DNA of 64,000 nucleotides, from the NCBI RefSeq assembly GCF_013214165.1, contig NZ_JABSSM010000022.1, positions 1 through 64,000 of the forward strand, read 5' to 3'. Below the pieces are notes generated by a model. The model worked only from the letters and a program-made list of their open reading frames with translations. It was not told the origin of the DNA and searched no databases. The position numbers and the translations under genes are program-made. Of this stretch, positions 1 through 64,000 are shown piece after piece (positions within the stretch are counted from its first letter, which is position 1; each line of letters starts with the position of its first letter). Source of the DNA: Shewanella sp. Its GTDB lineage: Bacteria; Pseudomonadota; Gammaproteobacteria; Enterobacterales; Shewanellaceae.

Positions 1-166
1 AACGGCATCAGGAACTGTGAGCCCGTGGGCCCAGTAATGTTGAATCCAGATAAAGAGCCTGAAACGGATGTAAGAAATGTAGCGTAAAATTAAGTAAAGA
101 GTGCCAACTACCTTGAAAAACACCGAAACCTCAATCTAAGAGACCACTTATCTTGTAAATCAGCAG

Positions 167-375
167 GTGTAGATGCGGCTGCGAGCTTCCAAAAAAAGGA
201 CTTTTTGGCAGAGCCCACAGGGACGTGTTCACGGCGTCTCGCAGAAGTATCTGCACAATCCTCGCCGGACAGGCGTTAGGTTACAATGAAGGGGGCGACC
301 TTCAAGCTACTACTCAAGAACGAAATAGCCAAATGAACCCCAAAAATGCATTAAGCCTTCATTTGAAGGCTAGTG
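167..375 (+). repeat. Structured dispersed repeat, copy A
   Basis: Stems: GTGTAGAT(167-174)/ATCTGCAC(249-256), CTGCGAG(179-185)/CTCGCAG(238-244), CCAAAAA(189-195)/TTTTTGG(202-208), CGCC/GGCG(263-275), AGCCTTCA-TT-TGAAGGCT(354-371). Homologous to four other copies. Confidence 0.75.
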
Positions 376-377
376 AA

Positions 378-1592
378 TCAATGCCCAATTGAACCTAAGT
401 GCTGTATCAAGTAGATGCGATCTGCATCCAAGGTTTGGCTAGGCCAGAAGCCGCCCATATAAGCGCCTAATGGAATGAGGAACATAATGAGTAGCAGGAT
501 CACGGTTAATCCCCTTGCGGATAACTTAATCCCATTGCGGGTGCTGAAGTGGAGCGCTTCCTTCTTGGGGCAGGCCGATACGCAGCGCATACAGGCCTGA
601 CATTCGTCGGAACGAATATTCTTCTGAGTGTGGACTGAAATATTGGCCGGACAGGCGCGGGTACATTTGTCACAGTTCATTCCCTTAGACTCGATCAGGC
701 AGTGTTGTGTGCTTCTGCGTATCTTAAACGGGCTCAGGAAGCTGATTAAACCTAATAAGGCACCATAAGGGCAGATGTAGCGGCAGAAGCCCTGACGTCG
801 CCATGCTGCGAGCGCTAAGATGAAGGCAAAGCATGCGAGAGTGACCAGCCCCGGGGTGATGAAGAACAGGCCCATCTTGAGATCGGCTATCTTGTGGTAG
901 TTACCCTCCAGATAGTGCGGAATAGTCTGAGCCGGCATGCCTATGATGATGTAGAGCAATGCGGCTAACAGCAGATATTTGAGCATTCGAAGGGGCCAGT
1001 CTAGCCAGGCTGGTGGTAGCATCTCATTCTTAATGAAGCGTTTTCTCAGTTTATACAGGTATTCCCCTGCGAGTCCCAGGGGGCAAGCCCAACCACAGAA
1101 GGCGCGTTTGCATAGCAGTCCGGTCAGCAAGACCACGGCTAACATCACGGCCGCCGCTGGATGAGTCTGATCCCATAGGCCTAGAGTCAGTATGGCCTTG
1201 AGTTCTATGCCACCGGCGATGGGTAAGAAGGCATCGCCAACATCTGGCCTCATTAACCAAGGCGTGATGCCAGCTTTTAATAATGCCGTGTTTATCGCAA
1301 ATTGAACCCCGACTAACAGCATAGACAGTGCCAGTAGATGTTGAGTGGCATCTCGCAGGGTATTTATCCTCTGTTCACCTCTGGCTAGCTCAGGTTTAAA
1401 TTTAGTGAGCAGTAAGATTGAAGATGCTGCGATAGCACTCGCGAGCATCAAGGGCCAATACAGTGAGCTTATGCAGGCACCAACACCCAGAATGATAGTG
1501 GTCAAGGCTCCCGATTTTTTCCCACTCCAATAAAGTAAGCTGGCGCTATAGGCGAGTGCAAGCATTAAGGTTAATGATTCTACAAAGGTCAT
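378..1592 (-). CDS. Membrane 4Fe-4S binding protein, NapH/NosR/CcoG-like
   Basis: Multiple TM segments, CGWACPLG, CRYICPYG, CxxCxxxC ferredoxin motifs (CDKCTRACP, CQACMRCVSACP). Confidence 0.8.
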   Translation of the reverse strand: MTFVESLTLMLALAYSASLLYWSGKKSGALTTIILGVGACISSLYWPLMLASAIAASSILLLTKFKPELARGEQRINTLRDATQHLLALSMLLVGVQFAINTALLKAGITPWLMRPDVGDAFLPIAGGIELKAILTLGLWDQTHPAAAVMLAVVLLTGLLCKRAFCGWACPLGLAGEYLYKLRKRFIKNEMLPPAWLDWPLRMLKYLLLAALLYIIIGMPAQTIPHYLEGNYHKIADLKMGLFFITPGLVTLACFAFILALAAWRRQGFCRYICPYGALLGLISFLSPFKIRRSTQHCLIESKGMNCDKCTRACPANISVHTQKNIRSDECQACMRCVSACPKKEALHFSTRNGIKLSARGLTVILLLIMFLIPLGAYMGGFWPSQTLDADRIYLIQHLGSIGH

Positions 1593-1852
1593 AATGATCT
1601 GATATGAGTGACAAGGTGTATCAATCAGAGGCTAGTGTAGAGGATTAGTTCTTTAGTGATCATGGGTTTGTGGAGCGGCTCATACTTCAAGGTTTACTAG
1701 GACTTCTTTTGGGGAGGTATATCACAAAGGTGTATGCGGGGAGTTTGTTTTACTTGTTTAAAACTATGAGTGCGCTAGGGAAGTGTAGGAAGCTTTCCGG
1801 GAACTAACCGAGTCTTGTTCCATAAGACTCGGATCACGATAGCCGGGTATTA

Positions 1853-2500
1853 TTAATGGCCTTCCATGGCGGCAATAAATTTATTCGATGCCTCGATAGA
1901 TTTATTCATCTCCTTGATCAGCCCTGAAATATCGGTCTTCAGGCTGGAAAACTCACCCTTGATGGCTCCGATCGCTTGGGCATTCAAGTTATGCTTCAGA
2001 TAAAGCATATTGTCTTTCATTGCGGTTAACACAGGTGCCATCTTACTTTCGGCGCGCTTCATGGTACGAATTAGCTGCTCGTAGGAACGCTGAGTCTCAC
2101 GTAACTTACTCTCACTGCTACGGCGTAGGCTGGCCTTGCTTATTTCGCCTATTTCGGTTTGCCATTCATCGAACAGGGCATCGGCCACATCTTCCACTTT
2201 TTCGATGCGGTTGCTGACGTCATCGGCTGCATCTTGAGATGATTCATATTCATCCTTGGCCTTGTTGTAGGCTGTCTCCAGATCGCCACCATCGTGGTTA
2301 ATCAGGGCCTGCATCTCTTCGAGTGCCGAGCTAAATTGCTTCTGCGCCTCCTCTTGAGACTCTCTGGCATCCTCAACTCGGTCGACCATGATGTCACGCT
2401 TGTGATAACCTACTTTTTCCATTGCACCATAATAGGCGCTCTGGCAGCCTGTCAGGAGTAAGCTGGTGGCCACGATGGCAATTGCTAGGTATTGTTTCAT
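1853..2500 (-). CDS. DUF2959-type lipoprotein
   Basis: Lipobox LLLTGCQS; coiled-coil rich; resembles DUF2959 proteins. Confidence 0.65.
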   Translation of the reverse strand: MKQYLAIAIVATSLLLTGCQSAYYGAMEKVGYHKRDIMVDRVEDARESQEEAQKQFSSALEEMQALINHDGGDLETAYNKAKDEYESSQDAADDVSNRIEKVEDVADALFDEWQTEIGEISKASLRRSSESKLRETQRSYEQLIRTMKRAESKMAPVLTAMKDNMLYLKHNLNAQAIGAIKGEFSSLKTDISGLIKEMNKSIEASNKFIAAMEGH

Positions 2501-2552
2501 TTGAGATTGTCCTTATCTGTGGGCGCCAACCGAAATGGCTTTGCTTGAACGC

Positions 2553-2774
2553 TTAGTTAGCTCTATATTTTGCGGCATCTATGATGCACCAAAGGTGGGC
2601 TATTGCGCCTATGATTGCAGGAAAGATCAGCCACCACATGGCATAACCGACTAGGGTAATGATGCAAAACAGCAATGCTGCTATGATTCTTCCTTGTACT
2701 AATTGCCCCAATCCTGGAAAGAAGAAGCTAGCGATAGCGGCAATTACGTTGCCTGCCGATCCTTGTTGTGACAT
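2553..2774 (-). CDS. Small membrane protein (TM2-like)
   Basis: 73 aa, hydrophobic, FFFPGLGQLVQGR motif. Confidence 0.6.
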   Translation of the reverse strand: MSQQGSAGNVIAAIASFFFPGLGQLVQGRIIAALLFCIITLVGYAMWWLIFPAIIGAIAHLWCIIDAAKYRAN

Positions 2775-2876
2775 CTATTTATTCCTTACACTTGTAAATA
2801 TTAGGTTATAAGCTTTATTGTACGAATATACGTATTTAATACCAAGTCTTCAAATCAACACAATCAAGAGAACGCA

Positions 2877-3893
2877 GTGATAAATAAGATAGATGCAACA
2901 CATTTTCGTACCTTGGGGCTAAGCATTTGGCATTTCATGGTACATCTAAAGCAGAGATTAGCGGAAGATCAGATCAATATACGTGCGGGGCACCTAGCCT
3001 ATGTCACCTTATTGTCCTTGGTACCTATGGTGGCCGTGACCATGTCTATGTTGTCAGCCTTTCCCGTGTTTAGCGAGATTAGGGGCCTGATAGAAAGCTT
3101 TGTCTATGATAACTTCCTGCCTGCTGCCGGAGACAGTGTTCAGGTCTATATCAATGAATTTGTCGACAATGCTTCCAAGGGGACCGCAGTGGGTATTGCG
3201 GCCTTGATGGTCGTAGCTATCATGCTGATATCTAACATAGATAAGTCCCTCAACAGTATTTGGCGCACCACGGAGAAACGCTCCATAGTGGTGTCATTTT
3301 CCATGTATTGGATGGTGTTGACCCTTGGCCCTGTATTGATGGGGGCAAGCCTGGTGGCAACCTCCTATGTGGTGTCACTCAAGCTATTCAGTGGTGCAGA
3401 TATCTCGGGATTTGTGCCCTTATTAGTTGAGCGTTTACCGCTGTTTTTCTCGGTCGCCACCTTCCTGCTCATCTATATGGTTGTGCCCAATATTAAGGTT
3501 AAATTTTTTCACGCCCTGTTAGGGGCGATTGCGGCGGCACTATTGTTTGAGTTTGGCAAGAAAGGTTTCGCCTTCTATCTGACTGAATTTCCAAGCTACG
3601 AGGCGATATATGGTGCCCTGGCCGTGATCCCCATCTTGTTTGTTTGGGTGTATCTCTCCTGGATTATCGTCTTGATTGGCGCTGAAATAACGGCGGCCTT
3701 GCCGGAATATCTTGATCATAAATTGCCTGCGTCTTCTGAGTCGTCATCGGATACTGCATCAGCTAAAGATACGATAAAGACCAGCATCTCCTATACCAAC
3801 CATATCTTAGAAGTTAGGCCTGAGAAGAAGAACAAACAAAAAATTGCAGATAAAGCAGCAGAGATATCAACAGAGAAAGTGACCAAACTATGA
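2877..3893 (+). CDS. YihY/BrkB family inner-membrane protein
   Basis: [30 protein letters not shown] signature; GTG start; next gene overlaps its stop. Confidence 0.85.
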
Positions 3894-4834
3894 CGTCATT
3901 GCCCACATTTATTCGCCGAGACTGGCTAGATGTGGGTGATGGTCATCAGCTTCACTTGGCGCAATACGGCGATCCAACGGGGGTCCCCGTGCTATATCTT
4001 CATGGTGGGCCTGGGGCGGGTTGTATGAGTGAGGAATTAGCCCTGTTTGACGCTGAAAACTGTCATGTGTTGATGTTAGATCAGCGGGGAGCCGGTCGTT
4101 CTCAGCCTCTGGGTGAGATAGATAAAAATAATCTATTAGCCTTGCTTAACGATCTGGAAAAAGTACGCCTATGGCTAGGCATTCCGGCCTGGTGTTTAGT
4201 CGGGGGCTCCTTCGGTGCCACCTTAGGCATGCTCTATAGTGGTTTATATCCTGAAAAAGTGCTGTCTCAGGTATATTGGGGGCTGTTTATTCCCAGTGAA
4301 AATGGCATAAATTGGCTGTATTCGAATAAGGGCGCAGCCAACTTGTTCGCTGATGAGTACTCGGCATTTACAGCTCTTGCGCCTCTTTGTTCCAATGTAG
4401 AGCAGTTATTTGCAACATATCGGCTTGGACTCAAGCATATTGATACCGATACGCGTCATCAATATATCCGTTCTTGGCTAGCCTGGGAGTCGGCGCTTGC
4501 TATGCCTGCTAATGAACAGTCAAGCTTGGATGCCTTTATGAGTAAAAGTTTAGCCGCAATAGAGCTCCATTATGCGAGTCATCAATATTTTGGAGCTTAT
4601 GCATTAATGCGAGCAATATCGGCACAAATTCAGGCGCCAAGCCTCATACTACAGGGGGAGATGGATTGGGTCTGCCCCACTCAAATAGTCGAAAAATTCT
4701 TAGCTCAATTTGGCTGTGACAGCATAAGTTACTCTGTGATTAAAAGTGGGTATCATGGATTAGCCGATGATAAGATGTTTCGGGAAGTCGTCTATGCCAT
4801 ACGGGAAATGGCAAACAATATGAAGGAAGTATAG
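3890..4834 (+). CDS. pip: Proline iminopeptidase (alpha/beta hydrolase)
   Basis: [26 protein letters not shown] motifs. Confidence 0.85.
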
Positions 4835-4838
4835 ATAA

Positions 4839-5411
4839 ATGAAAAAATTGATTATCGCTGGCTTGGCCATCACATTGGGTGCCTGTGCGGCGACGGAATC
4901 TAGCGATGGGGCTCCAACGAGTGCCGTGCTGGCACCGGAGAGAGTCACACTAGGTGGCATGACGAATGATGAGGCGACTAAAATCTTATTCGAGGCATTG
5001 ATCCATAAAAATTATTTGGCGACTATGGCGGGCCCCAACAGGATTGCCCTGCAGTTCGATGATACTCAGTTCTTGTTGCAGCCAAGTATTAATCCAGATG
5101 GCATAGATCGCATCATGATGAATCGATTCTACGCGGTTCATCCAAAACTGCGTGGCAGTAAAGACTTGCTCATCTTAGTCGGTACCCTCAACCATAAGCT
5201 TAATTTCGCTAAATTTACCCTCAGAGAAAATGGCGCAGTTATCCAGGTGCAAGGGGCCGCAACGTTCGTTAACACCATAGAGCTGGAAGAGATCAGACGC
5301 TTCATGTTGTGGACCGACGAAGGTCTGCGTCAGGTCGCTAATTCAATGCCCAAAGGCTCGGAGCAGCTAATCAAGCCTATTCCGGTAATGCAGCAGTCGC
5401 AGTCTTTGTGA
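4839..5411 (+). CDS. Putative lipoprotein, unknown function
   Basis: Signal peptide with lipobox LGACAA. Confidence 0.6.
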   Translation: MKKLIIAGLAITLGACAATESSDGAPTSAVLAPERVTLGGMTNDEATKILFEALIHKNYLATMAGPNRIALQFDDTQFLLQPSINPDGIDRIMMNRFYAVHPKLRGSKDLLILVGTLNHKLNFAKFTLRENGAVIQVQGAATFVNTIELEEIRRFMLWTDEGLRQVANSMPKGSEQLIKPIPVMQQSQSL

Positions 5412-5474
5412 CCAAAAGTTCCTAGGAGCTAGATTTTAGTTCCTAGGCCCTTCTAAATAAGAGTAAATTGCAAC

Positions 5475-5669
5475 GTGATAGCCCTCAGCGTGTTAAACAG
5501 GCCGAGTTTCTCCGGGGCGGGTACGCCGGAGCAGGCAAGAGTGTTGTATGAAGAGTTTATTGCATTCTGTCAGTCTAAAGGGGTGACAACTCAGACTGGT
5601 GAGTTTGCTGCCGACATGCAGGTGAGCCTGGTCAATGATGGTCCTGTTACCTTTAACCTCACCGTATAG
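5475..5669 (+). pseudogene. dtd: D-aminoacyl-tRNA deacylase (dtd) remnant with internal deletion
   Basis: C-terminus [20 protein letters not shown]...[18 protein letters not shown] matches DTD; first nucleotides GTGATAGCCCTC/AGCGTGTTAAACAG correspond to the MIAL(IQ)RVKQ N-terminus; the middle is missing. Confidence 0.75.
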
Positions 5670-5799
5670 GCTAGGCCTTGATGGCTAATTCGGAGCCATG
5701 TGCTGAGGTGCTGATCAGCAATACTCAGATAAGCTGGAAAACATAGACAGCTTCTTGTCTGAGCCGGGTAAATCAGGCTAACTCAGATATCTCAGTTGT

Positions 5800-6393
5800 T
5801 TATTTCAGCCAACCTGTGACGCTATATCTGACCATATTATTCTCTACCACTTCATGTTCTATGAGATGGCTTTTAAAGATAACTGTGTTACCAAAAATAG
5901 GCTGCACCTCGATGACCTTATCCTCGAGATGCAGCTTTAGCTCGCCACCATCTCCGTATTGCCAGGTGTCATTTAAGTAGGTGATAAAAGAAAACTTACG
6001 CTTGGCGTCATTCTTGAAACGATCGACATGCTTCTGGTAAAAGGTGCCTCGTTCATAACAGGCATAATGAAACTCAAAGTCTGAGATCCCGGTGAAGCAG
6101 GCTCGATTCAGGTAGGTAGAGAAGGCCAGTACGGCTCGATAGTAGGCTTGTTCGCAGGGGACTCTGGAATCCTTGTCGATCCAGGAAATTTTATCCGAGC
6201 GGATAAGATCATTGATTGTTCTGTTGGCACCATTGCCGATCTCGGCTCGTTGCAACGCTTCTCCAGCGTGCTTCTTGATGAGTTCAGCTCTCAAGTCGAA
6301 TAATATCTCAGATTCGATCAGGCCATCGACCACCACATAGTCCCTATTAGCTAGTTCATCTATGATGTGCTCGTAAGTTGCAACTGGAGTCAT
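5800..6393 (-). CDS. 2OG-Fe(II) oxygenase (prolyl 4-hydroxylase-like)
   Basis: QKHVDRF...HEVVENNMVRYSVTGW Fe/2OG ligand pattern. Confidence 0.75.
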   Translation of the reverse strand: MTPVATYEHIIDELANRDYVVVDGLIESEILFDLRAELIKKHAGEALQRAEIGNGANRTINDLIRSDKISWIDKDSRVPCEQAYYRAVLAFSTYLNRACFTGISDFEFHYACYERGTFYQKHVDRFKNDAKRKFSFITYLNDTWQYGDGGELKLHLEDKVIEVQPIFGNTVIFKSHLIEHEVVENNMVRYSVTGWLK

Positions 6394-6446
6394 ATTTTCT
6401 CTTTTAAAATAATGTTCGATAATAATCTGCTGATTAGATCGCTTAC

Positions 6447-7682
6447 CTAGTTGTCATTCCATCGTTTAAATATCAGTGAGGTGTTGATCCCACCGAAGGC
6501 GAAGTTGTTACTCATCACATGATCTGTGTCGATATGGCGAATGTCATCGCGGATATAATCTAACTCGCCGCAGGCGGGATCGATCTCGGTCAGGTTGAGT
6601 GTGGGCGCGAACCAGCCTTCATTCATCATCTCTATGCTGACCCAAGCTTCTAGTGCACCACAGGCACCTAAGGTGTGACCCGTGTAGCTCTTAAGAGAAG
6701 AGATTGGCATGTTAGGGCCAAATACTGAGCTGGTGGCTTGAGTCTCGGCGATATCGCCTCTGTCTGTCGCGGTGCCATGGGCGTTGACATAGCCGATGGC
6801 ATCGGGCGCTAATTGGGCATCTTTCAATGCATGTCTGATGGCGATTGCCATGGTGGTCGCATTGGGCTGAGTCACATGCACGCCATCAGAGTTAGTGCCA
6901 AAGCCGACGATCTCGGCATATATCTTAGCACCTCTAGAGCGAGCATGTTCCAGCTCCTCGAGCACTAAGGTGCAGGCACCTTCACCGATCACCAGACCGT
7001 CCCGATTCTTATCGAAGGGGCTGGGAGTCAGTTTAGGGGTGTCATTTTTGGTGCTGGTGGCAAATAGAGTATCGAAGACCACGGCTTCGGTGGGGCATAG
7101 CTCCTCGCCGCCGCCGGCAAGCATCAGGTCTTGCTGACCATATTTTATCGCTTCATAGGCGTAACCTATCCCCTGACTCCCCGAGGTGCAGGCGCTGCTG
7201 GTGGTGTGCACCCGGCCCTTGAGACCGAAGAAGACACCCACGTTGACAGCTGTGGTGTGGGCCATCATGCGAATATAGCTGGTGGCGGTGATGCCTGACA
7301 TGTCGCCATTCTTGAGCATGTCGCCGAAGGCTATGAGGGGATCGGTACTGCCTGTAGATGAGCCATAGGCTATGCCCATGGCACCGGAACTGACAACCGG
7401 ATCATCGAGTAAGTTTGCATCTATAAGGGCGAGTTCACTGGCTCTGGTCGCCATTAAAGAGACTCGTCCCATGGAGCGTACCTTTTTACGCGAGTAGTGT
7501 GCTGGCTTGTCGAAATCGGTTACCGGGGCTGCTAGGCGGGTGTTGAGACCTGCATATCTGTCCCATTCATCGAAGCGAACCACGCAGTTTTTCTGCGCTT
7601 TTAAATTTCTGGCGATAGTCGGCCAGTCTTGGCCTAGGCTGGATATGCCCCCGATGCCGGTGATCACTACACGTCTGGACAT
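6447..7682 (-). CDS. Beta-ketoacyl-ACP synthase (APE cluster)
   Basis: TSSACTSGSQG active site; NAHGTATDRGD; GHTLGACGALE. Confidence 0.9.
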   Translation of the reverse strand: MSRRVVITGIGGISSLGQDWPTIARNLKAQKNCVVRFDEWDRYAGLNTRLAAPVTDFDKPAHYSRKKVRSMGRVSLMATRASELALIDANLLDDPVVSSGAMGIAYGSSTGSTDPLIAFGDMLKNGDMSGITATSYIRMMAHTTAVNVGVFFGLKGRVHTTSSACTSGSQGIGYAYEAIKYGQQDLMLAGGGEELCPTEAVVFDTLFATSTKNDTPKLTPSPFDKNRDGLVIGEGACTLVLEELEHARSRGAKIYAEIVGFGTNSDGVHVTQPNATTMAIAIRHALKDAQLAPDAIGYVNAHGTATDRGDIAETQATSSVFGPNMPISSLKSYTGHTLGACGALEAWVSIEMMNEGWFAPTLNLTEIDPACGELDYIRDDIRHIDTDHVMSNNFAFGGINTSLIFKRWNDN

Positions 7683-8416
7683 TAGATCATGCCTCCGTTG
7701 ACCGAGATAACTTGCCTGGTGATGTAAGCTGCATCTTCAGACATCAAAAACTTAGCGAGTCCCGCAATTTCAGCGGGTTTACCCATGCGCCGCATAGGCA
7801 CGATATCCTTGATCATATCTTTGGGGAAATCTGCCACCATATCTGTCTCTATAAGCCCTGGAGCGATGCAGTTTACGGTGATCTTACGTTTTGCCAGCTC
7901 AAGAGACAGGGCCTTAGTCGCGCCTATGATGCCCGCTTTTGAGGCGCTGTAATTGACCTGACCTCTGTTACCTGCGATACCCGATACTGATGCCATGGTG
8001 ATGATGCGGCCGCCTTTGCGGGTCTGGATCATCGGCATTATGGTGGGATGGATCACATTGTAGAAACCATCTAGGTTGGTATGTACCACCTTGTCCCATT
8101 CATTTTCTGTCATGGCGGGAAATGCGGTATCGCAATTGATCCCCGCATTGAGTATCACGCCATAATAGGCGCCATGCTGCTCGATATCGGCTGTGATGGC
8201 GGCCTTGACTCGCTCTCGATGGGCGATATCAAACTGCAGGCAAGACACCGAGACACCCAGGGCAATAAGCTCGCGCTTAGTCTGTTCGGCCGCGTCGACA
8301 TTGCTGTGAAAATGCAGGGCGATATCGAATCCAGCCTCCGCCAGCTGTAAGGCGATGGCTTTCCCTATGCCGCGGCTAGAACCTGTGATCAGTACTCTTC
8401 TCTTTTCGGTGTTCAT
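7682..8416 (-). CDS. 3-oxoacyl-ACP reductase, FabG-like (APE cluster)
   Basis: SDR: TGSSRGIG, NAGIN, YSASKAG. Confidence 0.9.
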   Translation of the reverse strand: MNTEKRRVLITGSSRGIGKAIALQLAEAGFDIALHFHSNVDAAEQTKRELIALGVSVSCLQFDIAHRERVKAAITADIEQHGAYYGVILNAGINCDTAFPAMTENEWDKVVHTNLDGFYNVIHPTIMPMIQTRKGGRIITMASVSGIAGNRGQVNYSASKAGIIGATKALSLELAKRKITVNCIAPGLIETDMVADFPKDMIKDIVPMRRMGKPAEIAGLAKFLMSEDAAYITRQVISVNGGMI

Positions 8417-8913
8417 TTTTGCTCTTCCTGCTTGCTGTCAGAGATATAGGTTTCGATATCCTGAGGCTGAAATACATTCACGTTCGCCGCTGCGACTAAG
8501 GTTTGTTGATGAAATATCTGGCAATCGAATACCGCCAGCCCTGACTCTTCCTGGTAGAGCCTGGTGACCCGAGTCTGATAACTTTCCCCCAGCCGATAGT
8601 CGGGTATGTGCATCTGCAGCTTACGTGTGCCAAGCAAGAAACCGACGCGGATAATATCGCCACGGGATCTGGCTTCCACACCCGCGAGGGCGGCAATGCT
8701 CTGAGCCATATACTCGATACCCACGTAATTGGGCACGCCGTTAAGCTCTGCATCGAAATAGGGGCTGAGTTCGCCGATATCTACCTGGGTCAACAGGCTG
8801 TCAGTTTCATAGCTGATGAGGCGGTCGATCAAGATCATAGGATCTCTATGGGGGATCACATCTGCAATCGCCATCTGCGATAGTACATGGGCTGACATCT
8901 GTTGTGGACTCAT
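8413..8913 (-). CDS. Hotdog-fold beta-hydroxyacyl-ACP dehydratase, ApeP-like
   Basis: IPHRDPMILIDR; overlaps both neighbours. Confidence 0.8.
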   Translation of the reverse strand: MSPQQMSAHVLSQMAIADVIPHRDPMILIDRLISYETDSLLTQVDIGELSPYFDAELNGVPNYVGIEYMAQSIAALAGVEARSRGDIIRVGFLLGTRKLQMHIPDYRLGESYQTRVTRLYQEESGLAVFDCQIFHQQTLVAAANVNVFQPQDIETYISDSKQEEQK

Positions 8914-10124
8914 TATTTATCTTTCCCTCGCGGGTTCCTGGCGAAAATGAGGCTGGCATTACTGCCGCCGAAGGCGAAGGAGTTACTCATCAAATAGTGT
9001 AGTTCAGCACTCTGGCCTTGGCTGACTAAGGGAAGTGATGGATCTTGTGGATCTTGAACGCCGTCCCATATCTGCGGTGGCAAGATTTGTCGGCTGTTCT
9101 CCTGGCTCAATAACAGGTAACAAAATGCGGCCTCTATGGCGCCTGCTGCGCCTAAGGTGTGGCCGGTGATGGGCTTGGTGGAGCTACAGGGGGGAGGCGT
9201 AGCGCCGAATACCTGCTCGATGGCTCTGCTCTCCATGGCATCATTTTTTTGGGTCGCCGTGCCATGTAGGTTGATGTAGTCGATATCAGCTGCAGCCAGA
9301 TTGGCATCTGCCAGCGCCGACTGAATGGCCGCGATGGCGCCGCGTCCTTGTGGATGTGGCGCCGAGATGTGGTGGGCATCACTGGACTCGCCGATACCGG
9401 CTAAGATCACGCTGCTGGTGTCGTCAGCAGTGAGCTTTTGCAGGATAAAAAGGGCTGCGCCTTCACCTATGTTGATGCCATTTCGGTTCGCACTGAAGGG
9501 TTGGCAATGACCCTTGGAGACAGATTCAAGCGAGCTAAAACCGTTAAGGGTGAGCTTGCAAAGACTGTCGCCGCCGCCGACGATCACCAGATCGCACAGA
9601 TCGGCTTGCAATAGGCGTCTGGCACTGGCGAAGACCTTGGCGCTGGATGAACAGGCGGTGGATACCGTGTAACAGGGGCCGGAAATGTCGAAATAGTGAC
9701 GTAAAAAGTCACTGGCGTTACCTAGCTCTTGCTGGGAATAGCGATATTGTTCAGGGAAGGCCCCGGTTTGCGATCTTATCTTTAGGGCATCTTCACCGGC
9801 TTGGATCCCAGATGTGCTGGTGCCTATGACAATACCTATCCTTTGAGGCCCCCAGTCTACTTTTGCCCGGGCGACCCTGTCGGCAATCTGCTCTGCAGCG
9901 CACAGGAGCAGCCGATTGTTGCGGCAGTCATATTTGGCCAGGGACTCGGGTATCACCGGCAAGTCGAAGCTGACTTGTCCCACTAAGGTCTCGGCATCGG
10001 GGATGATATCGGTTCGATTCTTCATCGCGCCGACATCCCCCCTCGAGAGTCGGGATAGTACGATTGCAGCAGTCTTGCCCAGAGGCGTACACAGGCCTAA
10101 GTGTGAGATGGCTATTTTAGTCAT
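8913..10124 (-). CDS. Beta-ketoacyl-ACP synthase (APE cluster)
   Basis: VSTACSSSAK active site; LHGTATQKND; GHTLGAAGA. Confidence 0.9.
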   Translation of the reverse strand: MTKIAISHLGLCTPLGKTAAIVLSRLSRGDVGAMKNRTDIIPDAETLVGQVSFDLPVIPESLAKYDCRNNRLLLCAAEQIADRVARAKVDWGPQRIGIVIGTSTSGIQAGEDALKIRSQTGAFPEQYRYSQQELGNASDFLRHYFDISGPCYTVSTACSSSAKVFASARRLLQADLCDLVIVGGGDSLCKLTLNGFSSLESVSKGHCQPFSANRNGINIGEGAALFILQKLTADDTSSVILAGIGESSDAHHISAPHPQGRGAIAAIQSALADANLAAADIDYINLHGTATQKNDAMESRAIEQVFGATPPPCSSTKPITGHTLGAAGAIEAAFCYLLLSQENSRQILPPQIWDGVQDPQDPSLPLVSQGQSAELHYLMSNSFAFGGSNASLIFARNPRGKDK

Positions 10125-10177
10125 GGTGTCTTTTTATGTTAACTCTTTGATAATGTGGTCAAGGAAAACCCCATGGG

Positions 10178-10873
10178 CTAAATTGGCGTTAGCGTTAACT
10201 CAAATTTAGCTTGCGGTATCTTCAGCGCTATTTCTGCCTGCCAAGGGTCATCATGACTGTACTCGATATTCACAATACTGTCATTCTGGGTGCCTGTGTT
10301 TATATTCGTTGTCGGATTGCTTGGGTCGGCATATATTTTTCGGCACCGAGATCCGCCACAATCCCCAGAGATCAGTATAGCCCCTTGTAAATGGGCATTT
10401 ACCGTCTCTTCGGGCCAATAAATCAACTGAATCAGTGCCAGTAGGTACTCGGCCTTGAATTCGCTGCCCAATAATACACTCTGCTCACTGGTGAGCGTGC
10501 TGCCGTCATAGATCAAGGTAAACAGTGCCTGACCCAAGGGGGCAAGGCCGACTAAGGTGAGCCCGTTGGCATCGATCTCGACTTGTGTCATCAGTTCATG
10601 TTGAGATGAATCGACCCTAATAGCGGCTTTTTGTGTTGCCGAGCGTACCCAGATCTGATTCGTTTCGTCTAAGGGAATAGGCGCGAGGCAATAATTCACC
10701 TCTTTGGCCAGCGCGACACACGTTTGCCTCTGCAACGTCTGGCTGCAGGCCGACAGCATGAATGCCAACATAATCGTGGCACTCAGGGCTATCACAGTTT
10801 TTAGTTTGTGTTTAAGGCCGGTAAGCAAGCTCAGTGACATCAGAATGAACCCCTTATCTGCATAATTCGACAA
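10178..10873 (-). CDS. DUF3261-like lipoprotein (APE cluster)
   Basis: Lipobox LSACSQ; position in the operon. Confidence 0.6.
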   Translation of the reverse strand: MSNYADKGFILMSLSLLTGLKHKLKTVIALSATIMLAFMLSACSQTLQRQTCVALAKEVNYCLAPIPLDETNQIWVRSATQKAAIRVDSSQHELMTQVEIDANGLTLVGLAPLGQALFTLIYDGSTLTSEQSVLLGSEFKAEYLLALIQLIYWPEETVNAHLQGAILISGDCGGSRCRKIYADPSNPTTNINTGTQNDSIVNIEYSHDDPWQAEIALKIPQAKFELTLTPI

Positions 10874-12119
10874 TCATGTTTAAGCGGCGCTCGGAGTCAC
10901 TCACGAAGGGATTGCTCTCATCCCAGGCGTATCCGGCTAAGATAGAGCAGATCATCTGCTTGATGTTATTATCGGGCGCGTCGAAAAATATGATCTCCTG
11001 GAAGCGACCATCGTACCAAGCCTCGACATAGGTTCTAAAGGTATCGACGCCGCGCATAAGGGGCTTAGCATATTCGGCATCCCAGTCCACCTCTTCACCA
11101 TCGAGTTGCCTGATGACACATTTAGCCGCCATTGAGGCCGATTGCATAGCGATAGTGACCCCAGAAGAAAAAACCGGGTCGAGAAACTCGCCAGCATTGC
11201 CCAGTAAGGCAAACTTGTCGCTGGCTAGGGTGGTGACATTAGCGGAGTAGCCCTTGAGCAGTGAGCATTCCCTTACTAGCTCGGCATTGGCTAAGAGTCT
11301 GTGTAAGTCGGGTTCCTGTTTTATCATCTCCATCAGCACATTCTGCAGATCGGCTTCAACATCCCCCAAGAGATGTGGCTCGGCCACAACGCCTAATGAA
11401 CACCTGCTGTCACTCAAGGGGATCAACCAGTACCAGATATCTTTATTTTCAGGATGAACGCTGATTAGAATTTTCTGCCGATCGAAATGGACATTTTCCT
11501 CAGCACTGGGATCGATATTATCCTCAATATGGGTAAACACTGCGGTGCGACTCGGTAGGCAAGAGGGTTTCTCCAGCTCCAGTAATCTAGGTAGCACTCG
11601 GCCAAATCCACTGGCATCGAGCAGGTATTTAGCCTGAATACAATAGACTTCCCCTTGGCGGTTGCTGATGGTGAGTATCGGGTCTTGAGTCAGATCTATG
11701 GCTTGAACCGATTCACCAAAACGTATCTCAACCCCTTGGGACTCGGCCGTATCTGCCAGTAGTTTGTCGAAACTGGCACGCTCTACCTGAAACGTAGTGC
11801 CAGGGCCGCTGGAAAATTTATCGGTGAAATCGAAGTGAGTATATTTTCCTCTAGAGCTGAAGGCAGCACCATTTTTAAACTGAAAGCCAGCCTGGTTAAC
11901 GGCCTCGAGCATGTTGGCCTCTTCGATGACTCTCATACAGGCAGGTAATAGACTCTCACCGATGGAGAAGCGAGGGAAATCTTGTTTCTCTATGACTATG
12001 ACTCGCTTTCCTTGCTGGTGGAGTAGGCTGGCGGCAATGCTACCCGATGGACCGGCACCGATAATAGCAACGTCATAATCTGCTTGTATGCCTGGGTTTG
12101 AATGGGGTGCTTGCATCAC
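10854..12119 (-). CDS. FAD-dependent oxidoreductase (tryptophan halogenase/geranylgeranyl reductase-like)
   Basis: DVAIIGAGPSGSIAAS Rossmann; ALLGNAGEFLDPVFSSGV. Confidence 0.85.
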   Translation of the reverse strand: MMQAPHSNPGIQADYDVAIIGAGPSGSIAASLLHQQGKRVIVIEKQDFPRFSIGESLLPACMRVIEEANMLEAVNQAGFQFKNGAAFSSRGKYTHFDFTDKFSSGPGTTFQVERASFDKLLADTAESQGVEIRFGESVQAIDLTQDPILTISNRQGEVYCIQAKYLLDASGFGRVLPRLLELEKPSCLPSRTAVFTHIEDNIDPSAEENVHFDRQKILISVHPENKDIWYWLIPLSDSRCSLGVVAEPHLLGDVEADLQNVLMEMIKQEPDLHRLLANAELVRECSLLKGYSANVTTLASDKFALLGNAGEFLDPVFSSGVTIAMQSASMAAKCVIRQLDGEEVDWDAEYAKPLMRGVDTFRTYVEAWYDGRFQEIIFFDAPDNNIKQMICSILAGYAWDESNPFVSDSERRLNMIVELCR

Positions 12120-14512
12120 TTAACAGTCCTTGTAAAAGTTTGAATAAAGGGGGAGAGCATAAAGGTGAAACTTATCCCTATCAGTAGGGTTAATCCAAAA
12201 AAGTGTATTGCCGGCGTACTGCTAAATGCCAGTAAGCCAAATGCGAGTATCGTCGAGCTAGCCGACATAAACACGGCCATCATGACGCCTCTACTCTCTT
12301 GTTTCGATTCGGCGAAGAACACGCTGTGATCGACGCCGATACCGAAAACGAGGATCAGCGCCAGGGAATGAAATAGGGTGAGTGAGGCCCCCATTATTCC
12401 CAGTGTGGCTAAGGTAAAAATCGCCGAAAGTGCCGGTACTGCAACGACCAGACAGGCTAATTTTATGCTGAAACGGCTGCAGAAAATCAAGGTTGCAGCC
12501 AGCATGGCCACAGCCAGCAAGATCAAGGTCAACTGACGATACTTGCCCATGACCTTAGAGATATCGCCGACCTTATCGACCAGCTGCACATGGGGGAAAT
12601 CTGCGAAGAAATGACTGAGTGTATCTATATCTGCGATCCCGCCGAGTAACACTAGGGCACCGAATTCTTCTTGACCACTTGAAGGTAGTATCCATAAGGG
12701 AGCGAAGAGTTTGCCTGCTGGCGAAGCCAAGAAGGAGCTGGCATCGATATAATGGCCCTTGGCTGCCAGATACGCGTGTTTGAGCTTAGGGGCTAGCGCA
12801 TCATCCAGGCCTAGAGTGTCAATAACCTGGATCAGATTCTGCTGATAAATCTCACCCTGAAGGCGATAATTTCTCGCTTGCCTGTCATGACTTGGTAGAT
12901 ACTTGCTCAGGCTAAATGAGTTACCAATTAGCTGTTGATTCACCGCATGGTTTAATCTTGGGGCCAGATCTTCTAAATGCTGTAGCAAAGCTTGCTCGCT
13001 GTCGCCCCTGACTAACAGAAATTGATTATCCGTGCCGCCACTGAGCAGCGCTCTCAAGGTGTTCTCTGGTACTTGTACCTCAGGTGGGCTCTGCTGCAGG
13101 TTGCGGATATCATCATCGCTTGTCAGTCTCAGTATGCCAAAACTTGATACCGATAAGCAGAGGATAATGATTAGGATCAAGCCTTTAGGCGTGAGTTTAA
13201 TCAGCAGAGAGTCGATGATTTGTAGGTATCGGTCTGCTAATTTGAGTCGCTGCTCACCCTTAGGCAAGCTGCCAGATGCCAATAGTGGATAGGCGAGTAC
13301 TAAGGTGATATAAGCCGACATTAGCCCGGAGGCACAGAACACGGCGACCTGTTGCATGCCGGGAAACGGTGCAAAACCTATGCTGGAGTAAGCTAAGACG
13401 CTGGTGATAAGGGCCAGAGTGATCGCGGGAAATATGTGTTGGATAACTTGGGTGGCACTGGCGTCAGGCTTATTTAGGCGTTCACAATAGAAGTGAAAAC
13501 TATAATCGATGGCTATGCCTATCAAGCTGGTGCCGAAGACGAGCGTCAGCAGGTGCAATTCGGCAAATACCCAGCTAGTCATGACGACGGCGACTAACAT
13601 GCTAGTCGTTATGGTCAGTAAGGCTATGGTCAGTGGCATCAGGGAACGAAATGCCAGCCAAACTAATAGACACGCGCCTAAGAGTGAGGCCAGCCCAAGG
13701 CTGGTGACTTCACTCTTAGCGAGCTGGGTCGCGGCCGCCGCATGAAAAAGTGCGCCGGCTCTGAGTATCTCTATCTCTGTATCTTGTCGCGCTAAGTGCT
13801 CGAATGCCTGAGTGAGTACCGCTATCTGCCGATCTTGCACCTTAGGGTTGAAGGCGCTGCCGACCCCTTTTGCCATGACTATGGCTGCCACTCTTTCCCT
13901 TGAATCTACTCCCGGCAACCTGGCAATCAAAATGCCTTGATGGACTTCCAATGCTTGTTGGGGAGCCAGTGCTTGCAAGTTTTGCGGGTAGAGCAGCAGG
14001 GGGTCATTGGCTAACAGGCCGCTGCTTGCGTAGCTAAATGCGTTATAGATTTGCTGCTGAGCTTGGTCTATGAGGCTGTCTAGCTTGCCGCTCTCTAGTG
14101 TGTGAGCCTGATCTGGTGTTAACAGGCTAAACCTATAGGGAAAATAATAGTTATTCAGAGACTCGGCCTGATTGATGTCGGCGCTCTTTATATCGACAAA
14201 GATGCCTTTACCTTGTTCATTTAGCTGTGTCATCACCCCTTGCGCAGCCTGGATCGCTTGTGCCTGGTTATCGGCAACAAAACCAAGATAGATTGAGTTT
14301 GAGAGTTGTTCTTCTACCCGCGACAGGGCGATATCTGTGAGGGGGTCTTGCTGAACATTTGGCAACATGGCCAAGATATCACTCTGAATTCTAGTGCCGC
14401 CTTGCCAGAGTGAGCAGCCGATAATCACGATGAGGGACATCATGATGAGCCAGATGGAGAATTTAAATTTTGCCGAATATTGGCCCAGCAGAGCGGCGAG
14501 CTTATCGATCAT
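12116..14512 (-). CDS. MMPL/RND family exporter (APE cluster)
   Basis: about 12 TM segments, GIAIDYSFHFYCE and GIGVDHSVFFAES repeats. Confidence 0.85.
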   Translation of the reverse strand: MIDKLAALLGQYSAKFKFSIWLIMMSLIVIIGCSLWQGGTRIQSDILAMLPNVQQDPLTDIALSRVEEQLSNSIYLGFVADNQAQAIQAAQGVMTQLNEQGKGIFVDIKSADINQAESLNNYYFPYRFSLLTPDQAHTLESGKLDSLIDQAQQQIYNAFSYASSGLLANDPLLLYPQNLQALAPQQALEVHQGILIARLPGVDSRERVAAIVMAKGVGSAFNPKVQDRQIAVLTQAFEHLARQDTEIEILRAGALFHAAAATQLAKSEVTSLGLASLLGACLLVWLAFRSLMPLTIALLTITTSMLVAVVMTSWVFAELHLLTLVFGTSLIGIAIDYSFHFYCERLNKPDASATQVIQHIFPAITLALITSVLAYSSIGFAPFPGMQQVAVFCASGLMSAYITLVLAYPLLASGSLPKGEQRLKLADRYLQIIDSLLIKLTPKGLILIIILCLSVSSFGILRLTSDDDIRNLQQSPPEVQVPENTLRALLSGGTDNQFLLVRGDSEQALLQHLEDLAPRLNHAVNQQLIGNSFSLSKYLPSHDRQARNYRLQGEIYQQNLIQVIDTLGLDDALAPKLKHAYLAAKGHYIDASSFLASPAGKLFAPLWILPSSGQEEFGALVLLGGIADIDTLSHFFADFPHVQLVDKVGDISKVMGKYRQLTLILLAVAMLAATLIFCSRFSIKLACLVVAVPALSAIFTLATLGIMGASLTLFHSLALILVFGIGVDHSVFFAESKQESRGVMMAVFMSASSTILAFGLLAFSSTPAIHFFGLTLLIGISFTFMLSPFIQTFTRTVK

Positions 14513-15315
14513 GATGCCTGCTTAGGTTTACGTTCTGGCTCTGTGGTGGCTTGAGAAGGCTTGCCTTGTTGCTGAATGAAATCAGGTGAAACTAGCTCTA
14601 ACTCGGCTTCTGTCAGGGGACCATTGTTGATCGCTTCGAATTCGATTCTGCTGGTGTCCCCATTAGCGCTGACTAGTGTGAGCGCCGAGATCTGGCTGCT
14701 ACCTTCTAATATCATCTGTGGGATGGCTTTTAGCAGCAAGGGATCTTTGGGGATCAAGCCCAGTGTCCAAGGTGCCTGTGAGTCAGGTGCCAGCAAGTAA
14801 AAGCTAAAGTGCTCATCTAGGGTCTGCAGCTCGCCACCGAGTAGGGCCTTGAGTAAGATGGGTAAGGTCTGCGCCAGGGCGCCGGCTCCTTGATTACCGC
14901 GGGTTTGAGAGACCTGTTGCTTGCCCGAACTATCGATCTGAATTAATGCATCGTCCTTGAGTATCAAGGTGGATTTGAAGGGCGTCTCTTGATTCCAGAC
15001 CAGACCCAGTTGGGCATCGAATATAAAACTCCCCTTGCTAATTAGGGGTTTCTTAAGCACCTTTAGGCTTCGGTATTGGGTAAACTTTCCCCTAGCATGT
15101 TGGTTTAATTCGAGTCTCTTGCTGAGCTTCTCTATCTCTTGATTGTTTACTTCGGATTGAAACAGAGCCTCAAACTTGGCCGCTTGTGAACTGATAACAG
15201 ATGATTCACTGGTGTTAGCCAGGGCAGGGCTACCCACGAGTGTGAGTAATAAGGCCGATAGCAATAATAGCGTCGAGGAAAATTCGCCACGTGAGCCGAA
15301 CTGGATGTTAATCAT
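14509..15315 (-). CDS. LolA-like outer-membrane lipoprotein carrier
   Basis: Signal peptide; GKFTQYRSLKVLKKPLISKGSFIF. Confidence 0.8.
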   Translation of the reverse strand: MINIQFGSRGEFSSTLLLLSALLLTLVGSPALANTSESSVISSQAAKFEALFQSEVNNQEIEKLSKRLELNQHARGKFTQYRSLKVLKKPLISKGSFIFDAQLGLVWNQETPFKSTLILKDDALIQIDSSGKQQVSQTRGNQGAGALAQTLPILLKALLGGELQTLDEHFSFYLLAPDSQAPWTLGLIPKDPLLLKAIPQMILEGSSQISALTLVSANGDTSRIEFEAINNGPLTEAELELVSPDFIQQQGKPSQATTEPERKPKQAS

Positions 15316-15854
15316 CGCCCATTCTCCTCAGTACTTCTTGTTTTAGTACCTTGAGTTTCAATGCCTTGAGTTTGAGCGCTATCGATTGCAGCGCCGTCGA
15401 TTTCGATGCCGGGAATGAACTGAGCTAGCTTCTGCCTGAATATGGTCGGAGTCACGAAGCACAGCTCATTGTTACTATCTACGGCAGCTTGGATGGTATA
15501 ACCTTTAGTGAGACGTTTATTAGTGGCTAGATCTCTGATTTGGTAGTTGATCTTCATGCGGTTTTCCCATTCGACCAGGGAGGCTGTCACCTTCACTCTT
15601 TGATCGAAGGTACTAGGTTGCACATACTTTATCTGTAGATCCACGATAGGCCAGGAATAGCCCGAGGCCAACATTTCACGATAACCATAGCCAAACATAT
15701 CCAACAGCTGACATCTGGCCATCTCGAAATAACGCAGATAGTTACCATGCCAGGTGATCCCCATGGAATCGACATCATGAAAGGGGATCAAGATCTCCAG
15801 CTCTGTGGTTAAGATAGATTTGTTGGAGCTTGAGATCATCAACAGACTTCCCAC
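15312..15854 (-). CDS. Acyl-CoA thioesterase (4HBT)
   Basis: FHDVDSMGITWHGNYLRYFEMAR. Confidence 0.85.
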   Translation of the reverse strand: MGSLLMISSSNKSILTTELEILIPFHDVDSMGITWHGNYLRYFEMARCQLLDMFGYGYREMLASGYSWPIVDLQIKYVQPSTFDQRVKVTASLVEWENRMKINYQIRDLATNKRLTKGYTIQAAVDSNNELCFVTPTIFRQKLAQFIPGIEIDGAAIDSAQTQGIETQGTKTRSTEENGR

Positions 15855-17398
15855 TCACCGGCCTGGATCTTATCTACCGTTTGTCTAAGCACAGACTCTA
15901 GTGGCCTATCTTCGGTTAACAGCTCAAAATCTGCCCTGACCTGATCTAATGTTTTCGCCAACGAAGGGGTGAGTGAAGACGGGCACAGCTCATCTTGTGA
16001 GATACGTAAATTGATCCCTTGAGTCATGGCCAGCAAAGCGGCAGCGGCAACTTGTTCGGTCAGCTGCAATACCCGCATGCAATCTCGCGCGGCTATGGTG
16101 CCCATGCTCACCTTGTCCTGATTGTGACATTCGGTGGAGCGGGAAAATACACTGGCTGGCATGGTATTTTTCAGCGCTTCGGCGGTCCAGGCGGATGCGC
16201 CTATTTGTACGGCCTTGAAGCCATGGTTGATGGAGCGTCTGGCTCCGGTCGCCGCCGATAAATTAGCGGGAAGACCATTGTTGAACTTAGGGTCCATGAC
16301 CAGAGCCAGCTGACGATCGATGAGATCGGCGATGTTGGCGACTGTGTTCTTCATCGAGTCCATCACGAAGGCGATATGACCGCCGTAGAAGTGACCCCCA
16401 TGCAGTATGTGCTCACCTTCGGCATCGACTATCGGGTTGTCGTTGGCACTGTTAAGCTCGGTCTCGATAAACTGACGCATGAAGGGCAGTGCATCTTGCA
16501 TCACGCCTATGATATGGGGGGCGCAGCGAATCGAATATCTGTCCTGGAGCCGATCAGAATTACGTGGATGCTCATGGTGATTGAGATCGGTACGGATCCA
16601 GGCGGCTATCTGGTTCTGTCCAGGATGAGGCTTGGCGGCAAATAAAATAGCGTCGAAATGGTTCGAATTCCCCTTCAGTGTGAGGGAAGCCATGGCCGTG
16701 AGTCGACTGGCCAGACGACACAGATACTGGCCCCTGTCGAAGGCGAGGCAGGCGAGTGCCGTCATGACGGCTGTGCCGTTCATCAAGGCTAAGCCTTCTT
16801 TGGGGCGTAGCTTCAATGGCGTGATGTTAAGCTTGGCATAGACATCGGCAGTAGGCTGACGTACGCCTTGGTAGATCACGTCGCGCTCACCCACCAGCAC
16901 GGCGGCAAGATAAGATAAGGGGGTAAGATCGCCACTGGCACCGACTGAGCCCTCTTCGGGGATCACGGGAATAATATTTAAGTTGAGTAGCATCTCTATG
17001 CGCTGCAGCAGCTCATAGCTCACCCCAGACTTGCCAATGGCCAGAGAGCTGAGGCGACAGGCCATCACGGCTCTGGCCTGTACTGTGCTTAGGATCTCAC
17101 CGAGTCCACAACCGTGGAAACGCAAAAGATGCAAGGGCAGTTCGTGAACCAGATCGAGTCCGACGGTGACAGTGCAAGAGTCACCGTAACCTGTGGTGAC
17201 ACCATAGACGACGCCTTCTTCATTGAGCAAGCTGTCGATGAAGAGGGCCCCCTTCTGGATATAGGTCTGAAAATCACCGGTATCTGTTAATTTTGCCTTA
17301 GCGCCCTTGGCCACAGCCACCACATCTTCTAGGGTTAACGCCCTGAGACCAAATTGAACAATCATGTCCGCTGGGTTTGCTTGGCTATTCTGAGTCAT
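15839..17398 (-). CDS. HAL/PAL/TAL family aromatic amino acid ammonia-lyase
   Basis: MIO triad in GSVGASGDLTPLSYLAAVLVG; operon context. Confidence 0.9.
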   Translation of the reverse strand: MTQNSQANPADMIVQFGLRALTLEDVVAVAKGAKAKLTDTGDFQTYIQKGALFIDSLLNEEGVVYGVTTGYGDSCTVTVGLDLVHELPLHLLRFHGCGLGEILSTVQARAVMACRLSSLAIGKSGVSYELLQRIEMLLNLNIIPVIPEEGSVGASGDLTPLSYLAAVLVGERDVIYQGVRQPTADVYAKLNITPLKLRPKEGLALMNGTAVMTALACLAFDRGQYLCRLASRLTAMASLTLKGNSNHFDAILFAAKPHPGQNQIAAWIRTDLNHHEHPRNSDRLQDRYSIRCAPHIIGVMQDALPFMRQFIETELNSANDNPIVDAEGEHILHGGHFYGGHIAFVMDSMKNTVANIADLIDRQLALVMDPKFNNGLPANLSAATGARRSINHGFKAVQIGASAWTAEALKNTMPASVFSRSTECHNQDKVSMGTIAARDCMRVLQLTEQVAAAALLAMTQGINLRISQDELCPSSLTPSLAKTLDQVRADFELLTEDRPLESVLRQTVDKIQAGEWEVC

Positions 17399-19114
17399 CT
17401 AGTTATCTGTCCTGTCTTTATCCTGAGAGTTGGCGCGTTGGATATCGTCATCTTTACGCCAAAAATCAAAAAAATTAAACCATTGCAAGGGTTCTCGCCG
17501 TGCAAAATATTCGAGTCGTGCACTGTAATGATTGACGGCTTGTTCGAGCCTCTGCATGCGTCCTTTTCTGGGGCCCTTGAGTGTATTTGAAAACGTTTCC
17601 AGGTGGACCACATAGCGGCCCTGTTCTCGCAGGCAGAACATGAGGTAGACAGGACAATCGAGCAGGCCGGCAAGGATAAAGGGTCCCTGAGGGAAGGGGG
17701 CCGGTTCTCCCATAAAGGGGGCATATATGACCCGCCCTTGGCTGTTGGACGAGGTCCTGTCTCCTGCGATGACGACCAGTTCACCGTCTTCTATCTTCTG
17801 CTGCAATAGCATAGAGGTGCTGGGGCCGAGCTCGCTGACCTGGATAAGGTTGACCGAACTGTCCGGATTGAGCTGTTTCAGTACCCGGTTAAAGTTCTCG
17901 GCATTATCGGTGAGCACCATGACGTTCACTTTCACCTTTTTTTGGTGAACCGATATCGCGCGGCATAGCTCTAAATTACCTAGGTGAGACACCAATAATA
18001 CGGCACCTTGGCCGGCTTCGAGCCGATCCGCCAGTAGGACTCTATTGGGAAAGTCTATCTGGCTGAGCTGGATGCGGTCGCACCAGGCATCGATGCGGTC
18101 AAGGGCCGCATTACCAAAGGCAAAGAAATGTTTGAGGCCGTGCTGCCATCCTAAGTCTCCCTGCAGTTGAGGGTGCTGGGGATCGCATGCTTTTACTCGG
18201 TTGAGAAACTCGAGGGAGGCCTTTCTCGCGTTGCGCCCGGTGAGGAAAAAATACAAGATCACCGGATACATGATGGCGCGACAAAGCCAGTGGCCACCGA
18301 GTTTATAGCTTGATGCCAGCAGCTTGATGCCCCAGTAACTGCCTCGCTCGCCTATGCTGGACCAGTGGGAGTTTGATTGATCACGATTACTGCCGCCTAT
18401 TATCTTGCGGGGCAAACGTTTCAGCATGCCGAAGAAGAGACGAGTATGCATACCTGAAATACGCAAGTTATCCCATAAGCCCTGAAAATGGCTGATGCCG
18501 TCTTCGGGATAGATGACTCGGGTCGGCAGATGAATGACTTGTACGCCTTGCCAGTGCAAGCGAACCATGACTTCTATATCGAAATCCATGCGCTCGCCGA
18601 GGGCATTGGTGAGGAAAAGCTGCTCGGTTGCTGCCAGGGGATAGACACGAAAACCGCACATGGCGTCCTGAATATCGAGACTTAGAGTCTCAACCCATAC
18701 CCAAAAGTGAGTGAGGTAGCGAGCGTATAAACGGATTTTAGGCACTGACTCATCGTATTGAGGCAAGCCGGAGATGAGTGCCTCTGGTTTTTCTTCGGCC
18801 CGAGCGAGCATGGCCGGAATGTCGTCTAAATTATGCTGGCCATCGGCATCGACCTGTAATGCATGGCTGTAACCCTCCCTGTAAGCGGCGCGCAATCCTG
18901 TGGTCACCGCGGCGCCTTTGCCGCGATTAAAGGGGTGGTGCAACAGGGTGACCCAGGAATAACGCTGGGCCAGAGATGTCAGCAGGTAGCGAGTGGCATC
19001 ATCGCTGCCATCGTTAACCAAATAGCAAGGCAGCTCAAGATGTGCCAGCCTCTCGAGGGTTGCCTCGATGGCGACAACATGGTTGTAATTAGGGATGACT
19101 AATGCGACTCGCAT
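17399..19114 (-). CDS. Fused family-2 glycosyltransferase / LpxL-like acyltransferase
   Basis: N-terminal GT2 (NYNH...VNDGSDD...DADGQH); C-terminal lipid A acyltransferase-like HLGNLELCRA domain. Confidence 0.85.
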   Translation of the reverse strand: MRVALVIPNYNHVVAIEATLERLAHLELPCYLVNDGSDDATRYLLTSLAQRYSWVTLLHHPFNRGKGAAVTTGLRAAYREGYSHALQVDADGQHNLDDIPAMLARAEEKPEALISGLPQYDESVPKIRLYARYLTHFWVWVETLSLDIQDAMCGFRVYPLAATEQLFLTNALGERMDFDIEVMVRLHWQGVQVIHLPTRVIYPEDGISHFQGLWDNLRISGMHTRLFFGMLKRLPRKIIGGSNRDQSNSHWSSIGERGSYWGIKLLASSYKLGGHWLCRAIMYPVILYFFLTGRNARKASLEFLNRVKACDPQHPQLQGDLGWQHGLKHFFAFGNAALDRIDAWCDRIQLSQIDFPNRVLLADRLEAGQGAVLLVSHLGNLELCRAISVHQKKVKVNVMVLTDNAENFNRVLKQLNPDSSVNLIQVSELGPSTSMLLQQKIEDGELVVIAGDRTSSNSQGRVIYAPFMGEPAPFPQGPFILAGLLDCPVYLMFCLREQGRYVVHLETFSNTLKGPRKGRMQRLEQAVNHYSARLEYFARREPLQWFNFFDFWRKDDDIQRANSQDKDRTDN

Positions 19115-19491
19115 CAGCTGGCCTCACGAATAAGTGTTGATTCGGTCGCGAGTGCGACCCGACCCGATGCGAAACGTTTGTCGCCATCGAAGTAACGGAA
19201 AATCAACTTGGTCTTGGCCTTGTTCTCGCTGATCTCCAGGGTCACTTCAGAGTCAGGTAACATCAACTGCTGAAACTTGAGCACTTCTAAGGTGGCAATA
19301 TTTCGCGGGTAGCCGAAATGCTGGCAACCTAAGCGAATGGCCCAATCCAGTTGGGTCACGCCGGGAAGCACGGCCTGTTCGGGAAAGTGCCCCTTAAAAA
19401 AGGGTAAATTTGCGGCGATGAAGAGGCGAAATACGATGGCATCGCCATCACAGCTCTTGGATAGAATTTGAGGCAAACTGGATTTAATCAT
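19114..19491 (-). CDS. ApeI/FabZ-like dehydratase
   Basis: FKGHFPEQAVLPGVTQLDWA. Confidence 0.8.
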   Translation of the reverse strand: MIKSSLPQILSKSCDGDAIVFRLFIAANLPFFKGHFPEQAVLPGVTQLDWAIRLGCQHFGYPRNIATLEVLKFQQLMLPDSEVTLEISENKAKTKLIFRYFDGDKRFASGRVALATESTLIREAS

Positions 19492-20848
19492 GGTTGAATA
19501 ACTCGGTTAGCTGTGCCTGAATGCGTTTGCCTTGTTTGTTGACGGGCAGCCGATCTGGGTAGCGCCAACGTCTGGGTAAGGTCACCCGTTCAAACTGGCT
19601 CAACAGCTGGGCCTTGAGTAAATTGTTTAGGCTCAGCTTGCCTTCACTCTCGAGGTGGGCCTTACCATGTTCAGATAGTTCGATGACGGCGCCCAGTTGC
19701 ATGCGTGGCTGATTTAACATCACCAGGGCGGCATGACTGACTAGGGGGTGGCTCTCGAGTAGTGTCTCCATCTGCACCAGGCTGACACGTTTCTCTTCGA
19801 TCTTGATGATGCGATCCAGGCGTCCTTGCAGTCGAAACAGCCCAGGCTCGATGAGGGTTATCTTGTCTTCACATCTAAGCCAATGCTGATCTTCTAAATA
19901 GGGAGACTTGACGGTGAGGGCACCATCTTTGGGATCGGGTGATATTTCAACATTGGCAAAGGCTTGCCATGGTTGATCTTGCCTCATCTGGCGACGATAG
20001 CCGATACCACCGGTTTCCGTGCTACCGAACACTTCGATGGGCAGGCGTCCATAACAATGAGCTATGCCTTGCGCGGCGTCGAAGCTCAATGGACCGCCGG
20101 AACTGAAGACTAGGCTGGGTGATCTAAGTTGTTTCTCATTGTTTAGAGACTCAGGTAAGCGGGACAACTGAGCCGGACTGCTGATGAGGCACAGATTAGG
20201 AAACAGGCTGGTGTAGTAGGTCAGGGTCTCTGGATATTCGATGATATCACTCAAGAAGGGACGCCCTGCGGCTAATGGCCAAAGGATCTTGAACAATAAG
20301 CCATAAATATGTTGATGTGAAACCGTCGATACCACGCTACATTGGGGCAAGTGCTTGGCGAATGTGTGCTCCAACACGGTCACTTCGGCGTCTAATTGAG
20401 CGAGTGACTTACGGACGGCTTTAGGCTGGCCACTACTGCCCGAGGTATACAGCACCAGCTCGCCCCATTTCTCGCTGGTCGGCCATTGGCTTGTAGCCGA
20501 TGAGAGCTCTTTCTTAAGCATGACTAATGCCTTACCTTCACATAAAGCTTCATCGGAAATCACGCCATCGAATTTATGGGTCAAGTCACTCAAGCTACCC
20601 GTCTGGGTATTAGTCGGTAAGATGATCTCTTTTCCGGCGAGTAGTGCGGCACATAAACCGACAGCAAACAGATCACTGCAATCACAGGCTAATAACCAAC
20701 GTCGGCAAGGTGATTGACTCAGTTGCCGATGCACACTCGCAACCTGGTTGGTGAATGCACCGCCAGTGATAATATCATGATGGTTAAAACTGATAAGCTG
20801 TTGGCGCGAAGGCCCCTTGGATAACCAAGATTTGAGTAACGCTGTCAT
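19484..20848 (-). CDS. AMP-dependent acyl/aryl-acid ligase
   Basis: LVLYTSGSSGQPKAVRKS; EVFGSTETGG. Confidence 0.85.
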   Translation of the reverse strand: MTALLKSWLSKGPSRQQLISFNHHDIITGGAFTNQVASVHRQLSQSPCRRWLLACDCSDLFAVGLCAALLAGKEIILPTNTQTGSLSDLTHKFDGVISDEALCEGKALVMLKKELSSATSQWPTSEKWGELVLYTSGSSGQPKAVRKSLAQLDAEVTVLEHTFAKHLPQCSVVSTVSHQHIYGLLFKILWPLAAGRPFLSDIIEYPETLTYYTSLFPNLCLISSPAQLSRLPESLNNEKQLRSPSLVFSSGGPLSFDAAQGIAHCYGRLPIEVFGSTETGGIGYRRQMRQDQPWQAFANVEISPDPKDGALTVKSPYLEDQHWLRCEDKITLIEPGLFRLQGRLDRIIKIEEKRVSLVQMETLLESHPLVSHAALVMLNQPRMQLGAVIELSEHGKAHLESEGKLSLNNLLKAQLLSQFERVTLPRRWRYPDRLPVNKQGKRIQAQLTELFNHD

Positions 20849-21393
20849 GATTTATTCAACCAAATAGTTCTATACAACCACTCGCCACCCAGTAGCGAAC
20901 CGATAAGTAGATAGGCGATGAGCCCATTATACAGGGTCCAGATCTCTAACGAGGCGTAGAGCGCCGTGTATAACGCCATTGACCCATTAAAAACAAATAA
21001 GCCACACCATATCAGGGTGACTTTTTTCAGGTAAGGAGTCGCCTCGTGCGGCAGTTCGGGCTCCTTTAATCTTGCTAGTCTCTCTATCATGCTAGGGCCT
21101 AACTTTAGAGAGTAAACAAACAGCATCAGCATACTGAGATTTATGACTACAGGATAATAGAGTAACCAGTCATGCCGTTTGGCGATAAAACTTGCCGCCG
21201 TTAATCCTATGCCTACTAAAATCGGCAAGATCATGGCTTTGACTTGTTGCTTCTGAATCAATAATCGTAGGATTAAGATGAAACAAAGCACCATAGCTAT
21301 GGTGCCAGCAGGCAAATAGTTGAGTCCGAAATAGACTGCTAAAGGGTATCCCAGCAGCAGAATACCGGTGACTATTTGCAAAAATAGCCGCAT
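20845..21393 (-). CDS. Membrane protein of the APE cluster (COG4648-like)
   Basis: Polytopic; conserved position between ligase and ACP. Confidence 0.65.
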   Translation of the reverse strand: MRLFLQIVTGILLLGYPLAVYFGLNYLPAGTIAMVLCFILILRLLIQKQQVKAMILPILVGIGLTAASFIAKRHDWLLYYPVVINLSMLMLFVYSLKLGPSMIERLARLKEPELPHEATPYLKKVTLIWCGLFVFNGSMALYTALYASLEIWTLYNGLIAYLLIGSLLGGEWLYRTIWLNKS

Positions 21394-21641
21394 TACTCTT
21401 GAACGAGTCCTTCGATGGCAGAAACCACATCGTCTACGGTGCGCACGGCTTTAAATTCTTCAGGTTTGATCTTCTTGCCTGTCATCTGTTGTAGCTTGAT
21501 GACGAGATCGACAGCATCGATACTGTCCAGATCGAGTTCTTCGTATAGGGACGCTGATGGTGAGATATCGGCCTCATCGATCTCGAATTCTTCGACTAAA
21601 ATGCGAGTTAAGGTGTGCAGTATTTGTTCACGGCTTTGCAT
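21393..21641 (-). CDS. Acyl carrier protein
   Basis: LDLDSIDAVDLV phosphopantetheine site. Confidence 0.9.
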   Translation of the reverse strand: MQSREQILHTLTRILVEEFEIDEADISPSASLYEELDLDSIDAVDLVIKLQQMTGKKIKPEEFKAVRTVDDVVSAIEGLVQE

Positions 21642-21649
21642 AATCTCTC

Positions 21650-21907
21650 CTAAACTCGCTGCGATTCGATAAAGCTGGCCAGACTCGACACGCTGTAAAA
21701 ATGTGCCTTGGTGGCATCTGAATTGGCTTCGATTTTGACATCGAACTGCTTCTTAATTGCCAGTCCAAGCTCCAGGGCATCGATTGAATCTAGTCCTAGA
21801 CCTTCACCGAATAGCGCCGCCTCGGTGTCGATATCATCGACAGTGACATCTTCGAGATCTAGGCTATCTATGATTAATTGTTTTATTTCGTTATCTAGTT
21901 TCATCAT
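21650..21907 (-). CDS. Acyl carrier protein
   Basis: LGLDSIDALELG phosphopantetheine site. Confidence 0.9.
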   Translation of the reverse strand: MMKLDNEIKQLIIDSLDLEDVTVDDIDTEAALFGEGLGLDSIDALELGLAIKKQFDVKIEANSDATKAHFYSVSSLASFIESQRV

Positions 21908-22697
21908 GTTCTAAGTTCGTCTTAAAGTAATCTTCCAGATCCCGTGTAAGTTGACGTGCCATTTTCGCATCGCCTCCGGCAATCGCATCATACCTGATAT
22001 GGTCGATGGTTTCGCCTACTTCGACTCGCATGCCTATGGTGCGACGGGGTATTTGATACCAGGCTTCTTGTTTACTCAAGCCTGGTGCATTGGTACGAAG
22101 AACCACAGGCAACAAATCTGTCTTGGTTCTCAGTGCAATATTGGCGGCGCCTCTGGCAAAGCTGTTGATGCTAGTGCCTAAGACTGTGCGTGTGCCTTCG
22201 GGGAAAATGATTAAATTGGTGCCGTTTTTTAGCACATGTCTGCAATCTTCCAGTAGCAATTCGGCGCCTCGATTGGGGATATAACCGGCACAGGCGACCA
22301 CTCCACGCATGAAAGGGTTGCGCCAGATCCCTTGTTTAACGATACAGCCCGCGTTGGGCATCAAGCTGATCAATACCACCACATCGACCAGAGTCGGATG
22401 ATTAACGATCACCACTCTGCCTTTAGCCGAGGTGAGACGCGCTATATTTTCAGGACTCACCTTGATGACCCCCGCCCAGGTTAGCATATAAACGAAGCCG
22501 CGAAACATGATGTGTACCGCCTGCTGTACGCGGCGGATCCGCTCTAATTCTGTGCCTGGCCAGAACCTCAACAGGGGTAACAGGGTTAACGAGCTCAGCA
22601 AGCCACCGATACCGAAGGTGATATAACAAGTAACGCCGCCTATCCATCTGGGAACATAGGCTAGTCCTGTTAATCTGACTGCGGGGGTATCAGTCAA
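21891..22697 (-). CDS. 1-acyl-sn-glycerol-3-phosphate acyltransferase-like (LPLAT)
   Basis: IVNHPTLVDVV; FPEGTRT. Confidence 0.85.
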   Translation of the reverse strand: MTDTPAVRLTGLAYVPRWIGGVTCYITFGIGGLLSSLTLLPLLRFWPGTELERIRRVQQAVHIMFRGFVYMLTWAGVIKVSPENIARLTSAKGRVVIVNHPTLVDVVVLISLMPNAGCIVKQGIWRNPFMRGVVACAGYIPNRGAELLLEDCRHVLKNGTNLIIFPEGTRTVLGTSINSFARGAANIALRTKTDLLPVVLRTNAPGLSKQEAWYQIPRRTIGMRVEVGETIDHIRYDAIAGGDAKMARQLTRDLEDYFKTNLEHDETR

Positions 22698-23406
22698 AGC
22701 TGAGTTGCCAATGATAGTGACCCAAGTTACCGGCTAGAGTCCTGACAACAGACAAACTGTGTATCAGCTCAGCATAACTAATCTTTCTATTTCCCCGGGG
22801 CTGACTGAGCGTTAATTGTGGTTTTGTACATGTCTCATCGTATCGCTGGAGAACTAAGGCAAGAGAGATGGGGAGGCTAATGTCATCAACAAAATGTGTG
22901 TATATGTCGGGCACAGGCTGATCGCCGAAGACGAGTAATACCGGGGCCGGATCTTCATGGAGCAGGGCATAGGCTTCGATAAGTGCCTGTGGCAAGCTTT
23001 CTTCACCCGCGGCAATAGACGTCGACGGGGCTCGATTATCCGTAAGAATACTGTAAATTCCGCTTGCTGTGTTGTGCACCGATTGGCTAAAGGCCGTTGG
23101 AGAAAGAGGTTCTTGTGCGACTAGGTTATCGAGTAAGCCTAAGGTGCGATGTAACTCTCCGTGCCTGGAGGCAAAAATTGTGCGGCATGAATTAGGTGCA
23201 TCGGCCTGAAATGCGGCCTCGAGTTGCATCTTGGTCAAGGCGCTATAGCGTCGTCGCTGCATTGCAGGGACTCGTGCTAATTTAGGCGCATCAGGCACAG
23301 AGGGGCTTTGGTTATCATCGGAACTTTGCCAATGCTGCCAATCTTGGGGTTGCTGATGTCGGGGGGACCAGGCTCCCCAAGAACAAATGTTAAACCTTAA
23401 CTGCAA
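22690..23406 (-). CDS. Beta-ketoacyl synthase-like chain-length factor
   Basis: KS N-terminal-like fold, SQSVHNTASGIYSI, no catalytic Cys motif; first gene of the cluster. Confidence 0.75.
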   Translation of the reverse strand: MQLRFNICSWGAWSPRHQQPQDWQHWQSSDDNQSPSVPDAPKLARVPAMQRRRYSALTKMQLEAAFQADAPNSCRTIFASRHGELHRTLGLLDNLVAQEPLSPTAFSQSVHNTASGIYSILTDNRAPSTSIAAGEESLPQALIEAYALLHEDPAPVLLVFGDQPVPDIYTHFVDDISLPISLALVLQRYDETCTKPQLTLSQPRGNRKISYAELIHSLSVVRTLAGNLGHYHWQLSFD

Positions 23407-23645
23407 CGGAATGCCTCTGACACTAGATTAAAAATTGAGGATATATTTATTAAATCAAGGGATTATCTTGTCAAATCCCGAGCTGGCAAGCAAGTTGCCA
23501 TTTTTGCGTTATTCTACACTAGATTAACTGGGATGATGAAGTGTTTTGAGACACAGGTGTTGTTGAAATGTATATGCTTGTGACGTTTGGAGTGATAAAA
23601 CCCGCAGCCTATGCAACGGGTTGGTTTGTGGCGGGAGCTTGTCTA

Positions 23646-24512
23646 TTAGCCTGCTAAATATTTTTTCAGCTTACGCAGCGCCGCTTTCACCTTCTTGGTG
23701 TTTTCGGGACCCATGCGCACCATAAGTTTCTGTGCGTTGGGCAGTGCTTCTAGCTGAGGATCGACAAACTGATAGTTTACACTGATGCCATCGAGTTCAA
23801 TGGGCTGCTCTATGACAGGAGCCGCCAGCATGATGTCGATCGCTTGCAGTAACCTCTGATTGAAGCTCATGTCACCGTAGCCTAGCTCCTCGAATGCCTC
23901 TTCAAGCAAGGGCGTTAGCTCCTTGTAGGTCGCTGCGAGTTGTTGTTCATCTAAGTTAGCGACAAAATTGGCGTACAGATCATATCTGTGATAGCTATCG
24001 GGATTAAGATATGTCTTGTTGGTGATGTCTGACACCGTGAAGCTTCTGTCGGGGGCCTTGAGAGGGCTCACTTTTCGTGCCAGTTCACCCTGGGCTATGT
24101 TATCGATGAAGACCACGAAATGCCTGACCAGATCTTTTTCCACTAACATTGGCTCGATCTTCATGCCATCGGCAATTTCGACCGTTTTCTGATGTACATA
24201 GCCGTCGCTGTTACTCAAGCTCGGCAGTGGTTCTACCTGTATTTGTGGTTCCACTTCAATTTCAATTATTTCAGGCTCTATGACGTCTTCAATCACAGAT
24301 TCCGCAATATCCGCAATCGTTATCAGGGGCTCTTGCGGTATAACATTCTGCACTTCAACGGGCTGCGGCACAGGCTCAGGTTCATCGGCTTGGAAGTAAT
24401 AATAGGCACCTCCTGCAATGATCGCTGCCACCGCAAGGGTAACAATGGCTAAAGTACTGGAATTAGCTGACTTCTCTTGTGGCGCGATTCTATCTTCTTG
24501 ATTGACTTGCAT
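23646..24512 (-). CDS. DUF3014-like protein
   Basis: Single TM plus Pro/Glu-rich linker; HFVVFIDNIAQGELARKVSPLKAP. Confidence 0.7.
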   Translation of the reverse strand: MQVNQEDRIAPQEKSANSSTLAIVTLAVAAIIAGGAYYYFQADEPEPVPQPVEVQNVIPQEPLITIADIAESVIEDVIEPEIIEIEVEPQIQVEPLPSLSNSDGYVHQKTVEIADGMKIEPMLVEKDLVRHFVVFIDNIAQGELARKVSPLKAPDRSFTVSDITNKTYLNPDSYHRYDLYANFVANLDEQQLAATYKELTPLLEEAFEELGYGDMSFNQRLLQAIDIMLAAPVIEQPIELDGISVNYQFVDPQLEALPNAQKLMVRMGPENTKKVKAALRKLKKYLAG

Positions 24513-24673
24513 GTAATACCCTTTGTAAATACGACTCGGTTACAGGAGGTGACAGCTCTAATACCCAAAAGAGGGCTAGTCCATTTTGCAAAATTTAGCG
24601 GCCTTGTCTATAGGTATTAGCCGAATTAAAGAATAATTAATCGAATAACAATTAACGGATTTATGCTTGCCCT

Positions 24674-26749
24674 CTAAGCTTGGACGTACTGGTCTCGATC
24701 GCCTAGCCAACGTTGCACTATGCCATCGACATTATCCGGGACCTGTTCCATGATATGTACGGCCAGCTTCTGAATGTTGGGGATCAGTGCCTGATCTCGA
24801 ACCAGATCGGCAATCTTCATGTCGGCAATGCCGGTCTGCTTGGTGCCTAAGACCTCGCCCGGGCCCCTGATCTCCAGATCTTTCTGCGCTATGATGAAGC
24901 CATCGTTGCTCGCTCTGAGTACCCCCAATCGCTTGGTCGCCGTCGGTGACAAGGGCGCCTTATACATGAGTACGCAGTGACTGGCGACGGCGCCTCGACC
25001 GACTCGTCCCCTGAGTTGATGCAATTGAGCCAGACCTAAACGTTCCGGGTTCTCTATGATCATCAGGCTGGCATTGGGAACATCTACCCCCACTTCTATG
25101 ACTGTGGTGGCCACCAGGAGCTGCAGTTCACCAGATTTGAACTCGGCCATGATGGCCTTTTTCTCGGCAGACTTCATGCGTCCATGGATCAAGCCTATTT
25201 TGAGTTCGGGCAGTGCCAAGGTCAGCTCTGCGGCGGTATCTTCTGCCGCCTGACATTCCAGAGCTTCCGACTCTTCGATCAAGGTGCATACCCAATAGGT
25301 CTGTCTACCATCATAGGTGGCAGCATGGCGAACTCTCTCTATGACCTCATTGCGTCTCATGTCGGCCACGGCTACGGTTGTCACCGGAGTTCGCCCTGGT
25401 GGCAACTCGTCTATCACAGAGGTATCGAGATCGGCATAGGCTGTCATGGCCAAGGTGCGCGGAATTGGCGTCGCTGTCATGATCAGCTGGTGGGGATGGA
25501 AGCCCTGGCTGATGCCTTTCTCTCGCAGGCCAAGCCTCTGATGAACGCCGAATCTATGTTGTTCATCTATGATGATGAGAGCAAGATTGTTGAACACAAC
25601 CTGCTCCTGAAAAATCGCATGGGTGCCGATAACGATATTAGCCGCGCCGGACTCAATATCTTGCAAAGCTTGCGCTCTGGCCTTGCCCTTGACCTTACCG
25701 GCTAGCCAGCCGACTTTGAGCCCCAGAGGCTCAAACCAGAGGGCGAAGTTCTCGGCGTGCTGTTCGGCGAGTAATTCTGTCGGGGCCATCATGGCCACCT
25801 GATAGCCATTTTCTATGGCCTGCAATGCCGCCAAAGCTGCCACTAATGTCTTCCCCGAGCCCACATCTCCTTGAACCAGACGCATCATAGGCGAACTTTT
25901 TTCGAGATCGCTGCCGATGTCAACGCCGACTCTCTGTTGCGCCCCGGTAGGCTTAAAAGGCAGTGCCTTGAGGAAGGGGTTGAGTAGTTTACCTGTTGCG
26001 GTCAGACTCACGGCGTGATCGCGATTGCTGCGTTGACGCAACTTGAGCATGCTCAGGTTATGGGCTAAGAGTTCCTCCTGGATCAAGCGTTGCTGCGCCG
26101 GGTGGTGACCTTGCTCAAGATCGAACTGGGAAACCTGGTTATTGGGTCGATGTAATAGCTGTAAGGCCGCGTTGAGACTCAGGTTGTTGGGTTGCAGCTG
26201 AGGTGGGAGGAGTTCCTGCAAGCCGCCGCCGTCGAGCATGGCCAAGGCTTGATCTGTCAGCTTTATCCAACTCGCCTGCTTTAAGCCTTCGGTTGTCGGA
26301 TAAACAGGCGTCAAGGTATCACTCATGACCTGGTCGTCATCTGCGTGGATCAGCTTATATTCTGGATGGACTATCTCGGCCTGATGTTTGCCGCGACGTA
26401 TCTCTCCATAGGCCCTGATGCTTGCGCCATTGACTAGGCCATTCTTCTGCGCCACAGAAAAATTAAAAAACCTGAGGGTTAAGTAGCCTGTGTCATCTCT
26501 CACGGTACAGGTCATCATGCGCTTGCGGCCCTGGATGATCTGACTGGACTGGATCACGGCTTCTATGGTGCCGTAACTGCCAGGATAGAGTGAGGCTATG
26601 GGATATATTTGAGTGCGGTCTTCATATCTTAATGGCAGGTGGAATAGTAGATCTTGTATCGTATGAATGCCGAGCTTAGCCAGACGTTCGGCCATCTTCT
26701 TGGCAACGCCCTTAAGATCTGTGACAGGAACAAGATCGAGTCTCTTCAC
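24674..26749 (-). CDS. recG: ATP-dependent DNA helicase RecG
   Basis: QGDVGSGKTLVA, DEQHRFGVHQR, MTATPIPRTLA, GRVGRG. Confidence 0.95.
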   Translation of the reverse strand: MKRLDLVPVTDLKGVAKKMAERLAKLGIHTIQDLLFHLPLRYEDRTQIYPIASLYPGSYGTIEAVIQSSQIIQGRKRMMTCTVRDDTGYLTLRFFNFSVAQKNGLVNGASIRAYGEIRRGKHQAEIVHPEYKLIHADDDQVMSDTLTPVYPTTEGLKQASWIKLTDQALAMLDGGGLQELLPPQLQPNNLSLNAALQLLHRPNNQVSQFDLEQGHHPAQQRLIQEELLAHNLSMLKLRQRSNRDHAVSLTATGKLLNPFLKALPFKPTGAQQRVGVDIGSDLEKSSPMMRLVQGDVGSGKTLVAALAALQAIENGYQVAMMAPTELLAEQHAENFALWFEPLGLKVGWLAGKVKGKARAQALQDIESGAANIVIGTHAIFQEQVVFNNLALIIIDEQHRFGVHQRLGLREKGISQGFHPHQLIMTATPIPRTLAMTAYADLDTSVIDELPPGRTPVTTVAVADMRRNEVIERVRHAATYDGRQTYWVCTLIEESEALECQAAEDTAAELTLALPELKIGLIHGRMKSAEKKAIMAEFKSGELQLLVATTVIEVGVDVPNASLMIIENPERLGLAQLHQLRGRVGRGAVASHCVLMYKAPLSPTATKRLGVLRASNDGFIIAQKDLEIRGPGEVLGTKQTGIADMKIADLVRDQALIPNIQKLAVHIMEQVPDNVDGIVQRWLGDRDQYVQA

Positions 26750-26847
26750 GCCCGGTACCCATTTTATCGATTGAATGTTATCTGAGTAAAATACTCAAAC
26801 ACTGTATTTATATACATATACTATCAGATAAACCCATGATGGCAATG

Positions 26848-27147
26848 TTAGGGCCAATTTAACCCTTTATAGCCAGCCTTTTTGTCTTGCAATTCGGGCT
26901 GCATCGATTCTATTGCTTGCGTTAAGTTTGCCAGTGTGGGCTGACCGAGTATGTTGGCACCTATGGCTAAACGATAATTTGCATAAGCCTTATCATAATC
27001 TTGGCTTTGCTCTCCGAGAGTTTCTAGCTGTGCTAGGTTCATGGTGTTGGCTGCTGCATCTATGGCGGTGATCTGATTTGCGCTAACGGGCAGGGTAAAG
27101 ATTGCCGCTGTGCTGATGAGAGTGCCGACCAATAAGAACGTCTGCAT
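26848..27147 (-). CDS. Hypothetical secreted protein
   Basis: Signal peptide; no recognised domain. Confidence 0.5.
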   Translation of the reverse strand: MQTFLLVGTLISTAAIFTLPVSANQITAIDAAANTMNLAQLETLGEQSQDYDKAYANYRLAIGANILGQPTLANLTQAIESMQPELQDKKAGYKGLNWP

Positions 27148-27309
27148 ATATTTCTCCTTGTAGTCCCGAGTGCTCGGGTGGATTAAGTCCCTTTATGGGG
27201 TCAGGACTAGTATCAAAGAGATTGGAAGAAACTTGCAGACACAAAGGTCATAAGATCATGATGACAATTGTCATCATGATCTTATTTTCAGAATGTAAGG
27301 GGCTGGATA

Positions 27310-28242
27310 TTAGGCTGAGGCCTGCACGACCAGATAGCCCATATAGCTGAGATAACCGGTTAGCAGTATGGCGCCTTCGCGGCGGCCGATCCTGAATCCT
27401 GTCCAAGCGAAGGGCAATAAAAGCAGGGATAGGGCCAGCATGACGATAAAATCGAAATTCTGAATACCGGCGGCGGCAATAGGATGAACCAGGGCGGTTA
27501 CACCTAAAATGCCCAAAATATTGAACAGGTTAGAGCCGACTATGTTACCTATGGCTAGGTCACTCTCTCCCTTACGTGCGGCCACCAGAGAAGTGACTAG
27601 CTCGGGCATGCTGGTGCCTATGGCGACTACGGTCAAGCCTATGATGACTTCGCTGATCCCAAATGTCTTGGCCAGATCCACGGCGCCATCAACGAACAGT
27701 ATCCCGCCACCCACGAGCATGGCGATGCCTACGATAATAAACAACACAGAAAGCCCAGTTTTTTGTGGGGTATCATCTATCTCTTCGCTGTCACCACTAT
27801 TGCGCGAACTGATAAAGCTGAAGCTGAGATAGCCGACTAATAAGCTGAAGAGCAGGGCGCCATCCCAGAAGCTGAGCTCGCCATCGAGTAGCAAGCCCCA
27901 GAAGAGCATAGAGGCGGCGATCATGATGGGAATATCACGTTTGACCATCTGTGACTTCACCTGGATTGGACGTATGAGGGCTGTGATAGCCAAGATGAGT
28001 CCTATGTTGGCGATGTTAGAGCCGATGACATTACCTAAGGCGATGCCACTATTGCCAGCCAGGGCCGATTTTAAACTGACGGCTAGCTCGGGGGCGCTGG
28101 TACCGAAGGCGACTATGGTGAGGCCGATAATTAGCGGGGTAATACCGAGTCTAAGGGCGATTGCGCTGGCGCCTCGCACTAAAGCTTCGGCGCCTAAGGT
28201 GAGGATCACGAAACCACCTATGATATAGAGAGCGATTAACAT
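27310..28242 (-). CDS. Calcium/sodium antiporter (YrbG-like)
   Basis: Duplicated GTSAPELAVSLKSAL / GTSMPELVTSLVAA motifs. Confidence 0.9.
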   Translation of the reverse strand: MLIALYIIGGFVILTLGAEALVRGASAIALRLGITPLIIGLTIVAFGTSAPELAVSLKSALAGNSGIALGNVIGSNIANIGLILAITALIRPIQVKSQMVKRDIPIMIAASMLFWGLLLDGELSFWDGALLFSLLVGYLSFSFISSRNSGDSEEIDDTPQKTGLSVLFIIVGIAMLVGGGILFVDGAVDLAKTFGISEVIIGLTVVAIGTSMPELVTSLVAARKGESDLAIGNIVGSNLFNILGILGVTALVHPIAAAGIQNFDFIVMLALSLLLLPFAWTGFRIGRREGAILLTGYLSYMGYLVVQASA

Positions 28243-28374
28243 CTTAGTTCCAATTATCCTGTGGTAAATTTTTTGATTATCTAGCTTAAAGTTTTTTCAT
28301 CATAAGGCAAACATTAACGCCATATTATGTCATTAATGTTGCTATAGGTTTCAGGCTGGGACCACCACACAAAA

Positions 28375-28395
28375 AAGCACGCTCGGCGCGTGCTT
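28375..28395 (-). terminator. Rho-independent terminator after the acyl-CoA synthetase
   Basis: AAGCACGC/GCGTGCTT stem with A-run on plus strand (T-run on minus). Confidence 0.75.
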
Positions 28396-28423
28396 GCTAT
28401 TATTTTGTATTAAAGAGTCACAA

Positions 28424-30235
28424 CTAGTCTATTTCATCTTCCCAGCGTATCTTGCCGCCACGTATGCCGTCGACTCTGTCAGTGAATCTTTTTTCCAGTA
28501 CATGACGCTTAATTTTAAGTGTTGGAGTCAGCACATCGTTATCGACATCCCAGGCGTCCTTGACGACTATGATGGCATCCACAGTCTCATGGGATTCAAG
28601 ATTGGGGTTGATACTGTCCAGTGTCGCCTTAAGTGAGCGACGAACCTCTTCCCTCGGCTGCAGATATGCCCCTTCGGAGAGTTGCACTAAGGCGATAGGG
28701 TGAGGCAGACCAGAACCTATGACACACAGTAATTCAATATGGGGATCTTGTGCCATCTTGCGCTCTATGGGCACGGGGGCGACATATTTCCCCTTAGAGG
28801 TCTTGAAGTTATCTTTAACCCTACCGGTAATTGATACACAACCATCGCTGTCGATGGAGCAGAGATCTCCGGTGCGGAAATAGCCGTCTTCATCGAATGA
28901 GGCGGCGGTCAGCTCATCTTGTTTATAGTAACCTGTCATCAAGCCCGGGCTTTTTACCAAAAGCTCGCCCTTGTCCGTTTGCTTGATTAGGCAACCTTCG
29001 ACGGCGCGGCCGACTGTGCCGATTTTACTGGCATCGAAGGGATAGTTGATGATGGAGTAGGCGCTGTTTTCTGTCATCCCCCAGGCCTCACTGATATTGA
29101 GGCCTATGCTGTGATACCAGTTGATCAACGATGGTGGAATGGGTGCAGACCCAGATCCTAACAAGCGACAATGCTCCAGGCCTAGGCCTGCATGGATCTT
29201 CTTCTTGATGATGCCGTTGATAATAGGGACCTTAAGCAGCAAGTTCAGCTTAGCGTTACCTATCTTGGCGATAATATTTTGCTGAAATAGGCTCCAGAGC
29301 CTAGGGACCGAGAAAAATACCGTGGGTCTGGCACGTTGCACATCGGCAACGAAACTATCCAGACTCTCGACGAAGGCGACGCTGCTGCCGGAGTAGAATG
29401 AGGAGCCTTCCATCGCCACGCGCTCTGTGATGTGGGCCAGAGGCAGGTAAGAGATTAATCTGTCGTCGACACCTGTGTTTAGATCTCTTACCACCGCCTT
29501 ACAGGTCCAGGCGTAGCTGGCGAAGGTCTGCATCGCCCCCTTAGGCTTGCCGGTGGAGCCAGACGTATAAATGAGCGTCATGGTCTGCTCAGGAGTCGCA
29601 AATGGGGCATCTAGCAGGGGCTCACCAAGTTGCAGTAGGTTCTCCCACTTATATTGAGCCGGCATGGTGTCGTAGGGCATGGCCATTCGCAAGATATCGC
29701 CGCCAACTCCAGCTTCTTGATCGGCCCAGTAATCTAGCTTACCAATAATTATGGCCTTGGCTTCGCTGTGCTCCAACACGTAACGTATGGTATCGGCGTT
29801 GGCAGTTGGGTAGATGGGCACACTGATATAGCCGCCATGCATCAGGGCGAGATCGGTAATAAACCATTCGGCACAGTTTTTAGAGAGCAGGGCGATTTTA
29901 TCACCCGGTTTGAGGCCTAAGTGTCTCAGTGCACCGGCGAGCTGCTGCATCTTCTGCTGTACTTCGCGCCAGCTAAAATCTAGGTACTGGCCATTGATCG
30001 GTTGTCGCAAGTAAGTCGAGTCACCTAGTGTGTCAACCCAGTGGTTGAGCATCTCTACAGGTGTTTTGATCTGTGATTCCATCGGCAACTCCATACTTGT
30101 GATTGTTAATTCCTTTCCAATCGGCAAACTTTTGTTTTTATAAGGCTTGTGTTTGCTGTTGGGATTAATTTGAGTATGGCGAAAATTGTGAACGATGACA
30201 ATTAGTTTGGATAACTGTGAGATAAATCGATACAA
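28424..30235 (-). CDS. AMP-dependent long-chain acyl-CoA synthetase (true start probably near 30095)
   Basis: LIYTSGSTGKPKGAMQTF; EAWGMTENS; GYFRTGDLC. Confidence 0.85.
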   Translation of the reverse strand: MYRFISQLSKLIVIVHNFRHTQINPNSKHKPYKNKSLPIGKELTITSMELPMESQIKTPVEMLNHWVDTLGDSTYLRQPINGQYLDFSWREVQQKMQQLAGALRHLGLKPGDKIALLSKNCAEWFITDLALMHGGYISVPIYPTANADTIRYVLEHSEAKAIIIGKLDYWADQEAGVGGDILRMAMPYDTMPAQYKWENLLQLGEPLLDAPFATPEQTMTLIYTSGSTGKPKGAMQTFASYAWTCKAVVRDLNTGVDDRLISYLPLAHITERVAMEGSSFYSGSSVAFVESLDSFVADVQRARPTVFFSVPRLWSLFQQNIIAKIGNAKLNLLLKVPIINGIIKKKIHAGLGLEHCRLLGSGSAPIPPSLINWYHSIGLNISEAWGMTENSAYSIINYPFDASKIGTVGRAVEGCLIKQTDKGELLVKSPGLMTGYYKQDELTAASFDEDGYFRTGDLCSIDSDGCVSITGRVKDNFKTSKGKYVAPVPIERKMAQDPHIELLCVIGSGLPHPIALVQLSEGAYLQPREEVRRSLKATLDSINPNLESHETVDAIIVVKDAWDVDNDVLTPTLKIKRHVLEKRFTDRVDGIRGGKIRWEDEID

Positions 30236-30340
30236 AATTGGGCTAGCCTTGGAATGAAGGCTGATGACATTTTTTGGTTTAGCTTCTGGCTGAATGGGTA
30301 TTGGGGAGTGTGTTTTAAGGTCGTCCTTTCATGGTGATCT

Positions 30341-30603
30341 ATCGCCTGTCCGGCGAGGCATGTGCACTCTTTATTTTGAGACGGTTCTGCGAGTCGCCGG
30401 CTCTTGATTTCATAAGAGTCATCCATGTGGGCTCAGCCAAAACATCTGACCGCCACGGGCCAATGATACTCCCGGTATCATTATGGCATTCCCTACATCC
30501 TTGTAGGTCAAGGAGGAAATGCCGAAAAATGTAGGGAACATTTTCGGCCCTGTTTTGGAAGCTCGCAGCCGCATCTACACTCAGTTATTTACTTCTTCGA
30601 TTT
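30341..30603 (-). repeat. Structured dispersed repeat, copy B (long loop)
   Basis: On minus: CTGCGAG(30568-30562)/CTCGCAG(30393-30387), CCAAAACA(30558-30551)/TGTTTTGG(30444-30437), CGCC/GGCG(30343-30355); 106-nt loop. Confidence 0.75.
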
Positions 30604-30729
30604 GGGTTTCATTGGTTGAGTCGGTAACACGGAAATGCCCCAATATGAGTTTCAAGACTGAATACCTTGAATTAGATGTTGTATGGCTAAACTAATGGTA
30701 CAGCTATTTTTTGAGGCTAAAAAGTGTGT

Positions 30730-31173
30730 TTAACTCTTGAAACTGGATATGTAGCGTCCAATATTCTCCCCGTCTACTCTTTCATTTTTGAAGTAAAGAG
30801 AGACTACAGTTAGAAAATTGCCTGCTTTATTTTCGGTGTAGCGAAGTACTAACAGAGAGTCAGGGTTAACTCTCATCATTATTTTTATCTTATTGTTTTC
30901 TTCAGTGGTGTATATAGTGCCAGGTTGAGATAGCTTAAAGGATAGGGCCTCTTGCAAACTCTTCTTTATCTTTTTTAACCAGTGTCCATGTCTGTGTTCA
31001 ATGTGAATTTGGCCAAATCCCCTATGTCCTACTTGGAGTCTAATGGGAAGATCTTCATCAAAATTTACCATGGTGCCAGCTGGAATTACGGCCCAGTCTC
31101 TGTTGCCATTAATTTCCCAGAAATCAAATTTATGTGTACCTGTGCCAGTGTAAGTAAAAATATCTGATGCCAT
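30730..31173 (-). CDS. Hypothetical protein
   Basis: 147-aa ORF in an otherwise ORF-poor region. Confidence 0.5.
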   Translation of the reverse strand: MASDIFTYTGTGTHKFDFWEINGNRDWAVIPAGTMVNFDEDLPIRLQVGHRGFGQIHIEHRHGHWLKKIKKSLQEALSFKLSQPGTIYTTEENNKIKIMMRVNPDSLLVLRYTENKAGNFLTVVSLYFKNERVDGENIGRYISSFKS

Positions 31174-31449
31174 GGAAAAACGTATCTGTCTAAAAGGGCT
31201 AGGATACTATCAGCTTTGAACTATTGACACCATCGTCAATCTTAACTAAGATGAGCTTAGGTCGTTTAAAGACGATTTGTCAGCCTGAGGTAACCTAAGA
31301 TGGCTAGACAGAATAGTAAAAGCACAGTTACCCTTGACGTGCAGAGCGAGGTATAAATTATTTTGAAAGTTATATTTAACTAACAAATTAATTTGTTCAG
31401 TGACTCATTTATGAGACTGCGGGCGGCGCTCCGACCAAATCATTCAAGA

Positions 31450-31478
31450 AGCTGCTATATAATAGCAGCTTTTTTTAT
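31450..31478 (+). terminator. Terminator-like hairpin, no obvious upstream gene
   Basis: AGCTGCTATATAATAGCAGCT followed by a T-run. Confidence 0.5.
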
Positions 31479-31993
31479 GCCTAAGATCTAAGTCTACGAT
31501 GTAGACAAACAATTGATCCTATGGTTCTGGGGAAATTAGATGCCTTACTGATTTCCCTTGTTAACCTCAGGTATCCCTTTTAATACCATCTTTATCTAAT
31601 ATTCTTATAAAGCAGCATAGTTAATTTATCTACTTTGCTAGTATAGTTACACACAAAATTTAGCTACTTGATTGGAAGTTGAACACAATCGGTGTTCTCT
31701 TAGATGCTTCAATCTTCCCCATACTGATCGTAATGCAAATCGTAGGTAACTCTAACGTATTGTGTCTATTCATGAGTGAGCTTGTTATTAACTCCAGTAA
31801 AACAAACTGTTATAACATGGTATGCTGACTTAAATTTTATACAATACAGAGGGCGGAGCGGATTAGGGATCTAAGATACTTTTTCTAATCAATGTCAGGA
31901 TCACTAGAGTGGTTGCACTAAACCATTTCTGTCCATAAACGTGTTTAGTTGTCACAAGCCAGTAGAACTAAAATCGAAGAAATAAATACTCAG

Positions 31994-32366
31994 GTGTGAA
32001 CGCGGCTGTGACCTTCGACAGCATGGCGAGGTTTCACTACGTGAAACTATCCGAGCGAGAGATAGGGATATCGAACTGGCAGCTAAACACGGACGTTGTT
32101 TGCTGTCGCAGAGGCTATATTGTGCCGTGTCACTGAAGTGTTTGCACTTAAGGTCGTTCATTCACATCTGACCCATAGGGATATGGGAAATGTCTTGAGA
32201 TGTAGGGAACATCTCTGACCATGTGATCACGACATTCATACATCCTGTACAGCACCTGCTGCAAGCAATAAATACCAATGAAGCCATGCTTACCAGATAA
32301 CAACCAAATACCAAACCAGCCAAATGAACCGACATTAGATATTTCAGCAACTTGTTATCCGACAAG
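31994..32366 (+). repeat. Structured dispersed repeat, copy C
   Basis: GTGTGAAC(31994-32001)/GTTTGCAC(32140-32147), CTGTGAC(32006-32012)/GTCACTG(32129-32135), CGACAGCA(32016-32023)/TGCTGTCG(32101-32108), CTTGTTATCCGACAAG(32351-32366). Confidence 0.75.
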
Positions 32367-32436
32367 TAAACACATTTTTGTCCACAAATGAGTTTCAGAC
32401 TCCCTGAAAACTAAAATCGAAGAAATAAATACTCAG

Positions 32437-32650
32437 GTGTGAACGCGGCTGTGACCTTCGAAAACAGGGATGTTTTCGTAGAGCTTACATGGACGTATTT
32501 ACAGCGTGTCATAGAAGTGTTTGCACATTCTTCGCCGGGCAGGCGTTAGATAACAGCTAAGCTATGGCATTCATAAAACCAGCCAAACAACAAAACCTGT
32601 CAAATGAACCTAACCCCTAAAGATATTTAACTAACTTGTTATCCGACAAG
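32437..32650 (+). repeat. Structured dispersed repeat, copy D
   Basis: GTGTGAAC(32437-32444)/GTTTGCAC(32519-32526), CTGTGAC(32449-32455)/GTCATAG(32508-32514), CGAAAAC(32459-32465)/GTTTTCG(32472-32478), CGCC/GGCG(32533-32545), CTTGTTATCCGACAAG(32635-32650). Confidence 0.8.
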
Positions 32651-32734
32651 TTGATAAGGTTTTTAGTCTAGAGCAGCCCAGAGAGCGGGATGAACTAGCG
32701 CGAATAGCTATGCTGGGTGAACTAGCTCGCGTCA

Positions 32735-33430
32735 CTAGGCGGGGTGAAATTCGGGAGAGCGCATTTTTGCCCACCAGATGTCATCGGCGACGATCTGGCC
32801 TAGGTCATCGACCTTAGGGTAGGGAACATTCTTGCGTAGACAGGCTTTGGCGTAGATGGGGTGGCCTTGTTCAAATAGCTTTATCTGACAGTAGTCATCA
32901 TCTAGCTTGCGACGGCCATACATGCCGGCGGCTTGTCGTTGGCGCTGGGCCTCATACATGATGAGTGCAGAGGCTACCGAGACATTGAGTGATTGCACCA
33001 TGCCTATCATGGGAATAATAATATGTTGATCGGCTGCCGCTATGCCTTCGGCGCTCACGCCATCATGTTCATTACCTAAGATGATGGCGGTGGGGCGGGT
33101 ATAGTCTATGTCACGAAAATCGACGGCCTGTTTCGAGAAGTTGGTGGCTAATATCTGCATGCCCTGAGCGCGAAACGCGGCTGTGGCATCATGCATATGA
33201 TAGTGCTTAATCGTTTTTACCCATTGCTGGCTACCGGAAGCTGTGTTGCCCGAGACGCGCATCTCTATATCTGGCCATACCGCATGAATTTGATGAATAC
33301 CCACGGCATCGGCGGTGCGGATCACGGCTGCTATGTTGTTGGTCTTATGCACCTTATCTAAACAGAGGGTGAGATCTGGCTGACGGTTATCCAACATTTC
33401 ATTGATACGTGCTAAGCGTTCTGGGCTCAT
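32735..33430 (-). CDS. trmH: tRNA (guanosine-2'-O-)-methyltransferase TrmH
   Basis: SpoU fold: NNIAAVIRTADAVG, ILGNEHDGVS, IPMIGMVQSLNVSVASA. Confidence 0.9.
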   Translation of the reverse strand: MSPERLARINEMLDNRQPDLTLCLDKVHKTNNIAAVIRTADAVGIHQIHAVWPDIEMRVSGNTASGSQQWVKTIKHYHMHDATAAFRAQGMQILATNFSKQAVDFRDIDYTRPTAIILGNEHDGVSAEGIAAADQHIIIPMIGMVQSLNVSVASALIMYEAQRQRQAAGMYGRRKLDDDYCQIKLFEQGHPIYAKACLRKNVPYPKVDDLGQIVADDIWWAKMRSPEFHPA

Positions 33431-33483
33431 AGACTTACTTCTTAAATCTGTAGCTGTATATGCATTTATGCAAGGAAAGCAAA

Positions 33484-33501
33484 AGGGCGCCGAAGCGCCC
33501 T
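33484..33501 (-). terminator. Terminator downstream of ridA
   Basis: AGGGCGC-CGAA-GCGCCCT; T-run on minus strand. Confidence 0.75.
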
Positions 33502-33520
33502 GATCGAGATTGAGTAGGGA

Positions 33521-33904
33521 TTAAATCTCCATCACTCCATCCATCTCCACTAGTGAGTCTTTCGGTAGCTGTTTAACTCCGATAGCCGCACGAGCCGGGT
33601 AAGGCTGTGAGAAGTAAGTTTCCATGATCTCGTTGACCGTGGCGAAGTTGCTCAGATCTGTCATGAAAATATTAAGTTTGACTATATCACTCAGAGAGCC
33701 GCCGGCGGCTTCACAGACCGCGGTCAAGTTGTCGAAGACTTGCACCACTTGTGCAGAAAATTCATCGCTAACCATCTGCATAGTCGCTGGGTCTAATGGG
33801 ATCTGACCAGACAGATAGACTGTGCTACCCACTTTAACAGCCTGAGAATAGGTGCCGATTGCCTGTGGTGCCTTATCGGTTGCTATGATGATTTTTTCTG
33901 CCAT
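33521..33904 (-). CDS. ridA: Reactive intermediate deaminase RidA
   Basis: Rid family: [40 protein letters not shown]. Confidence 0.9.
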
Positions 33905-33936
33905 AACGCTCTCTCTAGTTAGTCTTAATGAATTAT

Positions 33937-36042
33937 TTATCGATTACGGGATGTTCTGAGTACTTCGGGCAGTACCCTGATACGTCGCATCACGTTTGCT
34001 AGATGAATTCGGTCTCTTACTGAGATCCTCAGGTTGACTAAGAAGACTCTTCCGTCACGCTCTTCGGTACTTAGGCTGTGAATATTGGCACCCTCTCCGG
34101 CGACAATTGAGGTGATCTTAGCCAGGGCACCTTGGTGATTCACTATCTCTACCCGCAGATTAGCCTGGAACTCGACGCCTTCGGCATTATCCCATTGAAC
34201 CGGGATATATTTGTCTGGTTCACCTTGATAGCCCCGGATATTGGCACAGCTTTCCATATGGACGACTAGGCCCTTACCCGGACTCACGTGGGCAATAACC
34301 GCATCACCCGGAATGGGGCGACAACAGTTGGCGAAGGTGACAAGCATGCCCTCGGCGCCACGAATAGGCATCATGTGGGAATCATTATGTTCCAGAGGTA
34401 CGACCTTATCGCCCACTAACCTCTGCGCTATTACTATGCTCATCGCATTGCCCAGGCCGATATCAGCCAGCAATTCATCTAAGGTATTATGCTTGGTATC
34501 GTTGACGACTTTATCGATCTGCTGTGGATCGATAGAATCTAATTTGGTTTGGCCTAAGGCATGATTGAGTAGACGTTTACCTAAGATAACCGCGTCGTCT
34601 TCGGTGAGACTCTTGAGTAGCTGACGGATCTTAGCGCGTGCCTTGCCAGTCACCACGAAGTTTAGCCAGGCCGCATTGGGTCTGGCACCTTTGGCAGTGA
34701 TGATCTCTATCGTCTGCCCCGAGATCAGCGGCTGACTCAAGGGGTAGGCTTGACGGTTAACGCGAGCGCCGACACAGGTGTTACCCACGTCGGTATGAAC
34801 TTCATAGGCAAAATCGACCGGAGTTGCCCCAACCGGAAGTTCGAGAATACGCCCCTCTGGGGTAAATACGTAGATCTCTTCCGGGAAGAGTTCGGTCTTG
34901 AAGTTTTCCACAAATTCGAATGAGGTGCTGGCGCTCTGCTGCAGTTCGAGCAGGCTCTGCATCCACTTGCGAGCACGAACTTGACTGGTGGTGCCTTGCT
35001 GCGCCGAGTTGCCTTTCTTATAGATCCAGTGAGCAGCAACGCCTTTATCCGCCATCTGATCCATGTCTTCGGTACGGATCTGTATTTCGACCGGTACTCC
35101 ATGGGGGCCAAATAACGAGGTATGCAACGACTGATAGCCGTTGGCCTTTGGAATGGCGATATAATCTTTGAAACGGCCCGGGCGAGGCTTGTATAGGCCA
35201 TGCATGGCGCCCATGACTCGATAACAGGTATCTATGGAATCGACGACGATACGAAAGGCATAGATGTCCATGACTTCCTGGAATTGAAGTTCTTTATTGC
35301 GCATCTTGTTGTAGATGGAGTAGAGGTTTTTCTCGCGACCTTGGACTGTACCCTCGATCTTGGTATCTTCGAGGCGAGTATGTACCGCGGCTTCTATGCT
35401 CTGGATCAGTTCCTTGCGGTTACCTCGAGCGGCTTTTACCACCTCTTTCAATACGCGATAGCGCATTGGGTAATAAGCCTGAAAGCCTAAGTCTTCTAGC
35501 TCTATCTTGATATTATGGATACCGAGACGATTGGCTATGGGAGCATAAATTTCCAGAGTCTCCCGCGCAATACGGCGACGCTTATCGGGCCTTAAGGCTC
35601 CTAGGGTGCGCATATTGTGAGTGCGGTCGGCTAATTTGATGAGGATAACTCGGATATCTTGAGTCATGGCCATCATCATCTTGCGGAAGTTTTCGGCTTG
35701 TGCCTCTTTCTTGTCGCGAAATTTTAGCTTATCGAGTTTGGAGACGCCTTCGACCAGTTCGGCGATGGATTCACTGAAAATATCAGCCAACTCATCTTTA
35801 GTGACCGGGGTATCTTCGATAGTGTCATGCAGGAGGGCGGCCATAAGCGTCTCATGATCGAGACGCATATCGGCCAGGATGCGGGCGACCGCAACCGGGT
35901 GGGTGATATAGGGTTCACCACTTGTGCGCATTTGACCTTCATGGGCATCACGCGCCACCTGATAGGCCTGCTTGAGTAACGCTACCTGATCAGGTTCTAA
36001 ATAACTTGATGCAGACTCTTTGAGACCTTCAAACAGATACAA
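33937..36042 (-). CDS. spoT: Bifunctional (p)ppGpp synthetase/hydrolase SpoT
   Basis: HD hydrolase (LLHDTIEDT), RelA/SpoT synthetase, TGS and ACT domains. Confidence 0.95.
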
Positions 36043-36055
36043 GTGGTTGTACTCC

Positions 36056-36340
36056 TTATATTACGTTGTTGCGACCTTCGGCAATCGCTGCAACGGCAGC
36101 AATTTCTGCTGCTTCACGTTCACGAACCGTTTGGCGCTCATCGGCATCCAAAGTCTCGGCGGTAACTAGACCTAATTCGATTTCGCGCAATGCGATAACG
36201 GTAGGCTTGTCGTTCTCCGGATCTACCATAGGCTCTTTGCCCTGCACAGCGATTTGGCGAGCACGACGCGCTGCAACCAGGATCATATCAAAACGGTTAC
36301 CGATTTTGTTTACGGCGTCTTCTACAGTTACGCGAGCCAT
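36056..36340 (-). CDS. rpoZ: RNA polymerase omega subunit
   Basis: [28 protein letters not shown]. Confidence 0.95.
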
Positions 36341-36396
36341 GTGTGAAACTCCAGTGTTAGGATGAAAAAATGACGCAAAATTGTATATGATGGCGG

Positions 36397-37020
36397 CTAG
36401 TCTGCCAACAGATCTTTAATCATATCATTTAGTGCATGAATTTGGCTAGCACCTGTTAGGCGTTGGCTGCGAATAATTGCGACTAAGTCGGCTAAAGCTG
36501 TGTCGAAATCGTCATTTATGATGATGAAATCATACTCGTCATAATGGGAGATCTCTGATGCTGCTTGAGCCATACGCCCGGCGATGACTTCGCTGCTATC
36601 TTGGCCACGACCCGTGAGGCGTTTTTCTAATTCGGCTCTTGAGGGGGGGAGAATAAATATTCCAATGGCCTCGGACATCACTTTCTTGACCTGTTGCGCC
36701 CCTTGCCAGTCGATATCGAGAAAGACATCTATGCCATCGGTCAAGGTTTGCTCGATCACTTTTCGCGATGTGCCGTAGTAGTTGCCAAACACCTCGGCCC
36801 ACTCGAAAAACGCATTTTCGGCGATCAAGGCTTTAAACTCTTCGGTTGTCACGAAATGATAGTGCTGGCCATTGACCTCACCCGGACGAGGTTTACGAGT
36901 CGTATGTGACACGGAAACTTGTTTATCGGCGGGCTTATCTTGTAGCAATGCCGAAATGAGAGAGGATTTACCCGCGCCGCTGGGCGCCGATACGATAAAG
37001 AGATTTCCGCGTGCGGTCAT
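36397..37020 (-). CDS. gmk: Guanylate kinase
   Basis: [31 protein letters not shown]. Confidence 0.95.
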
Positions 37021-37358
37021 GAGCTAAGCATCCAAAATGTAAAACGAAATATGGCTCCCGAGCATCGGGAAGTCGCATATTATACGCCCGACAGCCGCTG
37101 CGGCGCTAGTGGCAGTTTAATCTGAATCCTATTAATGTTTTTTGAGGGAACGGGATAAGTGAAACAAGTTTAATGCCTGATCCACACGCTTTATTCAAGC
37201 TGGCACTGACTTTGAGCTATAAATTGGTTAGTCTGTATACGGTTAATTCGACCATTTTAGGTGTATGACGCTTAAGAAATATGAGACCTATGGGTCGCTT
37301 CATTTTTACTCTTAACTCCTAGGAGTAAGAGCATTCAATTTTATTAGGTATTTTTTCC

Positions 37359-38444
37359 ATGCAATATCAATCACTTTTTTGCTTCAAGGGCCTAGATAAT
37401 GGGGTCAGATTTGCGGTAATTAGTGCCTCCGTGTATCTTATTTTACTGCTTAGTTTTGTGATCTTGGGTCAAAGTGCAGCCCTCTTGGTGCTAGGCTGTT
37501 TACTCGCCCCGGTACTTGGCTTGAGCGCTTATAGAAGGATGCGTGATGTGGCAGGGCCAACCTGGTATGCCAGCCTGGTGTTAATCCCCCTATGCCTATT
37601 TTCAATCTCACTCGTCTATGCCGCTAGCCTGACGCTAACAGTCGTTATTCTTATCATCGCTGCTTTACTCAGCCTGTTTTTTGCCAGGCTCTCCCCGGTT
37701 GGCAAGGTTAAGTCCTATCATCAAGGTTATGCGGGCCCAGCAGTCACATCTGTATCTAGAGCCAAGGTTAGACGAGTAGAGCCTAGATTAGGTGGTCATG
37801 GGGGCGTTGCAGATAGCGATGAGTATGACGTACAAGAGCCTGATGCATATGAAGACGTGAGTGAGGAGGAGCAATGGCAGACATCCTCCTCTCAGCAGAG
37901 ATTTTCTGACTCGATGGCACTGAGGCAGTGGATTTATTGGGCTAAACAGAATAAAAAACTATTATTCGGTGTCGTAGCCGGTCTGGGTGTTTTAGTGCTT
38001 ATAGGCGGCTTGTATGAGGCATTATCTTCTGCTGATGAGCCTGCAAACGAACGGATTCAAGCGCTATCAGAGCAGGTAATTGCACCCATTAGAGAAGAAG
38101 CTAAAATACCGGACGGATTTAGCGTGTTGTTGGAAAACGATGTGCTGATCATTCGCTGGTTAGGAGAGAAGGGAATCGCGGGCGAGATCTGGTCCCTCGC
38201 ATCGGCAAAGGGAGACCGCAGCTGTGCCAAGCTGAGTTTCAACGATGGCAGTCATTATCGGCCCATGCGAGTGGAATATATGCCTGATACGTCCATCGAG
38301 GCGCGTTTCTCACCTCTCGATACGCGAGGGATAATCTCAGACATCGCAATGCGTGGCAGCATCAAGCTATGTGGCTATGGTTTCAGCCTCAAGGGAAGCC
38401 AGTCCGCATTGGCTAAAAATGCCGCTTTTATCCCTTATTTATAG
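37359..38444 (+). CDS. Hypothetical membrane protein
   Basis: TM segments plus a C-terminal soluble domain. Confidence 0.6.
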   Translation: MQYQSLFCFKGLDNGVRFAVISASVYLILLLSFVILGQSAALLVLGCLLAPVLGLSAYRRMRDVAGPTWYASLVLIPLCLFSISLVYAASLTLTVVILIIAALLSLFFARLSPVGKVKSYHQGYAGPAVTSVSRAKVRRVEPRLGGHGGVADSDEYDVQEPDAYEDVSEEEQWQTSSSQQRFSDSMALRQWIYWAKQNKKLLFGVVAGLGVLVLIGGLYEALSSADEPANERIQALSEQVIAPIREEAKIPDGFSVLLENDVLIIRWLGEKGIAGEIWSLASAKGDRSCAKLSFNDGSHYRPMRVEYMPDTSIEARFSPLDTRGIISDIAMRGSIKLCGYGFSLKGSQSALAKNAAFIPYL

Positions 38445-38541
38445 CTGACATAATAGCTGGAATAAATGTCACTTAGACTTTAGACTGCTCGGCAGAAAAG
38501 CTCTCAGGAGCTTTAACTAATAAGTGAAATGGAGTTGTTGA

Positions 38542-39609
38542 GTGATTGATTTTATCAGGCAGTCTGTGTTGCCTTATTTTGGTATTGGGAGCAGCGATGC
38601 CAAAGTCTCATCTCTGGGAAATGGTCATATAAATGATACTTTCTTGGTCCGTTGGAGTGATGGTGAATTCGTTCTTCAAGGACTCAATACTCAGGTATTC
38701 AAGACGCCGAACGCCTTGGTTGAAAATGCTCATAAAATATCTGAACACTTAGCAAGAAAGCGTAAGACCAATGACTATTCGCTTAAGGTCGTTAAGCCTG
38801 TGCGTACCGATAAAGGCCTGCTGGCTGTCGATCTCGGTGAGCAAGGTTTTTGGCGTGCCATCACTTACCTTCCCCATAGCCGGAGCATAGACGTGGTCAG
38901 CTCTGAAGATGAAGCCTACTCCGCGGCCAAGGCATTTGGGCATTTCTCATCTTGCCTGAGCGATTTTGATGCGACTCAGCTTGAGGATGTTATCCCACAG
39001 TTTCATCACCTTCCCGGACGTATAGAACAGCTCATGGTTGCAGTGAAGAATGACCAACATAATAGGTTGGCTAGCTGTCAGGACTGGGTTGATTTCGTCT
39101 TTTCTCAGCAAGACATCCTACAAGAACTTGGTGAGGTTTCGTCAACTTTGCCATTTAGAACATGTCATAACGACACTAAGATCAATAACATGCTTTATGA
39201 TGAACGGAATATGAGCAGCTTGGCTATCATAGATCTCGATACCTGCATGAAGGGACATCTCATGTATGACTTCGGTGACATGGTGAGAACCTTCACCTCG
39301 CCGGAAGAGGAAGACTCGACATCTCTGGAGAATGTTCATGTTCGCGAAGCTATTTTTGCCGCCATCTGCCGTGGTTATTTGAGTGAACTCGGTACTGTGC
39401 TGACCCAAGATGAGAAAGCCAGCTTGTGGCTAGGTGCCCGAGTCATGTGCCTGATGATTGGGGTGCGCTTCCTGACCGATCACCTTAACGGTGATATTTA
39501 TTTTCATATACAGCATGAGAATCATAATTTAGAGCGCGGGGCGAATCAATTCACCTTATACCAGAGCCTGCTTGATCAGCAAGTCAGGCTAAAAACTTAT
39601 TTAAATTGA
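38542..39609 (+). CDS. APH-family phosphotransferase (N-acetylhexosamine kinase-like)
   Basis: FRTCHNDTKINNMLYD; AIIDLDTCMKGHLMYDFGDMVRT. Confidence 0.8.
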   Translation: MIDFIRQSVLPYFGIGSSDAKVSSLGNGHINDTFLVRWSDGEFVLQGLNTQVFKTPNALVENAHKISEHLARKRKTNDYSLKVVKPVRTDKGLLAVDLGEQGFWRAITYLPHSRSIDVVSSEDEAYSAAKAFGHFSSCLSDFDATQLEDVIPQFHHLPGRIEQLMVAVKNDQHNRLASCQDWVDFVFSQQDILQELGEVSSTLPFRTCHNDTKINNMLYDERNMSSLAIIDLDTCMKGHLMYDFGDMVRTFTSPEEEDSTSLENVHVREAIFAAICRGYLSELGTVLTQDEKASLWLGARVMCLMIGVRFLTDHLNGDIYFHIQHENHNLERGANQFTLYQSLLDQQVRLKTYLN

Positions 39610-39649
39610 GTCCGCCATCTTAATTGACAGTGTTTGGGAAGCTTGTTGA

Positions 39650-40288
39650 TCATGAGGTTAATATGTCACGTATTTTTCGAGACTTCTGCTGTCCTATGCC
39701 CTCTATTTTACAGAGCTCTTCTGCTGATGCCGTGAATATGGCCTCTATGTTATCAAAGTGGTTCAACAGGCGTTTTGCTAATTTGGGGCCGACTTGAGGA
39801 AGGCTTTGTAGTATGAAAAGTTGGCGGTTTTTTTTACGTTTGGGTTTTCTGCCATTGTGTATTAAGTCTGTTTCTCTGCCGTGTAATTGTTTGGCACAAA
39901 AGTAGAGTATTTTAGCTGATTCAGCCTGAGACAAGCTACGTAAGATAGGCATGTTGAAGTTGATTGAAATAGAGCACAGCGCCCCTATCAATGCTTCTCG
40001 AGTTATATCATAAGATGCAATATCGCGAGATGAGCCTTCTATAAGCAGTGCTGTATTGTGGTCGCATGCGGATAATCTCTCGACCTGAGAAAATAGCCTA
40101 CCGTCACAGAGAGAAACCACCAGATCGGGCAGGGTCTTCCTTTCGATAAGCCAGTTACCTATCTGATAATCGCCGAGTGTGAGCCGTTTTTTCACTAGAT
40201 AAACGTTGTCATGGAGGGACAATTGCGCCAGCAATAAGTCTGCGTGTTCCCTGTCGTCATAGGCTATCTCAATGAGGGGGTTATTCAT
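39650..40288 (-). CDS. ERCC4-domain (XPF/MUS81-like) nuclease with C-terminal HhH
   Basis: IAYDDREHA...LTLGDYQIGNWLIERKTLPDLVVSL (ERCC4 ERKxxxD-type core); LPQVGPKLAKRLL and IEGIGQQKSRKI HhH motifs. Confidence 0.85.
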   Translation of the reverse strand: MNNPLIEIAYDDREHADLLLAQLSLHDNVYLVKKRLTLGDYQIGNWLIERKTLPDLVVSLCDGRLFSQVERLSACDHNTALLIEGSSRDIASYDITREALIGALCSISINFNMPILRSLSQAESAKILYFCAKQLHGRETDLIHNGRKPKRKKNRQLFILQSLPQVGPKLAKRLLNHFDNIEAIFTASAEELCKIEGIGQQKSRKIRDILTS

Positions 40289-40436
40289 CCTGAATACTCA
40301 ATCAAAACTTCGACTGTTACTGAGTCTAGCTTAAATTCAAGCATGTTCTGTTTTATGTCAAATTCTGTAGCAAGGTCATCAATGGTTTGGAAAGGTGATA
40401 ACATGCTGGTCATCTAAAGAGTTAATCTGAGAGACC

Positions 40437-41165
40437 TTGATGGCGCTATTTTTAAGCCTGTCCAATCCCATGTGTAAAATGCTTAAGCAGCCCCTTGAGC
40501 GAATGACTGACGCCGATGGCAATAATCCTGGTGTGCAGTCGATTAGCACCAATGCTAATCGTGTGAGTTGGCAGGGGCAGGTTATTCACTTATCAGGCCG
40601 TCAGTGGCAGCCCTATGATGATGGCAGTTGGTTGGTGGTGTTTATGGAGTCCCATAGCCGGTACAACATGATGCTCCATTACCCTGCTAAGCCTGAATGG
40701 GATCAGGTACAGCAAGATTTTTATAATCACTGGAAATTACACGCCATTGCTTGGTTGCGAGCGGAGGGTTTTATTCAAAACGATGATCATGGCATGCAGG
40801 TGCTCGATAATATCGAAGATTACTTTGAACGCACTAAGGTTCACCGTTTTCGCAATTTAGACCGCAGCATAGGTGCTCATATTACTGAGATACAGTACTA
40901 TTTACATTCACTTTTTGATGATCAAAAACCGCGTAATTTTAACAGCGATGAGGCGTGGGAGCTGAGCATATTTATCAATCAGCAACCGCGTAAAATTAAT
41001 GGCCAGCGCAGTAAAAAGCACCAATTTACCCCAGTGGACCGCTTTATCGATGATGTTCTATACCGCTTTTCTAGTGGCATCAGCGTCACCAGTTATCCCA
41101 ATATCGAACCGGGGGATTTTCCGTGTCCGTATCCGCAACAACCCGTGTTAAGACTGTTGAAGTAA
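40437..41165 (+). CDS. Hypothetical protein (possible DUF6933-like)
   Basis: 242-aa ORF; its C-terminus GDFPCPYPQQ recurs as a remnant at 42244-42339. Confidence 0.55.
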   Translation: MMALFLSLSNPMCKMLKQPLERMTDADGNNPGVQSISTNANRVSWQGQVIHLSGRQWQPYDDGSWLVVFMESHSRYNMMLHYPAKPEWDQVQQDFYNHWKLHAIAWLRAEGFIQNDDHGMQVLDNIEDYFERTKVHRFRNLDRSIGAHITEIQYYLHSLFDDQKPRNFNSDEAWELSIFINQQPRKINGQRSKKHQFTPVDRFIDDVLYRFSSGISVTSYPNIEPGDFPCPYPQQPVLRLLK

Positions 41166-41281
41166 TTGAATAATCGAGTAATTGGGGCCAGAGTCTGATT
41201 GAGTAAATTGGATAATAGTGCCTGCTGATCATCGTATTTTTGAGACCAGCCATTTACACGGCTACCCAGAACACGCTAGGT

Positions 41282-41385
41282 TTTAACGCCTCTAGCGTGT
41301 AGAAAGTGCTTTAACGCCTATAGCGTGTAAATATGGTTTTAACGGTTAAAGCGTATAAAGCTTGGTTTACCTGTTTTAGCGGGTA
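41282..41385 (+). promoter_or_regulatory. Four operator-like units at exact 28-bp period upstream of hipBA remnant
   Basis: TTTAACGCCTCTAGCGTGTA (41282), TTTAACGCCTATAGCGTGTA (41310), TTTAACGGTTAAAGCGTATA (41338), TTTACCTGTTTTAGCGGGTA (41366). Confidence 0.75.
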
Positions 41386-41423
41386 AAATAGATGTGAAGA
41401 TCGGCGCTAAAGGTAACACTATC

Positions 41424-41555
41424 ATGAAGGTGACTAACTCAAAACAGCTGAGTGCGTATCTCAAAGATGCCCGGCTTAATAACTCACAGCTAGCAAATCC
41501 ACCAAACACAGCCGCAAGCAGTGAGTCTAACAAGGCGTGGAAGGAGGAGTGGTAA
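41424..41555 (+). pseudogene. hipB: hipB-like antitoxin remnant
   Basis: MKVTNSKQLSAYLKDARLNNS N-terminus, then collapses to a 43-aa ORF; stop overlaps the hipA start (TAATG). Confidence 0.65.
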
Positions 41556-42236
41556 TGGCAGTCCTCGATGTTTATATGAATGGTTATCTGGTGGGTGAGT
41601 TTACTAAATCGACGACGGGTTCCCATCTGTTTAAGTATGTAGCCCAATGGTTAGACACGCCTAGTAGTCGTCCTATCTCATTATCTATGCCGCTGCGAAA
41701 GCAAGCGTGGCCCAGGTATTGAGCAGATCATGCGGTATCTACTCGGCTCGATGAATTCTGAGCGAGATAGATATAACTTTATGAAGTCTCAGGTGCTGTT
41801 CTGGCTGTTAGCAGCAACCTATGGTCATGCCAAAAACTTCTCACTTTTCATTGAGGCCGATGGCGGATATCGACTAACCCCCTGTTACGATATTTTATCT
41901 ATGTATCCAGTCATTGGGGGTAAGGGATTAAATATTCGCGATGCCAAGTTGGCTATGGGGCTTAAGGCAACGAAAGGTAAGAAGTATCAAATTGCACAGA
42001 TCTTTCCAAGACACTTTATGCAAACTGCTCAGGCTATAGGTTTTGACATCTATGCTATGTCTGCCATCTTGATTGAGATTGCTGATACAGTCGATTTTGT
42101 GGTGATGGAAGTTAAGAGGCAGCTGCCAAAAGACTTTCCTGCGCACATAAGGGATTCAATACTTGATGGACTAGCTAATAGAGCGGAACGGATAACCGTA
42201 GATTGGGGCCGACTTGAGGAAGGCTTTGATGTATGA
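41555..42236 (+). pseudogene. hipA: hipA-like toxin kinase, internally deleted and frameshifted
   Basis: N-terminal LDVYMNGYLVGEFTK...ISLSMPLR (41555-41722); C-terminal GIEQIMRYLLGS...WLLAATYGHAKNFSLF in another frame; central domain missing. Confidence 0.8.
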
Positions 42237-42361
42237 AAAGCTGGTGATTGCCCGTGTCCTTATCAGCAAACAAGCTTGTCAGCGATAGAGAAAGCACTTG
42301 TCCAACGAAGACAGGAAAACGCGGTATTGCTGAGTTAACAAATATAAAAGAGTAGCCAAAT

Positions 42362-43369
42362 ATGAAATCAGTCCGCAACGACCCTTGCCCGTGTGGCAGT
42401 GGCAAAAAGTACCAAGATTGTTGCATGAATAGTGCTTCAAAGCAGCACGCCTCAATGTTGGATGACATTGAGCAAGTTGCCGCTATGAATCCCAACTTGT
42501 CCCTTGATGAACTCAATATCGTTGCAGAGCACAAAATGCAGGCAGCGAATAATCTCCCTGTTCCTGACTTCTGTGGCCTCTCGCCAACACAAATGGCCAA
42601 TTGGTTATATTCGCCTTTCAATGAATTGGAATGGGTCACAATAAGCACGCCAGAGGATTTATCTAGGAGTCCTGTGATGCGCTATTTAGCGCTGATTTTA
42701 GATGAGGCCATGCAGCATGGTGGTTCATTTAAAGCGACCACTAAGGGCAACTTGCCCACAAAACTGGTTAGGCAAGCCAGTGATGAATTACCTCAATTTG
42801 CTGTCTCTCGGTATCCAACGCATATCAGCATCAATGAATACTGCGGCACTAACGAAGATAAATTTAATGCGCTGCACTACAGTCGTGTGTTGGCGGAAAT
42901 TGCGGGCATTATTTATCGTCGCAGTGGTCGTTACCATGTAAAAAAGACCGCGCAAAAGCAGTATCAAAAACAAGGTATTAATGCTTTTTTTATTCCCATG
43001 CTTGAAGCGGCAACCGTTAAGTACAATTGGGGCTACCTAGATGGATGGGAGCACGCTATGGATCTAAGGAAATTCTGGTTATTTATGCTGTGGCGCTTGC
43101 AAAGTCATGGCAGTGTTGATCAGTTGATTGAAGAAGTGGCTACAGCATTTCCTAATGTATTACTCGAATGTTCATCGGAGGAATACCTATCGCCAAGCCA
43201 GTTGTTGGGTACCTTGATTGAATCGCGCTTTATTGATCGGTTTCTACAGTTTTGGGGCTTTGTGACGATAGAGCGAAAACGGTATGTTTCCGAAACACAC
43301 GTACCGAGAAAGGTAGATATACTGCCAGTGCTAAAGCAAGCTTTTCAATTCAATATTGACAATCAATAG
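42362..43369 (+). CDS. SEC-C motif protein, unknown function
   Basis: N-terminal NDPCPCGSGKKYQDCC. Confidence 0.8.
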   Translation: MKSVRNDPCPCGSGKKYQDCCMNSASKQHASMLDDIEQVAAMNPNLSLDELNIVAEHKMQAANNLPVPDFCGLSPTQMANWLYSPFNELEWVTISTPEDLSRSPVMRYLALILDEAMQHGGSFKATTKGNLPTKLVRQASDELPQFAVSRYPTHISINEYCGTNEDKFNALHYSRVLAEIAGIIYRRSGRYHVKKTAQKQYQKQGINAFFIPMLEAATVKYNWGYLDGWEHAMDLRKFWLFMLWRLQSHGSVDQLIEEVATAFPNVLLECSSEEYLSPSQLLGTLIESRFIDRFLQFWGFVTIERKRYVSETHVPRKVDILPVLKQAFQFNIDNQ

Positions 43370-43493
43370 GCGAGGCTATGTTAGATATAGCCGTATTATT
43401 CAATTGTAAGTCATGTCAGACCAAAATCGAAATCAACTCGAAAAGCCTGCTGGAAACTGATCTACGCTATTTTTGATAAGTAACTATCCTCAA

Positions 43494-46484
43494 TTAACGG
43501 GGTAAGGCAATTTTCGACTTGTCCACCGCATTGCGACAACTGGGCGAGCTGTTACCGCGATAGTTGTTGCACCCCCAAAAAGCACCTCGCTTACTTTCTC
43601 TTGCAACCATATCGCCCCCACAAACGCTGCATAGTGGTGCTGTGTGGCTACAGGCTTCATTTACACATACCTTAAATCCTGTAAAGCGTTTACGCGTCAT
43701 CGGGCTACCACAAAGCTCACAGCCCTCCTCTTTGTGATTGCACAGCGGAAAGTGAGAACATGAGTAGAATGATTTGAAGTTGCCAACTCTTGGTTTTAGT
43801 GTGCCAGTCGTGCAGCGTACACAGTTAATCTCTTCAAAGATTTTTTGCACTATAGAGGTGCTGAACTCCTCTTGCTCAATGGCATACTTCTCCTTAAGTA
43901 GTTCGATCACAAATGGACTCGCGTCTGTCATATCGGCAAGCACGTATGCGCGGTGTTTTGCGCGGGTGAGTGCGACATAAAATAGGCGGCGTTCTTCTGC
44001 AAACTCAAATGCCTCAGTCTTAGGCAGAAAGGCATCAAGTATAGCGGGCGTGACTTTCATTGAAGGAAAACCATGCTTTCCCGTTGTCATCCCCATGATC
44101 ACCACATAGTCTGCTTCTTTGCCTTTTGAGGCATGAAAGGACTGACACGCAATGGTCAGGTGTGGATACCTCACATTCAGCTGTCTTAGCTCACTCTTAT
44201 CGGGTAGTTGAAACCAGAAGCGCCCAAGTAAATAAACGCTAGGCTGATGCTTGAGTTTATCTGCTCCCTTATTAACCCGCATGCTAATAGCATTTAAGGC
44301 CTGATCCAGTGCATTAGGACTTGGCTCATCCTGAGTCGCTGGCTCATGTTCGCCGCGGCGTATCAATGAAACCGTGGGGTAAGTGACCTGAGAGAGAGAG
44401 CGGATATCTTTCTTTAGCTGCACAGGGTTCTTAGTCACAAACTGTGTTGCCACATCGCCAATGCCGCTGTTAAATCTGAATGTCTGATCTAAGTATGATT
44501 TAGCTGTTGGGCCGAAGTACTGGGTAAACTGCGTGGTTAAACTGACGTCAGCACCACTAAAGCGATAGATTGCCTGCCAGTCATCGCCCACACAAAACAG
44601 TGACGCCTTCGGTTTTGAACCCGGTAAGCAGGAGTCTCTCAGTGCTCGAACTAATCGCGATCTGGGCTCGGAGATATCTTGAAATTCATCGACCATGATA
44701 AAGCGCCACGGGCTGATGAACTGCCCAGCTTGAAGATAGCTTAGCGCTTTACCTATCATATCTTCAAAATCTATATCACCACTGGCTGACAGATGTTGCT
44801 GGTAGCGGCTTAGTATGGGCGCTAGTAGCTCAAATACCTTACGGGTCTGCTTTGCGTCTGCAGCATTATTAAATACCTTCTCTAATCCGTTCTCGTCTAT
44901 GCATGCTGCTTTATACAAGCCAATTAGTTTACTGAACAACTTGGCTAACTCAGTAACACGACCAAGTTCATTGAGAGTGGCCAGAATCGCTGCATCGGGA
45001 AGAGGGGAGTATTGAACTTCAAATGCTTGCAAGGCATGTTCAAGTTTTGCAATGAGCAGCCCTTTTTTATGCTGATAGTAAAACAACTCAAGGCAGACTG
45101 TTTCGCGATTTTTATGTAATTGGCGCTTCCACTGCATCGACGCTAAATATTGCTGGTTATCGATATAGGGGGCAGTGCTACCATCTTCATTGATGCCGAA
45201 ATACTCAATATAAACACCATACTCAGGTAGGTAGAAGTCGGGTTGATATTGGCGGAAATCAATACTGCTTACATCGTGCTCATATTTAGCTTCATACTGG
45301 TATTCAATGCCATTGCTGAACAACCAATTGGCAATGTATAGCTCGCCAAAGCTCTTTACCCGCTCCCCTTTAAGGGTGCGAATATCGTTGTCATTTAAAT
45401 ACTGAAAGTACTCACCTTGGGAATCAAAGTCGAAAGGACTTTTCTCCACATAATAGTATTGGCTAAAGTACTCGAGCAGCGGCTTGCGATAGGCCTCATC
45501 TTCAATCAAAGTTTCAAGTGTATCTTGTACCCATCTATCTTTGGCTTTTTCATCCTCAGCCCAAGGAGATAAGCTAGGTGACGCACCTTCAACTTTGGCA
45601 ATGACTCTTAACCCTAGGCTGTGGAAGGTGCTTGCCTTGATCTCATCGGTACCCAGCTTGTCTTTAATCCGCTCGTCCATCTCATCAGCAGCTTTTCGAC
45701 CATAAGCGAGCAGTAGAATATCATCGGCTTGTGCCTGACCACTGTTGACTAAATAGCCGGCACGCCCCACCATCACGCTGGTCTTGCCCGTTCCTGCACC
45801 AGCTAATAGCAGGTTATTGTTGTCATCAATGATACAAGCTCGTCGTTGCTTATCGGTCAGAGGGTTAGACTCAACATGCTCAAAGAAATCGGCAAACTTG
45901 AGTAGCTGAGATTGGACATAGTTTTCACGCAGCCTCTCGATATCGGCCTGGTTCCAGTTATGCATCTTCTTTAGCTTGCCCAGCGCGGATTTTATATCGC
46001 TAGCCAATGTCATATCTTCACACCAAGGAAACCAGCGTTTATATTCGCGCTTAATTCTGGCCTGTATCATCTCTAAACGGGATTGACGCAGGTATTCTGT
46101 GGCAAGGGTGCGCTCAACTCTATCCACCAGCTCACAGATACGCTGCCCATTGCTACCAGCCCACAGCAGCACTGCCGTTTTGCCAAACTGATAACGCGCT
46201 AAATAGGTTAAGTAGGGCAGTTGGTAAGCCTTACCGGATACGGTAAAGCCAAGTAGATAACCTAAAGGGCTAAAGTTAAATGCTGGTGGTGAATCTAGCT
46301 GTTGCCACTTGAAACTAACTTCGTCACTAGATCTGCTTGTTGCTCGATACCCAGCCGTAAGCAAACCTTTGCCGCGATGAAAAGTAATACCACTGTCGGT
46401 AAGTTTTACAGCATCAGGCTTGCCCATATAAAAATGGCCAAACCAACTGTGCTTGATATTTTGTTCAGACTGCTTTGATGACAA
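43494..46484 (-). CDS. UvrD/HelD-like helicase with internal nuclease-like domain and C-terminal topoisomerase-type zinc fingers
   Basis: AGAGTGKTSVM, MVDEFQDIS, GDDWQAIYRFSGAD; insert YQPDFYLPEYGVYIEYFG; C-terminal Cys4 clusters. Confidence 0.85.
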   Translation of the reverse strand: MSSKQSEQNIKHSWFGHFYMGKPDAVKLTDSGITFHRGKGLLTAGYRATSRSSDEVSFKWQQLDSPPAFNFSPLGYLLGFTVSGKAYQLPYLTYLARYQFGKTAVLLWAGSNGQRICELVDRVERTLATEYLRQSRLEMIQARIKREYKRWFPWCEDMTLASDIKSALGKLKKMHNWNQADIERLRENYVQSQLLKFADFFEHVESNPLTDKQRRACIIDDNNNLLLAGAGTGKTSVMVGRAGYLVNSGQAQADDILLLAYGRKAADEMDERIKDKLGTDEIKASTFHSLGLRVIAKVEGASPSLSPWAEDEKAKDRWVQDTLETLIEDEAYRKPLLEYFSQYYYVEKSPFDFDSQGEYFQYLNDNDIRTLKGERVKSFGELYIANWLFSNGIEYQYEAKYEHDVSSIDFRQYQPDFYLPEYGVYIEYFGINEDGSTAPYIDNQQYLASMQWKRQLHKNRETVCLELFYYQHKKGLLIAKLEHALQAFEVQYSPLPDAAILATLNELGRVTELAKLFSKLIGLYKAACIDENGLEKVFNNAADAKQTRKVFELLAPILSRYQQHLSASGDIDFEDMIGKALSYLQAGQFISPWRFIMVDEFQDISEPRSRLVRALRDSCLPGSKPKASLFCVGDDWQAIYRFSGADVSLTTQFTQYFGPTAKSYLDQTFRFNSGIGDVATQFVTKNPVQLKKDIRSLSQVTYPTVSLIRRGEHEPATQDEPSPNALDQALNAISMRVNKGADKLKHQPSVYLLGRFWFQLPDKSELRQLNVRYPHLTIACQSFHASKGKEADYVVIMGMTTGKHGFPSMKVTPAILDAFLPKTEAFEFAEERRLFYVALTRAKHRAYVLADMTDASPFVIELLKEKYAIEQEEFSTSIVQKIFEEINCVRCTTGTLKPRVGNFKSFYSCSHFPLCNHKEEGCELCGSPMTRKRFTGFKVCVNEACSHTAPLCSVCGGDMVARESKRGAFWGCNNYRGNSSPSCRNAVDKSKIALPR

Positions 46485-46536
46485 TATGTAAACCTACTGC
46501 GTGAAATTATGGCTAGCACTCCACTATAACCTGCCG

Positions 46537-46885
46537 TCAGTGGATTGGGAGTACTTGGTCGGCGTCTAAACCTCGGTGAGTACATCGGGTTTTTTCGCTA
46601 TCTGGGGTTTGGTAAGTCAGCCCTTTCAGCTTATGGAATACCCACTGGTCATATTCTTTACCAACACGACAGCATCCATCTTTGCAGTAAAACTTATTAG
46701 CTAAAAGATTACAAGCTTGGTTACTCTGCTACGGGTTGATAACGTGTCTCAAGCAGCTAGCTCTTTTCGGTCAGAGCGGTCTCTAAATAGTGTTTATGCG
46801 CTATTGGGTATGGATTAGGGTTGCCTAATGGATGCTAAGTTATGGTCGCCACTTTCATCCACATACACAAGGAAATCACTAAACC
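46537..46885 (-). pseudogene. DUF3800-type protein remnant
   Basis: N-terminal SDFLVYVDESGDHNLASI and C-terminal RHVINP*QSNQACNLLANKFYC in the correct order on minus, with the middle deleted and a TAG in frame. Confidence 0.65.
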
Positions 46886-46956
46886 CACGCTCACAGCCTA
46901 ATATGGTTGGAAAACATGTTGATAAAACTGCGTTTAATCGACATGTGATCCATGTT

Positions 46957-46989
46957 TTTAGTGTTGATGTCGATAGCATCAACACTAAA
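46957..46989. repeat. Perfect 13-bp inverted repeat with 7-nt loop
   Basis: TTTAGTGTTGATG-TCGATAG-CATCAACACTAAA. Confidence 0.8.
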
Positions 46990-47052
46990 TCAACTCGAAA
47001 ATCCTGATGGAACCCACAAGAGAGATGTGTTCTCGCATGAGAAGCTAACCTA

Positions 47053-47137
47053 ATAGGCAAACAAAAGCCCAGCGAGAAACTGGGCTTAGATGCACTCATT
47101 CAAATCGATAAAAACGTTATTCCACGTTTTGAATTTG
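47053..47137. repeat. 85-bp perfect direct repeat, left copy (yicC 3' end plus terminator)
   Basis: Identical to 56886-56970 over 85 nt. Confidence 0.95.
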
Positions 47138-47260
47138 AATGTAGGTTGAATTGTTCATGTGCATTTAAATCAGCATCTTATCTACAGGTAGGAAAGCTGG
47201 ATATGGTTTTAGTCACCAATTTAGTACCATTTTGTAAGGTGTGTAGGTTGCTAAATTTTC

Positions 47261-48124
47261 TTAGGTATTATTGTAAGCTACGTTCTTATCTTCTATCGGC
47301 AACGCTTTTTTATTAGCTGGAGGAGTTGGCTTGATTGCTCGAAGTTCATTTTTAAATGTTAATACTGCTGCTAACACAGCAATCAGAATTAGCAGTAAAT
47401 TCTTTAGGTGTGCTTGTTGTATTACCCTTTTATTATGCTGCTGGTTTAAGAGCTCATAGTGTTCCAGCATCTTGGCTGATTCAGTTGCAAACTCTCTAAC
47501 AAAAACAAAGTGGTCGCTATTATGTTGCATAAATAGTAGCTCACTAGAATAGAACTCTTTAAGTAAGTTATCATGCCTTACCATCAAATTAGCTTTTTTA
47601 TTATCGGTAAGGAGAGTTGTATCGACATTCAATGCATTTCTTAAAGAAGGAAGAAATTTTTCAATTGCCTCCTTTCGTGCTTCGAAGTCTTTGGTTAACT
47701 CTATGAACCTTTGGTAATCACTTAGAATCGACTCTGTAATGAGCTTATTTCCGGTTAACCGTATTTCTGGGAGCATCGGGACTGATTCATGGATCATTCT
47801 GGCTGCGACAGCGCTATGTAGTTTTAATACTCTGAGTAGGGCTTTTATTTGATAGTGATATTCATCGATATTTTTAAAGAACTCTGGGCCGATGGTAGTA
47901 GCGTCTTTCCATCTTAATAGATTTGAGTAGTTTTTTGAACTCCGTATTCGATCAAATTTTTCGTAGATCTGCTCTCCCCAGTAATCGATTTGAAAAATGT
48001 ATATTTCAGATTTATCCACCTTAACCTTGCCTGCATCAGGCCATACGTATGTCTGGGTAAACATAGTTAAAACCCCTGCAAACGTGATGATTGCAAGGCT
48101 AGATATTTTCAACATAACACTCAT
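47261..48124 (-). CDS. Helical membrane-anchored protein, unknown function
   Basis: N-terminal and C-terminal TM segments flanking a helical region. Confidence 0.55.
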   Translation of the reverse strand: MSVMLKISSLAIITFAGVLTMFTQTYVWPDAGKVKVDKSEIYIFQIDYWGEQIYEKFDRIRSSKNYSNLLRWKDATTIGPEFFKNIDEYHYQIKALLRVLKLHSAVAARMIHESVPMLPEIRLTGNKLITESILSDYQRFIELTKDFEARKEAIEKFLPSLRNALNVDTTLLTDNKKANLMVRHDNLLKEFYSSELLFMQHNSDHFVFVREFATESAKMLEHYELLNQQHNKRVIQQAHLKNLLLILIAVLAAVLTFKNELRAIKPTPPANKKALPIEDKNVAYNNT

Positions 48125-48138
48125 GATTCATCCCTTAT

Positions 48139-48879
48139 TTAAGCTTTTATTTCCATGATTTTTCTTAACTTCTCAATACTCATCGCTGGCTTTTCTGCGT
48201 GAAGCATTGCGTGGCTGTTGGGACAAACGGGGACTAGGTCGTTAATTGGGTCGACTTGGTAGCTTTCACCGACTGTCGCTATATCGATCTTATGATGAAC
48301 ATGGATAAAGCCTTTGGCCATCGCGCCATACTTGGCTTCAAAGTTAAAGTTACAGACTTGGCAGATTGCTCCGTACTCATCAATACAAGCAGCCCTAGCT
48401 TTAGGGTCACGCTCATAGGCATTGATAGTCACTTGCTTTACAGCCCCTTCAGTAAACTCTGCTGGCGGCTTAGGGACTTCATCAGGATAAACGGAGCTAA
48501 CTACTTGTGAAGCTAGTTTGGCTCGATATGAGTCCACAAGCGTCCTTACTTCTAGGTGTTTTGCTTTTGATTTAGACCATCGATACTCAAGATGCAGCTC
48601 AACAGACTTGATTACCCGCTCAAACTCAGAGTAAGAAAGGTCTTCATAAAAGCGAGCAAAGAAAATCTCATAAGACAAGGCACTCATAGCACGCTTGTAT
48701 ACTCTGCCTTCACTGAATGCTACGAAGTTGCGCATGTAATTAGTTGCAGATGTTTGGTTCATATCCAACTAGCCAACTAGCTGTTCTAGTGTTTCTTCTA
48801 GCGAGATATTTTGTAATGCAAACAAGGAACCCAGATCATAGACCTGTTGTAGTTGAGCTGATGTGATCTCTTTGTTCAT
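48139..48879 (-). pseudogene. HNH endonuclease gene split by an in-frame UAG (48769-48771)
   Basis: 36-aa MNKEITSAQLQQVYDLGSLFALQNISLEETLEQLVG then TAG then LDMNQTSATNYMRNF... in the same frame; C-terminal CQVCNFNFEAKYG...IHVHHK...PVCPNSHAMLH. Confidence 0.65.
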
Positions 48880-48925
48880 CATTAAAGTCCTTTTAATTTC
48901 GAGCAAGTTGCGGCTGGTAGTATAT

Positions 48926-49789
48926 CTATGGAGTAAGGTCTAACTCACCGATTAAATCTGCTAAATATGGTGCATTTTTATTAGGCAAAATGTGTTGAAC
49001 GGCTGCTGCACTAAAAGAGCTTTTACGGTTACAGAGCTTCTTTAACCTTTCCTTGGCCTCAGTTATGCCACGACGGTACTGATCATTTAAATCAGCATCA
49101 TTAAGACCGGATGTTAATTTAAGAAGCATAATACTGGATCGAACATCTTTAATGGCTTGTAATCGGTGAGGTGTGATTGTTTCATGATCAAGGTTCAATA
49201 AGGTCTTAGAGAGCCTAACCTTTTCAAAACCAATAGGGTTTGCATCATAGGTTACAGCTGATGAAGTTTGACCTGTTTCAACCTCAAACGATAAAAGTTT
49301 TACATCATCTATAGAGCAAGGGTCTAAAATTAAGTGGTGAGCATAATCACAAGGTGCACCTATACCCCAGCAACGCATTGACTCATCGACGATAGGAAAG
49401 TAATCAACTTTACCTCCCTCATCCCTTGCTCGGTTTGCAAAAATACATGAATAGCGATAATTATTTATGTCGTAAGCTTTCCACCAATATCCAGGGTGCT
49501 GCTGATCACCTTGTTTTACAATAACGCCACCAGCATCTTTAACCCTACCTTTTGGCCAATAGTGATCCACATCGAAATCAGTACCAATCTGAGGTGATTC
49601 GGTATACCAGCATTTTGCTCCAAACTCTGCTATAAAGGTCCTTTTTAAGGAACTCCACTTATTACCGATAGCCTTTATTTCTGCGCTCGGATCAGCAGCA
49701 ACCTTCACTCTATCGGACCACTGCTTTGATTTTTTATCCCAGGTCTTAGTCTTACAGTTTGCGAATTTAGACTTATCAATGTACCTCAT
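48926..49789 (-). CDS. HNH endonuclease, PtuB-like partner of the upstream ATPase
   Basis: CWYTESPQIGTDFDVDHYWPKGRV...YWWKAYDINNYRYSC...NRAR; 14-nt overlap with ATPase gene. Confidence 0.7.
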   Translation of the reverse strand: MRYIDKSKFANCKTKTWDKKSKQWSDRVKVAADPSAEIKAIGNKWSSLKRTFIAEFGAKCWYTESPQIGTDFDVDHYWPKGRVKDAGGVIVKQGDQQHPGYWWKAYDINNYRYSCIFANRARDEGGKVDYFPIVDESMRCWGIGAPCDYAHHLILDPCSIDDVKLLSFEVETGQTSSAVTYDANPIGFEKVRLSKTLLNLDHETITPHRLQAIKDVRSSIMLLKLTSGLNDADLNDQYRRGITEAKERLKKLCNRKSSFSAAAVQHILPNKNAPYLADLIGELDLTP

Positions 49790-51359
49790 TCGAAGAGATC
49801 CTCATATCTTTGAGAATATTCTCAATCATCTGTTTTCTAGCTTCAACTGAGGCAACTTCTTTACCGTATTTAAGATATTTACTTCGCGCTATTAAAAACT
49901 GGCGATAATCTTCATCGGGATGAATGTAACCATAACCAAGTTGCTCAAGTTGAGTATTGAGCTCTTCTAACCGCTCAGGATTGGTATCTTCTGCAACTAA
50001 GCGCCTTCTTTCTCGAATGAGGTCTTGAGTACCGTCATCCAATGTTGTTAAAAGACCGAACATATCACTGGTTAAAATACCGTTTACACTCATGCCTTTA
50101 GGGCTTTTTTTCGGTGTATTGACTGAAATTTTTTGGCTCGCCTCATTTCTTGATACAACTTGTATTTGTTCCTTATTCAACTCTGCAATAGAGAGGGGAT
50201 GGTGAGTAGTCATAATAATATGACTACCAAATCCCTCAGGGACAAATAACTCTAAAAACCTATGGTATTTTGCTGCCCAGTATGGGTTCAAGTGAGTATC
50301 TGGTTCATCGAGTAAAAATAGCGCATCTCGTTTTGCGGTAAACTGAAGTAGCCCAAAGATAGTGAGTAGTTGCTGTTCGCCTTCGCTTAGCTCGCTAAAA
50401 ATTACATTTTGGTTAGATTTGGTTTGCTTCACTTGTATTTCTACTCTGGCCAGAATGCCAGAGAGATAGGTCGCTTCAAGGATTTTAAACAGATCCTCGG
50501 GGCGCATGTTTTTGGATAATTCATCTAGCTTGGATTTGTTAGGTAGGAAAAAGCTCATTACTTGTTTTTTCTTGACCCTTTTGGACAGTAAATCCAGTTG
50601 AGGCTCCTGCGTTTCAATTGGGCCTATAGAGTACTTTTTTACTAGCTCTAAAAAATCTCGTATAGCTCCTGTCGCTCCCCAGAAGTCACTAGCATCATTA
50701 CTTCCCCAATTTACGGGTTTTGTAAAATAGAATGTGGCTGACTCAAAACTCTTTATAGAAAGCTCTTGTTTCAAAAACTTTGTAGCATGTGGTACGCCAC
50801 GCGCTACAAAAAATGATAACAATGAAAATTGACTGTGGAAGGGCTTGGCGTAAAAGAAAGGTCTAATATTGTCTCGAATATTAGCCCCCTCTTTGATTAC
50901 TTGAAGGTAGAAGTCTCTTCTTGAATCAAAAAATAATGACTCTAACCGATCGCTTGGTCCTGAATAATAGGCAAAGATATTACGAGGAAGATAATGTGAT
51001 AGGCCATCTCTATCTCGTTTTATCTTGCTTATATTGATATGCTGCCATTCTGAGATAGTCTCATTCGAATGTTCTTGAACCTTTATCTCATAAACAGTTT
51101 CTCTCGATACATCTGCATTGATATGCATCCAAGTTTCTAAACTAGCGTCACCAATTTTATACTTCACCTCATAGGAAAATGGTGGTGGGGTATCTGTATC
51201 TAAATACTTAAAAATTTGTACGATAGCCTCAATGATATTTGACTTCCCAGTGCCATTTTGACCGATGATGACAGTACGATTCTCATCATCTGAAAACCGT
51301 ATTTCTACACCTTTCAGGTTCTTAAAATCTGAATTAATCTTTAAGTATTGTAGTTTCAT
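49776..51359 (-). CDS. SMC/OLD-type AAA ATPase, PtuA-like
   Basis: GQNGTGKSN; SELSEGEQQLL; LFLLDEPDTHLNP; start overlaps hsdS stop. Confidence 0.8.
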   Translation of the reverse strand: MKLQYLKINSDFKNLKGVEIRFSDDENRTVIIGQNGTGKSNIIEAIVQIFKYLDTDTPPPFSYEVKYKIGDASLETWMHINADVSRETVYEIKVQEHSNETISEWQHINISKIKRDRDGLSHYLPRNIFAYYSGPSDRLESLFFDSRRDFYLQVIKEGANIRDNIRPFFYAKPFHSQFSLLSFFVARGVPHATKFLKQELSIKSFESATFYFTKPVNWGSNDASDFWGATGAIRDFLELVKKYSIGPIETQEPQLDLLSKRVKKKQVMSFFLPNKSKLDELSKNMRPEDLFKILEATYLSGILARVEIQVKQTKSNQNVIFSELSEGEQQLLTIFGLLQFTAKRDALFLLDEPDTHLNPYWAAKYHRFLELFVPEGFGSHIIMTTHHPLSIAELNKEQIQVVSRNEASQKISVNTPKKSPKGMSVNGILTSDMFGLLTTLDDGTQDLIRERRRLVAEDTNPERLEELNTQLEQLGYGYIHPDEDYRQFLIARSKYLKYGKEVASVEARKQMIENILKDMRISSNEVH

Positions 51360-53056
51360 TATTTAACGAAAAATCCTGTTATTCCATCAACTGTTTTTTC
51401 TTCAATCTTATTATCACTAAGCAATTTACTTATTTCATTAAAAATTTCAGCCATCGATAAGTCAGGAGTTAGCTTATCAAAAATATCCTGAGGCTTATGT
51501 GCAACACCATCAGCAATGACAGATTCAACAGGGCTAAGGTTATTATCAATAGCAGTATCTTGAGTTTTTTTAGCTGTAACCTTCTTGGCACTCACCTTCT
51601 TCACAGGCTTTTCCTTAGATGCTTTGGTGGCTTTTGCAAGAGCTTCTCGCTCGGTTTTAATGCGTTCAAGCAGGGATTCAGCGCTGTTGTCACCTGATAT
51701 AAGCTCTGGGTTAGCAGCGCGCCAGTCGGCGGTAAGTTCGCCTCTGAAGGCTTTAGCGAGTATCGACTGGGTGAGGTTATTGACGCGTAGCTGTGCTTTA
51801 TTAACCTGGGCTTCAACTTTGTCAGCGAAGGCGAATAGCCCTTCGACACGGCGGACGATTTCGGTTTGTTCTTCTAGCGGTGGTAAAGAAAAGGGAGCTT
51901 CAGAAACCGTTTTCTGATTAATTTTAGGCATATTACCTGCGGTACCAGTCGCATTATCTCTAAAGTACTTTCTCACTCCCTCAGACAGTAATGCCAAATG
52001 CAGGTACTTTCCAATGACCTTCTTGCTTGGCTTACATTTCATCATTAAGTCGGGATAAACATATTGATTATCTTCACCAAGGTAAAGTGCACTCACTCCC
52101 ACGTAGTCAATAGTATTCCCCCTTTGAATCAAGATATCTCCATTCTTAACCCATAAATGGGAACTATCGTCTATATTAAGCTCAACATACTTAAATTTAT
52201 TATCTACGAACTTACCTGGTGTAGTCGCAGACAGAGTCAAATTTCTATATTGAGTTACATAATTTACGCCTTGTGGGGACCTTCCATTACGTGGCTTTTT
52301 TTCTACAACATCAATTAGTTTAACTTCACTCCACTCATCGGAAGCTTCACTACGCCACTCTTCCGTCAATTCGCCACTCACTGCAGCAGCGAGGACGGAT
52401 TGGCGGAATGACTTCAGGATAGCTGGGATGGCATCGAGGTGGGCTTTCGTGCTTTTCACCTGTTCCAGCAGCTCTTCCAGTTTGTCGGCAATGATTTTTT
52501 GTTCTGCGATAGGGGCAACTATAACTGGTAATGTTTTAAATCTGGCCTGTGTCATATTCAAGCCACTTTCACTGATACCTGTTTTTCTATCATTTAACTC
52601 TTTTTGAGCTATAGATGTTCTTAACCAAGATTCAATATAACTAGGAGTAATATAGTCCTCTGGGAATCTAAGTCGATACATCTTGCCTGATAGAAGTAAC
52701 TTATCTCTGCACTGCTTTACAAAACAAATAACACCACACCTAGATCTAGGCCCTGCATTTGTCACGAGTAAGTCACCAGAATGTACTTCAATTCTTGGTT
52801 TCGGTTCTTTAGATAGCGGTAGCTTTTTATTTTCGTAATCTAAGAAAAAACCGTCTTGAATCGCGGTTGTTTTTAACACTCCCCACTCATTAATTTTTGC
52901 AGGTTCTTTGTCACATTGAGGGCTCCAGCCCTGATGTATTAACTTTCCATCAGATTGAGGTTTTAAAATATTATCTATCTCTGTGGAGCACCAGCCTTCA
53001 GGCAGTGTCCCCCCAAGTTCAAAGTTGGTATCTAAATCACTCATCCCTTCCTCCAC
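51359..53056 (-). CDS. hsdS: Type I restriction-modification specificity subunit with Lys-rich linker and C-terminal extension
   Basis: Two TRD halves, PLPPLEEQTEIVRRVEGLFAFADKVEAQ; LTQSILAKAFRGELT. Confidence 0.9.
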   Translation of the reverse strand: MEEGMSDLDTNFELGGTLPEGWCSTEIDNILKPQSDGKLIHQGWSPQCDKEPAKINEWGVLKTTAIQDGFFLDYENKKLPLSKEPKPRIEVHSGDLLVTNAGPRSRCGVICFVKQCRDKLLLSGKMYRLRFPEDYITPSYIESWLRTSIAQKELNDRKTGISESGLNMTQARFKTLPVIVAPIAEQKIIADKLEELLEQVKSTKAHLDAIPAILKSFRQSVLAAAVSGELTEEWRSEASDEWSEVKLIDVVEKKPRNGRSPQGVNYVTQYRNLTLSATTPGKFVDNKFKYVELNIDDSSHLWVKNGDILIQRGNTIDYVGVSALYLGEDNQYVYPDLMMKCKPSKKVIGKYLHLALLSEGVRKYFRDNATGTAGNMPKINQKTVSEAPFSLPPLEEQTEIVRRVEGLFAFADKVEAQVNKAQLRVNNLTQSILAKAFRGELTADWRAANPELISGDNSAESLLERIKTEREALAKATKASKEKPVKKVSAKKVTAKKTQDTAIDNNLSPVESVIADGVAHKPQDIFDKLTPDLSMAEIFNEISKLLSDNKIEEKTVDGITGFFVK

Positions 53057-54704
53057 CAGCTAGCGACTTAACCAAAGCCTCAAGATCAGCCAATGCGCCT
53101 TTAAGCTCTGTCATCGCTTCGCCTGCCAGCTCTTCAGGTGTTCCTAGATCTGCAGTATCGATGCTGTTAGCATCTTTGAGCCAGGAGATATCCAGTGAGT
53201 CACCCTTGGTGTCGCGGATGTATTCACGGCTAAAGCATTTCCAGCGACTCTTTTCTAAGAGAAGCTCAGGGCTGTGCATTGCTTGCTTTGCTTTATCTTC
53301 AAGATCAGTAAAGCTCCAATCCCCTTCGGCTCTAGAAGCAAGATCTGGATTCCCGCCTTCGCGGGAATGACCTGAAGGGTCATAAACTGCTTCAAATGGC
53401 TTAAGGTGCTGTTCACCGAAGGGGGTGCGCTTGCCAAACTTAGGCATGTTGGTACGCAGGTCATACACCCAAGTGTTGGTGGTGCAGTTTTCCTCTTGCT
53501 GCCGATTCGTAACAGAGCCTTTAGTAAAGAATAGAACGTTAGTCTTGACCCCCGCAGCGTAGAAGATGCCTGTTGGCAGACGAAGAATCGTGTGCAGGTT
53601 GCACTTGTTCATCAGGTCACGACGAATATCGGTACCCACGCCCGCTTCAAACAAGACGTTATCTGGTAGCACGACGGCGGCACGTCCACCCGGCTTTAAG
53701 TTGCGATAGATATGCTGCAAGAACGCCAGCTGCTTGTTGTTGGTGGGGTAGGTTAAGTCATCGCGAGTAATGGAAGCATCGCCGCCCTTGCTGGTACCGA
53801 AAGGTGGGTTAGCTAAGATTATATCGGCTTTAGGTAGATTCATACCCACTTGGCCAAGACTATTACCTAGATGCACCACACCTTCGTCGTCACCTTCCAT
53901 GCCGTGTAGTAGACAGTTCATTAAGGCTAGGCGGCGAGTCGATGGTACTAGCTCAACACCGACAAAGGCATTGTGTTTTTGAAATGCTTTTGCATTATCT
54001 TTTAGATCATATAAATCGTCACTTTGGTCTTTTATATAACGGTCAGCAGCAATCAAGAAGCCTGCGGTACCGGCGGCGGGATCTTGAATGACTTCGCCAT
54101 GCAATGGGTTGATGACGCGCACCATGGAGTCGATCAGCGCTCGTGGGGTAAAGTATTGACCAGCACCGGATTTGGTCTCGTTAGCATTTTTCTCGAGTAA
54201 ACCTTCATAGAGATCACCTAGGCCATCCTTTTGCGCACTGAACCAGTCGATAGAATCGAGTGATTTGATTAATTGCTTTAGGTGGCGAGGCTCACGCAAA
54301 CGGGTTTGGGCATCGGCATAGATAGCCAGAATTAATGGATCTGTTACGACTATTTTCTCGATGGTATTTTCTGGGTTTTCAGGATCTATTTCACGACGTT
54401 TACCTGTAGATAGTGCCATCAAGATGTTTTTATAGTCATTCAATAAGTTGATGCCGTCTTTATCACTCAAGTCACTCCAACGGCAGCCCGTTGGCAATGT
54501 GTGCTTGTTGAGTAGCCCTGCCTCGGTGTTCTCGTGCACCATTTTGATAAATAGCAGTAGTACTAGCTCGGTGACATAATCGGAGTAGTTAATGCCGTCG
54601 TCGCGCAGCACATCACAGAGGTTCCACAGTTTTTGTACGATATCGTTGTTGCTCATTTTACTCTCAATTTTTTGATGCAAACTCAATAGCCTGCTCATTT
54701 TCAA
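53037..54704 (-). CDS. hsdM: Type I restriction-modification methyltransferase subunit
   Basis: GQYFTPRALIDSMV, DPAAGTAGF, ILANPPFGTS. Confidence 0.95.
   Translation of the reverse strand: MKMSRLLSLHQKIESKMSNNDIVQKLWNLCDVLRDDGINYSDYVTELVLLLFIKMVHENTEAGLLNKHTLPTGCRWSDLSDKDGINLLNDYKNILMALSTGKRREIDPENPENTIEKIVVTDPLILAIYADAQTRLREPRHLKQLIKSLDSIDWFSAQKDGLGDLYEGLLEKNANETKSGAGQYFTPRALIDSMVRVINPLHGEVIQDPAAGTAGFLIAADRYIKDQSDDLYDLKDNAKAFQKHNAFVGVELVPSTRRLALMNCLLHGMEGDDEGVVHLGNSLGQVGMNLPKADIILANPPFGTSKGGDASITRDDLTYPTNNKQLAFLQHIYRNLKPGGRAAVVLPDNVLFEAGVGTDIRRDLMNKCNLHTILRLPTGIFYAAGVKTNVLFFTKGSVTNRQQEENCTTNTWVYDLRTNMPKFGKRTPFGEQHLKPFEAVYDPSGHSREGGNPDLASRAEGDWSFTDLEDKAKQAMHSPELLLEKSRWKCFSREYIRDTKGDSLDISWLKDANSIDTADLGTPEELAGEAMTELKGALADLEALVKSLAGGGRDE
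53345..53373. repeat. REP-type palindrome inside hsdM
   Basis: GATTCCCGCCTTCGCGGGAATGAC; encodes GHSREGGNP in frame. Confidence 0.75.
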
Positions 54705-54730
54705 ATTAGTTGGCTTCAGAGCCTATTTAT

Positions 54731-55891
54731 TCAAGAAAAATAACGGCTGAACTGATTACTGTCTTGGGTCATCAGTTCAACCAATTTAGGGTGTACAAAT
54801 AGCTTCTCTTTGCCCGATTGCACCTCTTGAAGAACGCCAATATCGCACAGCTGCTTTAAATACACCGAGGCGGTTTGGCGTTTTGCTAAGCCGTTTTCGA
54901 CCAGGTTTTGAATGCGGCAATAAGGTTGCTCAAAAATCACCTGCACTAGCTCATAGCTGTAGATTTTAGGTAACTGCTGGCGTACATGTTCGGTGGTGTG
55001 CTCTATGAGCTCACGGGCAGCGGCTATCTTGTGGGTAGTCCACTTAGCGGTTTGCTCTACGGCGTTTAAGATAAAGATGATCCAAGGCTGCCATTCCTGT
55101 TTAGTAGTCACGTTGAGTAGCAAGCGATAGTAGTCTTGCTTATTCGCGACGATATAACGGCTGAGATACAAGATCGGTGCGCTAAGCAGTTGTTGGTCTA
55201 TTAAGTAGAGGATATTGAGCACGCGCCCCGTACGACCATTGCCATCGGTGAAAGGATGAATGGCTTCAAACTGATAGTGGGCCATGGCCATCTTGATCAG
55301 TGGGTCGACATCATCCTGGTTATGTAAAAAGGCTTCCCAGTTGCTGAGCAGATCGCGAATGACTGTCTCGCCTGCTGGTGGGGTATAGATAACTTCACCC
55401 GTGGCCTGATTGGTTAAGCTGGTGCCTGGTACTTTACGTACATCCATCTGCACCGATTTTATGGTACTGCAGATCTCTAATGCGGTAGTGACACACAGCG
55501 GCCTGCTGGTTAGCTGGGTAAAGCCTTGATACAGGGCGGTACGATAGCGAAGCGCCTCTTTGGTCATTGGATCGGCTTGGCTGTCTTCTTGAGCGTACTG
55601 AAACAGCTTGTCGGTAGTGGTGACAATGTTTTCAATCTCACTACTGCCTTGTGCTTCGAGCAGTGGCAGTAGGTTGATAAGCAACCCTTGGTTAGGCAGA
55701 AGCTCACCCGCTTGCTTTAACTCCGCTAGGGCGGCGCGGGCAGGAATACAGGCTTTGAGTATGGGTAAGGTTTCGGCTAACTCCCCGAGATCTGCTGCTA
55801 GCGGCAGGAGAGGCAAATGCTTGTATGCTTGTTCAGCTTGCCATTTCATGTTAAAAAAACCTTCTTTTATCGACATAAATAGATATTGCAC
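54731..55891 (-). CDS. Fic-domain protein (true start probably at MKWQAEQAY, near 55849)
   Basis: HPFTDGNGRTGR; inhibitory-helix-like SSEIEN; C-terminal winged-helix-like region. Confidence 0.9.
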   Translation of the reverse strand: MQYLFMSIKEGFFNMKWQAEQAYKHLPLLPLAADLGELAETLPILKACIPARAALAELKQAGELLPNQGLLINLLPLLEAQGSSEIENIVTTTDKLFQYAQEDSQADPMTKEALRYRTALYQGFTQLTSRPLCVTTALEICSTIKSVQMDVRKVPGTSLTNQATGEVIYTPPAGETVIRDLLSNWEAFLHNQDDVDPLIKMAMAHYQFEAIHPFTDGNGRTGRVLNILYLIDQQLLSAPILYLSRYIVANKQDYYRLLLNVTTKQEWQPWIIFILNAVEQTAKWTTHKIAAARELIEHTTEHVRQQLPKIYSYELVQVIFEQPYCRIQNLVENGLAKRQTASVYLKQLCDIGVLQEVQSGKEKLFVHPKLVELMTQDSNQFSRYFS

Positions 55892-55898
55892 TGAGCTT

Positions 55899-56080
55899 AT
55901 GTCGATTCAATCGACATGTAAAGACGTCATGTTTATAAAAGCCTATTTAATCGACATGTACTGTAGCTTATTGGTGTTTATGTCGTCCCTTTATGTCAAC
56001 ATCAGTATCAATATGTATAGAAAGTGCCGATATCTATACAAGTTAAATTTATATGTATAGAAAATGCGATTTTCTATACA
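55899..56080. promoter_or_regulatory. Two classes of palindromic operator-like sites upstream of fic
   Basis: ATGTCGATT-C-AATCGACAT (55899-55917); TGTATAGA...TCTATACA (56014-56040); TGTATAGAAAAT-GCG-ATTTTCTATACA (56054-56080). Confidence 0.7.
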
Positions 56081-56112
56081 TGTCCCTGCGACCATATCTC
56101 TGAGACAAGGTA

Positions 56113-56331
56113 CTAGCCGGCTTGCCAAAGGTACTCATTAAGCTCAATGAGTACGGTGTCGAGTTGGTCATCGAGCACACTGTTAAGGCGCTTAGCCCCA
56201 CCTTGGTCGGCGAAGCGTTGATTAACGAAGGACTTGTCGATAACCGCTTCATGAACCAACTGCTTGGCAAGACGTTCTAGCCATTTACGCTGATTTGGGT
56301 TCCAATCATGTTCGCTGCAAATACGTTGCAT
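56113..56331 (-). pseudogene. hsdR: C-terminal remnant of type I restriction subunit HsdR
   Basis: NPNQRKWLERLAKQLVHEAVIDKSFVNQRFADQGGAKRLNSVLDDQLDTVLIELNEYLW resembles the HsdR C-terminal domain; no upstream helicase/nuclease ORF. Confidence 0.75.
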
Positions 56332-56672
56332 TGCGTGAGTTAATCGGGGTCAGTAAAGTTAATCGGAGTCAGAGTAAGATTTAGTCAGGATTATAATTCA
56401 GTGTTCCCCCCAGTGTCATGACTGTTGTTCTCCTAATTTGATATGAGTAAAAACTAAGTGTCTAAAGAGGTTGTATCACCCATAAATGCTGATGTGTAGG
56501 CGGTTATTGGTTTACCAAAATTAGAGATCATACATACCATTTATGAGCCATAAGTTATGGCGTTCACCTTCATTAATCTGGTGCCATTTGTTGTACATAT
56601 TTAGAGAGGTTAATAAGTTTCTAGCCGTATTTAAGCTCAACACTGTGCTAAATCGAAGAGATAATTAGACAA

Positions 56673-56876
56673 GTGTAAACGCGGCTGTGAGCTTCTAAAA
56701 CAGGGATGTTTTGGTAGAGCCCACAAGGATGTGTTTACGGCGTCTCGCAGAAGTGTTTGCACATAAGCGAGCCGCAGGCTATTGATTAAAGTAGAAGCCT
56801 TGCCGCGCAATAATCTTAATTAACTTGATGGAAAATGAACTTGCACAAGATGCTTGCAGCTTGTTATCGAACAAGG
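56673..56876 (+). repeat. Structured dispersed repeat, copy E
   Basis: GTGTAAAC(56673-56680)/GTTTGCAC(56755-56762), CTGTGAG(56685-56691)/CTCGCAG(56744-56750), CTAAAAC/GTTTTGG(56695-56714), AGCC/GGCT(56770-56780), CTTGTT-ATCG-AACAAG(56860-56875). Confidence 0.75.
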
Positions 56877-56885
56877 AGCTTGCTC

Positions 56886-56970
56886 ATAGGCAAACAAAAG
56901 CCCAGCGAGAAACTGGGCTTAGATGCACTCATTCAAATCGATAAAAACGTTATTCCACGTTTTGAATTTG
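56886..56970. repeat. 85-bp perfect direct repeat, right copy
   Basis: Identical to 47053-47137; includes last codons of yicC and its terminator hairpin. Confidence 0.95.
56898..56920 (-). terminator. yicC terminator
   Basis: AAGCCCAG-CGAGAAA-CTGGGCTT; T-rich tail on minus. Confidence 0.8.
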
Positions 56971-57813
56971 TTCGCGCATCTGCTCGATCAGCACTTTGAG
57001 TTCTACTGCGGCGGCGGTGATTTCGCTGCTGATAGATTTGGAGGCCAGTGTGTTCGACTCACGATTGAATTCCTGCATCATAAAGTCGAGACGACGGCCC
57101 TGGGCGCCACCTTTTTGGAGGATGCGCTGGGTTTCTGCGACGTGGGCGTCGAGTCGGTCCATCTCTTCTGCCACGTCCATCTTCTGGGCGAGAATGACCA
57201 TCTCTTGTTCCAGACGGGCTGGATCCAGTTCGCCGGTGATCTCGGCCAGACGGTTAGTCAACTTATCACGCTGCCATTGCATTACCGTCGGCATGTGGTC
57301 ACGGACGATGGCAACTTGCGCGACTATGGCGTCTAGGCGGGTTTGCAGCATGACATTGATGGCTGCACCTTCGCGGCCTCGCGCTTCGATAAACTGATCG
57401 ATGGCGCTGTCGAAGGCCAGCAATAATTCTTTGCTTAATGCGTCCATATCTTGCTCTGAGCCCGACATCACCCCTGGCCATTTTAAGATATCGACCAGAT
57501 TGAGTTCACCTTGACCCGCTTCTTGTTTGACCCAGTTGGCGGCGTTTACCAGCTGCTTGGCAAGCTCTTGGTTGAGCTGCAGTTCGTTGCTCTTGTTGTC
57601 GGCAAGATCGTATCTGAGGTTTACTTCGATTTTTCCACGGTTTAAACGCTTACGCAATTTGTCTCGTAGGATGGGCTCTAGGCTACGGAAATGTTCAGGC
57701 AGACGCAGATAAGTTTCTAGATAGCGTTGATTGACCGAGCGGATCTCCCAGGAGGCATTGCCCCAGTCTGCTTTGTGCTCGATACGTGCGTAGGCTGTCA
57801 TGCTTTGGATCAT
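56950..57813 (-). CDS. yicC: YicC family endoribonuclease-like stress protein
   Basis: MIQSMTAYAR; VNQRYLETYLRLPE; KGGAQGRRLDFMMQEFNRESNTLASKS. Confidence 0.95.
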   Translation of the reverse strand: MIQSMTAYARIEHKADWGNASWEIRSVNQRYLETYLRLPEHFRSLEPILRDKLRKRLNRGKIEVNLRYDLADNKSNELQLNQELAKQLVNAANWVKQEAGQGELNLVDILKWPGVMSGSEQDMDALSKELLLAFDSAIDQFIEARGREGAAINVMLQTRLDAIVAQVAIVRDHMPTVMQWQRDKLTNRLAEITGELDPARLEQEMVILAQKMDVAEEMDRLDAHVAETQRILQKGGAQGRRLDFMMQEFNRESNTLASKSISSEITAAAVELKVLIEQMREQIQNVE

Positions 57814-58007
57814 GGTTTTTCCAATTGTTTAACCGTGAAAGGGATCTAGGATTATAGACCTAAGCCAGCTAGGTTCAAAGTAATGCATCTTGGCTTTAGC
57901 CATATATCGGCAAATAACATGGCATCCGAGGACACAAATCTCTATACTATCCCCCCAAAATCATCCAGTAAAAATCGCCAATCGATTCATCAATACAGGA
58001 AATTCCT

Positions 58008-58721
58008 ATGCGCCCTAGTGACAGAACGCCGGCTCAATCTCGCCCAGTGACGATCACCCGTCAATTTACCGCTCATGCTGAAGGTTCTGTTTTAGTCGAG
58101 TTCGGCGAGACAAAAGTACTCTGTACGGCTAGCTTCGAAGTGGGTGTGCCTCGTTTTCTTAAGGGCAAAGGTCAAGGTTGGGTTACGGCTGAATATGGCA
58201 TGTTGCCTCGCTCGACTCATACTCGTATGAACCGTGAGGCAGCCCGTGGTAAGCAATCTGGTCGTACTCAAGAGATCCAACGTCTCATCGGTCGCTCACT
58301 GCGTGCAGCCGTGGATATGAAAGCCCTAGGCGAAAACACGATTGTTATCGATTGTGACGTGATTCAGGCCGATGGCGGTACACGTACAGCGGCTATCACC
58401 GGCGCCTGTGTGGCCTTGGTCGATGCGCTTAACTGGGCTCGTGGTAAGGGGATCTTGAAAACTAATCCACTTAAGTTCCTTATCGCCGCGGTAAGTGTTG
58501 GTATCTATAAAGGTGAGCCAATATGCGATCTTGAATATATCGAAGACAGTGCGGCGGAAACGGATATGAATGTGGTCATGACCGAAACCGGTCAGATGAT
58601 CGAAATTCAGGGCACCGCCGAAGGTGACCCATTCAGCCATGAAGAGCTGCTAAGTATGTTGGAACTGGCTAAGCACGGTATTCGTGAAATAGTCGATGTA
58701 CAGAAAGCGTCATTGAATTAA
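58008..58721 (+). CDS. rph: Ribonuclease PH
   Basis: [38 protein letters not shown]. Confidence 0.95.
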
Positions 58722-58730
58722 AGATAACCA

Positions 58731-58752
58731 GGACCCAATCGGGTCCTTTTTT
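58731..58752 (+). terminator. rph terminator
   Basis: GGACCC-AATC-GGGTCC-TTTTTT. Confidence 0.85.
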
Positions 58753-58806
58753 GAATAACGATACTTATAAAAAGTAACATTGAACAAGTTAAATTGAGGA
58801 GAGATT

Positions 58807-59448
58807 GTGAAAGCTTATCAGCGTGAGTTTATCGAGTTTGCCCTAGAACGTCAGGTATTGAGATTTGGCGAGTTTACGCTTAAATCCGGCCGTATCAGTC
58901 CCTATTTCTTCAATGCTGGTCTGTTTAATACCGGACGCGATCTCGCCCGTCTGGGGCGTTTTTACGCGACCGCTTTGGTCGACTCTGGCATAGAGCATGA
59001 CCTGCTTTTCGGTCCCGCTTATAAGGGCATTCCGATTGCGACCACGACGGCGGTTGCCCTGTGTGAGCATCATGATATCGATATGCCATATTGCTTCAAC
59101 CGTAAAGAGAAGAAACAGCACGGTGAAGGTGGCAGCTTAGTCGGTAGCGAGCTAAAAGGCCGCGTCATGCTAGTCGATGACGTGATCACCGCAGGTACTG
59201 CGATTCGTGAGTCGATGGAGATCATTCAGGCCCATGATGCTTCGTTAGCTGGGGTGCTCATTGCTCTGGATCGTCAAGAGAAAGGCAAGGGCGAACTATC
59301 TGCTATTCAGGAAGTGGAACGTGATTTTGGTTGTGAGATAATCTCAATCATCAAGCTAGGTGATCTGATCAACTACTTGTCTGAAAAACCGGGCATGGAA
59401 GCGCAGTTGGCTTCGGTGAGTGCTTATCGCGATCAGTACGGCATATAA
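58807..59448 (+). CDS. pyrE: Orotate phosphoribosyltransferase
   Basis: [30 protein letters not shown]. Confidence 0.95.
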
Positions 59449-59637
59449 AAGTTAGAACGCCTCCGGCTACTGAACGCTTTGCTTACAGATAACAGAACAC
59501 TTCGATCACAAAAAAAGCAGGGACAACATTTTGACCTGCTTTGATTTTCTATGAGTTCGCTGGCCGTTGCGGTATCCGTAAACGAGCTTGCGAGTGTTCC
59601 ATTTTCGCGCGATTTCAGCCGTTTTAATTACTCACTT

Positions 59638-60309
59638 TTAATTACTTAAGAATTCTGCGCGGGTCGCGGGGTTTGATTTGAAAATTCCACCCAGTGCGGT
59701 GGTGGTCGTCGAGCTGGTGGAGTCCATGATGCCACGAGACTTAACGCAGTAATGTACCGCATCCATCTTCACCGCCACATCTTTGGTCTCAAGCAGAGTC
59801 TGTAAGGCCACTAACACCTGTTGAGTGAGGCGTTCTTGTACCTGAGGTCTCTGGGCAAAGAAACGTACGATACGGTTAATCTTGGACAGGCCTATGATGT
59901 TCTTGCGTGGTAAGTAAGCCACGGTCGCGAAACCATCTATGGTGACCAGGTGATGCTCACAGGTACTGGTTAGGCTGATATCTTTGACCTTAACCATCTC
60001 ATCGAAGCCCATCTTATTTTCTATGACGGTGATCTTAGGAAAGTTGGCGTAATCTAAGCCGGAAAATATCTCATCCACATACATCTTGGCGATTCGACGT
60101 GGGGTATCGATCAGGCTGTCATCGGTCAGATCCAGAGACATCAAGGTCAAGATCTCGCGCATATGATGCTCGATCCTTTCTTTACGTTCCTCTGGGCTGA
60201 ATGCTGAAGGTAGCATAGGTGTCTCGAGTCCTCTGGCTAGTAATGCCGTCTGAACTTGTACTGCTGACTCACTGAGCTGTGCTTCTTTCGATGTCATAGT
60301 GTCCTCCAC
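59638..60309 (-). CDS. folE: GTP cyclohydrolase I
   Basis: [36 protein letters not shown]. Confidence 0.95.
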
Positions 60310-60482
60310 TATTCAGATAGTGGTTATTTCCGGTGCATTTTTATGGCTGTAAATGTCGAGTGTTAATTCGATTTAGCTAAAAGCCATGGGCTAGTTAGTA
60401 TGGTCGTAGAATAACAATCGGACGGGGAGGATACCTTGAATCGATGATAAATTATACCCAGAAACTGTGGGGGAATAACAAA

Positions 60483-60506
60483 AAGCCGATTGAGACAATC
60501 GGCTTG
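60483..60506 (-). terminator. Terminator after S9 peptidase
   Basis: AAGCCGATT-GAGAC-AATCGGCTT. Confidence 0.7.
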
Positions 60507-60522
60507 AAATATCTGTTAGTGA

Positions 60523-62487
60523 TTATAGATTGAGATTTTTCCCAAGGAACGCCAGCATAAGTTGGTAATATTTCTCTTGGTGTTCATCATTATAGAACCC
60601 GTGTCCCTCATCATCCATCACCAATTTTTCATAGGGGTAGTTAATCTCTTGCAGTGCATCTTCAAGAGATTCAAGCTGTTCTATGGGGGCTCGTTCGTCT
60701 TCCCCTCCGTGTACCAATAACAATTTAGCCTTAAGTTTGTCGACATTATGACTCGGAGACATCTTGGTCAGCATGGCTGCGTCGGTACCGAGAACCTGCT
60801 TAAGGTAGGCTCTACCGGCTCTTAGTCCCTGAATATCTCCCTCGTTAAACATCAGCTCAAGATCATATATCCCCGCAAAACCGATAGCACATTGAAACAG
60901 ATCGGGGGCTAATATTGAGCTCTGCAGCGCCGAGTATCCACCGAAGCTGCCACCGACGATGCAGATGCGTTCTTTGTCGACGTATCCCTGTTCGATGACA
61001 TAGCGAGTAGCATCTATGATGTCATATTGAATCTCTTCGCCCCATTCTCGATGACCAGCATGTTCAAAACGGTCGCCATAGCCACCCGAACCTCTAAAAT
61101 TAACCTGCAGCACGGCTGCACCTTGACTGGCTATGAGCTGATTTTGATTATCGAATTTCCACCAGTCTCTGGGGCCGTGGGGACCGCCGTGAGGGTTAAC
61201 GACCAGAGGTAAGTTTTTAGCTAGCTTACCGTTGGGCAAGGTCAGGTAACCATGGATCAACTGTCCATCTCGGCTGGTGAACGTGATGGGCTTAACTTCG
61301 GCCATCAGCTCTGGGTCGATCCATTTTTTCTGAGAAACAAGATACTCAAGTTTTACCGTTTTACTGTTGAACAGGTAGTAATCACCCGGGTTTCTATCGT
61401 TAAACGCCTTGATAATAAATTGGCTGCCATCTGTGGTTTCACTTACTAAGTGAATCTGATGTCCCGGCAATGAAGCCAGTAGCTGCTTGACATATTTGGC
61501 GTGTGTATCGTTTTTATCGACAAACTCGTAGGTTGGATAGCCATTCTCATACTCAACCGCGTAGAGTTTTTTCGTTATTTTATTGAGCCATATATTGCTC
61601 GGATCGACGACTTTATCTTGGCTTATGAGTTTTTTAGTCCCCGTTTTAATGTTGACCAGGTATATGCCTTTGGGCTTGCCATTCTCACTTCCCAGTACAT
61701 AAACACTGTCATTATTTTCGCCAAAAGCGATGGGACTCATCTGATTAAGGTTTAGATTGAGTTTATCTGTATCTATCCATTGACTGTCTTGTCGATAAAA
61801 GAGTGTGGAGCTAATGTGATCTCTGGTACCGCTGACAAAATGGACCTTGCCCTCATCGTCATTGAGGAACCTGGCATAGGGGACGGGCGCCGTGGTGATT
61901 TTTTTACGGGTGCCCTTGTAAACATCGACTTTATAAACCTTTTGTCTGTTTTCTGCCGTATTGCTCCCCCCCGAGCCCCAAGGTAATGCCTGGACTAGCA
62001 TGTAGCGTTCATCATTAGGCAGTGGATCTAGGATGTAAGCTGTGGCGCGAATAGGGGTGTTTTTTTTCAGTCTAGACCCTGTTTGAATTTCACCACCTTT
62101 ATAGCCAAACAGGTATTGGCTTTTGGAACCATCGGCATTAATGGCCATCAACTCGCCATAGTATTGTGGATGATCTTTCCAACCTTTTAGGTATTCTTTT
62201 TGTAATACAATCCGCTCATGATTAACCCATTCATAGTTGCCGACCTGAGCATTCCCTGGAAAATGAATAACGTTAATTGGTTTTTTAGAGATAGTGTCTA
62301 AGATCATCAGCATTTTCTTGCCCTCTTTCGAGGTTAAGACGCTAAGGTATTCACCATTCGGAGATATTTTGACATTAGTGTACTGGGCTGAGCGGCTAAA
62401 TTGGGCGATGAGATCTTTGGTTTGAGCTTGGACTAATAGGCTGTTTAACAGCAGGCAGGTAAAACTAAACCACTTAATTAGTTTCAT
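60523..62487 (-). CDS. S9 family prolyl oligopeptidase-like peptidase
   Basis: Signal peptide; GGSFGGYSAL; HGGEDERAP; DDEGHGF. Confidence 0.9.
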   Translation of the reverse strand: MKLIKWFSFTCLLLNSLLVQAQTKDLIAQFSRSAQYTNVKISPNGEYLSVLTSKEGKKMLMILDTISKKPINVIHFPGNAQVGNYEWVNHERIVLQKEYLKGWKDHPQYYGELMAINADGSKSQYLFGYKGGEIQTGSRLKKNTPIRATAYILDPLPNDERYMLVQALPWGSGGSNTAENRQKVYKVDVYKGTRKKITTAPVPYARFLNDDEGKVHFVSGTRDHISSTLFYRQDSQWIDTDKLNLNLNQMSPIAFGENNDSVYVLGSENGKPKGIYLVNIKTGTKKLISQDKVVDPSNIWLNKITKKLYAVEYENGYPTYEFVDKNDTHAKYVKQLLASLPGHQIHLVSETTDGSQFIIKAFNDRNPGDYYLFNSKTVKLEYLVSQKKWIDPELMAEVKPITFTSRDGQLIHGYLTLPNGKLAKNLPLVVNPHGGPHGPRDWWKFDNQNQLIASQGAAVLQVNFRGSGGYGDRFEHAGHREWGEEIQYDIIDATRYVIEQGYVDKERICIVGGSFGGYSALQSSILAPDLFQCAIGFAGIYDLELMFNEGDIQGLRAGRAYLKQVLGTDAAMLTKMSPSHNVDKLKAKLLLVHGGEDERAPIEQLESLEDALQEINYPYEKLVMDDEGHGFYNDEHQEKYYQLMLAFLGKNLNL

Positions 62488-62625
62488 AGGGACATCCTTG
62501 TTATATGTTTTTATATGTTTTCACTAATGTGTCAAGGTGTGATGGTAATGTAAAGTTTTAGGGGCTGCAATTATTTTTGTGTAGAAACAGCAGCCTTTAT
62601 ACGGGCTGCTGTAAGGTAAGTGGGG

Positions 62626-63267
62626 TTAGCTTTGTAGCAGCTGCTGTTGAATAAATATCCACTGTTGGTCGAAGTGCTGAGTCGGTTTTTGTTTGAACTC
62701 GCTGCGAACAAATTGAGCGATACGCCCTTCGGCGACGGCGAGTAATAGATTTGCCAGAATCGCTTCGTCCAGTTTGAAGCCCTTGCCTTCACGTAAGGTC
62801 TTCTCTCGGAGGATTTGTTTCAGATGGGTCTCTATCTTACAAAATATCAAATTAACCCGGCTGCGCAGGCGTTCATGTTCACCCAAGAGGGCGTCGCCAT
62901 TGAGAATTCGCGAGATCCCCGGGTTACGCTCGGAGAAGATAAGCAGCAGTTGCAGCAATAACTGGCAGCGTTTCATGGTGTCTTTCTCCTCATCCATGAT
63001 GAGGTTGATGCGCGAAAGCAGCGACTCTTCGATAAAGTCTATCAAGCCCTCAAACATGCGAGCCTTACTCGGAAAGTGACGATACAGGGCCGCCTCGGAT
63101 ACACCGACTTCGGCAGCGAGCTTGGCCGTGGTGATTCTTTGTCCTGGATTGGTTTCTAGCATGGTGGCTAGACATTGGAGAATATGTTCGCGGCGATTAA
63201 TTTTAGGGCTTGCAGCCATTTGGTTTTCCTTCACTCGAATACGACAGGAGCTAGGTGATATGTTCAT
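62626..63267 (-). CDS. slmA: Nucleoid occlusion factor SlmA (TetR family)
   Basis: [54 protein letters not shown]; upstream of dut. Confidence 0.9.
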
Positions 63268-63353
63268 TTGCCTTTAAATGGATCTTAGGCAAGTGAATGT
63301 CACTCTTATTGATCACACTCAGTTAGCTAATATTCATCTGAGTGAGTGTTTTT

Positions 63354-63812
63354 TTATTGGGTACCTGAGTGGCCAAAACCTGCTTCGCCACGACTCGAAT
63401 TATCAAATTCATCGACAAGCTTAAATTCAGCCTGTACTACAGGTACAAATACCAGTTGGGCTAACCTGTCACCTATCTCTAAGGTAAAAGGTTCACTGCC
63501 CCTGTTCCAGCAAGAGACCATAAGCGGTCCTTGGTAGTCGGAGTCGATAAGACCGACTAAGTTTCCCAGCACTATGCCATGTTTATGACCCAGGCCAGAG
63601 CGCGGTAAAATTATGGCCGCAAGTCCTGGATCGGCAACATAAATCGAAATGCCGGTTGGAATTAAGATGGTTTCACCCGGCTCGACTATGATAGTCGTCT
63701 CGATCATGGCCCTAAGATCCATACCCGCACTGCCTGGTGTTGCGTAGGCGGGAAGGGGATACTGTGAACCGATACGCGGATCGAGAATTTTTATTTCTAT
63801 GGGTGTCTTCAT
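63354..63812 (-). CDS. dut: dUTPase
   Basis: [44 protein letters not shown]. Confidence 0.95.
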
Positions 63813-63815
63813 TTG

Positions 63816-64000
63816 TTATTTCTTGTCATCTTTTAACATGGCTATTCGTTCGGCGACGATGCCGAGTAGCTGGCTAGCCAAGGTTTGCTTATCGGTTGCC
63901 GGAAGATCTATCTGACCCTTGGCCCAAATGACCTTGAGCGCATTATTGTCGGCATTGAAGCCCAGCTCAGGATTAGACACATCATTGGCGGCTATCATAT
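63816..64000 (-). CDS. coaBC: CoaBC (phosphopantothenoylcysteine decarboxylase/synthase), C-terminal part, runs off window
   Basis: MIAANDVSNPELGFNADNNALKVIWAKG C-terminal motif; adjacent to dut. Confidence 0.9.
   Translation of the reverse strand, partial: MIAANDVSNPELGFNADNNALKVIWAKGQIDLPATDKQTLASQLLGIVAERIAMLKDDKK

Follow-up and report, generated by a model that had tools for sequence, protein, structure and literature searches.

The repeat analysed here has two close relatives among described elements. One is TwoAYGGAY (Rfam RF01731, clan CL00106; Weinberg et al. 2010, PMC2864571), a candidate RNA that has already been predicted to bind CsrA (PMC4333381) and whose clan also includes CsrB. 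The other is the Yersinia palindromic sequence YPAL, or RU-2 (De Gregorio 2006, cited in PMC2759123 and PMC2229807), which is described with dyad symmetry and, adjoining it, target-site duplications of 3-26 bp. No CsrA link for YPAL appears in the literature found.

We analysed a window of 64,000 nt from a Shewanella contig, in which an earlier note had pointed out a dispersed, folded element in five copies. All five are present where they had been placed: A, C, D and E are matches of R1, a covariance model built from 29 intact copies of the same genome (alignment A3), and B was found by eye and by motif. Stems marked A2 below come from a structure-free MAFFT alignment of 29 copies from this genome.

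166-256, plus strand: copy A, intact core (R1 107.4 bits, E=3.2e-29)
167-176/247-256 and 179-185/238-244, plus strand: copy A, stems P1 and P2 (A2)
186-211, plus strand: copy A, hairpin P3, loop AAGGAC at 196-201 (A2)
213-235, plus strand: copy A, hairpin P4, loop AGGGAC at 219-224 (A2)
354-371, plus strand: copy A, 3' hairpin AGCCTTC..GAAGGCT, just beyond the stop end of the minus-strand ORF 378-1592
30245-30603, minus strand: copy B (by eye and motif)
30594-30603, minus strand: copy B, conserved 5' block; the 5' strand of P1 starts at 30580
30245-30262, minus strand: copy B, 3' hairpin
31971-32367, plus strand: copy C, with its core at 31993-32147 (R1 59.7 bits, E=5.1e-15)
31971-31980, plus strand: copy C, 5' block; its 3' hairpin lies at 32350-32367
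32436-32526, plus strand: copy D, intact core (R1 104.8 bits, E=1.9e-28)
32437-32446/32517-32526 and 32449-32455/32508-32514, plus strand: copy D, stems P1 and P2 (A2)
32456-32481, plus strand: copy D, hairpin P3, loop AGGGAT at 32466-32471 (A2)
32483-32505, plus strand: copy D, hairpin P4, loop ATGGAC at 32489-32494 (A2)
32633-32652, plus strand: copy D, 3' hairpin AACTTGTTATCCGACAAGTT
56672-56762, plus strand: copy E, intact core (R1 104.2 bits, E=2.9e-28)
56673-56682/56753-56762, plus strand: copy E, stem P1
56692-56717, plus strand: copy E, hairpin P3, loop AGGGAT at 56702-56707
56719-56741, plus strand: copy E, hairpin P4, loop AAGGAT at 56725-56730
56860-56875, plus strand: copy E, 3' hairpin CTTGTTATCGAACAAG

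The 91-nt core is intact in A, D and E and carries insertions in B and C. Extra hairpin modules break up both P3 and P4 of copy B, and because of these insertions the R1 search with default filters did not report it. Copy C has a large module inside P3, a P4 without a GGA loop and additional hairpin modules. The modules inserted in P3 or P4, in copies B and C and at three further loci (L198, L208 and L218), are hairpins themselves, many with GGA loops or, on the opposite strand, TCC, as if a second hairpin family were nested in the first.

The earlier description needed some redrawing. Its P1, P2 and P3 stand, but P1 is really 10 bp long and a second branch hairpin, P4, had been overlooked. 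Only A, C and D have an exact form of the motif AAATGAACC, which had been listed as conserved, and the 3' hairpins and the CGCC/GGCG hairpin are not part of the class-wide conserved core.

Fold and folding strand

The core forms a three-way junction in which a basal stem of free sequence carries P3 and P4, the latter following the pattern GAGC-NAC-ANGGAN-GTN-YTYRC-NGC. In A2, 99.2% of pair cells are paired and 17 of the 27 pairs show compensatory changes, as expected from the common stem order and compensation that had been proposed. Double-change cells in this alignment numbered 148, against 50 ± 7 after shuffling and at most 23 in each slid control, although copies of one genome are akin and these cells do not count independent events. 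RNAalifold returned the same junction. A class-wide alignment of 30 copies (A4) showed compensatory changes in 29 of 32 pairs, and its double-change cells came to 309, where shuffling gave 75 ± 8. Having been fitted to the model, A4 is biased to the model's structure, but its P1 and P2 are essentially free in sequence. Single sequences folded with significant stability (z from -3.6 to -7.4). Among the sequences folded, only copy E gave the whole consensus junction as its minimum free energy structure, and P4 therefore rests mainly on covariation. Covariation in both alignments, together with RNAalifold, bears out a structured, non-coding element resembling a three-way junction.

Where one strand has a G-U pair, its complement has an A-C mismatch, which allows the two strands to be told apart. 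A2 contains 81 G-U cells, in 10 columns, and 0 A-C cells; in the basal arms of 155 distinct class copies, scored with equal penalties for both, G-U outnumbers A-C by 234 to 105. G-U pairs so far above A-C identify the named strand as the folding strand. With the covariation, this excess upholds the suggestion of a constraint on the folded form and assigns it to one strand: selection appears to act on the named strand in its folded, single-stranded state, be it RNA or DNA.

Neither a symmetric cruciform nor strand-switch correction predicts a one-strand G-U asymmetry. Pairing kept by strand-switch (quasipalindrome) correction in replication, with no selection on a folded molecule, would leave the strictly conserved loops and the bulge of P4 unpredicted as well, and we regard it as very improbable. 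What speaks for it is one genome, G239, in which near-perfect basal stems (median 36 bp) differ in sequence from copy to copy, with 2 G-U against 4 A-C. At these loci (L264-L271) the basal inverted repeats of about 36 bp stay near-perfect despite rapid change. Strand-switch correction may help keep such long, copy-specific stems near-perfect, and may still help shape the outer basal arms of the element.

Conserved GGA loops and a predicted CsrA/RsmA docking site

The apical loops of P3 and P4 both read ANGGAN and are usually closed by C-G. We located the loops by frame and stem, leaving their letters unused; in copy collections gathered with a model or pattern that partly favours GGA, GGA stood in P4 of 118/120 and in P3 of 112/120 Shewanella copies. 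Under the same proviso, non-Shewanella copies had GGA in P4 in 62/62 and in P3 in 61/62 cases, with C-ANGGAN-G in 59/62 for each hairpin. Common readings are ACAGGGATGT for P3 and TACANGGANGTA for P4. The GGA starts of the two hairpins lie 23 alignment columns apart, and the hexaloops are separated by about 21-23 nt.

These loops match RUACARGGAUGU, the CsrA consensus from SELEX, and likewise the RsmE consensus with CANGGANG. The element has the sequence features that mark a CsrA/RsmA-binding RNA, short hairpins with ANGGA in their loops and at least two such sites per RNA. That a CsrA dimer can bridge two sites of this kind is established for the protein family (work cited in PMC4333381). CsrA is encoded in the genome that carries the window. 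The same genome has a CsrB-like locus (G000:C45:4942-5278, minus strand; L396), whose 51.5 bits fall short of the gathering score, 71. Within the class, CsrA presence does not separate carriers of the element (44/48) from non-carriers (191/226).

We know of nothing else that requires two conserved C-ANGGAN-G loops, which makes CsrA/RsmA binding the best single explanation. The element is a MITE-like dispersed repeat with a constant part, the head, a three-way junction in which two mostly C-ANGGAN-G hairpins stand on a basal stem free in sequence. Were the named strand transcribed, one CsrA/RsmA dimer should clamp the head across both hairpins, as happens at sites in CsrB/RsmZ-type RNAs, and this binding, whether as a decoy or in local regulation, would be what conserves the head. 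Transcription of the head and CsrA binding are both predicted here. Spread probably proceeds through DNA-level amplification. A MITE-like element whose head is conserved as a predicted twin CsrA/RsmA docking site is the best explanation we have, and one we hold with moderate confidence. We go no higher because of an antisense bias relative to genes, set out below, and the non-discriminating co-occurrence with CsrA. We identified no promoter belonging to the element itself, and the only small-RNA match, to Ysr224, is on the opposite strand and below threshold.

Metabolism, motility and biofilms are all under the global control of CsrA/RsmA. If the loops do bind it, this regulator has genome-wide mobile binding sites that have so far gone unannotated. 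A bolder proposal, which we make only tentatively and think rather doubtful, is that the genomes of many Gammaproteobacteria host a twin CsrA-docking RNA in tens of mobile copies, a transposable decoy that loads the CsrA/RsmA network and perhaps rewires it. Were the decoy reading true, the copy number of CsrA decoys would vary between species. With R1 it can be tested directly how many copies a genome has, whether they are transcribed and how they affect Csr regulation.

Dispersal and gene context

The covariance-model search that had been suggested for the repeat returned, with R1, 62 places in the genome of the window at E<=1, 56 of them below 1e-3; blastn gave up to 96 matching pieces. The element occurs in 113 of 118 Shewanella genomes and, in a sample of Gammaproteobacteria, in 48/274 genomes and 43/222 genera, while in a phylum-wide draw all matches (16/16) fell within Gammaproteobacteria. 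Carriers include Marinobacter, Microbulbifer, Stenotrophomonas, Luteimonas, Rheinheimera, Halopseudomonas, Nitrococcus and Methylococcaceae. The number of copies found in a genome is a minimum, as only part of the candidates was scored. The window sequence, that is the Shewanella form, had no match in phages or plasmids, and the core pattern turned up in only 3 of 2.9 million viral contigs. E. coli chromosomes gave no blastn match to the one class copy used as query.

Shewanella elements sit close to the 3' ends of genes and are under-represented in divergent regions. Where neighbouring genes run in tandem, 48 elements are antisense and 19 sense (p=5e-4), or 34 against 14 when counted by region (p=0.006); genes here are long ORFs, and high-GC genomes, where ORF calling is unreliable, were left out. 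This bias argues against a simple sense 3'-UTR role, and a sense 3'-UTR element was rejected, the orientation in tandem contexts being the opposite one. It also tells against the CsrA reading, in that the wrong strand would be present in most mRNAs of neighbouring genes. Adjacent copies in opposite orientation face outward only: across the genome of the window, other Shewanella and the class, we counted 40 '-+' pairs and 0 '+-' pairs within 3-6 kb. A single rule, that the 3' end of the element faces the 3' end of a gene, would yield much of both patterns.

The same features could reflect cis action from the strand opposite to the named one, with the element inserted antisense behind genes and its complement plus 3' hairpin serving as a terminator or mRNA stabiliser, the GGA loops being incidental. 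The antisense bias and the nearness to gene 3' ends fit such action, as do the Ysr224 match to that strand and the 3' hairpin of copy A, which abuts a gene end. G-U pairs, however, are tolerated on the named strand, and its invariant GGA loops would be left unexplained; we consider this reading improbable.

Some sites gain and lose elements. A site between fadD-like and trmH genes is free of the element in three genomes (G334, G284 and G339), and elsewhere outward-facing elements stand there round differing genes. In the window, outward-facing elements from 30571 (minus strand) to 32003 (plus strand) bracket a 147-aa ORF (30730-31173) without a Pfam match; at the same site in relatives (L314, L315 and L322), the bracketed proteins are cytidine-deaminase-like, FRG-domain and SocA/Panacea antitoxin-like, suggesting a hot spot of defence or toxin-antitoxin type. 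In G346 the site (L313, G346:C111) is occupied by a chimera, one half from the left element and the other from a right element, fused near P3 as though by recombination between inverted copies. Target-site duplications were looked for in two places, around copy E and at the fadD-like/trmH site; each proved to be a rearranged hot spot and offered no clean empty site.

Dispersal of this kind brings in the main rival, in which some transposase or recombinase acts on the folded head as single-stranded DNA, much as in REPIN/RAYT systems, with loops and junction as recognition features and no RNA role. The dispersal of the copies, the hot spots where elements come and go, and the tandem arrays all suit it; so do the absence of a sense bias to genes and the outward-only pairs, which recall inverted REPIN doublets. 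The G-U excess, too, would fit a folded single DNA strand. Against it, heads occur with unrelated flanks and ends, as in YPAL-type elements, the long copy-specific stems of G239 and a near-identical family in G249 (L246-L251), which has the head inside ends reading TATACCC...GGGTATA; in these the ends, not the head, seem to be the mobility signal. An informal look at the positions listed for G366, with the origin position assumed, showed no obvious replication-strand bias. To our knowledge, two C-ANGGAN-G loops are what CsrA needs, and no transposase is known to require them. We judge a DNA substrate rather unlikely, and predicted CsrA/RsmA docking stays the preferred reading of the head.

Relation to known families

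The earlier note had called the element undescribed, which holds only in part: R1 matches a homologue of RU-2/YPAL and shares loci with RF01731. A check against Rfam itself agreed with the note, as no match in the window reaches a gathering score. In a full-text literature search with the core motif, the RU-2 paper was the only relevant match. The Y. pestis RU-2 (YPAL) sequence printed in PMC2759123 has the same core as the element, GAGCC-TACA-TGGA-TGTA-TTTACGGCGT together with a P3 hairpin whose loop reads AAGGAT, and an element found on enterobacterial plasmids, 75% identical to RU-2, matches R1 with 44.4 bits (E=1.8e-11). Both YPAL/RU-2 and our element are dispersed, intergenic and MITE-like. 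YPAL differs in being 168 bp long with other flanks and in having been reported as a DNA element and for enterobacteria only; the full element of about 168 bp is absent here, and Shewanella flanks and 3' hairpins differ from those of the printed RU-2.

TwoAYGGAY likewise combines a long basal stem, a three-way junction and two hairpins with GGA hexaloops, and is multicopy in Gammaproteobacteria, with minus/plus doublets among its matches. RF01731 aligned to one copy of our element below threshold with both GGA loops in register, and loci L391, L394 and L395 are matched by both R1 and RF01731, reaching the RF01731 gathering threshold (43 bits). RF01731 is present in 22/274 class genomes, part of which have several copies; it has no match at E<=0.01 in the genome of the window or among the Shewanella copies. 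The loop of our element is ANGGAN, mostly AGGGAT with G as second letter, whereas TwoAYGGAY has AYGGAY with Y there; the conserved linkers differ, and P4 of our element has a 5-nt bulge on its 3' side. RF01731 is not presented as a mobile repeat in the literature found.

CsrB/CsrC and RsmX/Y/Z sponge RNAs (for example RF00018) also display GGA hairpin loops to CsrA/RsmA. CsrB/RsmZ-type RNAs, however, are sRNAs from single loci with many sites, whereas the element has two sites per copy and tens of copies, its transcription being a prediction. Integron attC sites and group II introns were set aside, the basal stem being free in sequence class-wide and the copies dispersed. ERIC and REPIN/REP (GTAG- or CGTC-tagged; PMC3733652, PMC10969869) are likewise dispersed intergenic palindromic elements, and REPIN doublets are inverted pairs like the opposite pairs found here, but a three-way-junction head with two GGA loops lies outside the definitions of both, and we noticed no GTAG tag at the core of the element. 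Downstream of the 3' hairpin there is often a sequence of the type CTGGATTCCCGCCC, similar to known CGTC-tagged REP repeats (for example in elements at C113, C95, C66 and C27). The ends of the G249 family look like those that PMC2759123 prints for ERIC, a hint that ERIC and this family are more deeply linked.

We regard the fold, its strand, the loops and the family link as solid. No paper we found, in a search that covered literature outside subscription journals, joins YPAL, TwoAYGGAY and the Shewanella repeats. What appears to be new is one family made from YPAL and TwoAYGGAY, its scale, its MITE-like dispersal, its outward-only pairs and its antisense bias; two separate orphans, a mobile repeat and a candidate RNA, are now joined.
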